Source of the DNA: Candidatus Saccharimonadota bacterium
GTDB lineage: Bacteria; Patescibacteriota; Saccharimonadia; Saccharimonadales; UBA4665
NCBI GenBank assembly: GCA_029288425.1
Contig: JARIHD010000073.1
Span: forward strand, 1 to 45,300
Direction of reading: 5' to 3'
Length of the DNA stretch: 45,300 bases
The notes beneath the pieces are model-generated. The model worked only from the letters and a program-made list of their open reading frames with translations, made no database searches and had not been told where the DNA came from. This document shows, piece by piece, positions 1-45,300 of the stretch; position 1 is the stretch's first letter; each line of letters starts with the position of its first letter. The position numbers and the translations under genes are program-made.

Positions 1-572
<572 letters not shown>

Positions 573-576
<4 letters not shown>

Positions 577-842
577 AACGAGTTACCGAGTCCGGAGTGG
601 TTGAAGTACGCGAGAGTGACGGTGCTCCGATAGTCGGCACCTGCAAAGCCACACACGTTGGCGAGAAGAACGAATTCTGCGTGATGACGGACGCGGGTGA
701 AGACGAGGAAGACGAGAAAGTCTCGTTGTCGTTTTTCACTCGTTCGTTGCCTTACGCAAGCATGACGTTTCGCATCAAAGCCGAAGACGCCAAGGCTCTT
801 GGTGAAGCGTTGATTGAACACGCAGAAAGGTTGCAGAAGTGA
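573..842 (+). CDS. Hypothetical small acidic protein, 89 aa
   Basis: GTG start overlaps the stop of the repeat-protein gene by four bases, so translation is probably coupled. The product is rich in Glu and Asp in its middle (residues about 45-55) and ends in an amphipathic helix (AKALGEALIEHAERL). No known domain is recognised. It lies in a tight early operon, ending in another 4-base overlap with the next gene. Confidence 0.75.
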
Positions 843-1075
843 GCGCACTGGAAACGCTTGGCCTGTTCTGGCTCGTGGCAACTTCGACGCTGGCTCACAT
901 GGCGATTGTGTGGGCTGCGTATCGACACCTAAAGCGCACGAAAGACAACGCGGATACCTGGGAGTCGCAGAACGAGCGGTTGGTTCTTCGCGGCCATCAA
1001 GCAGAGCAAGCCGACTTGACGTTGACCGCACAGGTTCGCGAGACGATCAATAACCCGCAGGACATGACGCGATGA
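839..1075 (+). CDS. Small membrane protein, 78 aa
   Basis: GTG start overlaps the upstream stop. Residues about 5-27 form one hydrophobic segment (LGLFWLVATSTLAHMAIVWAAY) followed by basic residues RHLKRTK, so the protein is probably anchored with its C-terminal part in the cytoplasm. The rest is charged and helical. Not recognised; position in the early operon suggests an accessory role at the host membrane. Confidence 0.7.
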   Translation: MSALETLGLFWLVATSTLAHMAIVWAAYRHLKRTKDNADTWESQNERLVLRGHQAEQADLTLTAQVRETINNPQDMTR

Positions 1076-1317
1076 GCCGCGTGGCCGACATTGCCTTACT
1101 CGCCAATGCCAAATCACGTGTGCAGATGGCTCTACGTCATACCGGACGGATTCAAGAGGAGTGCAAGCAGCCGGAATCCGCATCGCCGCGAATCATCCGC
1201 GCCGACACGTTAGCCGTTGAGCATCACATGGACTTACTGCTTCGTGAACTCGCACAGGGGTTAGGGTTGCCGACGAATTCAGAACTGGACCAAGCGAAGG
1301 AAAGAACACGCACGTAA
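1072..1317 (+). CDS. Hypothetical helical protein, 81 aa
   Basis: ATG start in a 4-base overlap (ATGA) with the upstream gene. The product is predicted to be soluble and mostly helical, with no cysteines of note and no recognised domain. It is the last gene before the tRNA-like sequence. Function unknown. Confidence 0.65.
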   Translation: MSRVADIALLANAKSRVQMALRHTGRIQEECKQPESASPRIIRADTLAVEHHMDLLLRELAQGLGLPTNSELDQAKERTRT

Positions 1318-1321
1318 GTCT

Positions 1322-1412
1322 GGCGGGGGTAGCTCAGTTGGGAGAGCGTGAGGCGGGTCGAGATCACGTGCCGGTCCCCTCAAGGTCGCGGGTTCGAGTC
1401 CCGCCCCTGCCC
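1322..1412 (+). tRNA. tRNA-like sequence with enlarged anticodon arm (possibly degenerate)
   Basis: Canonical parts: D arm GCTC/GAGC (1332-1335, 1344-1347) with loop AGTTGGGA, variable AGGTC (1383-1387), and T arm GCGGG-TTCGAGT-CCCGC (1388-1404). Acceptor GGCGGGG/CCCTGCC (1322-1328, 1405-1411) pairs over seven positions including one G-U, with one extra base before the D arm. The anticodon stem TGAGG/CCTCA (1349-1353, 1378-1382) is perfect but encloses 24 bases instead of 7, with no U33 next to the 5' stem, so no anticodon can be assigned. No CCA is encoded in register. It may be a decayed tRNA, a tRNA with a 17-base insertion, or a tRNA mimic. Confidence 0.6.
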
Positions 1413-1564
1413 ATCGTAGTGAGTCCGATAGACGAAATGCGATCGCGTGAAGCTAGGGCATCGTCCCTGCGTTGTAAAGCGCGACCGCTGGAACGACAGC
1501 AATCCGATCCTAGGCGGGTTCCGTGAAATCCGGCCACTGCGAACACTGAGAAGGAGAATGCACG
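1413..1564 (+). other. Untranslated leader of the ERF gene
   Basis: 152 bases with no convincing open frame. It ends in a strong ribosome-binding site (GAGAAGGAG, about 1548-1556) just before the ATG at 1565. No clear promoter hexamers or terminator were seen. Confidence 0.5.
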
Positions 1565-2317
1565 ATGAGCACAGAGATTCATACCGGAGCCATCTACGGC
1601 CTGATCCCGAAGGTGATGAAGGATATTGGCTCCATCGGAAAGAACCGCAAGAACGAGCAGCAGCGGTATGCCTTCCGCGGCATTGAAGACTTCTACCAGG
1701 CCGCACACCCGGCCATGATCGAGCACGGCATCTTCTGCGCGCCCGAGGTTCAGGAGCGCGACGTCTACCGCTTCGAAAAGACCAACGATCAGGGCCGCGT
1801 CACCTCGTGGCTCCATGTCGCTCTGAAAGTGAAGCACCGCTTCTTCGCGTCGGACGGCTCTTTCGTCGACGTGACGACGTGCGGCGAAGGGCTGGACAAC
1901 TCCGACAAAGCGACCAACAAGGCCATGTCGGGCGCGATGAAGTACGCGCTCATCGAACTGTTCTGCGTGCCGACGCAGGACGTTGAGGACTCCGACCGGG
2001 AGTCTCCGGAAACCGGCGTGGCTCGCAAGCCGGTTGAGCGAACAACCGAGCGGATTCCCGTTCCCGGTCCCGGCGAAGATTCCATCCTTCCGGACGCGGA
2101 CAAGCTGATTACCGCGGATCAGTGCAAAAAGTTGCACATGCGCTTTCGGGAGTCGCTCCGCGAAGAACTCAAGCCCAATGCCGACAAGTTTCTGTACGAC
2201 TTCTTGGGGTCGCGAATGTACGTCGACAAGGACGGCAACCCGACCGCCAAGCTCATTCTCAAGGAACACTTCGCGGAGGTTGGCAAAGCCGCGGTGAAGT
2301 TCGCGGAGGGCCTGTAA
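1565..2317 (+). CDS. ERF-family single-strand annealing protein
   Basis: 250 residues. The first 145 residues match the ERF superfamily of phage recombinases: conserved stretch QRYAFRGIEDFYQ (about 35-48), substrate-binding-like core, and the signature DNSDKATNKAMSGAMKYAL (about 118-136). Such proteins anneal complementary single strands in phage recombination and repair. The C-terminal third is less conserved and may contact SSB or the partner nuclease. The next but one gene is an exonuclease-like protein, a usual pairing. The stop overlaps the next start (TAATG). Start ATG is preceded by GAGAAGGAG. Confidence 0.88.
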   Translation: MSTEIHTGAIYGLIPKVMKDIGSIGKNRKNEQQRYAFRGIEDFYQAAHPAMIEHGIFCAPEVQERDVYRFEKTNDQGRVTSWLHVALKVKHRFFASDGSFVDVTTCGEGLDNSDKATNKAMSGAMKYALIELFCVPTQDVEDSDRESPETGVARKPVERTTERIPVPGPGEDSILPDADKLITADQCKKLHMRFRESLREELKPNADKFLYDFLGSRMYVDKDGNPTAKLILKEHFAEVGKAAVKFAEGL

Positions 2318-2598
2318 TGCCGAACTGTCCATATTGCCAGCAATACATCAACGTCACGCTGAGTCAGGCCGGCGGCGCGCAGCAGCGAGAATCCGGCCCC
2401 GCGAAATCATCCGGCAGTATCGGCGCATTGCTCGATTCGATTGAAGACGACGCGCTGGAAGGGGCTGCCGCCAAGTTTGTCGGCGAGACAAGATCCCGTT
2501 ACGAGCAGTACGGCGAACGCACCCGGCTATCTGAAAAACAATTGGCATGGCTTCAGCGCATCGCCGGCGGGGAAACCGGGAGTCGCGACCAGTGGTAA
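2317..2598 (+). CDS. Hypothetical CxxC protein between recombination genes, 93 aa
   Basis: ATG overlaps the stop of the ERF gene (TAATG), showing translational coupling. The N-terminus has a single knuckle, CPYCQQYI, at residues 4-11; the C-terminal half is charged and helical (LSEKQLAWLQRIAGG). One CxxC alone suggests metal binding as a dimer or a degenerate ribbon. Unrecognised, but its position between ERF and the exonuclease-like gene suggests a recombination role. Confidence 0.7.
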   Translation: MPNCPYCQQYINVTLSQAGGAQQRESGPAKSSGSIGALLDSIEDDALEGAAAKFVGETRSRYEQYGERTRLSEKQLAWLQRIAGGETGSRDQW

Positions 2599-3218
2599 AT
2601 CCCTGCGTCTGCGGATCAATCGGAGCACCGGGCAGCGTTCGTTTCTGTGACGAATGCCACCGCTATTGGAGAGGGGACAAAGAACTCCTTAGCGTGTCGA
2701 AGGTGCTCCGCTCCGCATGGCCGTTTAAGCCCGATTTCAGCAAAGCCGATCCGGCGACGATCGAGAATGCCCGAGACCGCGGCATCGTGGTGGATCGTCT
2801 CTTTACGTCCTACCTGCGGGGAACCCTGACGGAGATCGAACCAGGGACGCGCACCGACGCCGTGGAACTGTTTTTCAAGCTCAAGAAGTGGTGGGACGGG
2901 CGGCACAGTAAAGCCGAAGCGCAGGTGCTTTTAGCCGGGGAAGACGTTGCAGGAACCTGCGATGTGCTGGCGGACGGCGAAGTCATCTACGACATCAAGG
3001 CCACGCACGACATTGAGGCGATGTACCAGCTTCAACTTGGAGCCTACGCGGACCTGCACTTTGCGACGTTCAGCAAGCCGGTCAAGAGCCTCGGGATTAT
3101 CCACGTGACCAAGCGGTATCGCGAACCGAAGCTCATCAAGGTCGACCTCGGGGAAGCCTTGCGCGACTGGATGTTGTTGCGGGACACCTACCGCATGGCG
3201 CAGCGGAGAACGGCATGA
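2592..3218 (+). CDS. PD-(D/E)XK exonuclease-like protein
   Basis: 208 residues from GTG 2592, chosen because GGGAG lies nine bases upstream; an ATG at 2547 is also in frame. An N-terminal zinc ribbon (CVCG and CDEC, about residues 4-26) precedes a Cas4/RecB-like nuclease fold: the acidic site in GTCDVLADGEVIYDIKAT (about 138-155) supplies D, D and K, followed by a YQLQLGAYADL helix that corresponds to the QxxxY motif. Expected role: resection of DNA ends to load the ERF annealing protein. Confidence 0.75.
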   Translation: MVNPCVCGSIGAPGSVRFCDECHRYWRGDKELLSVSKVLRSAWPFKPDFSKADPATIENARDRGIVVDRLFTSYLRGTLTEIEPGTRTDAVELFFKLKKWWDGRHSKAEAQVLLAGEDVAGTCDVLADGEVIYDIKATHDIEAMYQLQLGAYADLHFATFSKPVKSLGIIHVTKRYREPKLIKVDLGEALRDWMLLRDTYRMAQRRTA

Positions 3219-3658
3219 TCCTCGAAAAGCCAAAACGCGAAAAGGACGCGGCCTATCTCGAATTTATTCGTCAACAGCCGTGCTTGGTCTGCGGAGAAAC
3301 CGAAGGCATCGACGCACATCACGTCTTAGAACGAGGACAAGGGAAAGTCGGATCAAAGGCAGACGACCGGCGCTCAGTCAGCCTTTGCCGTGAAGCTCAT
3401 CAGCAGTACCACCAACTCGGACGCGCACGGTTTGAAGAGATGCACGGCCTTGACCTTGAAGTGGAGATCCAACGCTTAAACCGACTCTACCGGCCAATAG
3501 CGAAACAGAAGCGAGAACCAGGGATCAAGGCACGCGTCGAAATCAGTCATTGTCCTTGTCGGAAAGTGCACAAGTTACCGCCGTCGAAGGTGGATGTGAG
3601 TGGTGCGGTGGTTCGGTTTCAATGTCCAAAAACCAATGAGTGGCAGGAGGCGAAGTGA
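3215..3658 (+). CDS. Ref-like / HNH nuclease
   Basis: 147 residues, ATGA overlap with the exonuclease gene. Residues 22-60 carry CLVCGETEGIDAHHV and later SLCREAHQQYHQLG, an arrangement like P1 Ref (a RecA-activated HNH nuclease) and related phage recombination nucleases. The C-terminal part has CPCRKVHK and FQCP, probably a second zinc site. Fourth gene of the recombination cluster; expected to nick or cut at recombination intermediates. Confidence 0.72.
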   Translation: MILEKPKREKDAAYLEFIRQQPCLVCGETEGIDAHHVLERGQGKVGSKADDRRSVSLCREAHQQYHQLGRARFEEMHGLDLEVEIQRLNRLYRPIAKQKREPGIKARVEISHCPCRKVHKLPPSKVDVSGAVVRFQCPKTNEWQEAK

Positions 3659-3906
3659 ATCCGATTGTCGCGCTGTGGAATCGCTACGAGTTGCCGGTGT
3701 TGCCACGTAAGCGCGAGTGGCCCGGTATGTCGATCTTTACACGCTGCTTCTGGAGCTATGTTTTTGAGTGCGGTAAGGGCTCGCATCGACTGACCGTTCA
3801 ACGGGCGATTTGTCGATTCTTCGGGCATGACAGCGTGGTGTGGTTCAACGTCGGCGGTTACGAGCCGGACATGCACTGCGAAACGTGCGGCGAGGATTTG
3901 GGCTAG
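3655..3906 (+). CDS. Hypothetical protein with C-terminal CxxC, 83 aa
   Basis: GTG start at 3655 overlaps the upstream stop (GTGA) and has AGGAGG six bases upstream, so it is preferred to the ATG at 3640. The C-terminus reads MHCETCGEDLG, a single zinc knuckle; an earlier Cys/His cluster (RFFGHD) may complete it. Small early phage protein of unknown function. Confidence 0.65.
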   Translation: MNPIVALWNRYELPVLPRKREWPGMSIFTRCFWSYVFECGKGSHRLTVQRAICRFFGHDSVVWFNVGGYEPDMHCETCGEDLG

Positions 3907-3933
3907 AGACGTTGCCCTTCTATTGGAGAACAG

Positions 3934-4356
3934 ATGAAGTTGACCGATGAGCGGATTGAAGAGTTGCGAGCGAAACAGTTGCCGCGTCTGGATTGGCGTG
4001 ACCTATTCGACGTCACGGAAGGCCAAGTGACGATTGAGGACGCCGCCGCGATGAGCGCCTACTTCTCGCGATTCGTCATGTCGCCCGAAGGCAAAGGCGG
4101 CTGTATCAACTGCGAACTGGTTCAGGGCGGCTTAATATCGGCGCTTCTCGGCGGTTTCCGTTGGGGATTGGCGCACGGTGAAGGTAGTTGCTCGCGGTGC
4201 GGTTATCCAGCGCGCGCGATCCACTACGAGGTCGGAATCATTCGGCGCCTCGAAGCGATCTTCCAGTATCACCCGGACGAACTTCGGACCCGCGCAGAAC
4301 GTGAAGCCTCAGAGTTAGAGAAACCTTCCGTTGTCACGAATGGAGATGAGAAGTGA
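3934..4356 (+). CDS. Hypothetical zinc-ribbon protein, 140 aa
   Basis: ATG preceded by GGAGAACAG. Cysteine pairs CINCEL (about 63-66) and CSRCGY (about 88-91) are spaced as in a treble-clef or ribbon. The C-terminus is charged and helical. The stop overlaps the next GTG. No family name can be given. Confidence 0.65.
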   Translation: MKLTDERIEELRAKQLPRLDWRDLFDVTEGQVTIEDAAAMSAYFSRFVMSPEGKGGCINCELVQGGLISALLGGFRWGLAHGEGSCSRCGYPARAIHYEVGIIRRLEAIFQYHPDELRTRAEREASELEKPSVVTNGDEK

Positions 4357-4595
4357 AGTCTGAACTGTGCCCTCGCTGTCAGTGCTGTTCTCAGTTCTGG
4401 AACGAATGCTACGAATGCGACGACAACGGCATGGTGGATCACGATTGCGGCGAAGACACGTGTTGCTGTCTGGAGCCAGAAATGAACGTCGGGTGCGACA
4501 TCTGCCACGGCAATGGCGGCTGGTTCTCGTGCATCGGTGACTGCAACGGCGAAGGCAAGCACGCTTCAGTAGTTCAAAACAGTGAGGAGAAGTAG
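4353..4595 (+). CDS. Cysteine-rich DnaJ-zinc-finger-like protein, 80 aa
   Basis: GTG in a 4-base overlap. About a fifth of the residues are Cys: CPRCQCC, CYECDDNG, CCCLEPE, CDICHGNGG, CIGDCNGEG. The CxxCxGxG-like repeats recall the DnaJ central zinc finger, where two zinc ions are held by four such motifs. It has no J domain, so it is a stand-alone zinc-binding microprotein of unknown role. Confidence 0.65.
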   Translation: MKSELCPRCQCCSQFWNECYECDDNGMVDHDCGEDTCCCLEPEMNVGCDICHGNGGWFSCIGDCNGEGKHASVVQNSEEK

Positions 4596-4949
4596 ATGAA
4601 CAAGGTCACCGTGGGGAAGCTGTTTAAGAGAGCGTTCGAGCAGCGCCGAAGTGAGATCCGAACCAGCAAGTATGCCGCGAGCCGCGAAATCTCAGATCGG
4701 GCGGACGTTGCCGAGCTTGAGGCGCAAATCTCGAAGCTCAAGGCGAAGCGCGACAAGATCGTCGACGCCTACGTGGGTCCGCGAGTTGCGAAGTCTGACG
4801 CTGCCGTGAAGGAACTGGAAAAGCGATACAACGACCTCAACAACAAGCTGGGTTTCGCGATCACGAACGAGGAGAAAGCGGCGGCGGTGCAGGCCATCAA
4901 AGCGTTCCTGAAATCGTTGCCAAACTGCCCTGAAGCGAAGTTGCTGTAA
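4596..4949 (+). CDS. Coiled-coil protein, 117 aa
   Basis: ATG directly after the upstream stop. Lys/Glu/Ala-rich with heptad-like stretches (VAELEAQISKLKAKRDKIV, about 44-62; AAVKELEKRYNDLNNKL, about 69-86). Probably forms a homodimeric coiled coil. No enzymatic motif seen. It precedes the leader motif that is repeated at 12525. Confidence 0.65.
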   Translation: MNKVTVGKLFKRAFEQRRSEIRTSKYAASREISDRADVAELEAQISKLKAKRDKIVDAYVGPRVAKSDAAVKELEKRYNDLNNKLGFAITNEEKAAAVQAIKAFLKSLPNCPEAKLL

Positions 4950-4958
4950 CGCTTCGTA

Positions 4959-5014
4959 ATGTCAGCGCAGCGGCAAATCGAAATACCGAATCCTTATTAG
5001 AGGAACACCTTTAA
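4959..5014 (+). promoter_or_regulatory. Leader shared with 12525-12599 (copy A)
   Basis: ATGTCAGCGCAGC followed by GGCA recurs with one change at 12525. After a variable middle, both copies have AGG then GAACACCT just upstream of a start codon. Two related 5' leaders before unrelated genes suggest a shared promoter, RNA element or duplicated cassette border. No standard -35/-10 pair is obvious. Confidence 0.45.
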
Positions 5015-5308
5015 GTGAGTACCTACACCTTTGAACAAGTAAGAGCGATGACCCGAGAAGAGAAGGAGAGGGTGGTTGCGGAGATCATGAACGTACCGCC
5101 TTTCGGTTGGCAGATGTGCGCGACGGCGGCCTTCATCCTTGAGCAGAAGGTGAGGGAGACGTATCAATCGGTCAGCATTACTTCATATTCCAAGTGGTGG
5201 CAGGTCGTCGTTCAGAACGGGCCTGATTTCAGCTTGTGGCCACGCTCCGTCGATCCTGTCGAGTTGAGGTACGACTTGTTCATTCTGACGATGCAGGGAG
5301 AAGGCTAG
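5015..5308 (+). CDS. Hypothetical protein, 97 aa
   Basis: GTG start preceded by AGAGG. Soluble mixed alpha/beta sequence with aromatic patches (SKWWQVVVQNGPDFSLWP). Not recognised. It sits in the small-gene array, with two bases between its stop and the next ATG. Confidence 0.6.
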   Translation: MSTYTFEQVRAMTREEKERVVAEIMNVPPFGWQMCATAAFILEQKVRETYQSVSITSYSKWWQVVVQNGPDFSLWPRSVDPVELRYDLFILTMQGEG

Positions 5309-5310
5309 AC

Positions 5311-5496
5311 ATGAAAGTTGTAACGATCGCGTCGAGTGAAGGCGGAGGCTACACGGTGCCGCTGACCATGCTGGCGATAATTGAAGAAGATTTGCGCGAG
5401 CACGCCAATGACGATTGCGAGGCGCTGTTCACGCTGACGACTAGCGAAATGGACGACGAGGACTACTACGCGCTGGACGAATTCTCAGGTTGGTGA
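5311..5496 (+). CDS. Hypothetical acidic protein, 61 aa
   Basis: Short acidic protein, with a C-terminal run of Asp/Glu (MDDEDYYALDEFSGW). ATG 5311 was chosen as the first start after the previous stop. Acidic tails of this kind occur in DNA-mimic inhibitors, but nothing here proves that role. Confidence 0.55.
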   Translation: MKVVTIASSEGGGYTVPLTMLAIIEEDLREHANDDCEALFTLTTSEMDDEDYYALDEFSGW

Positions 5497-5512
5497 TGCA
5501 GGGAGAGACACG

Positions 5513-5998
5513 ATGAGCGACAACCTGGAAACGCTCTCACGCGATGAACTCGTGCTGATGATTCTACAGTCGGAATCCGAGTTGAAATCACGTGAGGAGG
5601 AGATACGCACTCTCTCCAAGCCGCTATGCGCCTTCTGCGATGAGCATCCTTTCAAACATCCCATGTTGCAGAAAGTCGACCCGGAGCGAGGCACCTACCG
5701 CTGCTTTCACTGCCGGGCTTGGCTTTGCGACGCGCACGCCGAACGGCACTTTGGACCGATTGAGCATCAGGAAAAGATGAAAGGGCTTGAGGAGGAGATA
5801 CGCCGACTCCGCGACGACATAGGCTGTCTCTCTCGCGCTCTCACGTCACGTCAGCACGGAGGCCGAATCAACGAAACACTGTGCGCGTGGGTAGACCCGT
5901 GGCGGTCGGAGGTGCGGTTGATCGCAAATTGCACACATGAAAACTGCATCTGGAAAGCCGCAGAAGACGCCCTGAAGGCAGATACGGAGGCTCTATGA
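5513..5998 (+). CDS. Zinc-binding coiled-coil protein, 161 aa
   Basis: ATG with GGGAGAGACACG upstream. N-terminal helix (ESELKSREEEIRTL), then a zinc-type cluster CAFCDEHPFKH and CFHCRAWLCDAHAERH (about 39-82) that resembles a B-box/ring-like cross-brace, then a second helix (LEEEIRRLRDDI) repeating the EEEIR motif of the first. Possibly a protein-protein adaptor. The stop overlaps the next ATG (ATGA). Confidence 0.65.
   Translation: MSDNLETLSRDELVLMILQSESELKSREEEIRTLSKPLCAFCDEHPFKHPMLQKVDPERGTYRCFHCRAWLCDAHAERHFGPIEHQEKMKGLEEEIRRLRDDIGCLSRALTSRQHGGRINETLCAWVDPWRSEVRLIANCTHENCIWKAAEDALKADTEAL
5974..5991 (+). repeat. 18-bp duplicated leader, copy 1
   Basis: GAAGGCAGATACGGAGGC occurs here and exactly at 6144-6161, each time just upstream of a start codon (ATG 5995, GTG 6168) and containing the GGAGG ribosome-binding site. 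In both genes it is also coding sequence for the upstream protein's C-terminus (KADTEA), so coding end and leader were duplicated together. Confidence 0.85.
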
Positions 5999-6171
5999 AC
6001 ACTGACACGGGTTTCGAGCGTTCCTCTGAACGATGGAAGCAACTGGCCGCTAAGTTTCACGCGCATCTGGACGTGTGCAAGCAGTGCGCCGAACAGCCGT
6101 TCAACCTCTGCGCGGAAGGACACCGAATCATGGTAGGCGATGGGAAGGCAGATACGGAGGCATCGTCGTGA
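5995..6171 (+). CDS. Hypothetical 58-aa CxxC protein
   Basis: ATG overlaps the previous stop; GGAGG is eight bases upstream. The product is amphipathic and contains CKQCAEQPFNLC (about 28-39). Its last residues KADTEASS resemble the end of the previous protein (KADTEAL), because of the 18-bp duplication. The stop overlaps the next GTG. Confidence 0.7.
   Translation: MNTDTGFERSSERWKQLAAKFHAHLDVCKQCAEQPFNLCAEGHRIMVGDGKADTEASS
6144..6161 (+). repeat. 18-bp duplicated leader, copy 2
   Basis: Exact second copy of the 5974-5991 sequence, 170 bp downstream, supplying the ribosome-binding site for the gene at 6168. Confidence 0.85.
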
Positions 6172-6380
6172 AACACAAATCGCCAGTCCGCAAACTCGCG
6201 AATGAGATCGCGCGAAAGTTATTCACGTGCGGCGGTGGAGCGCGAGCTACTCAACTGCGGTTAATGCAAGGCGAGCGCTACCTGTGCGGATGGGGTGAAG
6301 AGCCAATGGCCGCCACCATCGCTATTCTGCTGGATCAAGCAGGCGTCGAGTTGAAACCGAAGTCTCGGAGGTCGAAATGA
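6168..6380 (+). CDS. Hypothetical basic protein, 70 aa
   Basis: GTG start in a 4-base overlap, GGAGG upstream. Strongly basic at both ends (KHKSPVRKLANEIARK; KPKSRRSK), no cysteine pairs, possibly nucleic-acid binding. Unrecognised. Ends in ATGA overlap with the next gene. Confidence 0.65.
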   Translation: MKHKSPVRKLANEIARKLFTCGGGARATQLRLMQGERYLCGWGEEPMAATIAILLDQAGVELKPKSRRSK

Positions 6381-6589
6381 GCGACACCCACAACGCTGAA
6401 GAGAATTTCCGGTGTCACAAGTTCAAGTCGATGCGCGAATCCGACTGGCGAGAAGCGCACGCTCACGGCCATATCGTTGAAGAGGATTTTCCCGGCGTGC
6501 AGCCGCCGACTTACGTGCTCGTGCAGCTTCGATGCCTGACGTGCGAAGCCAAACTGGTGATGACGCATCACCGCGAAGCCAATTCTTGA
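6377..6589 (+). CDS. Hypothetical zinc-binding protein, 70 aa
   Basis: ATGA overlap; GGAGG upstream. Contains FRCHKFK near residue 13, CLTCEAKL near residue 55 and C-terminal MTHH, giving possible Cys/His zinc ligands in a beta-rich short fold. Unrecognised. Confidence 0.62.
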   Translation: MSDTHNAEENFRCHKFKSMRESDWREAHAHGHIVEEDFPGVQPPTYVLVQLRCLTCEAKLVMTHHREANS

Positions 6590-6598
6590 GGAGTCGAA

Positions 6599-6955
6599 AT
6601 GAGGTTGACGCCTACTGAACTGCAATCAATTCGCGAGTGCCTGAGCAACAAGCAGCGATTCTGCGCGGCAGAGTGCCCGTGGCCGAAATGGTTGGAATCT
6701 GCGTTCGAAGAGATCGACGCCCTGCGGGCCGAAGGTGACGTGCTGGACAAGATGATTATCAAGCGGGACGAAGAGTTAGTCGCCAAAGACGCCACCATTG
6801 CAGAACTGCGGGTGAAACTCCTGCGAGCGGTCGAAATTGGCGTGAGGCTCAACGCGTACATCGTCCACTTCAACCTGTCTGACAGCGACTCAGACCGGGT
6901 AACCGAACTAAAAGCTGAACTTGTGGAGATCAAGAAGCTGACGGAGGGACAATGA
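6599..6955 (+). CDS. Coiled-coil protein, 118 aa
   Basis: ATG with GAGGAGTCGAA upstream, a leader similar to that of the gene at 6377. Central region (about 45-80) is heptad-like; an N-terminal pair of cysteines (CAAEC) is near residue 22. Composition and position are typical of phage early coiled-coil proteins. The last codons LTEGQ carry the 15-bp leader motif also found at 7137. Confidence 0.62.
   Translation: MRLTPTELQSIRECLSNKQRFCAAECPWPKWLESAFEEIDALRAEGDVLDKMIIKRDEELVAKDATIAELRVKLLRAVEIGVRLNAYIVHFNLSDSDSDRVTELKAELVEIKKLTEGQ
6937..6951 (+). repeat. 15-bp duplicated leader, copy 1
   Basis: GCTGACGGAGGGACA lies here and exactly 200 bp downstream at 7137-7151. Each copy encodes the C-terminal LTEGQ of one gene and supplies the GGAGG site of the next (ATG 6952 and ATG 7155). 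Confidence 0.85.
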
Positions 6956-7158
6956 TCTGCCCACGCTGCTCGACGGTTGGAGTGAAAGTCATCTACTACG
7001 GTCTGCCGCACAGGCTGTGCGACAACGACGAATGCGTCTGCCTGTGGGGGCCGTTCGACTGGCTGACGACCAAGTTGCCGTTCAACGGGTTCATGCTTCA
7101 GTACCAAGGATCGTATTGGTCAGCACTGTGGACGTGGCTGACGGAGGGACAGTCATGA
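6952..7158 (+). CDS. Zinc-ribbon protein, 68 aa
   Basis: ATGA overlap. N-terminal CPRCSTVGVKV followed by CDNDECVCLWG gives a four-cysteine ribbon (about residues 3-30), like short phage zinc-ribbon proteins. C-terminal half is aromatic (YQGSYWSALWTWLTEG). The end LTEGQS derives from the duplicated leader. Confidence 0.68.
   Translation: MICPRCSTVGVKVIYYGLPHRLCDNDECVCLWGPFDWLTTKLPFNGFMLQYQGSYWSALWTWLTEGQS
7137..7151 (+). repeat. 15-bp duplicated leader, copy 2
   Basis: Exact copy of 6937-6951, supplying the ribosome-binding site for the ATG at 7155. Confidence 0.85.
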
Positions 7159-7352
7159 CCACCGCCGCACCTCCGCATGTGTGCTGCTTCTGCGTCATCA
7201 CGACCGGCAATGAATTGCAGTGCCATCGATGTGGCGCGACGAAGCCGATGGAGCCGCCGAAAGAGTATCCATGCCCAATGTGCAAGGGGACCGGCGTAAC
7301 TCACCAGATCCGCACGCGAGAAGATGAAGTCGCCCCGGAGCCGATCATATGA
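7155..7352 (+). CDS. Zinc-ribbon protein, 65 aa
   Basis: ATG chosen because it overlaps the previous stop (ATGA) and follows GGAGGGACAGTC. Three cysteine pairs: CCFC, CHRCG, CPMCKGTG (about residues 10-47), the last like a DnaJ-type CxxCxGxG knuckle. No catalytic motif. Overlaps the next gene by four bases. Confidence 0.65.
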   Translation: MTTAAPPHVCCFCVITTGNELQCHRCGATKPMEPPKEYPCPMCKGTGVTHQIRTREDEVAPEPII

Positions 7353-7597
7353 AGACAACCTGCCCCGACTGCCGAGTGGTCAATCTCGGACCAACCATGA
7401 AAGCTGATGAGTATCGGCCAGAGGTCCAGCCCTGCCCGAAGCACGCTATGGTCGACGAATTGGCGGAAGCGTTGCGGCGGTTCAAAAACCACTTCGAGCT
7501 AGTCTGTTGTACGCGCGACGACGAACCGTACTTCGAGGGAGTTAACGCGTTGCTCGCAAAGTACGACACAGCATCTAAACCAGGGAGAGCCAGATGA
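7349..7597 (+). CDS. Hypothetical protein with N-terminal CxxC, 82 aa
   Basis: ATGA overlap. Starts MKTTCPDCRVVNLGP, a single knuckle, followed by CPKH near residue 30 and a helical remainder (MVDELAEALRRFKNHFEL). Probably zinc-binding; function unknown. Confidence 0.62.
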   Translation: MKTTCPDCRVVNLGPTMKADEYRPEVQPCPKHAMVDELAEALRRFKNHFELVCCTRDDEPYFEGVNALLAKYDTASKPGRAR

Positions 7598-7908
7598 ACA
7601 TGATTCCCGGTCCGTACGAATTCAACGAAGACGACGACACGATCATGGGTGAAGGCGGCATCTGCATCGCGACGGTTTACATGCCCGAGGATTTCCCGTG
7701 CTTTGATGCAGAAGATGGCGACGACAGCTTGGAAAAGGCGACGTCGCAGTGCAAGGCGACCGGCCGGGTTCTCGGCGCATCCTTCGATCTACTGGAAGCC
7801 TGCAAAGCTGCGCTCGCGTCGGCGCATCCGAATCCGAAGGAGCACCCGACCATGTATGCGGCGTGGAAGCAACTCGAAGCCGCAATCGCGAAAGCCCAAG
7901 GCGAGTAG
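7594..7908 (+). CDS. Phage early protein of the 'DLLEACKAAL' type, 104 aa
   Basis: ATGA overlap, GGGAGAGCC upstream. N-terminal PGPYEFNEDDDTI with beta strands, then a helix GASFDLLEACKAALASA (about 66-82) and a terminal AAIAKAQGE helix. This layout is familiar from many phage proteins that end in a 'APDLLEALKA...AAIAKA' segment; their function is not established. Last gene before the regulatory gap at 7909-8062. Confidence 0.68.
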   Translation: MNMIPGPYEFNEDDDTIMGEGGICIATVYMPEDFPCFDAEDGDDSLEKATSQCKATGRVLGASFDLLEACKAALASAHPNPKEHPTMYAAWKQLEAAIAKAQGE

Positions 7909-7996
7909 AGGAGAGTAAATGCAATCTCAGGAGTCTCCACGCGAATTCATGATTTAAGAAATATTTTCGCGTTGGCCTGATTGAAGTTACCGCATG

Positions 7997-8042
7997 AATC
8001 ATATGGTTTTTGAATCATATGATTTGACACTTGTGATAAAAT
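7997..8042 (+). promoter_or_regulatory. Operator pair and extended -10 promoter before 8063
   Basis: AATCATATGATT (8013-8024) is a perfect 12-bp palindrome; a near copy AATCATATGGTT lies at 7997-8008, 16 bp away centre to centre. Downstream TGATAAAAT (8034-8042) fits an extended -10. This gap is markedly AT-rich. The arrangement suggests a repressed internal promoter for 8063-9632, with a dimeric regulator bound at two sites. Confidence 0.55.
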
Positions 8043-8062
8043 GGTAGTCGGAGGTTAGAGAT

Positions 8063-8359
8063 ATGGCAAAGATCAGAAAGGCAACCGACACCGAAAAGAA
8101 GTCTTATGTTGGCTTGTACCGTCTCTACGGGTTCACGTCTTGCGATGGACGCGTGTGTCCTGTCGAGGATCTGCGCGGCGCTCCGGCGGGTGATCCTCAG
8201 TTTGAAGTCATGGCCCCAGAGGGCATGCACTTCTGTGAATGCTTCGAGACTGATGACTGCGACGGTAACCTGCACAGTTTGCTTTGCGTTGACCTCTCTG
8301 ACGTGCGGCTGCGCGTGGAGTGCTTCAGTCTCCATCCGTGCCGAGCGGAGGTGGCGTGA
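8063..8359 (+). CDS. Hypothetical protein, 98 aa
   Basis: ATG follows GGAGGTTAGAGAT. First gene after the palindromic operator. Cysteines at CDGRVC, CECFETDDCDG and LLC could bind metal, but spacing is irregular. Unrecognised. One-base overlap (TGATG) with the next gene. Confidence 0.62.
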   Translation: MAKIRKATDTEKKSYVGLYRLYGFTSCDGRVCPVEDLRGAPAGDPQFEVMAPEGMHFCECFETDDCDGNLHSLLCVDLSDVRLRVECFSLHPCRAEVA

Positions 8360-8664
8360 TGCTGGTCTTCGTTTATCCCGAGAAGACGCGCGAGCCGCTT
8401 GGCGCGGAGCGCTGGCTCGTGTCGTGGGAAGAAGAAAGACCGGGCGCTCCCGATGGTGACAACTTCGACCATGACCGAGACGTTCTGAATAAATGCGTGG
8501 CGTTCAAAGCTTACGCCAAGGCCAAGAAGTATGCGGAGAAGATCGTTGCCGATGGCGTGACGTTCTACGGCGCTGCCACGATCCAGCGTGAGGTGGTGGA
8601 CTGGTACGTCGAAGAGGACCGCGTAGCGGAGTGGGCCGCAGCAGGGCGGCCGGAATATGTCTAA
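8359..8664 (+). CDS. Hypothetical protein, 101 aa
   Basis: ATG at 8359 overlaps the previous stop (TGATG) and has GGAGG upstream. Mixed charge, aromatic (WLVSWEEERPGAPDGDN). No recognised domain. Overlaps the next short gene by eight bases. Confidence 0.62.
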   Translation: MLVFVYPEKTREPLGAERWLVSWEEERPGAPDGDNFDHDRDVLNKCVAFKAYAKAKKYAEKIVADGVTFYGAATIQREVVDWYVEEDRVAEWAAAGRPEYV

Positions 8665-8791
8665 GCCGTGCGCTGCCCTCCTGCGAGTCAACCAGTCGAC
8701 TTCGTTCAAGTGCTGCACCCGGCCAGCCGAGCGCGACAGCCGCTATTGTCGCCTGCATGGCGGGAAGCCTCGGAAGGTGCGCCATGCCTAA
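8657..8791 (+). CDS. HGG-motif microprotein, 44 aa
   Basis: Short basic protein with CCTRPAERDSRYCRLHGGKP in residues about 19-38. This matches the small phage proteins with pattern C...RP....YC..HGG, usually followed by S/TGPRT; here the tail is KPRKVRHA. Cys and His probably bind zinc. It overlaps genes on both sides by eight bases, which supports coupled translation. Confidence 0.65.
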   Translation: MSKPCAALLRVNQSTSFKCCTRPAERDSRYCRLHGGKPRKVRHA

Positions 8792-8960
8792 GCGTGGCTA
8801 CTCCAAAGACTTCAAGCCGCACGGCGACTCAGGTAAGCGCTACCTGCTGGACGAGATCCCGGCAGGCTTGTGGACGGCGGTTAAAGAGAAGGCCAAGCGC
8901 CAAGGCGTCTCGATCCGCGCTCTGATTCTGACGTTGCTCAAGGAGTGGGTTGGAAAGTGA
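8784..8960 (+). CDS. Ribbon-helix-helix-like protein, 58 aa
   Basis: ATG 8784 with GGAAGG upstream. Residues 18-57 (KRYLLDEIPAGLWTAVKEKA...SIRALILTLLKEWV) fit an Arc/MetJ-type ribbon-helix-helix: a short strand, then two helices. Such proteins bind DNA as dimers and recognise short palindromes; the palindromes upstream of 8063 are a candidate target (inference). Confidence 0.6.
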   Translation: MPKRGYSKDFKPHGDSGKRYLLDEIPAGLWTAVKEKAKRQGVSIRALILTLLKEWVGK

Positions 8961-9321
8961 AGAGTCACGTGCAGGGATGCTGCCGAAGGCGCAGAAAGAC
9001 AAGACTGACATGCTCAACGAGAAATTAGAGTCTCAAGAGATTAACAGAAAGATCAGCGAAGCCCGGCAGCAATTCCGCGTCGATCATGATGGGCTTGACC
9101 CGCAGCCGATCGGCTGGACAGGCGACGAATCCGCTAACGCTGAACTTCTGGACGAGATGCCGCTACCGCTTATCTCGAAGTTTGAAGATGGACGCTGGTG
9201 CTGTGAGCCGGACGTATGCAACCTGCCCGCGCCAACATACCAACCGCAGCATATCGGGCTTAACGCCGACCGAAAGACAGCAATCGCTCTCGCATGGCTC
9301 AGGTGGAAGGGTATCCAGTGA
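8950..9321 (+). CDS. Hypothetical protein, 123 aa
   Basis: TTG 8950 has AAGGAG upstream and overlaps the previous gene by 11 bases; ATG 8977 is an alternative. Residues about 45-60 (DPQPIGWTGDESANAELLD) and CEPDVCNLPAPTYQP resemble nothing I can name. Acidic and soluble. Ends in GTGA overlap with the excisionase-like gene. Confidence 0.6.
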   Translation: MESEESRAGMLPKAQKDKTDMLNEKLESQEINRKISEARQQFRVDHDGLDPQPIGWTGDESANAELLDEMPLPLISKFEDGRWCCEPDVCNLPAPTYQPQHIGLNADRKTAIALAWLRWKGIQ

Positions 9322-9632
9322 GTAAACAGCTTCTCGACGTCAAAGAATTTGCAGAACTGCTAGGCATCGACATCAAGACCGCCTACCAGTACGTCGAGAG
9401 GAACTATGTCCGTTCCGTTCGCCTGCCGTCCCTGGTGCGCGAAGGAGAGGGCCGGCGAAAGATTCAGATTCCAGCCAGTGAAGTCGACCGGCTGATCGAA
9501 GAGTCGATCGCTGGCCCCACTCCCGGCCCAATTGCCACCCCGAAACGGCGGAAAACGGCCCAAAACAACGGGGCCGCGCGAAAAGCAAAAGACGGCGAAG
9601 TTGAATGGTTTGAGAAGTATGCAGCGAAATAA
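9318..9632 (+). CDS. Excisionase-like helix-turn-helix protein
   Basis: 104 residues from GTG 9318, in GTGA overlap with the upstream gene. Residues 4-55 (LLDVKEFAELLGIDIKTAYQ, then a wing ending RKIQIPASEVDRLIEES) match the MerR-like HTH_17/excisionase fold that binds DNA next to attachment sites. The tail is basic (KRRKTAQNNGAARKAK). It directly precedes the attP-like tRNA fragment and convergent integrase, so it is probably the recombination directionality factor. Confidence 0.72.
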   Translation: MSKQLLDVKEFAELLGIDIKTAYQYVERNYVRSVRLPSLVREGEGRRKIQIPASEVDRLIEESIAGPTPGPIATPKRRKTAQNNGAARKAKDGEVEWFEKYAAK

Positions 9633-9639
9633 CGCCTTG

Positions 9640-9681
9640 TTCCTAAACCGGAGGTCGCAGGTTCAAATCCTGCCGGGGCTA
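9640..9681 (+). other. attP core: 3' half of a tRNA-Arg(CCU)
   Basis: From an anticodon loop TTCCTAA (9640-9646, anticodon CCT) the sequence runs through stem ACCGG, variable AGGTC, T arm GCAGG-TTCAAAT-CCTGC (9657-9673), acceptor strand CGGGGCT (9674-9680) and discriminator A (9681). The 5' half is absent and upstream bases do not pair with ACCGG, so identity to the host tRNA begins near the anticodon loop. This is the usual design of a phage attP that rebuilds the host tRNA on integration. It predicts a host tRNA-Arg beginning AGCCCCG. Confidence 0.85.
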
Positions 9682-10791
9682 TTGGTTTCCAGAGGTCCGC
9701 GAGGGGGCTTTGGCCCTATTCGTGGCCCTATTGAGCTTCGTCCGTATCCCTTCCAAGTCCGTCGTGCTTACGACGCTGTATCTGTCAAACACACTGCGGG
9801 TCTGATGTCCGGTGAGGATCATGGCTTCCCTCTCCGAGAGATTCCAGTTCCTCACCAACTCCCTTACCGCCGAGCGTCGAAGGTCGTGGAAGATTCTCAG
9901 GGCTTTCACGACCTTTCCTTCCTTCGTCACCACGCACGGCAATTTGGCTTTGTGGCAGGCGTGCATCCACGTTTTGCGAAACTCACCAATTGGCTTTCCG
10001 TTCAGTCGAAATACCGGGCCGCTCAGGATCGCCCGCACCTTCCCGTGATTCTGCGGGATCTGGGCCTTGAGGATGGCTTCCAGTTCTTCGCTGATGGGAA
10101 AGACTCGGCCTTTTCCGCTCTTGGTCGTCCCTGGGTCCAGTCGCACTTCAAGCGCGTCAAAGTCCACGTTCGACCATTCCAACTCTTGAATCTCGGCCTT
10201 TCGCCAGCCAGTGAGAAACGCGAACATCACAAACCCGTCGTAGGGCTTTTTCAGGCATTTGCAAAGGCGGTCCACTTCGTCCCGCGTAAAGAATCCCTTT
10301 CTCACATTGTCTTCTTTGAGTCTGGGAATGTGGGGGACGGTCAGGACTTTGCCGCTGTGCTTCCCAAGGTTGTAAGCACGCTTCGCGGCTTCCAGTTCGC
10401 GATTGATGGAGCCATTGGAGGCCCCTTCCGCTTTCCGGCGCACGATGTAGGCGTTGAAATGGGCCGTGGCGATCTGAGCCGCCCGACGCCGGCCGAAGAT
10501 CGGATTCAGGTGAAGGTCAAACCGGGTTTCGATGTCATCGGTCGAGCGCAGTTCATTCACGATGTAGTGATTCACCACGTCCGCGGCGAGTTCTTCAAAC
10601 GTCACGGTATTCGGCTTGGACGATACGGGAAGCCCTTGCGCGACTTCGCCGAGCCGGATAGTCAGGCGCGTTTCAGCTTCCTCTCGGGAGCCCTTAACCG
10701 ATTCTTCCTGACGTTGGCCGTTGATGTCGTAGTACCGAATGCGGAAAGAGCGGGGGCCGCGTTCCTGGATGTTGCCGGTTCGCTTTCGCAT
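9679..10791 (-). CDS. int: Tyrosine-recombinase integrase
   Basis: 370 residues on the minus strand. N-terminal DNA-binding region with SFRIRYYDINGQRQE strands, a core-binding SAM-like domain (about 63-160), and a catalytic domain with Arg197 (LTGWRKAEI), Lys224 (TTKSGKGR), His302 and Arg305 (HDLRR), His329 (TGHQ) and Tyr338 (FDRYSVV). All catalytic residues are present. Its TAG stop is formed by the last three bases of the tRNA-Arg segment, so attP abuts the gene's end. Catalyses integration and, with an excisionase, excision. Confidence 0.95.
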   Translation of the reverse strand: MRKRTGNIQERGPRSFRIRYYDINGQRQEESVKGSREEAETRLTIRLGEVAQGLPVSSKPNTVTFEELAADVVNHYIVNELRSTDDIETRFDLHLNPIFGRRRAAQIATAHFNAYIVRRKAEGASNGSINRELEAAKRAYNLGKHSGKVLTVPHIPRLKEDNVRKGFFTRDEVDRLCKCLKKPYDGFVMFAFLTGWRKAEIQELEWSNVDFDALEVRLDPGTTKSGKGRVFPISEELEAILKAQIPQNHGKVRAILSGPVFRLNGKPIGEFRKTWMHACHKAKLPCVVTKEGKVVKALRIFHDLRRSAVRELVRNWNLSEREAMILTGHQTRSVFDRYSVVSTTDLEGIRTKLNRATNRAKAPSRTSGNQ

Positions 10792-10800
10792 AGGCCCGTC

Positions 10801-10829
10801 ACTCTACAGAGGCACCTTTTCTTAGTCAA
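10801..10829 (-). promoter_or_regulatory. Integrase promoter
   Basis: On the minus strand TTGACT (10829-10824), a 17-base spacer and TAGAGT (10806-10801) form a good sigma-70-type promoter. The integrase ATG starts only nine bases after the -10 box, so the transcript would be leaderless or nearly so. No Shine-Dalgarno sequence precedes this ATG, consistent with that. Confidence 0.6.
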
Positions 10830-10910
10830 CTTTCAGTTAGTTACAGATTCGGTAGTTAGGTCTGCGGCTGCGCCACGAGGCTTATACGCAGCCCTTGATG
10901 GAGGTGTGGC

Positions 10911-11798
10911 GTGCTGACGCGCCCGATCCTCCGTTGGCATGGCGGTAAGTGGAAACTCGCGCCGTGGATCATCTCGCACTTTCCTGAGCATCGCGTCTAC
11001 GTGGAACCGTTCGGTGGGGCAGCATCGGTGCTATTGCGAAAGGACCGATCTTACGCAGAGGTCTACAACGATCTCGACGGCGACGTGGTTACGCTCTTTC
11101 AGGTTCTACGGGATCCATTAAAAGCGGCTCGCCTGAAAGAGCTAATCGAGCTGACTCCCTACGCTCGCGCTGAATATGTCGCCTCGCGCGTGGAATGCGA
11201 CGATCCACTTGAGCAAGCGCGGCGTCTGCTAGTTCGTTCGTTTATGGGTTTCGCGTCAAACGGTCACAATATCGCCACAAAGACCGGGTTTCGGGGGAAC
11301 TCCAACCGCTCAGGCACCACCCCGGCTCACGACTGGCGAAACTATGCGGCCGCACTTGAGGCGTTCACGAAGCGATTGCAGGGCGTCGTTGTCGAGAACC
11401 GGAACGCAACCGAAGTCATGCTCCAACATGACGGCCTTGAAACACTGCATTACGTAGACCCGCCGTACCTGCCTGAGACGCGCTCAAGCAAAAGCCGCCC
11501 AGAAGGGATGTACACCCACGAAATGACCGACGAAGACCACGCGCACCTTATCGGCGTGCTTCAAAGCCTTTCGGGAATGGTGGTGCTGTCCGGCTATGCC
11601 AGTGGCTTGTACGACGAATCGTTGCTCCATTGGCGGCGCGTGGAGTTAGCGACGTTTGGCGATGGCGCTACGCCGCGAACTGAGGTGCTGTGGATTAACC
11701 CTTCTGCGGCGGACCGCCTGCGAATTGGACAGCGTGAACTAGCCGGACTGTCCGTCTCCCAACCCTTAGACATGACGCTTAATGGAGGTCAACCGTAA
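10911..11798 (+). CDS. DNA N6-adenine methyltransferase (D12/Dam class)
   Basis: 295 residues, GTG start with GGAGG six bases upstream. Motif X RWHGGKWKLA (8-17), AdoMet-binding motif I VEPFGGAASV (31-40), catalytic motif IV DPPY (183-186). This alpha-class layout is that of Dam and phage T4-type enzymes that methylate adenine at N6. No restriction partner is nearby; the next gene is a second methyltransferase. Likely roles are protection of phage DNA or regulation of its promoters. Confidence 0.92.
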   Translation: MLTRPILRWHGGKWKLAPWIISHFPEHRVYVEPFGGAASVLLRKDRSYAEVYNDLDGDVVTLFQVLRDPLKAARLKELIELTPYARAEYVASRVECDDPLEQARRLLVRSFMGFASNGHNIATKTGFRGNSNRSGTTPAHDWRNYAAALEAFTKRLQGVVVENRNATEVMLQHDGLETLHYVDPPYLPETRSSKSRPEGMYTHEMTDEDHAHLIGVLQSLSGMVVLSGYASGLYDESLLHWRRVELATFGDGATPRTEVLWINPSAADRLRIGQRELAGLSVSQPLDMTLNGGQP

Positions 11799-12521
11799 GT
11801 GACGCCGTATTACGAGCGCGAAGGAATCACGATTTACCATGCCGATTGTCGCGACGTGTTGCCTGCGCTCGCCTCCGTCGACGTCGTGATTACCGATCCG
11901 CCGTATTCGGAGCACGTCCATTCAAAGTCACGCCGAGGCGCAGATTTAACGGATGGAATCAGCCGCGAACGCTCCCTTGGTTTCGATGCGATTACGCCGG
12001 ATGTAATGCAGTTCGTGTCTGCGGAATTCGCACGTCTCGCGCGGCGGTGGGTGCTCGTCTTCTCCAATGTAGAACTCGCAACGGATTGGCGTCTCGCGCT
12101 CGAGGTTGGAGGGTTGGAATACATCCGTACCGGCGCGTGGGTGAAACTGGACAGCACCCCGCAGTTTACTGGCGACCGTCCGGCGATGGGCTTCGAGACC
12201 GTCACTATCGCCCACTGCAAAGGTCGCAAGAAGTGGAACGGTGGCGGGACGCAGGGTGTGTGGTCGTATCCGATTGTCCTGAATCGTAGCCACAAAGAAC
12301 CGCGACTCCATACAACTCAGAAGCCGCTGGACTTGATGCTTCGTCTAGTCCGGCTATTCACGAACGAAAACGAAACGATTCTGGACCCGTTCTGTGGGTC
12401 CGGTACGACGCTTCGAGCAGCGAAAGACCTTGGGCGCAAGGCTATCGGTATCGAAGCAAATGAAGCCGACTGCGAAACCGCGGCGAAGCGACTAGCCCAA
12501 GGAGTTTTGAGCCTTGCTTGA
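11799..12521 (+). CDS. DNA methyltransferase, beta class (DPPY before FxGxG)
   Basis: 240 residues, GTG directly after the previous stop, GGAGG upstream. Catalytic ITDPPYSEHV (DPPY 33-36) precedes the AdoMet-binding DPFCGSGTT (196-204), the order of beta-class N6-adenine or N4-cytosine enzymes. HTTQKPLDLM before motif I is also typical. The target-recognition region between is short, so specificity cannot be predicted. Tandem with the D12 enzyme, probably co-transcribed. Confidence 0.88.
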   Translation: MTPYYEREGITIYHADCRDVLPALASVDVVITDPPYSEHVHSKSRRGADLTDGISRERSLGFDAITPDVMQFVSAEFARLARRWVLVFSNVELATDWRLALEVGGLEYIRTGAWVKLDSTPQFTGDRPAMGFETVTIAHCKGRKKWNGGGTQGVWSYPIVLNRSHKEPRLHTTQKPLDLMLRLVRLFTNENETILDPFCGSGTTLRAAKDLGRKAIGIEANEADCETAAKRLAQGVLSLA

Positions 12522-12524
12522 AGG

Positions 12525-12599
12525 ATGTCAGCGCAGCCGCAGAACGAAAGTAAACCCTTAACAAAGAAGTAGTTCGACTAAAGGAGAACACCTAGAACC
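12525..12599 (+). promoter_or_regulatory. Leader shared with 4959-5014 (copy B)
   Basis: ATGTCAGCGCAGC then CGCA, matching copy A with one base changed, followed by an A-rich middle and AAAGGAGAACACCT before ATG 12600. The shared ends (the 13-base head and GAACACCT) with diverged centres suggest a common regulatory or RNA element of unknown type. Confidence 0.45.
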
Positions 12600-12929
12600 A
12601 TGAATAACAACGAATACGGATTAGCAAAGGCCCAGTACAACACCGGGATTATCGGCGGGCTCGGCCAGTGCAACGCCAACACGACGCTCGAAAGAACAAC
12701 GGGTAGCCAGTTGAACGACGCGTTGCAGAACGCGCTTTATCTCATCAACGAAGCCGCCGACACCGCCGCAAATATCGGCAGGAAGGTGCACGGTTTCAGC
12801 CAGCCGACAACCGTGAGCACCCCCGATACTCCGCGGCCGATGCCGACCATCGCCGGGGGCATCGCCGAAATCAATCAGGCGGCAAACGAACTTCTGGAGC
12901 GCCTGCGCGTGATCGACAAGCAGTTGTAA
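12600..12929 (+). CDS. Hypothetical phage protein, 109 aa
   Basis: Asn/Ala-rich soluble protein with two helical segments (LNDALQNALYLINEAADTAA; IAEINQAANELLERLRVI) separated by a Pro/Thr linker. No zinc motifs, unlike its neighbours. Ribosome-binding site GGAG lies 13 bases upstream. Function unknown. Confidence 0.65.
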   Translation: MNNNEYGLAKAQYNTGIIGGLGQCNANTTLERTTGSQLNDALQNALYLINEAADTAANIGRKVHGFSQPTTVSTPDTPRPMPTIAGGIAEINQAANELLERLRVIDKQL

Positions 12930-13015
12930 CCCGGGAGAAAGGCGCAGGACATCCCCACTGCGCTTACTTCAGATCGAGTATCTAAGAACGCGCAGGAGCG
13001 CAAGACGTACTTAAG

Positions 13016-13456
13016 ATGAGCAATTCAAAAGAAGAACGCCGGCGAATTAGGGATGAAGAATATGAGCGCGAGTCTCAACTGGAGGCGGCGAAAGAACGAG
13101 CTGCGTTTGCTGAGATCGACCAGTGCTTAGCGGATGCTTTAGAAGCCGCCCAGGTCTATTTTATGCACGGCAGCTACGCCTTCACCTACTTGGAATCCTG
13201 GATTCACAACGCTAAAGCGGAATACCTAAAGACGCTCCCACCGGAACCCGAGAAGTACAAGAAAAAGCCGATCCCGAAGGGCCTCCGAATTCGGGTTTTA
13301 GAGCGAGACATGTATCGCTGCGTCATATGCGGAACGCATTTAGACCTTTGCGTTGACCACATATTTCCAGAGGCGGCTGGCGGCCTCGCTACCCTTGAAA
13401 ACCTTCAGGCGATGTGCCGCCCCTGCAACACCAGGAAGGGGGCGAAGATCGAATGA
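13016..13456 (+). CDS. HNH endonuclease
   Basis: 146 residues: an N-terminal charged coiled helix (about 1-45), a linker, and a canonical HNH domain at about 98-146: RVLERDMYRCVICG, CVDHIFPEAAGG, NLQAMCRPCNTRKG. The paired CxxC motifs bind zinc and DH plus N form the metal-dependent nuclease site. Unlike the small terminase-linked HNH of many phages it lies beside replication genes, so it may be a homing-type or replication nuclease. ATGA overlap with the next gene. Confidence 0.85.
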   Translation: MSNSKEERRRIRDEEYERESQLEAAKERAAFAEIDQCLADALEAAQVYFMHGSYAFTYLESWIHNAKAEYLKTLPPEPEKYKKKPIPKGLRIRVLERDMYRCVICGTHLDLCVDHIFPEAAGGLATLENLQAMCRPCNTRKGAKIE

Positions 13457-14226
13457 ACAAGTACATCAAGGTCCGCAACTTCGAACTCTACCAGCACTAC
13501 AAGGACAGGAATCCGCCGTGGATCAAGCTCTACACGCGACTCCTGGACGACGTTGATTTTCTTTCGACCGACGACGACTTGAAATGGCCGATCGTCGGGT
13601 TGTTTCTGTTGGCCTCACGACTGGAAAACAAGATCCCGCTTAACGCCAGCTACCTTCGGAGCCGCTTAGGAATCCGCAAGTTAGACATTAAGCGCCTTGT
13701 TCAGACGCCTTTCATAGTCGTGGTGCAAGATGCTAGCAAGCCGCTAGCAGAATGCTTGCAAGTTGCTACAGATGCGAATTTCCCCTTGGTCCCCTCAGAC
13801 TCCCCTAATCCCCTTACAGAGACAGAGAAACAGAGCAGAGAGAGAGAGAGCGCGCTAGCCGTTCCGGAGTTGCGAAGGCCTTACGGCGAATTCGGGAACG
13901 TGCTTTTAACAGACTCCGAGTATTCGAAGCTCAAAGACAAACTCAACGGCCATTCTCAGTACTACATCGACCAGTTAGACCGATGGGCCGTTGACTCACC
14001 GGCGAAGTTTGGGAAGCGAAAGAACCACTACGCCACGTTGCTCACGTGGCACGACCGAGACGTGAAGGAGGGTAAAGTCCGTGAATTCAAATCAACCGAA
14101 AACCCCAACACGGCAGCAGCACGTGATTTTGTTAGTCGGAAATTGGCTGAATCGCTACAGCCAGATTTACCCGATGTACGGGAAAACCCTCGCCGAATTG
14201 CCGGGCCGCATGGAGGAGTTTCTTGA
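13453..14226 (+). CDS. Replisome-organiser-like protein
   Basis: 257 residues. N-terminus KVRNFELYQHYKDRNPPWIKLYTRLLDD resembles phage replication initiators that begin with 'F..F..Y.dR..pWIKLy..lLdd', a winged-helix-type domain (about 1-110). A low-complexity linker with TETEKQSRERES follows and a C-terminal domain (about 145-215) with YYIDQLDRWAVDSPAKFGKRKNHYATLL. Probably binds the origin and recruits the helicase loader. The last 146 bases overlap the next gene in another frame. Confidence 0.72.
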   Translation: MNKYIKVRNFELYQHYKDRNPPWIKLYTRLLDDVDFLSTDDDLKWPIVGLFLLASRLENKIPLNASYLRSRLGIRKLDIKRLVQTPFIVVVQDASKPLAECLQVATDANFPLVPSDSPNPLTETEKQSRERESALAVPELRRPYGEFGNVLLTDSEYSKLKDKLNGHSQYYIDQLDRWAVDSPAKFGKRKNHYATLLTWHDRDVKEGKVREFKSTENPNTAAARDFVSRKLAESLQPDLPDVRENPRRIAGPHGGVS

Positions 14227-14476
14227 GGAGTTCAAAGACGAGGACCCTGACGAACTGGATCGTGCGTTCAGGGCCGTCCGCGGAACCTGCATGGAATTTC
14301 CGACACCGGCGCATGTCCGCGCGCAGTTGAAGCGATCCCCGGAGCGAATTCAGCACGAGCGGTTACTGGCGGCTGGTGCCGAAATTACATCCAGGGACGC
14401 AAAGCCCGACGATTGGGTACCGTGCTCACTCGAAGACATCCAGCGCGAGCTGGAACAGCGAAAGGCGGGCGCATGA
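14081..14476 (+). CDS. Helicase-loader-like replication protein, 131 aa
   Basis: GTG start at 14081 with AAGGAGGG eight bases upstream, deep inside the preceding gene (146-bp overlap, different frame). Residues 15-75 (VILLVGNWLNRYSQIYPMYG; MEEFLEEFKDEDPDELDRAF) look like a globular helical domain, as in short phage helicase loaders or lambda P-like proteins; the match is by pattern only. The C-terminus is charged. ATGA overlap with the next gene. Confidence 0.65.
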   Translation: MNSNQPKTPTRQQHVILLVGNWLNRYSQIYPMYGKTLAELPGRMEEFLEEFKDEDPDELDRAFRAVRGTCMEFPTPAHVRAQLKRSPERIQHERLLAAGAEITSRDAKPDDWVPCSLEDIQRELEQRKAGA

Positions 14477-14796
14477 CGAGTAAATTCCACCGCACCTGTA
14501 CGGACCCCTCGCATACCGAACGATATGCAGACGGGTCATGTGCTTTATGCAAGAGAGCTTACGCAAAGAATCGAAAGCTGGCGATTGCCGCGCAGACGTG
14601 GCAGCCGTGGAAGCCGGAGACGGAGTCCGCAGGGCCGATCCGCGTAAGGCCGGAAGTCGACTGGTTGAAATGTAATCAGTGTGGTGAACGGTTGGAGAAT
14701 GCCCGCGAGTTGATGATTCACAAGCGGGCGCATTCGGGAATCTCAGGTGAACACGAGCAGTCGTATTGCTCGTCTCCGTTGAGTTGGACGGTATGA
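14473..14796 (+). CDS. Double zinc-finger protein with a C2H2 finger, 107 aa
   Basis: ATGA overlap. An N-terminal Cys/His cluster (CTDPSHTERYADGSCALCKR, about 9-28) is followed by CNQCGERLENARELMIHKRAH (about 66-86): C-x2-C-x12-H-x3-H, the spacing of a classical C2H2 finger, which is uncommon in bacteria and their phages. A DNA-binding role is plausible. Confidence 0.68.
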   Translation: MTSKFHRTCTDPSHTERYADGSCALCKRAYAKNRKLAIAAQTWQPWKPETESAGPIRVRPEVDWLKCNQCGERLENARELMIHKRAHSGISGEHEQSYCSSPLSWTV

Positions 14797-15029
14797 GCGT
14801 CGATTGGGAATCCCTGTGGCGCAGGGAAGTCATTTCGCTTGGCGGTGAAGATTCAGGCGTGACCCTGACCCTCGCCGTCGATGAAGTCGCAGGCTCATCG
14901 TACTGCGGATGTGGGTTCTTTCAGGCGTGGGTATCGAAGGGCGGCAAGAGGGTTTTTACGAAAGGCAAGTACTCCAAACATCGAGAATGGTGTTGGGAGC
15001 GGTTAAAGAGACCGCAGAGAGGGATGTAA
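14793..15029 (+). CDS. Hypothetical protein, 78 aa
   Basis: ATG overlaps the previous stop (ATGA). Compact sequence with CGCGFFQAWVSKGGKR and a final basic helix CWERLKRPQRGM. No recognised domain. Its last codons carry the first CCGCAGAGAGG leader, and its stop overlaps the next ATG (TAATG). Confidence 0.6.
   Translation: MSVDWESLWRREVISLGGEDSGVTLTLAVDEVAGSSYCGCGFFQAWVSKGGKRVFTKGKYSKHREWCWERLKRPQRGM
15012..15022 (+). repeat. CCGCAGAGAGG leader, copy 1 of 3
   Basis: Exact copies at 15012-15022, 15270-15280 and 15446-15456, each a few bases before a start codon (15029, 15290, 15463) and containing the purine-rich ribosome-binding core AGAGG. Copies 1 and 2 share two more bases on the left, copies 2 and 3 share TT on the right. 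Confidence 0.8.
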
Positions 15030-15259
15030 TGGAATCAAACGAAAGCCAAGGAGTTGCAATGCGCGGTCTGCTGGTTGTTGTCGCGGCGGCGTTTGTGGTC
15101 TTCGGAATGATAGCCGGTGTTCTTCTTCGTGAGGGCGCGATTGTGAAGCAATTACGGCTGAACGGGTACGCCGTGATCGACGGCGAGACGCGCATCGTTG
15201 GACACGTCGAAACGAAGACTTACGCATGGACACCTGATGCGACGAAGGACGGGAAATAA
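15029..15259 (+). CDS. Small membrane protein, 76 aa
   Basis: TAATG overlap with the previous gene. One transmembrane segment (RGLLVVVAAAFVVFGMIAGVLL, about 11-32) followed by a charged soluble tail. Topology is probably N-in or a type II anchor. Unknown function. Confidence 0.68.
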   Translation: MESNESQGVAMRGLLVVVAAAFVVFGMIAGVLLREGAIVKQLRLNGYAVIDGETRIVGHVETKTYAWTPDATKDGK

Positions 15260-15269
15260 CAGCGGGAGA

Positions 15270-15280
15270 CCGCAGAGAGG
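15270..15280 (+). repeat. CCGCAGAGAGG leader, copy 2 of 3
   Basis: Second exact copy; it lies ten bases before ATG 15290, the apparent start of the broken gene. Confidence 0.8.
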
Positions 15281-15289
15281 TTAGAGAGC

Positions 15290-15442
15290 ATGGCCGCTTC
15301 TTTTTCGGCATCAGTGTTGGACTGGCTGTCGTAGCGAAAAGACGGCCTGCGCGTTTTGCGAACATCCGTACGCGGCGCACGTGACGGGGCAGTGCAATTG
15401 GTGTCTCTCGGATAAAACAAAGCATCGTTTCGCGGCAAAGTA
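15290..15442 (+). pseudogene. Frameshifted small zinc-ribbon gene
   Basis: ATG 15290 follows the repeated leader but its frame stops after 14 codons (TAG 15332-15334). A different frame, lacking its own start, continues directly with a convincing zinc ribbon, CAFCEHPYAAHVTGQCNWCL, and ends at TAG 15442. One indel near 15325-15335 would join them into a product of about 50 residues. It may be a true pseudogene, a sequencing error, or a recoded gene; no slippery heptamer is evident. Confidence 0.5.
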
Positions 15443-15445
15443 GAT

Positions 15446-15456
15446 CCGCAGAGAGG
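15446..15456 (+). repeat. CCGCAGAGAGG leader, copy 3 of 3
   Basis: Third exact copy; it is followed by TTGAAT and ATG 15463. Confidence 0.8.
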
Positions 15457-15462
15457 TTGAAT

Positions 15463-15684
15463 ATGGACAAGGAAGAATTGGACAAAAAATGCGAGCAGTT
15501 TTTGGGAATCTTCAACGCCGCGCACTACGTGAACATCCAGTTTCAGGTACGAATCAACGGCGAATTCAAGACCTACGAGGCCGATTGGTTAAAGGACTTG
15601 TTGCGGGAACGTCGCGGACGCCGAAGCGTTGCCGGTGAAGAACCTCTGACGCGCGAAGAACTCAGTTACCGGATGGACCGATGA
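15463..15684 (+). CDS. Hypothetical protein, 73 aa
   Basis: ATG 15463 was chosen over an upstream TTG because AGAGG sits seven bases before it. Charged helical protein (DKEELDKKCEQFLGIFNAAHYV; LKDLLRERRGRRS). Unrecognised. ATGA overlap with the next gene. Confidence 0.62.
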   Translation: MDKEELDKKCEQFLGIFNAAHYVNIQFQVRINGEFKTYEADWLKDLLRERRGRRSVAGEEPLTREELSYRMDR

Positions 15685-16001
15685 AACTCGCCGGCTTCTT
15701 GCTCATCCTCGGACTGATCGGCCTTTACGCGCTGTGGATCTTCGTGCGACCTCACGCAGAGCATTGCGGTAAGTGCAATGCGCTCGAAGTCCTTAACTCT
15801 AAGGGATTCTTTCACTGCGAATCGTGCGGGCACATCTGGTGGTTGGGAAATCGAAACATCGGCATACCGATACGGTACGTGGAACTTCGCGTCATCGACG
15901 GCACGCTTCAAGCGCGTTGCAGTGAGCATGTTGACCCTGTGGCCGATTGTGAAACCTGTGTAAATGCTCAGAAGGATTGGCGAAACGGAGTAGCGTTGTG
16001 A
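15681..16001 (+). CDS. Membrane-anchored zinc-ribbon protein, 106 aa
   Basis: N-terminal transmembrane anchor (AGFLLILGLIGLYALWIFV, about 4-22), then a ribbon CGKCNALEVLNSKGFFHC and CESCGH (about 29-50) and a further pair CSEH and CETC. The combination suggests a membrane-tethered redox or metal protein; function unknown. GTGA overlap with the RuvC-like gene. Confidence 0.65.
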   Translation: MKLAGFLLILGLIGLYALWIFVRPHAEHCGKCNALEVLNSKGFFHCESCGHIWWLGNRNIGIPIRYVELRVIDGTLQARCSEHVDPVADCETCVNAQKDWRNGVAL

Positions 16002-16447
16002 TTCTCGGAATAGACCCCGGACAAAGCGGAGGACTCTGCTTACTCGATTCGGCCGGCGCGATTGTTTGGGTACAGGCGATGCCCGAGACCGAGACCGACT
16101 TACGCGAATTGCTGGAAGAGCATCGCGAGCAGATCAAGCTGGCCGTGCTCGAGAAAGTTCACGGGATGCCAGGAATGAGCGTTGTTGCGGTATCCACGTT
16201 CATGAAGCACTACGGGTTTCTTCGAGGCGTCATGTCGGGGTTGAAGATCCCTTTCGATGAGGTGACGCCACAGGTATGGATGAAGGCCATGAGCATACCC
16301 GCACGCGGGGAGAAGTCCAAGTCACAGCATAAGAATGTGTTGAAGGCTAAGGCCCAGCAGTTGTTTCCAACACAGAAGATCACCTTGGCAACGGCAGACG
16401 CGATATTGATTGCAACTTATGCAACTTATGGGAGGAGACAAGGGTAA
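15998..16447 (+). CDS. RuvC-like Holliday-junction resolvase
   Basis: 149 residues from GTG 15998, in a 4-base overlap. RNase H-fold with ILGIDPGQSGG (Asp6), LEKVH (Glu52) and ATADAILIA (Asp134); this acidic triad matches phage RuvC/crossover-junction nucleases. A fourth acidic residue is not certain. It should resolve branched DNA from recombination and replication before packaging, working with ERF, exonuclease-like and Ref-like products. Confidence 0.85.
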   Translation: MILGIDPGQSGGLCLLDSAGAIVWVQAMPETETDLRELLEEHREQIKLAVLEKVHGMPGMSVVAVSTFMKHYGFLRGVMSGLKIPFDEVTPQVWMKAMSIPARGEKSKSQHKNVLKAKAQQLFPTQKITLATADAILIATYATYGRRQG

Positions 16448-16710
16448 TGGGCTCATCGACAACTTCATGGTGTGACCTTTGCAAGAAAAGCGACGACCCC
16501 GCGCTGTTCCGTGTCCAATGGTGGTGTACCGAAATGCAGCATCTTCACTACGAGCAGCCTGCGGAGGTGTGTCAGCCTTGTTTGAACAAGATGCTTGCAT
16601 ATCTGGGCAAACCGCCGGCAGAGAAAACAGAGTCGCTTAAGCGCACATTTTTCTGGAGCCACTGGGTAGAAAAGCTAGGGCTTAAAGGAGACGTCGCGGA
16701 TGAATCCTAA
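16447..16710 (+). CDS. Hypothetical zinc-binding protein, 87 aa
   Basis: ATG overlaps the upstream TAA. Cysteine pairs CDLC (about 9-12) and CQPC (about 43-46) with CTEMQHLH between, a likely zinc ribbon. Basic C-terminus. Overlaps the next gene by 11 bases. Confidence 0.62.
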   Translation: MGSSTTSWCDLCKKSDDPALFRVQWWCTEMQHLHYEQPAEVCQPCLNKMLAYLGKPPAEKTESLKRTFFWSHWVEKLGLKGDVADES

Positions 16711-17134
16711 TCCTCTCACTCCTCAACCCCTGTATTGCACAAAGCATCCTGAGTGGCCCGCTCTGGCGTCAGACGGTGATCGGCTGATGTGCGGCACTTG
16801 CCTTGAAGAGTCGCGACGTGCGGTTCCGCAACAGCAACAACCCTTATCTCCGGAGAGACGAAGGAAGATCGAGAAGAAGTTCGGCTTTTGGGACTGCGCC
16901 TGTACCGATGAGAGAGACGCCGAGAAGTGCCTGCGCTGCCAATTCCGCGAACTCTTCGACGACTCAGAATACTGGCGTCTCGCTGTGAAGAACAGCGCCG
17001 CCTCACCAATACTCGACATCGGGCGATGTCAGTGGTGCATGGCCTCACCCGAAGCGCGTCACGTCGAGCCGTGTTTTCAAACCTTCGAGATAACACACAA
17101 ACCCGACTGTCCTTGGAAGTTGGCTCAGCTATGA
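16700..17134 (+). CDS. Hypothetical multi-CxxC protein, 144 aa
   Basis: ATG preceded by AAAGGAGACGTCGCGG. Zinc-type pairs CTKH/CGTC (about 13-34), CACTDERDAEKCLRC (about 70-85) and CQWC (about 111-114). A Q-rich linker (PQQQQPLSPERRRK) divides the first ribbon from the rest. Function unknown. ATGA overlap with the next gene. Confidence 0.62.
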   Translation: MNPNPLTPQPLYCTKHPEWPALASDGDRLMCGTCLEESRRAVPQQQQPLSPERRRKIEKKFGFWDCACTDERDAEKCLRCQFRELFDDSEYWRLAVKNSAASPILDIGRCQWCMASPEARHVEPCFQTFEITHKPDCPWKLAQL

Positions 17135-17487
17135 AGCATTCAGGGCCGTGCAGTGATACCTGTCCATGCGATAAGAGCGGGACGTGCGGATGTGGTGCAG
17201 CGCTCTACACTCCCGGAAAAGGCTGGCACGCTTGCGCTACGCCGTGGAGCCCTGAGCATGGGTTTTTGAAACTCCCGCAGGCTGTGCCATCGTTTTGCAT
17301 TGTCGACATTCCAGCAATGGAGAAGCTGGCGCGCGAGGCCTACGGCATCCTCTCGCAATTCCGCGGCATTGAAGCGAAGGGCTATCTCACCGTCCATTGC
17401 GGCGTCCCGGCGCTGCAAGCGATTGAACCGTGGTTGGAACGCTATCGCAAAGCATCTAACTTCATCAACCAACGGAATATGGAGTGA
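17131..17487 (+). CDS. Hypothetical protein with N-terminal Cys cluster, 118 aa
   Basis: ATGA overlap. The N-terminus holds CSDTCPCDKSGTCGCG (about 6-21), a dense metal-binding knot, followed by a helical domain with no recognised match. GTGA overlap with the LexA-like gene, implying the same transcript. Confidence 0.62.
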   Translation: MKHSGPCSDTCPCDKSGTCGCGAALYTPGKGWHACATPWSPEHGFLKLPQAVPSFCIVDIPAMEKLAREAYGILSQFRGIEAKGYLTVHCGVPALQAIEPWLERYRKASNFINQRNME

Positions 17488-17705
17488 CGACACTTACCTC
17501 TCGTCAACGTCAAATCCTGGACTTCATGCGCGAGCACGCCACGATTCGCTATCCTTCGCGCCGGGAAATCGCCAGGGCTCTCGGACTTTCCCCCACCACC
17601 GTCCAACAGCATCTCGATGCTCTCAAGCAAAAACACGCGATCCCCGATACCGCACAACTGGACGGTATTGCAGAAGAATCGAATCCAGAGTACAAGCAGG
17701 ATTAG
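17484..17705 (+). CDS. LexA-type winged-helix protein without protease domain
   Basis: 73 residues. Residues 2-50 (LTSRQRQILDFMREH, SRREIARALGLSPTTVQQHL, DALKQKHAI) match the LexA N-terminal winged helix, but the protein ends where LexA would begin its S24 autoprotease, so it cannot self-cleave. It could compete with host LexA at SOS boxes or regulate phage genes constitutively. Confidence 0.7.
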   Translation: MTTLTSRQRQILDFMREHATIRYPSRREIARALGLSPTTVQQHLDALKQKHAIPDTAQLDGIAEESNPEYKQD

Positions 17706-17822
17706 CGTTATGGGATTTTTTGAAACGTGCTACTTGGCGCATCCCTCGCGCGTCCAAATGTGAGGTTTTAAGCATGTTCCCTCATGCGTAAACCGTCCCG
17801 CTCGACACGATCTTAATTCTTG

Positions 17823-18443
17823 ATGACCGTAGACACTGCGATCGCTTCCATTACCGACGAAACGCTCCGTGATGTTGAAATCCTCGCCACCAGGAACCCT
17901 CGCGGAGAAGTCGGAAACGCCATCAAGCGATTACGCGAAAACGCCAAATTGACGCAGGCTCAGGTCGCCCACCGTTTCCGACGTCGCGGCAGCGCTGTCG
18001 CCAACTGGGAAACCGGCGAACACCAGCCCCCTCGCGGCATGACCGCCGGCTTACTTGAACTCTTCGGCATTCCCAAAGAAATCGTCCAGCAATTCCTCAG
18101 TCTTGAAATTGACCTCGATCTGGACGCTACCGCTTACGCCAAAGGCGATGCCGTTGAACTCGAAAGCGCCTGGTTCAATAAGACTCGCGGAAAAGTTCTT
18201 CAAAGCATCTACGTTAGAGCCTGCGAGGGATCCGACCAAGCCGCCAAACTTTACAAAGAATGGATGGATCAAAACGAACGCCTGGTAGCCGGACGTGAAA
18301 GTAAGCCGCGCAGCGTGGGCGCCACCGAGTCTGCAACCTGGACAAAGCGAGCGCTGAAGGCCGGCGAGACACCACAAGATGTAGTAATCGAGGGTGAAGT
18401 CGCCTCGCTAGACACTCCATCGGCACCTTCAGAGGAGAAATAA
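17823..18443 (+). CDS. HTH protein resembling a terminase small subunit
   Basis: 206 residues from ATG 17823. Residues about 30-80 form an XRE-like HTH (LRENAKLTQAQVAHRFRRRGSAVANWETG). The later region (SIYVRACEGSDQAAKLYKEWM, about 141-161) resembles terminase small subunits in which a helical oligomerisation domain follows the HTH. No Shine-Dalgarno sequence is visible. The large subunit is about 5 kb downstream, farther than usual, so the alternative of a plain XRE regulator remains. Confidence 0.55.
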   Translation: MTVDTAIASITDETLRDVEILATRNPRGEVGNAIKRLRENAKLTQAQVAHRFRRRGSAVANWETGEHQPPRGMTAGLLELFGIPKEIVQQFLSLEIDLDLDATAYAKGDAVELESAWFNKTRGKVLQSIYVRACEGSDQAAKLYKEWMDQNERLVAGRESKPRSVGATESATWTKRALKAGETPQDVVIEGEVASLDTPSAPSEEK

Positions 18444-18563
18444 ATGCGGGTGAATATGTGGCGTTATCTCTACAACTCGCTGAATATGCTTGGTTACCCG
18501 GCGAACAAGTCAGGCGGACATAATAGCGCTTATGCGACACAGGATGGAACGCAACGTGTGTAG
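18444..18563 (+). CDS. Microprotein, 39 aa
   Basis: ATG immediately follows the upstream TAA and has AGAGGAG upstream. Aromatic N-terminal half (MRVNMWRYLYNSLNML) and polar tail. Unknown; a good ribosome-binding site is the main support. Confidence 0.5.
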   Translation: MRVNMWRYLYNSLNMLGYPANKSGGHNSAYATQDGTQRV

Positions 18564-18678
18564 GCTGGCGGCGGGTGCCGGGTACCCGGATGGCCCCTTG
18601 ACGGCGGGGCGTCGAGATATTCGCACGGCAGCGCATGCCGATTCCAAAAACGAGTTGAAGTTCGGCGGTGTGCGGTGA
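18532..18678 (+). CDS. Microprotein, 48 aa
   Basis: ATG 18532 lies inside the preceding gene in another frame (32-bp overlap). Basic product ending KFGGVR. Its stop overlaps the next GTG (GTGA), which supports translation. Weak ribosome-binding site; start uncertain. Confidence 0.42.
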   Translation: MRHRMERNVCRLAAGAGYPDGPLTAGRRDIRTAAHADSKNELKFGGVR

Positions 18679-18845
18679 GTTTCTTCGAGGCGCATCCGTT
18701 GATGGGGACGGTGGGGGCGCTGGTGGTGATGCTCGGGTTGAAATTGTTGTGTGAGCCGCATCCATCAGAAGGGTCGATCAGTCGAGCGGAGGCGGAAGAG
18801 ATCCGGGAGTGGGAAAGGGATCATCCGCCGGGAGGGTTGATTTGA
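18675..18845 (+). CDS. Small membrane protein, 56 aa
   Basis: GTG in a 4-base overlap. One transmembrane segment (LMGTVGALVVMLGLKLL, about 9-25) and an acidic cytoplasmic or periplasmic tail (ISRAEAEEIREWERDH). Overlaps the next TTG start. Unknown function. Confidence 0.58.
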   Translation: MSFFEAHPLMGTVGALVVMLGLKLLCEPHPSEGSISRAEAEEIREWERDHPPGGLI

Positions 18846-19144
18846 ACCGACGATCATTCGTAGGTTTTCTGGGCACGTTGCCGTTTTTCGGGAAAGTGGA
18901 GCCCGCGGCGGCGTCGCTTCCGAAGACCGTACCGACTAAACTGACGGCTCACGCCCGCATCATTCCCAACGAAATCACGCTGCGGCACGCGATGACGATG
19001 ACGACGTGTGGTGTGTCGTTCGCGTGGTTGCATCTCGAGCCTGTGCGGCGGTACCCGCGCTACATTCGGTGTGAATACTGCAAGACGACAACAGAGCAGA
19101 GCGGCAAGAACTGCCGGAACTGCGGGGCTCCGGTCGAATGCTGA
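18842..19144 (+). CDS. Twin-arginine-signal-like zinc-ribbon protein, 100 aa
   Basis: TTG 18842 is preferred because GGGAGG lies six bases upstream and it overlaps the previous stop. The N-terminus MNRRSFVGFLGTLPFFG looks like a Tat signal (RRSF followed by a hydrophobic stretch) with a possible cleavage after AAA. The C-terminus has CEYC and CRNCG, a zinc ribbon. Exported metal protein or, if the signal is fortuitous, a cytosolic ribbon protein. Confidence 0.55.
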   Translation: MNRRSFVGFLGTLPFFGKVEPAAASLPKTVPTKLTAHARIIPNEITLRHAMTMTTCGVSFAWLHLEPVRRYPRYIRCEYCKTTTEQSGKNCRNCGAPVEC

Positions 19145-19356
19145 CCATCCAGATTATCACGCCGCAATTCGTAAAGACCATTACCGTTGCGGAAGTCCCC
19201 GACGAGCAGATCACCTACCGCCCGTGCGCGTACTGCGAAGACAAGCTAGTCCGCGCTCCCCGAAAGACGTGTTCCGACAACTGCCGTAAGCTTGCCTCGT
19301 ATCACGGCATAGATTTAGACGCCGAGTGTCTAGCCATCCAGTTGCGCGTCTCCTGA
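19138..19356 (+). CDS. Zinc-binding protein, 72 aa
   Basis: ATG overlaps the previous gene by seven bases. Beta-rich N-terminus, then CAYCEDKLVRAPRKTCSDNCRKL (about 30-52), a treble-clef-type ribbon common in small phage proteins. Last gene before the terminator, so end of the replication-region transcript. Confidence 0.62.
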   Translation: MLTIQIITPQFVKTITVAEVPDEQITYRPCAYCEDKLVRAPRKTCSDNCRKLASYHGIDLDAECLAIQLRVS

Positions 19357-19421
19357 AAATCCCGCATAACCATCGTGTGATTTAGCCTTTCGAGTTTGGT
19401 TCACTCTTTCTCTCAGGACAT

Positions 19422-19460
19422 AGGGCTGTCTCTGGCGCGCCAGCTAGAGATGGCCCTTTT
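19422..19460 (+). terminator. Intrinsic terminator between replication and virion modules
   Basis: A 12-bp stem (AGGGCTGTCTCT at 19422-19433 pairing with AGAGATGGCCCT at 19446-19457, two G-U pairs) with a 12-base GC-rich loop is followed by TTTT CC TTTT. It ends the rightward early/middle transcript ahead of the virion genes. Confidence 0.85.
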
Positions 19461-19475
19461 CCTTTTGGAGTACAC

Positions 19476-19610
19476 ATGTTGATTCCGTCCCTCACGTCTG
19501 ACGAGCACATTTCACTGCTTGAGCTTTCCGAGATTGAAGAGTTGGAGAAGAAGACCGCGCCGACTGGCGGTGGTGAGACCGTTCTTCCCCTGCGAAAGAA
19601 GGCTCAGTGA
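19476..19610 (+). CDS. Microprotein, 44 aa
   Basis: ATG with TTGGAG upstream, first gene after the terminator. Acidic helix (LLELSEIEELEKK) and a Gly/Pro tail. GTGA overlap with the next gene. Many podoviruses carry such short acidic proteins here; function unknown. Confidence 0.6.
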   Translation: MLIPSLTSDEHISLLELSEIEELEKKTAPTGGGETVLPLRKKAQ

Positions 19611-19765
19611 GCCGAGAACTCACGCCGGACCAGATTGCCGCCGCTCGTGGAAACCTCGCGCTCCAACTCCTGGGATTGCGCGACGTCGAGATTGAAGCCC
19701 TGAAGGGTGAGATTGCCGGGCTGAAACGCCTCCTCGCTGAACTCGAGGCCAAAAAGGAGTCCTGA
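19607..19765 (+). CDS. Coiled-coil microprotein, 52 aa
   Basis: GTG in a 4-base overlap. Almost wholly helical with heptads (LRDVEIEALKGEIAGLKRLL). The stop overlaps the ATG of the fibre-like gene (TGATG). May be a small structural or chaperone coiled coil for that protein (inference). Confidence 0.62.
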   Translation: MSRELTPDQIAAARGNLALQLLGLRDVEIEALKGEIAGLKRLLAELEAKKES

Positions 19766-20991
19766 TGGCGACCGAACGCGATACCCGTATTCCGCATGAC
19801 CTGTCCGGGGGATCACTCGGCAATACCGACCCGAAATGGATCATCGACCAGTATGGTAACGCGCGGTTTGACGGGTCGGTTCGTATCGAAGGGGACCTGA
19901 CCTGCGACGACATCACCATCGACGACATCACGATTGATTCATTGACGTGCGTGACGTTGACAGTGACGGGAAACGCAACGGTCGGCGGGACGCTGGGAGT
20001 GACGGGAGCAATCACGGGATCTTCGACGATTCAAGGGACCGTCGTTACCGGCACTACGAGCGTGGTGGCTCCGCTCGGGGCGTTTGGGACGACACCGGCG
20101 ACGACTGGCACGATCCGCATTCCGAATAATGCTGGCATCTTCGGGCGCAATGCCGCAAATGATGACGACGCGACGTTGCTGTCGTGGACCACTTCAAATG
20201 TAATCCAGCTCGGCGCGTCTTCGGTGAATGCCGGTGTCGACATTGAGGCCACGACAGCGAGCAGCATCGTCTTGAACAACGCCGGATCTGACGTTGACGT
20301 CCGCGTCGAATCCGACACCAACGCCAACCACTTCGTCTCGGATGCGGGCATTTTTTCTGGTGTTGGCGGGTTTGGATTCGGCTCAACTAACGCTGGTAAT
20401 AACGCGTACCTTTCAGTCGATTCTCCCGCTCTTTCGATCCCGACAAATCAGCCATTTGCGCGTACATGGCTGTTCTCCTCAAATGCGGTCACGGTCCCAT
20501 CAGGCACGGCAGCTACTTTTGCAACCCTCGCTATTCGAGAGCCGAACATCACGGCGACCGGAACCGTCAGCGATGCCTATACAGTTTACATTAACGACGC
20601 TCCCACCGAAGGAACCCGCAACGGTGCGCTGTGGGTGGCGTCGGGTGCGGCAAGATTCGACGGGCGCGTGGCAGAAGCCAACGGGGCTGATGTCGCTTCG
20701 GCCAATACCCTGACTCTCGGCAACGACGGCAACACGTTCAACATTACCGGAAACACGCAAATCAATCTGATTACCACGACCGGGTGGGCGGTGGGCAACT
20801 GGGTCACGCTCTGCTTTAAGGGCGGTCCCATCACGGTTGCGAACAATCAAGCGCCTGGAGCGACAACCGCGGCCATTGTCATGGGCAGCAATGGAAGCTA
20901 CGTCGCTGATACGAATTATGTCGCTACATTCGTGCTCACCTCCAACGGTGCTTCACCCGTGTGGCGTTTCGCTGGAGGAACACGGGGATGA
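19765..20991 (+). CDS. Tail-fibre or spike-like structural protein
   Basis: 408 residues. The start resembles virion-associating N-termini (DPKWIIDQYGNARFDGSV); residues about 40-110 are short beta repeats (DDITIDDITIDSLTCVTLTV, GNATVGGTLGVTGAI), typical of beta-helical fibres. A central domain and a C-terminal GNDGNTFNITGNT/ITVANNQ region follow, the kind used for trimer capping and receptor contact. Position before terminase is unusual but occurs in podoviruses. Confidence 0.7.
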   Translation: MATERDTRIPHDLSGGSLGNTDPKWIIDQYGNARFDGSVRIEGDLTCDDITIDDITIDSLTCVTLTVTGNATVGGTLGVTGAITGSSTIQGTVVTGTTSVVAPLGAFGTTPATTGTIRIPNNAGIFGRNAANDDDATLLSWTTSNVIQLGASSVNAGVDIEATTASSIVLNNAGSDVDVRVESDTNANHFVSDAGIFSGVGGFGFGSTNAGNNAYLSVDSPALSIPTNQPFARTWLFSSNAVTVPSGTAATFATLAIREPNITATGTVSDAYTVYINDAPTEGTRNGALWVASGAARFDGRVAEANGADVASANTLTLGNDGNTFNITGNTQINLITTTGWAVGNWVTLCFKGGPITVANNQAPGATTAAIVMGSNGSYVADTNYVATFVLTSNGASPVWRFAGGTRG

Positions 20992-21263
20992 CCTACACCC
21001 AGATTTACGCACTTCGGAATAACAGCAATTTGATCGACCGAACCGCGGTTGCCGTGGCTCATGCCGCTCTTTACTGTCTGGGACAGAACCAACGGGAAGC
21101 GGCAGCAAAACGGGCGATTGAAGATCCCCGCGCCGAAGCCAACCGGGGCTTCATGTGGGCGATTGCGGACAACGGCGACGTTCAAACTCAAGGTGAAAAC
21201 GTCGCGGATTCGGTAATCCAGTTCGTCGTGGATACCTACTATCCGGAGTTTTGGCCGACCTAA
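20988..21263 (+). CDS. Hypothetical protein, 91 aa
   Basis: ATGA overlap with the fibre-like gene. Helical sequence with IYALRNNSNLIDRTAVAVAHAALYC and EAAAKRAIEDP; no signal or zinc motif. Possibly a small virion protein. The stop overlaps the glycosyltransferase start (TAATG). Confidence 0.65.
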   Translation: MTYTQIYALRNNSNLIDRTAVAVAHAALYCLGQNQREAAAKRAIEDPRAEANRGFMWAIADNGDVQTQGENVADSVIQFVVDTYYPEFWPT

Positions 21264-22717
21264 TGGAACTCTGTTATCTGTTGGTCATCGCCTTCATTCT
21301 CTACGGCTCCACCTTACACGGAGAATGTGTGTTCGATGACGTCAACCAAATTGCCAATAACCGGGAAATCCTCTCAGGAAGCTGGAGAGGCGCGTTGTTT
21401 GGAGACTGCTGTCCTCCGACGCTCCGGGAACGACTGCGCTCTCTATTGTTTGGTTGGAGAGGTTTAGTACGGGCATCACTTGCCTTTAACGTCCTGATTT
21501 GGGGACCATCGACCTTCTCTTTTCACGCCGGCAATATCATTCTTCACGCGCTGAATTCATACATCGTCTATGGAATCCTTTGCGCTCTCGGATTCGATTC
21601 GTCTCTAGCGTTACTCGGGGCCTCTCTCTTTGTCGGACACCCTCTGGCAACATCCGCTGTGGGCTATATGTCGTCGCGGGGTGTCCTTCTTTCGTCATTC
21701 TTCGGGTTTCTCGGGGTTCTTTCGGTTCTCGCGGGACTCTCCTTGCTCGCGATTCCATGTTTTCTTCTAGCGTTCGCGTCGAAAGAAGACCTCGCGGTGC
21801 TGCCCATCTCCATTTCAGCGACGGCCTACGTATTGGGATTGAGTTGGTGGGCGATTCCGCTACCGATCCTCGCGGCGCTTCTCTGGTTCAAGCGTCGAGG
21901 AATCCGCGAAATCCTCCGCGGAAACGGCGAAGCGGGAATGACGGCGAGCGGATTCGCGCAGTCCATCGCTCAACCGTGGTATTCCGTCACGGCCTTCACC
22001 GAAACAGTCATCCGTTACCCGTTCTGGTTACTGGGACTCAAGCAGAACGTGGACCCGGACATCGAAATTCCGCGCACCCCGCGTGTCATCACCGCTGTTC
22101 TGATTGCGTCCAGCGTTCTGCTTGCGGTCATTTATTTGTCCGCTCCTTGGAAAATAGGGCTGATCTTCACCGTCTGTTCTCCGATGGTTCTCTACTGGTT
22201 TTTTCCGATGCCCGATCCGATCTTGGAGTACCGCGCGTACTTTTCCCTTCTCGGAGTGGCGATTCTTTCTACGCAAATCCTCGATATTTTGCCGGGATAC
22301 GCAGTGTATGCCTTGATGGTGTGGCTATGGCTGGCTACCGGTTACCGGGCGGCGTCATGGTCCTCCGCATTGTCGCTATGGAAGAGTGCGGTACGAGACG
22401 GCTCCACAAAAGAACGCGTGTTGTTGAACTTGGGGGCGGCGTACCAGTTGAGACAGGAGCACGACAACGCGCAGGAGTGCTTTAACCAGGTTCTCAAGAA
22501 GAACCCTCGAATCGGGCCGGCGTGGACCAATCTCGGGTTGATTGCGATAGCGCGGAACAATCCCGATAAAGCCATCGAGTACTTTACCGCCTCAACAACG
22601 CATTGCCCGCAATTCCTTCATGCGTGGCAGGCGTTGGGTGAGGTTTACCAAAAGGTCAGTCAGCCGGAAAAGGCGCAGGCTTGCTTTCAGCAGGCTCAAC
22701 TACTCGCGAAAGGGTAA
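21263..22717 (+). CDS. TMTC-like membrane glycosyltransferase (GT-C) with C-terminal TPRs
   Basis: 484 residues. About ten hydrophobic segments fill residues 1-370. Features of the TMTC/PMT-type GT-C fold: acidic loop after helix 1 (FDDVNQIANN, 24-33), FHAGNIILHALN (88-98), GHPLATSAVGYMSSRGVLLS (125-144), ASKEDLAVLP (172-181) and LEYRAYFSL (321-329). Residues 384-484 form three TPR units. Such enzymes transfer sugar from a polyprenyl-phosphate carrier to protein on the outer face of the inner membrane. Its place inside the virion operon suggests action on virion proteins or on host surface glycans. Not a standard phage gene. Confidence 0.75.
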   Translation: MELCYLLVIAFILYGSTLHGECVFDDVNQIANNREILSGSWRGALFGDCCPPTLRERLRSLLFGWRGLVRASLAFNVLIWGPSTFSFHAGNIILHALNSYIVYGILCALGFDSSLALLGASLFVGHPLATSAVGYMSSRGVLLSSFFGFLGVLSVLAGLSLLAIPCFLLAFASKEDLAVLPISISATAYVLGLSWWAIPLPILAALLWFKRRGIREILRGNGEAGMTASGFAQSIAQPWYSVTAFTETVIRYPFWLLGLKQNVDPDIEIPRTPRVITAVLIASSVLLAVIYLSAPWKIGLIFTVCSPMVLYWFFPMPDPILEYRAYFSLLGVAILSTQILDILPGYAVYALMVWLWLATGYRAASWSSALSLWKSAVRDGSTKERVLLNLGAAYQLRQEHDNAQECFNQVLKKNPRIGPAWTNLGLIAIARNNPDKAIEYFTASTTHCPQFLHAWQALGEVYQKVSQPEKAQACFQQAQLLAKG

Positions 22718-22720
22718 GCG

Positions 22721-23137
22721 ATGGGTCAGCGTTTAGCATTTACGGGGGGCTCGGAAGACCGACAGTTACCCGTCATTGTTCAGGGAACCACGGCCATCAG
22801 CATTGCCAATAGCGTGGTTTGCACGAAGACGTTGGCCGCGGCAGGTGCGGGCGTGTGCTACGTCGTTACGGGGTTTTCCTTCTCAATGGCGTCTGCCTCG
22901 GCGGCGCTGACGTTGGGAACGGTAGGTTGCTACGTCATTGACGGAGCGTCCGCGGCCACGACGTTCATCTATCGCTCCATCGTCTCGGTGGGAACCACGG
23001 GTTTTGCGCCGATCGAGCGTGAGGGCCTTTACCTGAAGGGCTCTCCCAACACCGCGCTGACCATCGAATTCTCCGGGGCCATCACGAACGCCGCGGAATG
23101 CGTCTCGATTGAATACACAACGCTGAAATCTGCATGA
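22721..23137 (+). CDS. Virion structural-like protein, 138 aa
   Basis: Ala/Thr/Ser-rich beta protein with no signal or membrane segment (the hydrophobic stretches are strand-like, for example AISIANSVVCTKTL). Composition resembles the small decoration-like proteins at 29591 and 40739. ATGA overlap with terminase, so expressed with the packaging genes. Confidence 0.6.
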   Translation: MGQRLAFTGGSEDRQLPVIVQGTTAISIANSVVCTKTLAAAGAGVCYVVTGFSFSMASASAALTLGTVGCYVIDGASAATTFIYRSIVSVGTTGFAPIEREGLYLKGSPNTALTIEFSGAITNAAECVSIEYTTLKSA

Positions 23138-24714
23138 CGAAAGTACTGCCGGGCTTTGGCCCGATGCCCACAGACGAAGAGCTCGAAAACACCCCGTTTT
23201 ACTTCGGGAAGAAAGAGGTGCGCTTTCTTCCCAAGCAATTCGAGACATGTTTCGCGATGGAGCCCGAGATTGCGTCTACAGGTGGGTACGGTTCGGCAAA
23301 GACAAAAGGCGGAATCTTCCGCGCGACTCGTCTATTGACGTGGTATCCCGGCAACAAAGGCATCATCGGGCGTTACGCGTCGACGGATCTTGCCGCAACC
23401 ACTCAGGCTGACTGCTTGGAGTTCTGGACCGAAGCCAACCTTCTCGATGACTTCGTGGAAAAGGGCAAGTACAAGATCCCCACGGCAACGCTGAGATGTG
23501 TCGATCCGGAGTCTCAGGAAATCCTAAAAGGAAAGTACTCCGAGGCGCTGTTTGCTCACGTGGACGACCCCACTCACCTGCACGGTCATCATCTCGGGTT
23601 TGGATGGATTGACGAGGCCAACGAAGCCAAAAAGAAATCGTACGAAAAGCTCATGTCTCGCCTGCGATTGCCGGGATTTGAGCGATTGTATTCTCTCTGG
23701 GTCACGTCCAACACGGACCAGGGTTACGACTGGATCTATGACCACTTCTTCAACCACGAGGAACTGGAAAAGTTAGAGCCACGCGCGAGAAAGGCTCGCC
23801 GGGCGATTCATTCCACGACATACGAGAACCGAAGGAATCTTCCGGAATCCTACATCCGGAACATGGAGAACTCGTACTCGGAGAAAGCGAGACGGATCTA
23901 CCTCGGAGGCTCTTACGAATCCTTCGAGGGTCAGATTTACGAGGATTTTCAAAAGGAAGTCCACGTCTTCAATCTCGCCAAAGCGTTCAAAGACGGCATC
24001 CCTCCTTCGTGGAACCGACTCTTGGCCGTGGACGTTGGCGGTTCGGACCCGTGGGCATGGATCTTTGCTGCGGTTGATCCGTGGGGCAACGTCATCGTCT
24101 ACGACAAGATTTACAGACCGGGCACACTCGTTGCGCCATTCGCCAAAGAAGCCAAACCCAAGATCGGGGAGTATCGGTTTCAGGCGAAAGTCATCGACAA
24201 CGAAAACAAACTCGCTGCTGGTGAGCTGGGTCAGCATGGAATCCGGTTTACCAACGCCAAAAAGCAGAACAAGAACGATTCCATCTTCCGATTATCGGGA
24301 TACCTTCACCCGAATCCGGACCACGCTCACCCGGAATGGCATCCCAAAGCGGGGCTAGGAAATTCTCCAAGGCTCTTCATCGCCGACAACTGCGTGGAAC
24401 TGATCCGCGAGTTGCCCCAGCAGCGTTGGTTGAAAGTCCACGGTGAAGACGGATTCAAGAACGAGCCCGACCCGGCCATTTCGAATCACGCGGTGGATGC
24501 CCTGCTGTACCTGATCCGTGAACTCCCGAGACCGACAGAACTGGAAGTCACGTTCCGCTCAACGCTCTCGCCGGCCTTAGACGCCATGAGCGTGATGATG
24601 CACGAGATTCGTCATAGGGCAAAACAGGAGAACAAGCGCCGGGAATGGAATGCCCGCATGGGATCGGGCGGGCGGTTCTCGGGACGAAGACACATCTTGC
24701 GGGGTGCCGCATGA
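23134..24714 (+). CDS. terL: Terminase large subunit
   Basis: 526 residues. ATPase domain: variant Walker A GGYGSAKTKGG (about 50-60) and Walker B FGWIDEAN (156-163, Asp160/Glu161), with coupling motif VTSNT (190-194). RNase H-like nuclease: Asp300 (AVDVGGSD), Asp355 (VIDNENK) and Asp455 (NHAVDALLYL). The enzyme powers DNA packaging and cuts concatemers. Neighbouring portal confirms identity. ATGA overlap with the next gene. Confidence 0.95.
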   Translation: MTKVLPGFGPMPTDEELENTPFYFGKKEVRFLPKQFETCFAMEPEIASTGGYGSAKTKGGIFRATRLLTWYPGNKGIIGRYASTDLAATTQADCLEFWTEANLLDDFVEKGKYKIPTATLRCVDPESQEILKGKYSEALFAHVDDPTHLHGHHLGFGWIDEANEAKKKSYEKLMSRLRLPGFERLYSLWVTSNTDQGYDWIYDHFFNHEELEKLEPRARKARRAIHSTTYENRRNLPESYIRNMENSYSEKARRIYLGGSYESFEGQIYEDFQKEVHVFNLAKAFKDGIPPSWNRLLAVDVGGSDPWAWIFAAVDPWGNVIVYDKIYRPGTLVAPFAKEAKPKIGEYRFQAKVIDNENKLAAGELGQHGIRFTNAKKQNKNDSIFRLSGYLHPNPDHAHPEWHPKAGLGNSPRLFIADNCVELIRELPQQRWLKVHGEDGFKNEPDPAISNHAVDALLYLIRELPRPTELEVTFRSTLSPALDAMSVMMHEIRHRAKQENKRREWNARMGSGGRFSGRRHILRGAA

Positions 24715-24926
24715 CCGAACATTGGCCCTGCGTGCTCGTGGTGTTTGCTCAACTCGGGATTATTTACGGATTGGTCAATCGCCTGATTAAGCAGTCGGGA
24801 TTGCATCAAATGAATGCCAAGCGGGCGTTCGACCAGATGGTGGAAGAGACGATCGGCTCTCCGACAAGCACCAGGATGGAGAAGCCCGCCAAGATCGTCA
24901 AAGAGTCGTACCGGATAGGAGTGTAG
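24711..24926 (+). CDS. Small membrane-anchored protein between terminase and portal, 71 aa
   Basis: ATGA overlap. N-terminal transmembrane segment (WPCVLVVFAQLGIIYGLV, about 5-22), then a charged tail. Three bases separate it from the portal. Function unknown; small membrane proteins are unusual here. Confidence 0.65.
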   Translation: MTEHWPCVLVVFAQLGIIYGLVNRLIKQSGLHQMNAKRAFDQMVEETIGSPTSTRMEKPAKIVKESYRIGV

Positions 24927-24929
24927 TTC

Positions 24930-27185
24930 GTGGGTATCTTGCAAGGCGCAGTCAACACCGTGAAGGACTTCGTGAGTCCCAAGCGAAAAGCTGCGCACGA
25001 AGAACCCCAGTGGTCCGACAAGCCTTGGGAGGAGAAGCTGTCCGCGCTCTATCAGGAGTACCGCGTCGAAGATCGAGTCTCGAGACTGACGCTCAATCGA
25101 CTCTGGTTCATGACGGCGCTTTACTTTCAGGGCAAGCAAGGGATCACGTGGAACAACTCCACATCTGCGTTTGAGATTTACGAACCTCTTGACGGGCAGG
25201 ACTGGTACGTCGAGAACCAGTTTCGCAAAGACGTATGGGCCAACGTCAAATCGCTGAACTCCGGAGAACTGGAACCCGTAGCGGCACCGTCATCCGAGAA
25301 GCCGTCTGATGTGGCTGCGGCGCGAGTCGCGAATTCCGCTTTAGACGTGATCTATGAAGACGTCGAGTACACGAGACTGAAAACCTCGAAGCATTTGTCC
25401 ATGTGTCTCTATGGAAATGCGTTTGTGTACAACGCGTTCAACGTCTCGAAGGATTACGGGATTTCTTTGATTCCTTCCTATAAGTACGAGCAATCCCAGA
25501 TTGCCGGGGCCGCGATCTGTCCGAATTGCATGATGACCTCCGCAGAGGGAACGCAGGCCTGTCCGGAATGCGGGTCCCCGATGGAGGCGATTCCTCCCGA
25601 AATGATCGAGTCAAAAGTCTTCGATTCGATGGAGGAGCGCCCTCAAGGCCGGAATGTCTCTTTCGTTACGACTCCCTTGGAGATGTATTGCCGGGCGAAG
25701 GTCAAGGGCGGGCTCAAGTATCAGCCGTATCTATTCTGGGTCCGACGTCTCGACCGAAACATCGTGCTCAGCATGAGGCCCGATGCCGATTGCGGCGACG
25801 GGGATAAATCCTCACTCGGTGATGATTTGTCTCAGTACTACATCGACGTCCTTTCGACTTTGGCCGGCGGTCCCTACAGCGGAACGTATCAACTCGCGTC
25901 CCGGTATTACGCGGAAGTCGATTACGCGATGTGCTGGATTCGTCCGGAGATGTTCCGGGGTGATAAGGAACTCTTGGAGAAGTTCCCCAAAGGGGTGAAG
26001 TTCGAAACCTGTAACGGGAAGTTCATTCCTGGCACCGAAGAAAGCCAGTCCATGGACGAGTGCTGGACGCACTACGCGTATTACCCGAACACGTATTCGT
26101 TCTGGGCCGATGGAATGGTGGATTGCCTTCCGATACAGGATCAAATCAACGAGACCAACTCGCTGATGATTCGGTATCTTCGGTACTGCACGATGTCGAA
26201 GAAGATTTTCGACACCGGCATTATTGACCCCGAGACGTTGTCGAACAATCCGGAAGAGGCTTGGATTCCCGCCAATCCTCAACTCGACAAAAAACTATCA
26301 GATGCTGTGTATTCGCTGGATCCCGCGCAATTGTCTCCCGACGTGTCACGATGGAAACAGGACCAACGATTAGCGGGGCAGGACATGAGCGGCGCGTACG
26401 CCGCTTCCGTGGGTCAGTCTACCGGAGCCAACGCGTCCTACTCGAAGCAGGTCTTTGAAGCCGAGAGGGCTCAGGGGCGGTTTGCTCCGATGTACGACTA
26501 CAACCGCCCGGCTCAAGTCGCGTGGGTGCGGCAGTTGTTGACGCTCTTCCGTGATAACGCTTTGGATGAACGCAAAAAGCAGTTCATCGACAACGCCGGT
26601 CAGTGGTCCTTTGAGAAGTTCACTGGCGCGGATCTTGGTCAGGGCTCCTTCGACGTTCGGATTCCGGATAGCGAAACCATCCCAAAATCCCGAGTGGAAA
26701 AGGCGCAGGGCCTTGAAATGTTGGTTCAGTTACAGCCCGTGCTTCCCATGTTGACGCACAAGGAGAAGGTCTACGTCTTTGACTTTATCGGACTGGAACC
26801 TGAAGGAAGCCCGGACAGCTTACAGGCCCAGCGAGCATTTCGGATCATTGAGCGTTTGATCGCAGGCGAGAAGATCACGCCGTTGCCGTTTGTGGACGAC
26901 TTCATGATCCAGGCCACAGTGTTTAAGGAATACCTGGCGGGCGAAGACGGCGACAAGTTGGCACAGGAAAGCCCGGAAGCGTTCACGAATGTGTATTCGT
27001 ATCTGATGACGATGATTCAGATGCAGGCGCAGCAGGGCATGACAATGGGCGCTATGGGATTGGGGCCAACCCCGCCGACTTCGCAGGGAACCCCGCCGAG
27101 TCAGCCAAAACAGGAAATGGCACAAGCGCCAATAGACCAGAAAGTACCGATGCCGCCTCTACCGGCGGGTGTGAGGCAAGGATAA
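24930..27185 (+). CDS. Portal protein with an inserted zinc ribbon
   Basis: 751 residues from GTG 24930. Long helical protein with typical portal traits: start near the vertex clip (WSDKPWEEKLSALYQEYR), internal region QDQINETNSLMIRYLRYCTM (about 400-420) and a C-terminal Pro/Gln/Met-rich tail. Residues 197-214 carry Cys197/Cys200 and Cys211/Cys214 (CPNC...CPEC), a complete zinc ribbon not standard for portals. Assembles as a dodecamer at the capsid vertex. Confidence 0.85.
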   Translation: MGILQGAVNTVKDFVSPKRKAAHEEPQWSDKPWEEKLSALYQEYRVEDRVSRLTLNRLWFMTALYFQGKQGITWNNSTSAFEIYEPLDGQDWYVENQFRKDVWANVKSLNSGELEPVAAPSSEKPSDVAAARVANSALDVIYEDVEYTRLKTSKHLSMCLYGNAFVYNAFNVSKDYGISLIPSYKYEQSQIAGAAICPNCMMTSAEGTQACPECGSPMEAIPPEMIESKVFDSMEERPQGRNVSFVTTPLEMYCRAKVKGGLKYQPYLFWVRRLDRNIVLSMRPDADCGDGDKSSLGDDLSQYYIDVLSTLAGGPYSGTYQLASRYYAEVDYAMCWIRPEMFRGDKELLEKFPKGVKFETCNGKFIPGTEESQSMDECWTHYAYYPNTYSFWADGMVDCLPIQDQINETNSLMIRYLRYCTMSKKIFDTGIIDPETLSNNPEEAWIPANPQLDKKLSDAVYSLDPAQLSPDVSRWKQDQRLAGQDMSGAYAASVGQSTGANASYSKQVFEAERAQGRFAPMYDYNRPAQVAWVRQLLTLFRDNALDERKKQFIDNAGQWSFEKFTGADLGQGSFDVRIPDSETIPKSRVEKAQGLEMLVQLQPVLPMLTHKEKVYVFDFIGLEPEGSPDSLQAQRAFRIIERLIAGEKITPLPFVDDFMIQATVFKEYLAGEDGDKLAQESPEAFTNVYSYLMTMIQMQAQQGMTMGAMGLGPTPPTSQGTPPSQPKQEMAQAPIDQKVPMPPLPAGVRQG

Positions 27186-27188
27186 GTT

Positions 27189-27221
27189 ATGGCGAAAAAG
27201 AAGAAATCTAAGGGCTGCTAA
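27189..27221 (+). CDS. Possible 10-aa lysine-rich peptide
   Basis: ATG four bases after the portal stop, AAGGAT upstream, encoding MAKKKKSKGC. Short lysine-rich peptides are sometimes found after phage portal genes, but this may be chance. Confidence 0.3.
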   Translation: MAKKKKSKGC

Positions 27222-27284
27222 TCAGCCCCTCAACAATCTTGTCAGTCGGCCTAATTACCCGTTACTGACAGCAACAGCAGCAGA

Positions 27285-27323
27285 AGGCGCGTTCTCGTAT
27301 ACGAGCGGGGACGCGCCTTTTTT
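27285..27323 (+). terminator. Intrinsic terminator after the portal gene
   Basis: AGGCGCGT (27285-27292) pairs perfectly with ACGCGCCT (27311-27318); the loop holds an inner CTCGTATACGAG palindrome, and TTTTTT follows. It lies between portal and scaffold genes, so capsid genes would be partly independent or the terminator partial, allowing higher capsid output. Confidence 0.85.
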
Positions 27324-27338
27324 GTTGCCGAAGGAATT

Positions 27339-28346
27339 ATGAGCACTGAAATCACACCAACCGAGACGGCAACGCCCGAGTTGGCATCGACTGAAAGCCT
27401 GACCGACGCCGCACTGGCGGAAATCTTCGGTACCGAAACCGAAGAGACCGCAGATGCGCCAACCGATACGCCCGCTGAACCTCCGAAGGAAGAGGCCACC
27501 GCGGTCCCTCCCGTGGAGACTCCGGAAGTACCGGCCATTGATGTTTCTCTTCTGGACGACGACAAAGCCGGGCCTCCAAAGGCCGAGCCTCCTGCGGTCG
27601 CTCCGACGAACGCACTGCATTCCAAGATTGCGGAGTACATCCCGAATGAACAAGTGCTCGGGATGGTGGTGGGTTCTCACCAGCGCATGACGACCTTGGA
27701 GACCGCCCTTCAGCGGGGCGACCTCTCTGGAGTCTCACAGGCGTTGGGGAATCAAGGCATGAACGCGCTGATGGAATCCATCTACGCGAACGAGCAGTTA
27801 CGAAACACGTTCATCGACCGCGTGATTGAAGAATCCACGGGACAAAAACGTGATCCTCGACTGGACCATGCCTTAAGCGAGATTGCCGGACTCAAGAATT
27901 TCATTCAGTCCGGAATTCAGCAGAACCAAAACGTTCAGGCGCAGCAGACTCGACAACAGCGGTTTGCTTCACTGAACACCAATATCTCCAACCTCTTTGA
28001 GCAGGTGCGGTTTCCGAAAGACGACAAGCACGCCCATCAGCAGCAGTTGATGACTGACGCGGTTCTCGCGCGATTGGCCTCAACGAACAAATTGGAAACG
28101 GCACTCAAGGGAGACATTCGCGTGGTTCGCGAGACCTTAAAGCCAATCCTCCAAAAGTTCGTGGAAACCGACAGGCCCGTTACGCAAGCCGCTCAACAGG
28201 CGCGCACCACCATTGAACAGAAGCCGAAACCGATCGCCACGGAGGCGACAGGAACGGCAGTCGCGACCGAAGAACCGGACATTTTCCAGCAGGCCGCGAA
28301 TGAGGTGATCCGCCTCCAGAAAAAGGAACAGCGGGCACGGAGATAA
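27339..28346 (+). CDS. Scaffold-like protein
   Basis: 335 residues. N-terminal 90 residues are disordered and acidic (Thr/Glu/Pro-rich), then helical segments with many Gln (GIQQNQNVQAQQTRQQRF, about 190-210) and a basic C-terminus ending KKEQRARR. Order portal, this gene, major capsid matches phage scaffolds, which bind capsid protein through the basic tail and are lost on maturation. No protease domain is seen. Confidence 0.78.
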   Translation: MSTEITPTETATPELASTESLTDAALAEIFGTETEETADAPTDTPAEPPKEEATAVPPVETPEVPAIDVSLLDDDKAGPPKAEPPAVAPTNALHSKIAEYIPNEQVLGMVVGSHQRMTTLETALQRGDLSGVSQALGNQGMNALMESIYANEQLRNTFIDRVIEESTGQKRDPRLDHALSEIAGLKNFIQSGIQQNQNVQAQQTRQQRFASLNTNISNLFEQVRFPKDDKHAHQQQLMTDAVLARLASTNKLETALKGDIRVVRETLKPILQKFVETDRPVTQAAQQARTTIEQKPKPIATEATGTAVATEEPDIFQQAANEVIRLQKKEQRARR

Positions 28347-28349
28347 CAC

Positions 28350-29579
28350 ATGGCAACCGGAACGATTCAGCAAGCCGAAGGTATCCTCAAGGTCACCACC
28401 GGCGAATACACGCGGAACTGGGAAGACTCCGCGATGCTTTACAACCGACTCAACAAAGGGTCGGGCAATGCGCTCTCGGATCGCGGGTTTGAAATCCCGA
28501 CCGAGATTTCTGCGAACTGGAACCACACCTGGATGACCGATGGCGGCGCGTATCCCGCTGGCGGATCGGTGAAGACCATTCGTCCTTCGGTCTACTTCAA
28601 AGAGTACATCCACTCCTTGAGGCTGACGATTCGCGCGATTCGCACCATCAAGGGCGATAAGAGTTCGGTGAAAAACTGGCTCTCGATCAACCTCGACGGG
28701 GCAATGGAAGCCGCCAAAAAGATGTGCAACCGCTACGCCTATGGTACCGGCGACGGCGTGTTGGGCACGGTCTCGGCGGGTGCGTCGTCGACCACGCAGA
28801 CCTTCAACAACGATCAGAATGTCCGCTACTTCGGGAACGGCATGAGTCTGGATTTCTGGGACTCCACGCAATCGGTTCTTCGCGGAACCGCGAGCGTCAC
28901 AAGTTTTCCGATCCCCGGCCAGACCACCATTACCTTGAGTACGTCCGTTTCGACCACAGCGGGCGACGTTGTGACGATTCACGGCGGATCCAATCAGGCC
29001 ATCACGGGAATCAAAGCCATCGTGGACGACACCACCGAAGCCGGCGTGATGTTTCAGTCCACCTCGCGAAACACCTACCCGAACTATCGGGCGCAGGTCA
29101 TCGACGCTGATTCCGCCTCTCTGGATCTGGAAATCCTGACGCAGATGATCGGCGCAAAGATTCAGGTGCAGTACGGCAAGACCAATCGTGACCGCACCGA
29201 ACTCTGGGCATATCCCTCGCAGACGGCCGCGTTCCAGTCGCTCGGCTACAACCTGAAGCGCATCGAAGGTGGTTCCAAGTCGGTAAAGCTCGGCTACACC
29301 TCGTACGAGTTTCAGGGCATGGCCTTCACGGAGGACGTGGACTGCGACAAGGACCGCGTGTACTACCTCGACTTCGACAAATTGGAAAAGTTCGTGGCGC
29401 GCGGCTGGGGATGGATCGACGACGACGGTTCGATTCTCCGGCTGATTCCATCGTCCACTTCGGGGTCGGCGTACGACGCTCAGTGCGAAGGGTACTGGGG
29501 CGCGGACTACAACTTCGGCTCTCCGGATCCTCGCCCGCTCGGCAAGATCATCGACCTCGATGTGCCGACCGGCTACTAG
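28350..29579 (+). CDS. Major capsid protein
   Basis: 409 residues, three bases after the scaffold-like gene. Mixed alpha/beta sequence with an N-terminal arm (QAEGILKVTTGEYTRNWEDS), a spine-helix region and C-terminal beta segments (YEFQGMAFTEDVDCDKDRVY, GWGWIDDDGSILRL), as in HK97-fold capsid proteins of podoviruses. Identification rests on position, length and composition. Confidence 0.82.
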   Translation: MATGTIQQAEGILKVTTGEYTRNWEDSAMLYNRLNKGSGNALSDRGFEIPTEISANWNHTWMTDGGAYPAGGSVKTIRPSVYFKEYIHSLRLTIRAIRTIKGDKSSVKNWLSINLDGAMEAAKKMCNRYAYGTGDGVLGTVSAGASSTTQTFNNDQNVRYFGNGMSLDFWDSTQSVLRGTASVTSFPIPGQTTITLSTSVSTTAGDVVTIHGGSNQAITGIKAIVDDTTEAGVMFQSTSRNTYPNYRAQVIDADSASLDLEILTQMIGAKIQVQYGKTNRDRTELWAYPSQTAAFQSLGYNLKRIEGGSKSVKLGYTSYEFQGMAFTEDVDCDKDRVYYLDFDKLEKFVARGWGWIDDDGSILRLIPSSTSGSAYDAQCEGYWGADYNFGSPDPRPLGKIIDLDVPTGY

Positions 29580-29590
29580 GGGGGTGATGT

Positions 29591-29944
29591 ATGGCCTCTA
29601 CTCGTAATTCGCTGACGCAGTACGTCCCCGATGCGGGATATGTCTCGGGGTTGTTGACTCCTGGTGCGTCCCCGACTGTCACGCTCTTGTCTGGCTTCAA
29701 TGCGGATCAGGGGTGCGTGTCGGTCACTCGTGGCGGGGTGGGGGTCTACACCATCACCGTCAAACAATTCTTGGGAGCCAATGGTGTGGCGTTGGGGCGA
29801 GGAACCCCAACCCTTTCCGGCGTGATGGTGGCGACCAGTACGGGAACGTACTCGGGCAACGCCATGTCCATGCAGTTTGGAATCATGGACAACGCTGGTT
29901 CCTATTCAGACACGGCAATCAACTTTGAGATTCGGGCTTACTAA
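29591..29944 (+). CDS. Decoration-like protein, 117 aa
   Basis: Beta-rich, Gly/Thr/Val-rich small protein following the capsid gene. Strands such as GVGVYTITVKQF and PTLSGVMVAT suggest a compact sandwich. AGGGGGG ribosome-binding site. Capsid decoration or stabilisation is inferred from position. Confidence 0.65.
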   Translation: MASTRNSLTQYVPDAGYVSGLLTPGASPTVTLLSGFNADQGCVSVTRGGVGVYTITVKQFLGANGVALGRGTPTLSGVMVATSTGTYSGNAMSMQFGIMDNAGSYSDTAINFEIRAY

Positions 29945-29959
29945 GCCCCGGAGGAGAAC

Positions 29960-30718
29960 ATGGCAACGTACCTGTACCTTTCGAATGATCCCTCGGATCT
30001 CTCCGGGTATTTGAAAGCCTACATCAATACCAAGAGTCCGAATGCATCCACAACCGTATCCACGGCGGTGACCAACACTGCCGACGTCACGACGACCACC
30101 GTCACGATGACCTTAACGGCCGGAGGGTCGCAGGCGAAGTGGATCACGGCTCCCCTGGAAGAGGCGGTGACCATTTCGGGTCTGCCGTCGTACAACATCT
30201 GGGCGAAGGAATCCAACGCCACAGCCAATGCGATGGTGGCGGTGTCGCTCTGTCAGTACACCACGACATTGCAGTCGGCCTTTACCACGAGTTCAACCGG
30301 CGCGGAGTTGACGACCGGAGTCCTGCGGGTGGTGTGGACGACGACCTTGGGCGCGACCACGAACAAGGAAATCGTGACATCGACGGCGTTCTCGGCAGGC
30401 GATCGCTTGGCGATTACTCCCGTTCTCGGGCCGGTGGGTGTTATGGCCGCGGGCGGTGGATTTACCGTCACGATGGACTACAACGGTCTCACTGGCGGCG
30501 CGGACGGCGACACCTACATCGTTCTAAACGAATCCCTGCGTGCAGGGCAGGCGCAGGTCGGCTCCGGCGACAACGTGGGCATCACCGGCAAGGGCGTGTC
30601 GTACTTTTACGATCTCGCCACTGCGGTTCAGAACGGACTCAATGAAGGCCTGTACGGCACCAACGCGTCTGCGCAGGAAATCATTGATGAAGCCAACAAC
30701 CAGGCGGACCTCTCCTAG
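29960..30718 (+). CDS. Virion beta-protein, 252 aa
   Basis: Strong GGAGGAG site upstream. Thr/Ala-rich with repeated short strands (TTVSTAVTNTADVTTTTVT) and a helical C-terminus (EIIDEANNQADL). Probably a capsid-associated or head fibre protein. One-base overlap with the next GTG. Confidence 0.65.
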   Translation: MATYLYLSNDPSDLSGYLKAYINTKSPNASTTVSTAVTNTADVTTTTVTMTLTAGGSQAKWITAPLEEAVTISGLPSYNIWAKESNATANAMVAVSLCQYTTTLQSAFTTSSTGAELTTGVLRVVWTTTLGATTNKEIVTSTAFSAGDRLAITPVLGPVGVMAAGGGFTVTMDYNGLTGGADGDTYIVLNESLRAGQAQVGSGDNVGITGKGVSYFYDLATAVQNGLNEGLYGTNASAQEIIDEANNQADLS

Positions 30719-31296
30719 TGAGTGATCCGGTCATCTTCACGGCGGGCGGGGCTCCGGCCCCCCCGTCGTGGTTCATCAAGAAGCTGAAAGCCTTCGATCA
30801 CAACCTTCGCGTCTCGTGGGGGTTGGGATTGATGAATCCCTTTCCGGGATGGGTGATTGAACGACGAATCCCGGACGACATGAAAGAGCGGGTCTACAAC
30901 CAGAAACACAAGGACCCGAATCGTCCGAGATACGCCCATCAGGAACTTCGAGACGAGCATGGGTATTCCGGAACTCGTCAGTTCGACATGAGGCCGGATT
31001 GGCACGCGGTGTATCTCGTGATGAACGAGTTCCGCGAACCGATTCTCGAACTCAGCGAGAACGTCATTGATTACCTGAGAGCGAACTACGAGCGGACATT
31101 GCTGGGGTTTCCGGAATTGGGCCGCAAGCATCTCCTCGAAGACAAGAGAGACCAGGAACGACGCGACCGAGCGAAGCGTGAACGCGATTTAGACCGCGCG
31201 ACCGAGCAGGTCATGGAAAACAAATACGCCATTTTCAGCGACGTCATGGGCCGTAGCGGACAACCCGCACAGGTCATGGAAGGAACGGAACTATGA
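30718..31296 (+). CDS. Virion-module helical protein, 192 aa
   Basis: GTG overlaps the upstream TAG. Gly/Pro-rich start, then basic helical sequence and a C-terminal helix (DKRDQERRDRAKRERDLDRA, about 142-161) very rich in Arg/Asp. A role in head completion or as assembly factor is possible. ATGA overlap with the next gene. Confidence 0.6.
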   Translation: MSDPVIFTAGGAPAPPSWFIKKLKAFDHNLRVSWGLGLMNPFPGWVIERRIPDDMKERVYNQKHKDPNRPRYAHQELRDEHGYSGTRQFDMRPDWHAVYLVMNEFREPILELSENVIDYLRANYERTLLGFPELGRKHLLEDKRDQERRDRAKRERDLDRATEQVMENKYAIFSDVMGRSGQPAQVMEGTEL

Positions 31297-32096
31297 GCAC
31301 GGTGATTGATGAAGTCAAGGGAGCGGTGAAGGAACTGCTTCAAAAAGTCCCAAACATTGAACAGGTGATTCAGGAGGTTAAGAAACAACCTGCCAAGCCT
31401 CTTGCGGACGTCGCCTATGTTTACAACGGCTACGACGACGTGACGTTAAAACATCTGGGAATGTACGAGTACCACTTCCCCTACGGGAAGGTGACTCGCG
31501 TCGGGCCTCTCCCGGAACATCGTGAGAAGAACGCCGGCGAATCCGTTGGGCGTGAAGTCGTGTTTCAAACGATCCCCTTGAAGGGGGAATCCATCGCCCG
31601 AGAACTGATTGAAGTACGAGGCTACGCCAAAAAGGGCATGTGGGTGTTCGTCAACGGCACGGGCAAAGTCCCCGACGAGATTAAGGCGCAGTGCGATTCA
31701 GACGGCGAGCGTCATGCTCGAACCGAAATCGAGCGCTTCAAGGTCGGGCGAGAGAAAGCGAAAGCGGGTACGCCGGGTTATCGCATGAAGCCCGACGCGA
31801 GAATCTACAGTTGGATGAAGCGCTACTCTCCCGACGATGAACTGTTCGCCGAACAGTCCCGCCGATCGGATACCGCGCAGACCACTGCACGCGCTCTGGC
31901 GCAGCTCACCGAGATTGCTAAGGCGTTGGCCGAGAGAACGACGGGAGAAGTGGTTCCGGAGCCTCCGAAACCGGCATTCGACTACACCGCACTGGAAGGG
32001 TATCCGATTCGACGGAAACCCCTGGAGACCGAAGAGCAGTTGATGGAGCGTCAACTGGAGTTCATCGCGGAATACGACGCGAAGCAGCAGGCGTAA
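31293..32096 (+). CDS. Virion-module protein, 267 aa
   Basis: ATGA overlap. Mixed sequence with GYDDVTLKHLGMYEYHFPYG (about 45-64) and a helical C-terminus (EEQLMERQLEFIAEYDAKQQ). No enzymatic motif. Comparable position to head-tail joining or capsid-associated proteins. The next gene begins directly after its stop. Confidence 0.6.
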   Translation: MSTVIDEVKGAVKELLQKVPNIEQVIQEVKKQPAKPLADVAYVYNGYDDVTLKHLGMYEYHFPYGKVTRVGPLPEHREKNAGESVGREVVFQTIPLKGESIARELIEVRGYAKKGMWVFVNGTGKVPDEIKAQCDSDGERHARTEIERFKVGREKAKAGTPGYRMKPDARIYSWMKRYSPDDELFAEQSRRSDTAQTTARALAQLTEIAKALAERTTGEVVPEPPKPAFDYTALEGYPIRRKPLETEEQLMERQLEFIAEYDAKQQA

Positions 32097-32777
32097 ATGG
32101 ACCTCGCGACCATGATTACCCGCGTTCAGGGAGACTCCCAAGTCTCGGACGTGGAATACATCATCGGGAAATTAAACGCCGCACAGGATTGGGTCGTCAA
32201 TCGTGTTCTTCCGATGAACACGGAAATACTGAAGGTGACGAACGACCAAATCACCGTGAGCGTGGATACGCAGTCGTTCGACCTGAACGCGAATATTTCC
32301 ACCGGAACGCTCTACGAGCTCCAGTGGCTTGGCGTGAAGTTTTCCGGAGAAACGATATTCACTCCAGTCGAGTACGTGAACGGCTCGGATCCCGGGTTCA
32401 TCTACTGGGACCAGCAGGGCGTGCAAGCGATTCATCCGCAGTACGTGACGACGGACAAGTTCAATCAGGTGCGATTCGCACCGGGACTGCCCTCCGGAAC
32501 GATTATTCGGGCCGATTACATTTACAAGCCGCGGGAAATGTCGCTTCAGCAAAGAGTGAATTGCGAGCTTCCTGATCCATTCCATGAATGCGTCGTCTCC
32601 GAAGCCACGAGTTATTGCTGGAGGGGGATTGACGACGATCGAAGGGGAGACATGCACGGTGAGGCCATGGACCGACTGTATGGCGCACAGAATGTCCTGA
32701 AGACTCGGCAGTTCGCTCAGCCATTTCGCACGCGCCCGTCTTCGTTTGGGCCGGGGCGGCGATGGGTAAATTCCTAA
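32097..32777 (+). CDS. Head-tail adaptor protein
   Basis: 226 residues. Two helices at the start (TMITRVQGDSQVS, IGKLNAAQDWVVNRVL) and a beta core with PSGTIIRADYIYKP, then a C-terminal helix (HECVVSEATSYCWRGIDDDRRG). This is the shape of gp4/gp11-type adaptors that stack below the portal in podoviruses. The following gene is the nozzle-like protein, as expected. Confidence 0.72.
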   Translation: MDLATMITRVQGDSQVSDVEYIIGKLNAAQDWVVNRVLPMNTEILKVTNDQITVSVDTQSFDLNANISTGTLYELQWLGVKFSGETIFTPVEYVNGSDPGFIYWDQQGVQAIHPQYVTTDKFNQVRFAPGLPSGTIIRADYIYKPREMSLQQRVNCELPDPFHECVVSEATSYCWRGIDDDRRGDMHGEAMDRLYGAQNVLKTRQFAQPFRTRPSSFGPGRRWVNS

Positions 32778-34673
32778 ATGGCCGTACGCGACTTACAAAT
32801 TCAGGACGTCAGCGATTTCTTCGGCGTCAACTATCTTGACGACAAGGAGAACCTTCCTCCCAGTGTTTGGTTTGCCGGAACGAACGTGGTGGTCTCCGCA
32901 TCCGGGTCTGCACTAGCGTTACGTTCGCCCTTAACGGTCACCAAAACTATCGGGAATCCCAGTGCCCGGATTTTGTCGATTTTTAATGCCATTTGGTCCG
33001 ATACCGCCACGGTCTTTTTTGACATTCAGGCCGCAGGAACGACCAGCGTAACGACCTATCGTTTTGCGACTCAGTTCGGCATTCCCGCAACTCCCAGTTC
33101 TGTTCGTACAGGACAAGCCGACCATCGCGTGGACCGAATCAACACGAATAACAAGGTCTACAACGTCAACGGTGCGGAAACTTTCCAGTACGTCAACAGC
33201 ACCACGTCTTACCAACTGGGCATTGGAAAGCCTCTCGTTGCGGGAACGACCTCGATTGTTGCAGGCGGTGCGCTCGTGCTCAACGTGGGAGCGACGGCCT
33301 CTTACGCCTACAGAAATGCAGCAACCACCCACGTCGGGCTGTGTTCCGCGGCGTCTTCCAATAGCGGTCCAACCAACGGAGCCAACCAGACCCTGCGTGT
33401 TGCTGTTGTTGCGGCGTCGACAACCGGGATTGATGGGATCGTGTTGTTCCTCTCGAAAGATGGAGAGAGCAACCGCTACCTGAATGTCGACTCCTCGGGA
33501 AACATGCTCGTGTACCCCAACACCACGGGCAATATCGACATCTCGACTGCCTATTTCGTGGACACGAACACTCCGGAAACAGCGTACAACTACCGCCCGC
33601 TGGATTCCGGTACGCAAGTCTCTGCATGGCAGGACCGTTTGTGGATTACCGGATTTGGGGCGGGAACGCTCGGCCCAACGCTGACCTATAGCGGTTATGA
33701 ATCGGTTTACGCCGGCGTTCCCCAGGAGGCGTTTCCTCCGTTGAATGTGGTGACGATTCCCGCAAAAACGGAAGTCTCGCAGACCTCCATCCCCACTCCG
33801 GTGGGATTGCTGATCTTCAGCGACCTGAATGCATATCTGTTGACAGGGAACCCGCAAGACAACGCGGTTGCTCCGTCCAACACACTGGCAGTTACCGCCC
33901 AATTGGATTCGTTGAATTGGAACCTCGGAACGAAGTCACCAAATTCAGTCGTGTCGAGTCCATTCGGGATTATCTGGTTGGATAACAACAAGCGGATTCA
34001 GTTATGGCCGTTTCAGGGGTTGCCGCAGGAAATCGGGCTAGCGTTACGGCCGGACCTCTCGAACATTTTTGGCAGCGGTGCGAATTTGGCTCTGGCCGAA
34101 GCCGTCTGGTATCAGGGAAAAGACGCGGCGTACTACATCCTGACGGCATGTACTTCCGGGTCTGTCAATAACCGTCTGTACATCATCGGCTTTTACACCG
34201 ACCCCGGCACGGGAAATGTAGTGCGTGCCTGTTCGACATCCGACATCTCCGCTTCGTGCATCAATGTTTCGACGCTCACACAGATTGTCGCATCGGGCAA
34301 GGTCTTTATCGGCGGCACCACGGACATTGTTCAGCAAATCTTCGACTTCGATACTCAGGGCTCGGGATTCGGAGCGGGTACCACGTTGAGCTTTGATTTG
34401 ATGGCGGGCAACAACATTGGAAATTACTCCAACCTCCATTCCCTGAGATTTGACAGCAACACCAACGATGTCATGGTTCAGGTATCGAATCCCGATGGAT
34501 CAGACCAGCGAAATGTGATGCTCACTCGGGAAGGAAATACGACCTATAAAGGTCTCGTGAACAAGTACGGCATTCGTCAGATGTTGAGATTTGTCTTTCC
34601 CACAGATGATGCCGTGAAGCGGGATGTGAAGAATTTCCGTCTGGCGTATAGCCAGAAGAAACGAGTGCTCTGA
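32778..34673 (+). CDS. Tail nozzle (tubular protein B)-like protein
   Basis: 631 residues, starting directly after the adaptor. Beta-rich with repeating VYNVNGAETFQYVNSTTSYQ and AWQDRLWITGFG segments, consistent with a propeller/OB-type nozzle protein that forms the short tail tube. The region NVVTIPAKTEVS and YLLTGNPQD recalls podoviral tail proteins by order and composition. C-terminus KNFRLAYSQKKRVL. Length fits the family. Confidence 0.7.
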   Translation: MAVRDLQIQDVSDFFGVNYLDDKENLPPSVWFAGTNVVVSASGSALALRSPLTVTKTIGNPSARILSIFNAIWSDTATVFFDIQAAGTTSVTTYRFATQFGIPATPSSVRTGQADHRVDRINTNNKVYNVNGAETFQYVNSTTSYQLGIGKPLVAGTTSIVAGGALVLNVGATASYAYRNAATTHVGLCSAASSNSGPTNGANQTLRVAVVAASTTGIDGIVLFLSKDGESNRYLNVDSSGNMLVYPNTTGNIDISTAYFVDTNTPETAYNYRPLDSGTQVSAWQDRLWITGFGAGTLGPTLTYSGYESVYAGVPQEAFPPLNVVTIPAKTEVSQTSIPTPVGLLIFSDLNAYLLTGNPQDNAVAPSNTLAVTAQLDSLNWNLGTKSPNSVVSSPFGIIWLDNNKRIQLWPFQGLPQEIGLALRPDLSNIFGSGANLALAEAVWYQGKDAAYYILTACTSGSVNNRLYIIGFYTDPGTGNVVRACSTSDISASCINVSTLTQIVASGKVFIGGTTDIVQQIFDFDTQGSGFGAGTTLSFDLMAGNNIGNYSNLHSLRFDSNTNDVMVQVSNPDGSDQRNVMLTREGNTTYKGLVNKYGIRQMLRFVFPTDDAVKRDVKNFRLAYSQKKRVL

Positions 34674-34975
34674 TGCGGACGTTTATTGGAATTGTGCTGG
34701 CTGTGCTGATTGGGTTGGCGTCGTGCGTCGCCTTCAGTGCCGAGCCTTCACCGGACGATCTGGCGAAGGCTTCGGCTCAACAGTTATGGGGGCCGGCGGG
34801 ATACGCCGCGAAGTATGCGGTCGCCGATGGGCCATGGCTTTACGAGGTCGGTTTCGTGAGTGTGTTCGGGCCTCCCATCGCCGTTGGGCGGGGGACGTCA
34901 TGGAAAGAGGCGTTTGACCAGGCGAACGAAAAAATCAAGCGCAGACCGGCGAGTCCATTTGGCGATGGGGAATGA
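34673..34975 (+). CDS. Exported small protein or lipoprotein in the tail module, 100 aa
   Basis: TGATG overlap with the nozzle gene. N-terminal signal (MRTFIGIVLAVLIGLASC): LASC fits a lipobox with Cys18, and FSA-EP is a possible signal peptidase I site. The mature part is about 80 residues, WLYEVGFVSVFGPP. Could be a lipoprotein blocking superinfection or a spanin-like partner; no partner is visible. ATGA overlap with the next gene. Confidence 0.62.
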   Translation: MRTFIGIVLAVLIGLASCVAFSAEPSPDDLAKASAQQLWGPAGYAAKYAVADGPWLYEVGFVSVFGPPIAVGRGTSWKEAFDQANEKIKRRPASPFGDGE

Positions 34976-35424
34976 GCCTAATTCCATCGTGGGGCCGGCC
35001 CAATGTATCGAGTCAGTTCGAAACGCGCATCAAGGCGCTGTTTCAGGAACTCGTCAGACGGCTCATGGAGATTGGGGAAGGCTTTACCGCGATCGACACG
35101 AACGTCACATTCAACACGAATCAGACGTCTGTGTTTCGCGGGATGTTTGGCGGGCCTTCGCGGTGGGTCGTCGGCACCACCACGGTCGGCGCTACCGACT
35201 TCGCGTTATTCGCGTGGGTCGGGAATACCACCTACACCGTGGCGTTGGCCGCAGCTCAGGACTACCCAAACATGATTGTGACGATCAAGAAGGTCACGGC
35301 GTTGAACAGTGTCGTGATTGCGGGGACGGTGGATGGGGCGTCGAGTCTAACGCTGACGACGTTGAATTCCAGTTACGTGCTGATGGCGAGTAGTTCCACA
35401 TGGAACGTTCTCGCCAACTACTAG
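34972..35424 (+). CDS. Virion beta-protein, 150 aa
   Basis: ATGA overlap. N-terminal helix (FETRIKALFQELVRRLMEIG) followed by a beta-rich C-terminal half (TTYTVALAAAQDYPNMIVTI, SSLTLTTLNSSYVL). The C-terminal pattern resembles the fibre-like protein's last domain (19765 gene), so a fibre or spike component is plausible. Confidence 0.62.
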   Translation: MSLIPSWGRPNVSSQFETRIKALFQELVRRLMEIGEGFTAIDTNVTFNTNQTSVFRGMFGGPSRWVVGTTTVGATDFALFAWVGNTTYTVALAAAQDYPNMIVTIKKVTALNSVVIAGTVDGASSLTLTTLNSSYVLMASSSTWNVLANY

Positions 35425-35432
35425 GAGGCGAC

Positions 35433-35834
35433 TTGGCTTTTATTGCTCCGGACGTTGCGAGAAGTCCTGAAGACTTCGACAAGTGCCGGGAACTTCAAAA
35501 CCGATTGGACCCAGCGGGGATTATTCCGCCGTTCGGTCAACCCGGAAACTTAACTTACGTTATTCGAGACAATGACGACCGTTCGACCATCATGGGCATG
35601 ATCCACACCGAATTAGTCTTAGAGGTGAGATCCATGCTCGTGGAGAAATTCAATCACGCCCAAGTGTCGTACACGCTGCTACATCGGGGAATGGAGATGA
35701 ATATGAGGGCCAATAACCGGGGCCACTATTACATCACCGTTCCGAGAACAGACACGCGAGTGATTTCGATGTTCGAGAAGGACGGCGCTCAAATCGTGGA
35801 TCGTGACGCGGTGAGGTTTCTGAAAACTTTGTAG
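35433..35834 (+). CDS. Hypothetical virion-region protein, 133 aa
   Basis: TTG 35433 is chosen because AGGAGG lies four bases before it; an in-frame ATG at 35400 lacks a ribosome-binding site. Soluble alpha/beta protein (FDKCRELQNRLDPAGIIPPF; HTELVLEVRSMLVEKF). Unknown. Confidence 0.6.
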   Translation: MAFIAPDVARSPEDFDKCRELQNRLDPAGIIPPFGQPGNLTYVIRDNDDRSTIMGMIHTELVLEVRSMLVEKFNHAQVSYTLLHRGMEMNMRANNRGHYYITVPRTDTRVISMFEKDGAQIVDRDAVRFLKTL

Positions 35835-35851
35835 AGAAGGGAAGTGGATTT

Positions 35852-36292
35852 ATGAGTCGGCAAGATCCGAGGATTCCACCGAGCAATTCCAGTGATAACT
35901 GGTTCGTTCAGAACTTGCCGGGCCTCGCGAATACTGGGCTCAACATCTGGCAGCAGTACCGGCAAAATCGCTCGCAGAACCGAATCAACCAGCAACTCCA
36001 GCAGCGCACGCAGCAGATGGACGAGTTGGCGAAGGCCGAGCAGCAGCGGCGCGAGTTTTACGCGGCGACGGTACTGCCAACGTTGATGCGGGCGCTAGGG
36101 ATCAAAGACCCTAATATGCTGAATCTCGCGCAGCAACGTCGGCAGGCATTGCCGGGTTACGGCGGGCCGCCGCAGACACAGACGCAGAGCTTTACGCCAG
36201 ATCCTTCGGGTGGGGGAGGGTCGAGCGGTGGTGCGGAATTCGACCCGGACCGTTGGCGGTTCGATCGCTTTCAGCCTCCGGAGTTGGAGTAG
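35852..36292 (+). CDS. Gln/Arg-rich virion-associated protein, 146 aa
   Basis: GAAGGGAAG-type site upstream. A helical centre with very high Gln (WQQYRQNRSQNRINQQLQQR, about 33-52) is followed by a Gly/Pro/Ser tail. First of four consecutive low-complexity, Q-rich proteins in the position of podovirus internal or ejection proteins. Confidence 0.6.
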   Translation: MSRQDPRIPPSNSSDNWFVQNLPGLANTGLNIWQQYRQNRSQNRINQQLQQRTQQMDELAKAEQQRREFYAATVLPTLMRALGIKDPNMLNLAQQRRQALPGYGGPPQTQTQSFTPDPSGGGGSSGGAEFDPDRWRFDRFQPPELE

Positions 36293-36295
36293 GTC

Positions 36296-38065
36296 ATGCC
36301 AGCACACGGACAAGTCAGCGCAAAAGACCCCAACATGATTTGGGACCAAAACCATGGACGGTACATCCAGAAACCCGGAACCGAACTTCCTTACGATCTG
36401 GCGAAGGGCGGTTTCATGCAGACCGCCGGTAACCAGAACGCGTACTCGGATTACCTTCAGGGGCTAACGCCCGATTATCTGCCGCCGGATGCCGGATTAG
36501 ACCCGAGAGCGCAGAATGCGCCCCTGTCGTCAGTGCCGTCCGCCGTCGACCCTCGCCCGCAGACCGGTCCCGGATCGCAGCGAATATCCGCACCAATCGA
36601 CCCGCGTCCTTCGAGCGGGGCTGGCTCGCGACCGACTGCGCCGATTAACCAGCGGACGACCGGTGCCGTCAATGCTGGTGGCGGGGTATCCGACGTCGGC
36701 AACATGGGGTCGCAAGTCCGATCCGGCGGAAATTACACCGGCCCATCCACGGCCAACACGATGATGAACGCCGGGGTCAATCAATACAACTCCGGATCGG
36801 ACAGAGGGCAGACTACGACGATGAATCTTAATGGTTCATCCGGGCCGACAAATCGGTCTGTCAAAACATACCTTTCGGACGTGGACCCGCGATTATCCGA
36901 ATGGAACACGGATCCGAATACGGGATGGACGGCTCCCACTGGTGGAAATCAAGCATTCCCCAACATTCAGACCGGGTTGAACTGGGGTGAAAACGATTTT
37001 GGGTTTACAGCCCCAACAGGTCGCGGAAATATTCAGACAGCGACCTTAACCCCGGACCAACTAGCCCAAGCAACGAACGGGATGCCGCACGGCAACGCAA
37101 TGAATCCGTACGATGACGAGAATTGGGACGTCCCGGACGTTGACCTTGGACAAATGCCCACCATGTCGAGCGGCTGGGAGCCAGGGTTCGAGTCGAACTT
37201 TTTCAACCGGGCCAACTCGACACGAAACCAACTGAACGACCTGTACAACTTTCAGACGCCGAATATGGAAGCAGCACTGAACAACTTGGGACAGGTGCCC
37301 AAGCCAACCAGTCAGGGCGTTGACCAGTTTGAGCAGCTTCAGTTTCTCTTGAGTGGTCAGGGGTACAAGCCCGACGTTGTTTCGAAGATGAAGGCCAACG
37401 CCGCAGATTCCCTCGCCGGGCAGAACGCCGCGCGCATGTCGGCAGGCAAGATGGCGGCACAACGAGCGGGGCTAGGGGATTCGGGCATTTCGGTAGCGAT
37501 GGCCGATCAGGCCGCGAGAGATAACGCTGCGGGATTGAATCAGGCGAACAACCAGATCGATATTCAGAACGCCATGCAGGGAATGCAAAACATGGTGACG
37601 GGATCCGGAATGGAATTGAACCGTCAGCAGACGAATCAGCAGCAGGCGAACCTGATGGCCTTACAAGCGGCACAAATGATGTTCCAGGCGATGCAGCAAA
37701 ATACCGCGAACTCCCAGCAGGCGAACCAGACGAACAATCAGAACCAGATGAATCAGCGCATGACGAACGCGGGCCAGCAGGCGAATGTGTTGTCAAACGC
37801 TCAAAGTCAGTTCGGCAACGCGACGCTGAATCAGGCCGCAAATGCCAATCAGCAGAACGCAGCGAATGCGTTCAATTGGAACCTGAATCAGGCCAACATG
37901 AATAACAACAACCGGCAGTTCAACTCAAACCAGCGGTTCAACAAATGGAATACTGGCGTGAACGCGACGGTTAGTCTCCACAACAACACCCAGCCCGCCG
38001 CATACACTCAGCAGGGCACACAGACAACAACGCAGCAACAGCCGATCGGGGCGGCGGTCGTATGA
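36296..38065 (+). CDS. Asn/Gln-rich internal virion protein
   Basis: 589 residues. N-terminal half has Pro/Gly/Ser repeats with DPRPQTGPGS and DPRPSSGAGS (about 81-106). Residues about 330-580 are helical and extremely rich in Asn, Gln, Ala and Met (QMMFQAMQQNTANSQQANQ and following), without membrane segments. Composition and place match ejected internal core proteins that form a channel or chaperone DNA. ATG 38062 overlaps its stop. Confidence 0.65.
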   Translation: MPAHGQVSAKDPNMIWDQNHGRYIQKPGTELPYDLAKGGFMQTAGNQNAYSDYLQGLTPDYLPPDAGLDPRAQNAPLSSVPSAVDPRPQTGPGSQRISAPIDPRPSSGAGSRPTAPINQRTTGAVNAGGGVSDVGNMGSQVRSGGNYTGPSTANTMMNAGVNQYNSGSDRGQTTTMNLNGSSGPTNRSVKTYLSDVDPRLSEWNTDPNTGWTAPTGGNQAFPNIQTGLNWGENDFGFTAPTGRGNIQTATLTPDQLAQATNGMPHGNAMNPYDDENWDVPDVDLGQMPTMSSGWEPGFESNFFNRANSTRNQLNDLYNFQTPNMEAALNNLGQVPKPTSQGVDQFEQLQFLLSGQGYKPDVVSKMKANAADSLAGQNAARMSAGKMAAQRAGLGDSGISVAMADQAARDNAAGLNQANNQIDIQNAMQGMQNMVTGSGMELNRQQTNQQQANLMALQAAQMMFQAMQQNTANSQQANQTNNQNQMNQRMTNAGQQANVLSNAQSQFGNATLNQAANANQQNAANAFNWNLNQANMNNNNRQFNSNQRFNKWNTGVNATVSLHNNTQPAAYTQQGTQTTTQQQPIGAAVV

Positions 38066-39474
38066 TGAACCGCGTCGACGTTCTAAAACAAATTCGCGGC
38101 ATGGTCGGCGGGGGCGAAACCGTTCTACCGCTCAATCAGCAAAGAGGCGGCGGGGATGGCGAATTCCCCCAAGGCGGAGGTGGTGCTGTCGCAGAACCAG
38201 AGATGGTGGACGCGCCGTACATGGTGTCGCCGAATCCGACGCAATTAGACCAGCGAGTGCCAATACTCCAGCAGATCCAGCAGCAGCGGCGTCAACGACC
38301 GGATTCATTCGCGTCTCCCGAAGAACAGGCTGAAATGGACATGCTGTCGCAGGCGATGCGCGTCGAAATGCAGCCACGAAAGCCAGACCCCACATGGATG
38401 AGCATTCTCAAGGGGATAGGTGAGGGCATTGCGTACCGCGACAACGCGCAGAATGTCCGGATGCAACGAGAGGCACAAAGACAGCGGGAGTACCAGAACA
38501 AGGTCGATCGCTTGAAGCAGATCCGCGGAGACGCAAAACAGCGAGAGCAAGACTACAACGCGCAAGAAGACCGACAGATGGCGATGGAAGACCGCGAGCG
38601 TTCGATTCAAATGCAGGAGCTTCAGGCGCAACAGATCAACCGCGGGCTCGAGAAACCAAACCTTATTGAAGTGTCTCCGGGGGCATCCCTGTACGATCCG
38701 ACGTCGAAGACTTCGCCATATACGGCACCGTCGAAAGATCCGACGAAGAAAGCGCTTCAGTCGAAGGAGGTGGAGATTAACGGAAAGGCGGCGCTCGCTA
38801 ACTTCGACCCGGATAGCGGGAAGTACTACGACACGAAGACCGGCGCGGAATTACACGACGTCAAACCGTACAACACGCCAAAGGACCCTAGTGGCGCGAC
38901 CAATCGGCGGGTGGACAATCTCTCTTCGAAGTTCGGCTCAGAGCCGATCGTGAAGAAATACAACATCGTAACGGATGCGCTTCAGTTTGCGAGAAATGTT
39001 CCTGAGCAGAACAACAACCCGCAGTACGACCAAGCGTTGATTTACGCCTTTGCCAAAGCGATGGACCCGGAATCGGTTGTGCGAGAGGGAGAATACGCGA
39101 CGGTTCAGAAATACGCTCAGTCATGGATGGATTCGTTCGGGTTCAACGCCGCCAGGATCTTGAGCAATTCGGAATTCCTGACTCCTGAAGCTCGGCGAAA
39201 CATGAAATCCGTGATTGAGCAAAGAGCCAAGCCGGTGGTGGACCAGTACAAGAATCTGCGAAAGCAGTACGGGCAGCAGATTTCACAGATCACCAAAGAT
39301 GATGGCGAAAGCCATTTGGTGGACTATGGGGCCGCGTTTGGCGACGCCCCACAACCCACACCATCACTAGATGCGAACGGACGGCGCGAGCAGCATAACA
39401 AGCGTACGGGAGAATATCGCTACTCTCTCGACGGAGGAAAGACATGGCACAAGGGACGACTCCCGAGAGGCTAG
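38062..39474 (+). CDS. Gln-rich internal virion protein, 470 aa
   Basis: ATGATG start overlapping the previous stop. Gly-rich head, then a helical stretch (about 105-195) rich in Gln/Arg/Glu (MQREAQRQREYQNKVDRLKQ), then a more globular part and a C-terminal RTGEYRYSLDGGKTWHKGR beta-hairpin. Ordering between two other large proteins suggests it is part of the ejected core. Confidence 0.65.
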   Translation: MMNRVDVLKQIRGMVGGGETVLPLNQQRGGGDGEFPQGGGGAVAEPEMVDAPYMVSPNPTQLDQRVPILQQIQQQRRQRPDSFASPEEQAEMDMLSQAMRVEMQPRKPDPTWMSILKGIGEGIAYRDNAQNVRMQREAQRQREYQNKVDRLKQIRGDAKQREQDYNAQEDRQMAMEDRERSIQMQELQAQQINRGLEKPNLIEVSPGASLYDPTSKTSPYTAPSKDPTKKALQSKEVEINGKAALANFDPDSGKYYDTKTGAELHDVKPYNTPKDPSGATNRRVDNLSSKFGSEPIVKKYNIVTDALQFARNVPEQNNNPQYDQALIYAFAKAMDPESVVREGEYATVQKYAQSWMDSFGFNAARILSNSEFLTPEARRNMKSVIEQRAKPVVDQYKNLRKQYGQQISQITKDDGESHLVDYGAAFGDAPQPTPSLDANGRREQHNKRTGEYRYSLDGGKTWHKGRLPRG

Positions 39475-40742
39475 CGGCCCTTCAAAAAGTGCGCGAGTCA
39501 GAATGGGAAGACGTCAGCCCCGACGAATGGCAGGACGTTGTACCGTCAAAGCCAGTGCGCTCCGCGCAGTCCATCCGTCAGCAGTCCGACCTGATTGAAA
39601 AAGCCAGAGTGGCTGGCGGTGGAGATACCTACCTTGGAGGAGAGCAGCCGGGAAGCGCGGGCCTCCGGTTTCTCTCAGGAGCCGCAGAGATGCTAGACCC
39701 GCGGCCCTTGTGGGAGATGGCGAAGCATCCCGTGGATGCGCTTGGCGGGATCGTGGAATCTCATCGAAAGGAATACGGGAAAGCCGCGGATGCGTTCAAG
39801 CAGGGGCGGTATGTGGAGGCGTTCGGTCATGGTCTCGCGGGTAACGTGCCGGTCGTTGGTCCCATGGCAGCGTCCATCGGAGAGCAGGCGGCACAGGGAG
39901 ACGTGGCGGGAGCCGCTGGCAAAGCCGCGGTGTTGCTGGCCCCCGCAGGTAAAGCCGCGGGCGTGAAGGTTGCCGAAAAACTTCACATGAAGCCCGGAGC
40001 CCGGTCGTTCAATGCCCTGATGGAGCTGAACGCGAAGGAACTGGAATACGGACGCAATCCCGGAGAACTGCTGTCCAGAGAAGGCGTGAGCGCGGCAACG
40101 AAAGAAGGACTCTTGGACCGCACCAAGTCCATGAAGAAAACCGCCGGCCAAGGGATTGATTTGATCCTCAACCAAGACGGGGCCGGGAAAACGATTCGAG
40201 ACGTAGACCAGTTGGTTCAGCAGCCCTTCGTGGACGCGACCAAAGGCGTCGGCGCGGGAAGCGAATCTGCGTTTCAGTCGCAGCTCTACGAACGGCTCAA
40301 GGGAATCATCCGGGTTGCCGACGAACATCAAATTGACCTGTCCAAGCCGCTCACCCCGAAAGAAGTGAACGTTTTGAAGCAGGAAGTCGGCAAGGGCATG
40401 AAGTGGCACGGCGCTCCCTATGAAGGCGAGATTAATCAGGTATTGGAGCAAGTGTATCGAAACCTCAACGGTGCCGTAGAAGCCGCAGTCCCGAGAATTA
40501 AAGCGGCGAATAAGCGGTGGGGCGAATTGCAGAGCGCAGAGAATGCGCTGGATTTTGCCGTTCGGAAAAAGGGTGTCTCTCCGCTAGGGATTTCAGGCGA
40601 TTCCAAGAGCGTGCTTGGCCAGGTGCTCAATAAGACGGTGGGCTCAACGATGCCGACGACTTGGGGGAATCGCGTCGCTCGCGATGTCAGTCAATCAGTC
40701 CCAGTGTATCGCCCCTACCTCTTCGGGAATCAGCAGCGATGA
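39444..40742 (+). CDS. Ala/Gly-rich internal virion protein, 432 aa
   Basis: ATG with GGAGG six bases upstream, overlapping the previous gene by 31 bases in another frame. Residues about 120-180 (FGHGLAGNVPVVGPMAASIG, AGAAGKAAVLLAPAGKAAG) are small-residue helices suited to membrane insertion during DNA ejection. The rest is helical. Podovirus core-protein role inferred from context. Confidence 0.65.
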   Translation: MAQGTTPERLAALQKVRESEWEDVSPDEWQDVVPSKPVRSAQSIRQQSDLIEKARVAGGGDTYLGGEQPGSAGLRFLSGAAEMLDPRPLWEMAKHPVDALGGIVESHRKEYGKAADAFKQGRYVEAFGHGLAGNVPVVGPMAASIGEQAAQGDVAGAAGKAAVLLAPAGKAAGVKVAEKLHMKPGARSFNALMELNAKELEYGRNPGELLSREGVSAATKEGLLDRTKSMKKTAGQGIDLILNQDGAGKTIRDVDQLVQQPFVDATKGVGAGSESAFQSQLYERLKGIIRVADEHQIDLSKPLTPKEVNVLKQEVGKGMKWHGAPYEGEINQVLEQVYRNLNGAVEAAVPRIKAANKRWGELQSAENALDFAVRKKGVSPLGISGDSKSVLGQVLNKTVGSTMPTTWGNRVARDVSQSVPVYRPYLFGNQQR

Positions 40743-41110
40743 CGATTTATCCCTATCGGAATGCGGACCAAACCGCGAACGTGGCGAGTCTCATCAAGGG
40801 CGGAACCGACAAGCCATCCTTCATGATCGACTTCACAGACGGTTTGAGGACGGCATCCAACACGATTGCAAGCGCGGCAGCCGTGGGGACAGGTTCCACC
40901 GGAGCCACCGTGACGACCATCGCCGGAACGACCACGGTCAGTGGTAACTACGTCATCGTGGACTTGAAGACCGGAGGCGCGAGCGGAACAGGAGAGGCGA
41001 CTGACGGAGATGAATTTCGAGTGAGGACCACGGCCAGCTTTACCGCTGCGGGGCCGATTTACTATGACGTGTTTGTGAAGATCGACAACCCCGGTTATTC
41101 GCCAGTGTAG
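40739..41110 (+). CDS. Virion beta-protein, 123 aa
   Basis: ATGA overlap. Beta-rich Thr/Gly/Ala sequence (ATVTTIAGTTTVSGNYVIVD) and C-terminal PIYYDVFVKIDNPGYSPV. Resembles in style the small proteins at 22721 and 29591. Last structural gene before lysis. Confidence 0.62.
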   Translation: MTIYPYRNADQTANVASLIKGGTDKPSFMIDFTDGLRTASNTIASAAAVGTGSTGATVTTIAGTTTVSGNYVIVDLKTGGASGTGEATDGDEFRVRTTASFTAAGPIYYDVFVKIDNPGYSPV

Positions 41111-41194
41111 CGCCCGCGCCGACGATTGGGCTCGCCGACGCAGGCTGACCGATAACCTTAATCACCAAGGCCAACGGCTATGCAGGGAGAGCAA

Positions 41195-41449
41195 GTGGCA
41201 GGAGTAAAAGATACCGTGAACTTGATTTTGTTCTGGTTGCAGTCCAGTAGTGGATTCACCGTCAACGGAGAGATTCCCGTGTGGGGCGTGTTTTTGGCGA
41301 TCATCGGAGCCGTGGCGGCGTTTGCCGTCTTGCGTCAACAGATGGTCGCTCATGAAAAAACGGACGATGAACGCTTTACCAACGTCAACGAAATGCTGAA
41401 AGAGATCCGCGGTGACGTGAAGCGATTACTCGGAGAGCCGCATCCGTGA
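41195..41449 (+). CDS. Holin-like protein
   Basis: 84 residues from GTG 41195, preferred because GGGAGA lies just upstream; an ATG at 41180 would add five residues and gives two possible products. One strong transmembrane segment (VWGVFLAIIGAVAAFAVL) is preceded by an amphipathic N-terminal part and followed by a charged helical tail (ERFTNVNEMLKEIRGDVKRLLGE). Adjacent endolysin with 4-base overlap supports holin identity. Confidence 0.68.
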   Translation: MAGVKDTVNLILFWLQSSSGFTVNGEIPVWGVFLAIIGAVAAFAVLRQQMVAHEKTDDERFTNVNEMLKEIRGDVKRLLGEPHP

Positions 41450-41790
41450 TTTTCAAAGCATCCGTCACGAAAGACGGAGTACATCCCGCGGTATGGTTCG
41501 CGCTCGGAGTCGCCGAAGCCCTGTACAGCCTGATGCAAAAGCAGCTTGTGGTGACGAGTTTGAAGGATTCGCACGGACACCGGCCAGCAAGTTTACACAA
41601 CCAGGGACGTGCCGCCGACATCCGAACCAAGAACCTGCCGCTGTCGCAGGTCGAAGCGGTCTACTCGCGGTTAAAGGCTATCCTCGACCCGATGGGTTTC
41701 GACGTGGTGTTGGAGCACGATCCGCCGCACCTTCATCTGGAGTACGATCCGAAGAACGGCGAGAACTGGTTGAAGTTGGAGGTTGCCTAA
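41446..41790 (+). CDS. M15-family peptidase endolysin
   Basis: 114 residues, GTGA overlap with the holin-like gene. Peptidase M15 (VanY/DD-peptidase) motif: SLHNQGRAAD (His51, Asp58) and HDPPHLHLEY (His95, His97), giving the zinc ligands and catalytic residues; the fold is compact as in phage L-Ala-D-Glu or D-Ala-D-Ala peptidases. Cuts peptide crosslinks of murein at lysis. No signal peptide, so it needs the holin. No spanin genes were found next to it. Confidence 0.85.
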   Translation: MIFKASVTKDGVHPAVWFALGVAEALYSLMQKQLVVTSLKDSHGHRPASLHNQGRAADIRTKNLPLSQVEAVYSRLKAILDPMGFDVVLEHDPPHLHLEYDPKNGENWLKLEVA

Positions 41791-41794
41791 GTGA

Positions 41795-42058
41795 CTAATC
41801 CTTTTTATCCGACTGCGGGGCAAATCCCGGTAGGTTCCGTTGTTTTTGGGCCTCCGGCAACTGCGCGAGCTTGGCAACAAACTCAGGATTTAGCCACTGA
41901 GTATTGGAAGCTTCTAAATTCGTCACCGCGTTACCCACAGCAGTCACTTCACCTGTGCCTAGGGCAAACAGGCTTTTGCCGAACATGTCTCGGGCTACCT
42001 GCATTTGAAGCAGAGAGTGAAGTTGAGCCGAAATCAGACGAAGATAATCCTGATCCAT
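41795..42058 (-). CDS. Hypothetical helical protein in the lysogeny strand, 87 aa
   Basis: Minus strand. MDQDYLRLISAQLHSLLQMQ and VTNLEASNTQWLNPEFVAKL form amphipathic helices; the tail is polar. It lies 11 bases after the secreted-protein gene's stop, so probably co-transcribed. The plus-strand frame over the same bases looks like a shadow. Unknown; perhaps an immunity or regulatory protein. Confidence 0.6.
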   Translation of the reverse strand: MDQDYLRLISAQLHSLLQMQVARDMFGKSLFALGTGEVTAVGNAVTNLEASNTQWLNPEFVAKLAQLPEAQKQRNLPGFAPQSDKKD

Positions 42059-42069
42059 CTCAATGAACA

Positions 42070-43068
42070 CTAAGGCAGTCGAATTGTCGCGGGAATCGTC
42101 GTAAAGCTTGCTCCAGTGAACCTCAGTCCAATCGCCGCGCATTGAGATGGGCAGTCGATTATGACTTGCCCTGCCGTGCCACGCCACGCCGTCAATTCGT
42201 CGATGAATCCGACCAGATTCGATTTGCTGGAAAGCGTATGGGAGCGCGTTACGCTTTGCCCATTTTCCCAGACTGCAATAGCGATGGTTTGCGAAGCCGT
42301 GTTGTCATTCGCGATGGCTATCCCGAGCCGCGCGCCATCTCTGTGGTCCGCGAGTAATTGCACAACTCGCCCCGGTAATGACGGGAAGACGGTAGCTTCG
42401 GAAAGTTTGTGGCCGTTTGGCGCGTAAAAGGAGTAAAGGACGTGCGCGTTAATCGCTGAAGAACATGACAGCGTGGCATAGCCTGATGTGAATGCCGCAG
42501 ACCCCGGCGTGGAGTCGATTTGCCATGCACTCGGGCCGAAAGAATACTGCCCGGACAGTATTGATTTTCCGCCAGCGGCCCAATTAAAGGTGCAAGTGCC
42601 TGTGTTTAGAGCGGTAGGCTCCGAATACATCAATGTGGCTCGGTAATAGCTGCCATCGGAAAAGCGACCATCGGCGAACTGAGGAAAAATGTGGTACGTT
42701 CCTCGGCCATCGCCCTGCACTGTGATGATTGTGGTTGATCCGCTGGAGCCTTGCACAATCGTCGGCAGTAGCTTCGCATCCCAGATCGTGCATTGCTGCG
42801 ACGATCCAGAGACAGTGAATTTGCCTACGCCGATGTACAGCGACCCAGGGTAATCAACGACCCCGTTGGCCCCATCTTTGAACAGCGTGGCGAGACATCC
42901 AATTCCAAAATCCAAAAGATACGTACTTCCATTGGAACGCCGGACGACAACAGAGGTCGAAGAGAATCCCGCAGTGGCGAGTATCGTGACGGTTTCCGCG
43001 CTAGCGTTAGCATGGCGTGGCGATGCCAAGGCCAAAACCGCGACCACAATAAAAGACGTAATCCGCAT
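42070..43068 (-). CDS. Secreted beta-sandwich protein, candidate lysogenic-conversion factor
   Basis: 332 residues, minus strand, AAGGGGAG upstream. N-terminal signal peptide (MRITSFIVVAVLALASPRHA, cleavage near ANA-SA). The mature part is beta-rich with Cys pairs, probably disulfides. The last 90 residues (GARLGIAIANDNTASQTIAI; CAAIGLRFTGASFTTIPA) match, from memory, a C-terminal domain frequent in secreted Acidobacteriota proteins (FAIANP...IGLRFN...FTTIP). Likely a surface or exported cargo protein expressed in lysogens. Confidence 0.75.
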   Translation of the reverse strand: MRITSFIVVAVLALASPRHANASAETVTILATAGFSSTSVVVRRSNGSTYLLDFGIGCLATLFKDGANGVVDYPGSLYIGVGKFTVSGSSQQCTIWDAKLLPTIVQGSSGSTTIITVQGDGRGTYHIFPQFADGRFSDGSYYRATLMYSEPTALNTGTCTFNWAAGGKSILSGQYSFGPSAWQIDSTPGSAAFTSGYATLSCSSAINAHVLYSFYAPNGHKLSEATVFPSLPGRVVQLLADHRDGARLGIAIANDNTASQTIAIAVWENGQSVTRSHTLSSKSNLVGFIDELTAWRGTAGQVIIDCPSQCAAIGLRFTGASFTTIPATIRLP

Positions 43069-43092
43069 GTGGCTCCCCTTCCGAAGGTTGCG

Positions 43093-43263
43093 TCAGTAAA
43101 TCAAGAAGTGGACGAATGCGCGGAGCGCGTAGGCCCCACCAATGCAGAGCCCAGCAATCCCAGTGATAGCCGCCAAGCCACAGATGAAAACGCCAATGTC
43201 GGCGATGCCAGTGCTCAACCACCCTTGAGCGTCCTGAAAGATTTTCGTCGACGTAATCCGCAT
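43093..43263 (-). CDS. Small two-segment membrane protein, 56 aa
   Basis: Minus strand, GAAAGGACAGGCTG before the ATG. Two hydrophobic segments (IADIGVFICGLAAITGIAGLCI, FVHFLIY). Its first 14 bases, ATGCGGATTACGTC, are identical to those of the next gene at 43068. Looks like a small holin- or toxin-size membrane peptide; exact role unknown. Probably expressed from the repressor's transcript. Confidence 0.62.
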   Translation of the reverse strand: MRITSTKIFQDAQGWLSTGIADIGVFICGLAAITGIAGLCIGGAYALRAFVHFLIY

Positions 43264-43332
43264 CAGCCTGTCCTTTCCAAGAAAAAGAAATATTCATGTC
43301 TGTTTGAGCTTGAGCCGATTCTCTATATTGGC

Positions 43333-43405
43333 GAGGCGTGTGGTTCAGATCCTTTAGCCAGGGTTACGTTCTCGGATGAACTCCAAGAGCGATACAACAC
43401 GCCTC
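43333..43405. repeat. 9-bp inverted repeat spanning 73 bp
   Basis: GAGGCGTGT (43333-43341) and ACACGCCTC (43397-43405) are exact inverted copies with 55 bases between. The length is tRNA-like but there is no T arm or D arm. There is no T-run, so it is not an intrinsic terminator. It lies just downstream of the repressor gene and may be a processing hairpin or attenuator. Confidence 0.5.
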
Positions 43406-43406
43406 G

Positions 43407-43787
43407 TTACCCCACCGCTTTGGGCGGACCCGACCTAGCCTTCTCGGCGTTGACTTGCTCAAAGGCCACATCTAGCGATGTCAGTATGTAGTTTTTCCAG
43501 TGCTCGTTCTGTGAAAGCAATACCGCCTTCAGCTTTTCAATTTCTTCCTTAAACGTAACGTCTGCGGCAGACCACTCTCGGTCGGCGAAGAATTCCTCAG
43601 GAGTCAACTTTAGGACAGTTAGCACCTCATCTATCGTTGAGGCTCGCAGATTCTTTTGCCCCTTAAGCAGCTTCGTAACTGTGCCGGGGTCTTTTGCTAG
43701 ATCCACGCGCAGCGCCTTCCGTGAAATCGTCTTCCTCTTCATCCATAACTTGATTTTGCGCGTGATCCACGCTTGGGTCGTTGTCAC
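43407..43787 (-). CDS. XRE-family phage repressor
   Basis: 126 residues, minus strand. Residues about 20-62 (SRKALRVDLAKDPGTVTKLL, KGQKNLRASTIDEVLTVLKL) form an XRE-type HTH; the C-terminal region (EEIEKLKAVLLSQNEHWKNY) is helical and may dimerise. It lacks an S24 autoprotease, so induction may not need RecA cleavage. Divergent from the early operon across a palindrome. Probably the lysogeny repressor. Confidence 0.72.
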   Translation of the reverse strand: MTTTQAWITRKIKLWMKRKTISRKALRVDLAKDPGTVTKLLKGQKNLRASTIDEVLTVLKLTPEEFFADREWSAADVTFKEEIEKLKAVLLSQNEHWKNYILTSLDVAFEQVNAEKARSGPPKAVG

Positions 43788-43845
43788 TGCTCAACCTATG
43801 AAACGCATTGAACAGGAAGAGGATTCAGAAGGCTCGAAAATACTG

Positions 43846-43876
43846 TTGACTTATAAACCAATATATTGGAATATAC
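43846..43876 (+). promoter_or_regulatory. Early rightward promoter with palindromic operator
   Basis: TTGACT at 43846-43851 is a -35 candidate; a -10-like AATATA/TATACG lies around 43870-43877. Between them CCAATATATTGG (43858-43869) is a perfect 12-bp palindrome, so a bound dimer would block the promoter. A leftward TATAAG (minus strand) for the repressor also overlaps this region. A second inverted repeat, GGTTA-GT-TAACC, lies at 43887-43898. Confidence 0.6.
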
Positions 43877-43916
43877 GCCCACGTTCGGTTAGTTAACCCA
43901 ACATGGAGGCGAGAGG

Positions 43917-44078
43917 ATGCGAAGTACCTGCCCGATTCATCGCTGCAAGCTGGTTTGTTTTTGCCCGGCCTGTCGCGGTTCCGCAACGTCCGCAATCAAG
44001 ACGAAGACCGCGAGAGCCAACGGCAAATTGGGCGGACGGCCGCGCAAAGACGGCAAGCCTCCTCGGAGAGCAGCATGA
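43917..44078 (+). CDS. Small zinc-type protein with GRPRK tail, 53 aa
   Basis: ATG 43917 with GGCGAGAGG upstream; first gene of the rightward operon. N-terminal CPIHRCKLVCFCPAC (about 5-19) is Cys/His rich, and the C-terminal ARANGKLGGRPRKDGKPP resembles a tail motif recurring in short phage proteins; both suggest nucleic-acid contact. The stop overlaps the next ATG (ATGA). Confidence 0.6.
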   Translation: MRSTCPIHRCKLVCFCPACRGSATSAIKTKTARANGKLGGRPRKDGKPPRRAA

Positions 44079-44290
44079 TCCCCGAAGGCCTCACCGAAAG
44101 AACCTTCACCGCCTCCGAAATCATCGAGGCCGTACAGAGTCAACTCAAAACCCCGTCGACCTCGTTCAACGGCGAGTCGGCATTGACGAATCTGTTCTTG
44201 ATTCATCGAATGGACGCCTTGATGAGCGTATTGGGCAAGCTCGGACTAAAGCGCCCCGAAGACAGCTACGTCAAGGAGAGCGCGGCGTGA
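44075..44290 (+). CDS. Hypothetical helical protein, 71 aa
   Basis: ATGA overlap, GGAGAGC upstream. Helical (TASEIIEAVQSQLKT; NLFLIHRMDALMSVLGKLGL), no motif. Early small protein of unknown function. The stop overlaps the next GTG. Confidence 0.6.
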   Translation: MIPEGLTERTFTASEIIEAVQSQLKTPSTSFNGESALTNLFLIHRMDALMSVLGKLGLKRPEDSYVKESAA

Positions 44291-44436
44291 AGTGCCTCTG
44301 TTCACACCCGAAAGAGATGCACGAACCGACAGACAGCGTAGACGACGAACTCGGCAACGGTCGCGCGTCATACGTGCTTGGCGCTTGTTCTATGCCGTTG
44401 TGTGGTTGTCAGGAATTCGAGGAAGACGATGAGTAA
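44287..44436 (+). CDS. Zinc-knuckle microprotein, 49 aa
   Basis: GTGA overlap, AAGGAG upstream. Pattern CLCSHPKEMHE (about 3-13) and CSMPLCGCQEF (about 35-45) provides Cys/His ligands, as in short phage proteins with 'C.C.H....H' and 'C.C..F' ends. Strongly acidic tail. Confidence 0.6.
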   Translation: MKCLCSHPKEMHEPTDSVDDELGNGRASYVLGACSMPLCGCQEFEEDDE

Positions 44437-44569
44437 CCCGTGGATGCCTGCTGGTTGCTTTGGCGCGTCGAGCGATCTGGACTACTACGCTCTATTCAAC
44501 ACGCCGGAGCGCGAAGACGACGAATTCTCCTACGAGGACGAAGAGGATGCCGACCGAGAAGACCGCTGA
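44429..44569 (+). CDS. Acidic microprotein, 46 aa
   Basis: ATG overlaps the previous gene by eight bases. The C-terminal half is nearly all Asp/Glu (EREDDEFSYEDEEDADREDR), the composition of DNA-mimic proteins; that role is only a possibility. Confidence 0.5.
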   Translation: MSNPWMPAGCFGASSDLDYYALFNTPEREDDEFSYEDEEDADREDR

Positions 44570-44705
44570 ATACCTCGCCGGAAAGATTCGGGAATTGGCG
44601 ATCCAAGGCGAGATCGTGACCGAAGGGCGAGCGGGTTACGGATGCTTTGTTGAGATCCAGAGACGGTTAAACGAATTGATGAAGGCTCTTAAGGAGAAGT
44701 CATGA
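44547..44705 (+). CDS. Small helical protein, 52 aa
   Basis: ATG overlaps the previous gene by 23 bases. Mixed charge, helical (AGKIRELAIQGEI; RRLNELMKALKEKS). ATGA overlap with the next. Unknown. Confidence 0.55.
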   Translation: MPTEKTAEYLAGKIRELAIQGEIVTEGRAGYGCFVEIQRRLNELMKALKEKS

Positions 44706-44767
44706 ACGACACGAAGGTCTCAAAGTTGGACGCACCGAATGTCATTCACCTGAACCGAGTCCGTTAA
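44702..44767 (+). CDS. Possible 21-aa microprotein
   Basis: ATG in ATGA overlap with the previous stop and AAGGAG upstream. Product is short and basic (HLNRVR end). The coupled start and good ribosome-binding site are the only support. Confidence 0.35.
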   Translation: MNDTKVSKLDAPNVIHLNRVR

Positions 44768-44795
44768 AGGCTCTGAATAAGGAGTAATCCCCGAA

Positions 44796-45095
44796 ATGAA
44801 AACCAAAGGAGAAACCGTGAAGAAGACTGCCGAACGACCCGTTGTTGTGACCACTGCCCATCGTGGCGTGTTCTACGGATACGCCAAAGACACGACCGGC
44901 GCGAGCATCGAACTGAAGCGTGCGCGGCTCTGCATCTACTGGACCTCGGACCTGCGCGGGTTCATGGGGCTGGCGTCTCATGGCCCGTCCAGTGGGTGCA
45001 AGATCGGCCCCGCTGTGGACATCGCCGTCCGCGACATCACGTCTGTCGTGGAGTGCACGCCTGAAGCCGCCGCGAAGTGGGACGCCTGCAAGTAA
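44796..45095 (+). CDS. DUF6948-like phage protein, 99 aa
   Basis: AAGGAG is well upstream. Residues about 15-95 (VVVTTAHRGVFYGYAKD; RLCIYWTSDLRGFMGLASHG; SGCKIGPAVDIAVRDITSVVECT) match, from memory, the DUF6948 family of phage proteins. Members are often found beside Gly-Tyr/Asp repeat genes, as here, where the next gene starts 12 bases later. Function is not known. Confidence 0.72.
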   Translation: MKTKGETVKKTAERPVVVTTAHRGVFYGYAKDTTGASIELKRARLCIYWTSDLRGFMGLASHGPSSGCKIGPAVDIAVRDITSVVECTPEAAAKWDACK

Positions 45096-45106
45096 AGGAG
45101 CCGCGC

Positions 45107-45300
45107 ATGGAAGCAGTTCTGGTTAGAGGGGAAATTCCAGGGTGGGCGCTGAAGGGCTCCGGCGACGGCTACGGCGACGGCGACGGCGACGGCTACGGCG
45201 ACGGCTACGGCTACGGCGACGGCGACGGCTACGGCGACGGCGACGGCTACGGCTACGGCGACGGCTACGGCGACGGCGACGGCTACGGCGACGGCTACGG
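45107..45300 (+). CDS. Gly-Tyr/Asp repeat protein, N-terminal part (continues at 1)
   Basis: ATG 45107 with AAAGGAG upstream. Encodes MEAVLVRGEIPGWALKGS and then Gly-Asp/Gly-Tyr dipeptides to the window end. The frame continues into 1-576 when the 98-base overlap is removed (45107-45202 joined to 1). The short VLVRGEIPGWALKGS lead is typical of phage genes with such tracts. Partial only because of where the circle was opened. Confidence 0.8.
   Translation, partial: MEAVLVRGEIPGWALKGSGDGYGDGDGDGYGDGYGYGDGDGYGDGDGYGYGDGYGDGDGYGDGY
45161..45300 (+). repeat. GGC(T/G)AC hexanucleotide tandem array, right part
   Basis: Twenty-three perfect hexamers plus two bases. The last 98 bases (45203-45300) are the terminal redundancy with 1-98. 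Counting the junction once, the array has 40 hexamers. Confidence 0.97.

Follow-up and report, generated by a model that had tools for sequence, protein, structure and literature searches.

A TMTC-like GT-C glycosyltransferase gene in the late gene block of a tailed phage, with fused and split relatives in other phages

What purpose would a phage have for a membrane glycosyltransferase of the TMTC type, encoded among the genes for its head and packaging machinery? TMTC-type enzymes are eukaryotic O-mannosyltransferases, and their bacterial relatives have been little studied. The gene that raises this question lies in a stretch of DNA (the window) that comprises an entire contig of 45,300 bp. 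Both contig ends carry the same repeat, GGCTACGGCGAC, a 12/18-base repeat coding GYGDGD (window 1-264 and 45095-45300), and the contig is therefore probably a circular phage genome opened within this repeat. Binning placed it with a Patescibacteria genome, from which it differs in GC content (56% versus 50% in the bin) and in tetranucleotide make-up (r 0.31-0.44 between contig and bin, 0.93 within the bin). Because of these differences the phage has probably been misbinned, and its assignment to the bin was rejected on composition. The early region of the window holds two adjacent DNA methyltransferase genes (MethyltransfD12 and N6_N4_Mtase; 10911-12518). A tRNA-Leu (gag) gene is found at 1322-1412, overlapped by opposite-strand ORFs, and the ORF at 18842-19141 has a Tat-like start (RRSFVGFL) and a four-cysteine motif at its C-terminus.

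The glycosyltransferase gene is a stop-free ORF as tightly packed as originally predicted, since its ATG and the TAA of the preceding gene have one base in common and three bases separate its stop codon from the ATG of the following one, which is in turn overlapped by the terminase ATG (23134). Its placement between a fibre-like gene and the terminase was right as to order, although one small gene, of 91 and 138 aa respectively, intervenes on each side (Table 1). A gene similar to that for the 138-aa protein also sits before the terminase in L072. Because a strong terminator-like hairpin precedes the block and a consensus scan of 19300-25000 detected no promoter-like site, the simplest reading would be that the late block is transcribed as one unit.

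Table 1. Positions in the window of the late-block genes and of the motifs and repeats encoded by the glycosyltransferase gene.
Feature	Position	Strand	Remarks
Terminator-like hairpin, ahead of late block	19422..19457	+	15 pairs; consensus scan only
Fibre-like virion protein gene, 408 aa	19765..20991	+	First large gene of the block; no family match
91-aa gene	20988..21263	+	Overlaps both neighbours
TMTC-like GT-C glycosyltransferase gene, 484 aa	21263..22717	+	GT-C core residues 1-365, then TPR tail
D25-D26 codons	21335..21340	+	Motif M1, first external loop
R66-G67 codons	21458..21463	+	Motif M2 position, proline missing
R139-G140-V141 codons	21677..21685	+	Motif M3 position, acid missing
K174-E175 codons	21782..21787	+	Motif M4
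V263-D264-P-D266 codons (VDxD)	22049..22060	+	Motif M5 region
E322-Y-R-A-Y326 codons	22226..22240	+	Motif M7
Three TPRs	22412..22708	+	Residues ~384-482; predicted external side
138-aa protein gene	22721..23137	+	3 bases 3' of glycosyltransferase
Terminase large subunit	23134..24714	+	PF04466 1.1e-14; phrog_3717 3e-11
Portal protein	24930..27185	+	phrog_156 6.8e-9
Major head protein	28350..29579	+	phrog_14242 9.3e-26; Microbacterium phage Shocker capsid 1e-9

Compared to Pfam, the membrane part of the protein has no match, PF08409 included, and the TPRs alone are recognised; all three that had been predicted are present, with scores far over the cut-offs (TPR_1 66.2 bits versus 27.8). The family was reached via bacterial intermediates and alignments only, as single-protein scans with the membrane part of the window protein recovered no relative in viral contigs, deposited phages, genome contigs or plasmids. 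The key intermediate is a Patescibacteria protein (L003) with TMTC_DUF1736 and TPRs, which the window protein matches at 1e-9 (BLASTP) and whose membrane part, used as query, finds the window protein at 1.4e-11; the membrane part of the window protein alone matches a bacterial relative at 6e-13. Relatives of the L003 membrane part occur in 70 of 380 Patescibacteria genomes, a scan of GTDB gave 416 confirmed family relatives, and the alignment of the window protein with the bacterial relatives is collinear over the full length. Members of the family alignment match PMT_2, TMTC_DUF1736 and PMT, while two of them give a weak match to Glucos_trans_II. A search with PF08409 in Patescibacteria yielded one true match and much noise, and a profile search of the PDB sequences found nothing.

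The fold was modelled with AlphaFold, at full length (68-row alignment; pLDDT 85.6, pTM 0.88) and, because the best matches of the full model were TPR proteins only, also for the membrane part alone (pLDDT 85.5, pTM 0.89). The best 30 PDB matches of the membrane model are all GT-C glycosyltransferases or complexes containing them, among them STT3/OST, ALG12, AglB, Pmt4, ArnT, DPY19 and Pmt1/2, though the matches are modest (best E 0.004, TM-scores (TMq) 0.31-0.52). The GT-C core on which the original prediction depended is thus recovered in the model, but the ten membrane helices proposed there become 11, followed by the TPRs. This is the count known from TMTCs, in which the active sites and TPRs are located in the ER lumen (PMC7801869). 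In bacteria the equivalent of the ER lumen is the periplasmic or outer face, and by this analogy the active site of the phage enzyme should face the periplasm. The model also aligns over 380 columns with BFVD entry A0A514K2W1 of a Nitrosopumilus spindle-shaped virus (TMq 0.37, E 0.07), possibly an archaeal-virus GT-C protein to judge from this structural match.

Four short signatures had been named for the protein, and all were located in the 484-aa translation: FDD from residue 24, GHP from 125, SKE from 173 and EYR from 322 (1-based, by script). Of the seven TMTC motifs described in PMC7801869, the protein contains M1, that is the acidic pair D25-D26 of the first external loop, M4 (K174 E175) and M7 (E322 Y326), and the catalytic positions kept are D25, D26, R66, H88, H126, R139, K174, E175, E322 and Y326. 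At M2 (..YRP) the window protein reads W65 R66 G67, the proline being found in 61/61 bacterial and 0/7 phage rows of alignment A8, and at M3 (RxD) it reads R139 G140 V141, the last position being D or E in all 61 bacterial rows of A8. As for M5 (DW, in the DUF1736 loop) and M6 (PxxP), the protein has VDPD and a nearby proline, with the alignments placing the loop differently; in alignments A4 and A12 the VDPD is matched by VDHD/LDYD in phage relatives. The closest relatives, one phage protein (L167) and two bacterial ones (L169 and L170), likewise have neither the M3 acid nor the M2 proline, and the two losses are for this reason, on the alignments, a subfamily trait; the same observation led us to drop the M3 loss as a sign of decay. 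Owing to the departures at M2 and M3, the protein is classed from its sequence as a TMTC-like subfamily member and not as TMTC proper. The original prediction would have been refuted by mutated catalytic acidic residues in relatives, and on this the outcome is divided: D25, D26, K174, E175, E322 and Y326 are kept, but P22-like phage relatives have E-D where the window protein has D-D, and the subfamily is without the M3 acid.

The two losses, together with an unusually divergent membrane part (end branch of 3.05 in the tree), could instead mean that the gene encodes a relative without activity or with a non-enzymatic role, for instance a membrane-anchored TPR scaffold or chaperone. This is improbable, as the other motif residues are kept, the bacterial relatives L169 and L170 miss the same positions, and a related phage gene is strongly constrained with its motifs intact. 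Homology, motifs, predicted fold and gene order together identify the gene product as a putative GT-C glycosyltransferase of TMTC architecture.

The phage protein closest in gene position is that of L167 (IMGVR_UViG_3300035698_010675), a fused GT-C and TPR protein which the window protein matches at 5e-20 with 24% identity (BLASTP). Its gene lies 300 bases ahead of the terminase small subunit gene, followed by the large subunit and an SPP1-type portal. Scans for further fused phage copies returned L167 again and no others. Such a recurrence also bears on the notion that the window gene is a host gene introduced by misassembly or binning, which could be entertained since the contig was binned with a Patescibacteria genome and such proteins are common in that phylum. 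The similar position in L167, the overlap and tight spacing with the flanking genes, the phage genes of similar GC on both sides and the unlikeness of the contig to its bin make this a very remote prospect.

A second form of the enzyme was encountered in IMG/VR, where scans with bacterial and then with phage alignments gave 18-19 viral contigs per scan with TMTC-like enzymes. Most carriers are P22-like (in L064, P22 portal 6e-118 and P22 coat 8.5e-40), and in these the enzyme is split into a 137-151-aa protein, consisting of the last membrane helix and the TPRs and keeping W, LW..A and NLG, and a subsequent 344-355-aa GT-C core with H..H, HP, KE, VDHD and EH.MY. The two genes follow that of an exported protein in a cassette located directly after the coat gene, an order seen in L059, L058, L061, L064, L065, L067 and L069/L070; in the more distant L166 the two genes resolved, those for the exported protein and the GT-C core, follow this order as well. 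The exported protein has a hydrophobic, signal-peptide-like start ending A|Q (QTTVPTTTTSTAVTATAQQ in L069 and QVTYMTRTTLSAAV in L064, signal peptides being read by eye), a Thr-rich mature N-terminus and a beta domain matching phage tail-fibre and tail proteins (phrog_1101, 1.4e-7). In L067 (1899-3146) a GIY-YIG-like nuclease sequence shares one open frame with this fibre-like protein. For close pairs, omega is 0.06-0.09 in the GT-C gene, 0.07-0.10 in the coat gene and 0.21-0.30 in the TPR gene. Since the GT-C values are on a par with those of the coat gene, the substitution patterns show the P22-like enzyme gene to be under purifying selection as strong as that on the coat gene, and hence maintained. 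Two cultured P22-like phages, Pseudomonas phage PAE2 and Rhodoferax phage P26218, have no cassette genes between coat and tail genes, and the cassette is on this comparison an accessory insert. Single-sequence tblastn of 50,697 deposited phages with the enzymes of the window, of L059 and L061 and with the bacterial enzyme L003, a search which can miss distant relatives, gave no match.

In a first tree all phage proteins joined weakly (62/62). With L167, L169 and L170 added, the window protein groups with these three (86/75) and the P22-like split proteins form a clade of their own (100/99); a single origin for all phage enzymes is not claimed after this division of the tree into two parts. The branch of the window protein is very long (3.05), and its place is unsure for that reason. 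BLASTP detected no similarity of the window's portal, coat and terminase to those of the P22-like phages, and from such comparisons it is likely that the window phage and the P22-like phages acquired the enzyme independently. Given this split of the phage proteins in the tree and the length of the window branch, the function may differ between the phage groups.

What the sequence comparisons establish is a TMTC architecture with most of the catalytic motifs, a place in a late gene block and the presence of such enzymes in at least one further, unrelated group of phages, where the gene is under strong purifying selection. The interpretation that we favour, at a rough probability of 0.5, is that a TMTC-like GT-C enzyme made late in infection, with an external active site, transfers a sugar from a host donor to Ser/Thr of membrane-crossing proteins and thereby changes the cell surface. 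The enzyme would reside in the cytoplasmic membrane of the host with active site and TPRs outside, and would take one sugar from a polyprenyl-phosphate donor, ascribed to the host as no donor synthase was detected among the window ORFs scanned. That the acceptors would be proteins crossing the membrane is suggested by the luminal active sites of TMTCs and by bacterial protein O-mannosylation, which has been studied on secreted proteins (PMC11727336).

The original prediction had considered capsid or fibre proteins of the phage itself as acceptors, a reading in line with the tight spacing with fibre-like genes and the 22% Ser+Thr of the adjoining virion proteins. Heads and fibres of tailed phages are, however, assembled in the cytoplasm. 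GT-C active sites are situated on the non-cytoplasmic side (PMC7801869) and the neighbours of the glycosyltransferase gene in the window have no visible signal peptide, which makes virion glycosylation quite improbable and exported proteins or the host envelope the likelier acceptors. In the P22-like phages the candidate acceptor would be the product of the gene two positions upstream, the Thr-rich, fibre-like protein that is exported. The window phage may use one of its own exported proteins or a protein of the host envelope as acceptor, and since the neighbours there are without visible signal peptides, the argument from an exported partner is drawn from the other phage group. Exported candidates do occur elsewhere in the window: the ORF at 42073-43068 (-) encodes a Ser/Thr-rich protein of 332 aa with a signal-peptide-like start and no family match, against the strand of nearly all genes, and that at 34673-34975 (+), in the late block, encodes 100 aa that begin with a signal peptide or a lipobox-like sequence (LASC). 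Because at least one unrelated phage group keeps the enzyme beside its coat gene together with an exported Thr-rich protein, the late programme of these viruses probably includes, on this gene order, the glycosylation of proteins on the outer side of the cell membrane.

The most likely benefit would be an altered cell-surface display late in infection, by analogy with P22 GtrABC, which alters the O-antigen and blocks adsorption (PMC10883804); receptors might for example be masked, which would keep progeny from being wasted on debris or on cells already infected and would block superinfection. The same precedent serves a different explanation, namely that the enzyme itself modifies a surface polysaccharide or lipid-linked glycan and so blocks adsorption, like the serotype-converting Gtr glucosyltransferases. 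GT-C enzymes do include glycan modifiers, and the weak Glucos_trans_II matches in two members of the family alignment point the same way. The TPR-bearing architecture and most of the motifs are nevertheless those of TMTC rather than GtrII, no gtrA-like flippase or gtrB-like donor synthase was found among the window ORFs scanned (small ORFs only partly covered), and the partner gene in the P22-like phages encodes an exported protein. A glycan acceptor is for these reasons regarded as doubtful, and a protein acceptor is preferred. More broadly, and tentatively, with confidence somewhat short of even, several tailed-phage lineages may carry an extracytoplasmic protein O-glycosylation module, comprising a fused or split enzyme and an exported acceptor, which would be expressed late and strongly selected within the virion block.

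Set beside known systems, the window protein shares with the eukaryotic TMTC1-4 (PF08409; GT-C/PMT clan) the 11 membrane helices followed by TPRs, the GT-C fold, the DD of the first external loop, KE and ExxxY, but lacks the membrane-part Pfam match, the M2 proline and the M3 acid, has shorter loops and three TPRs, and is encoded by a phage. The bacterial TMTC-like GT-C and TPR proteins (Patescibacteria, Omnitrophota and others) are collinear with it over the whole length and have the same motifs, the closest, L169/L170, sharing also its missing M3 acid and M2 proline; they differ in being located in bacterial genomes and are 25-26% identical to it. Phage L167 has the same fused form directly upstream of terminase genes, although with an SPP1-type portal, an adjacent terminase small subunit and a longer TPR array. 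The split enzymes (L059, L061, L064, L065, L067, L069/L070, L166) likewise lie within a virion gene block, but comprise two genes in inverted order and are set apart by the E-D pair, the exported Thr-rich partner and their separate clade. P22 GtrABC has in common with the window enzyme phage-encoded membrane sugar transfer at the outside of the cell, but is a three-gene O-antigen system, expressed from the prophage, without TPRs and outside the virion block. ArnT, PMT and OST share the fold of the membrane model, while lacking TPRs, acting on other acceptors and giving no sequence match by profile. A full-text literature search, with most subscription journals outside its scope, found nothing on phage TMTC-like enzymes. 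The enzyme family is a known one, and what is new is the phage carrier, the gene position, the split form and the exported partner. The phage copies, with a split two-gene enzyme and a neighbouring candidate acceptor, may offer small and tractable versions for probing the function of bacterial TMTC-like proteins, and they point to a possible, hitherto undescribed route by which phages would alter exported proteins or the surface of the cell at a late stage of infection.
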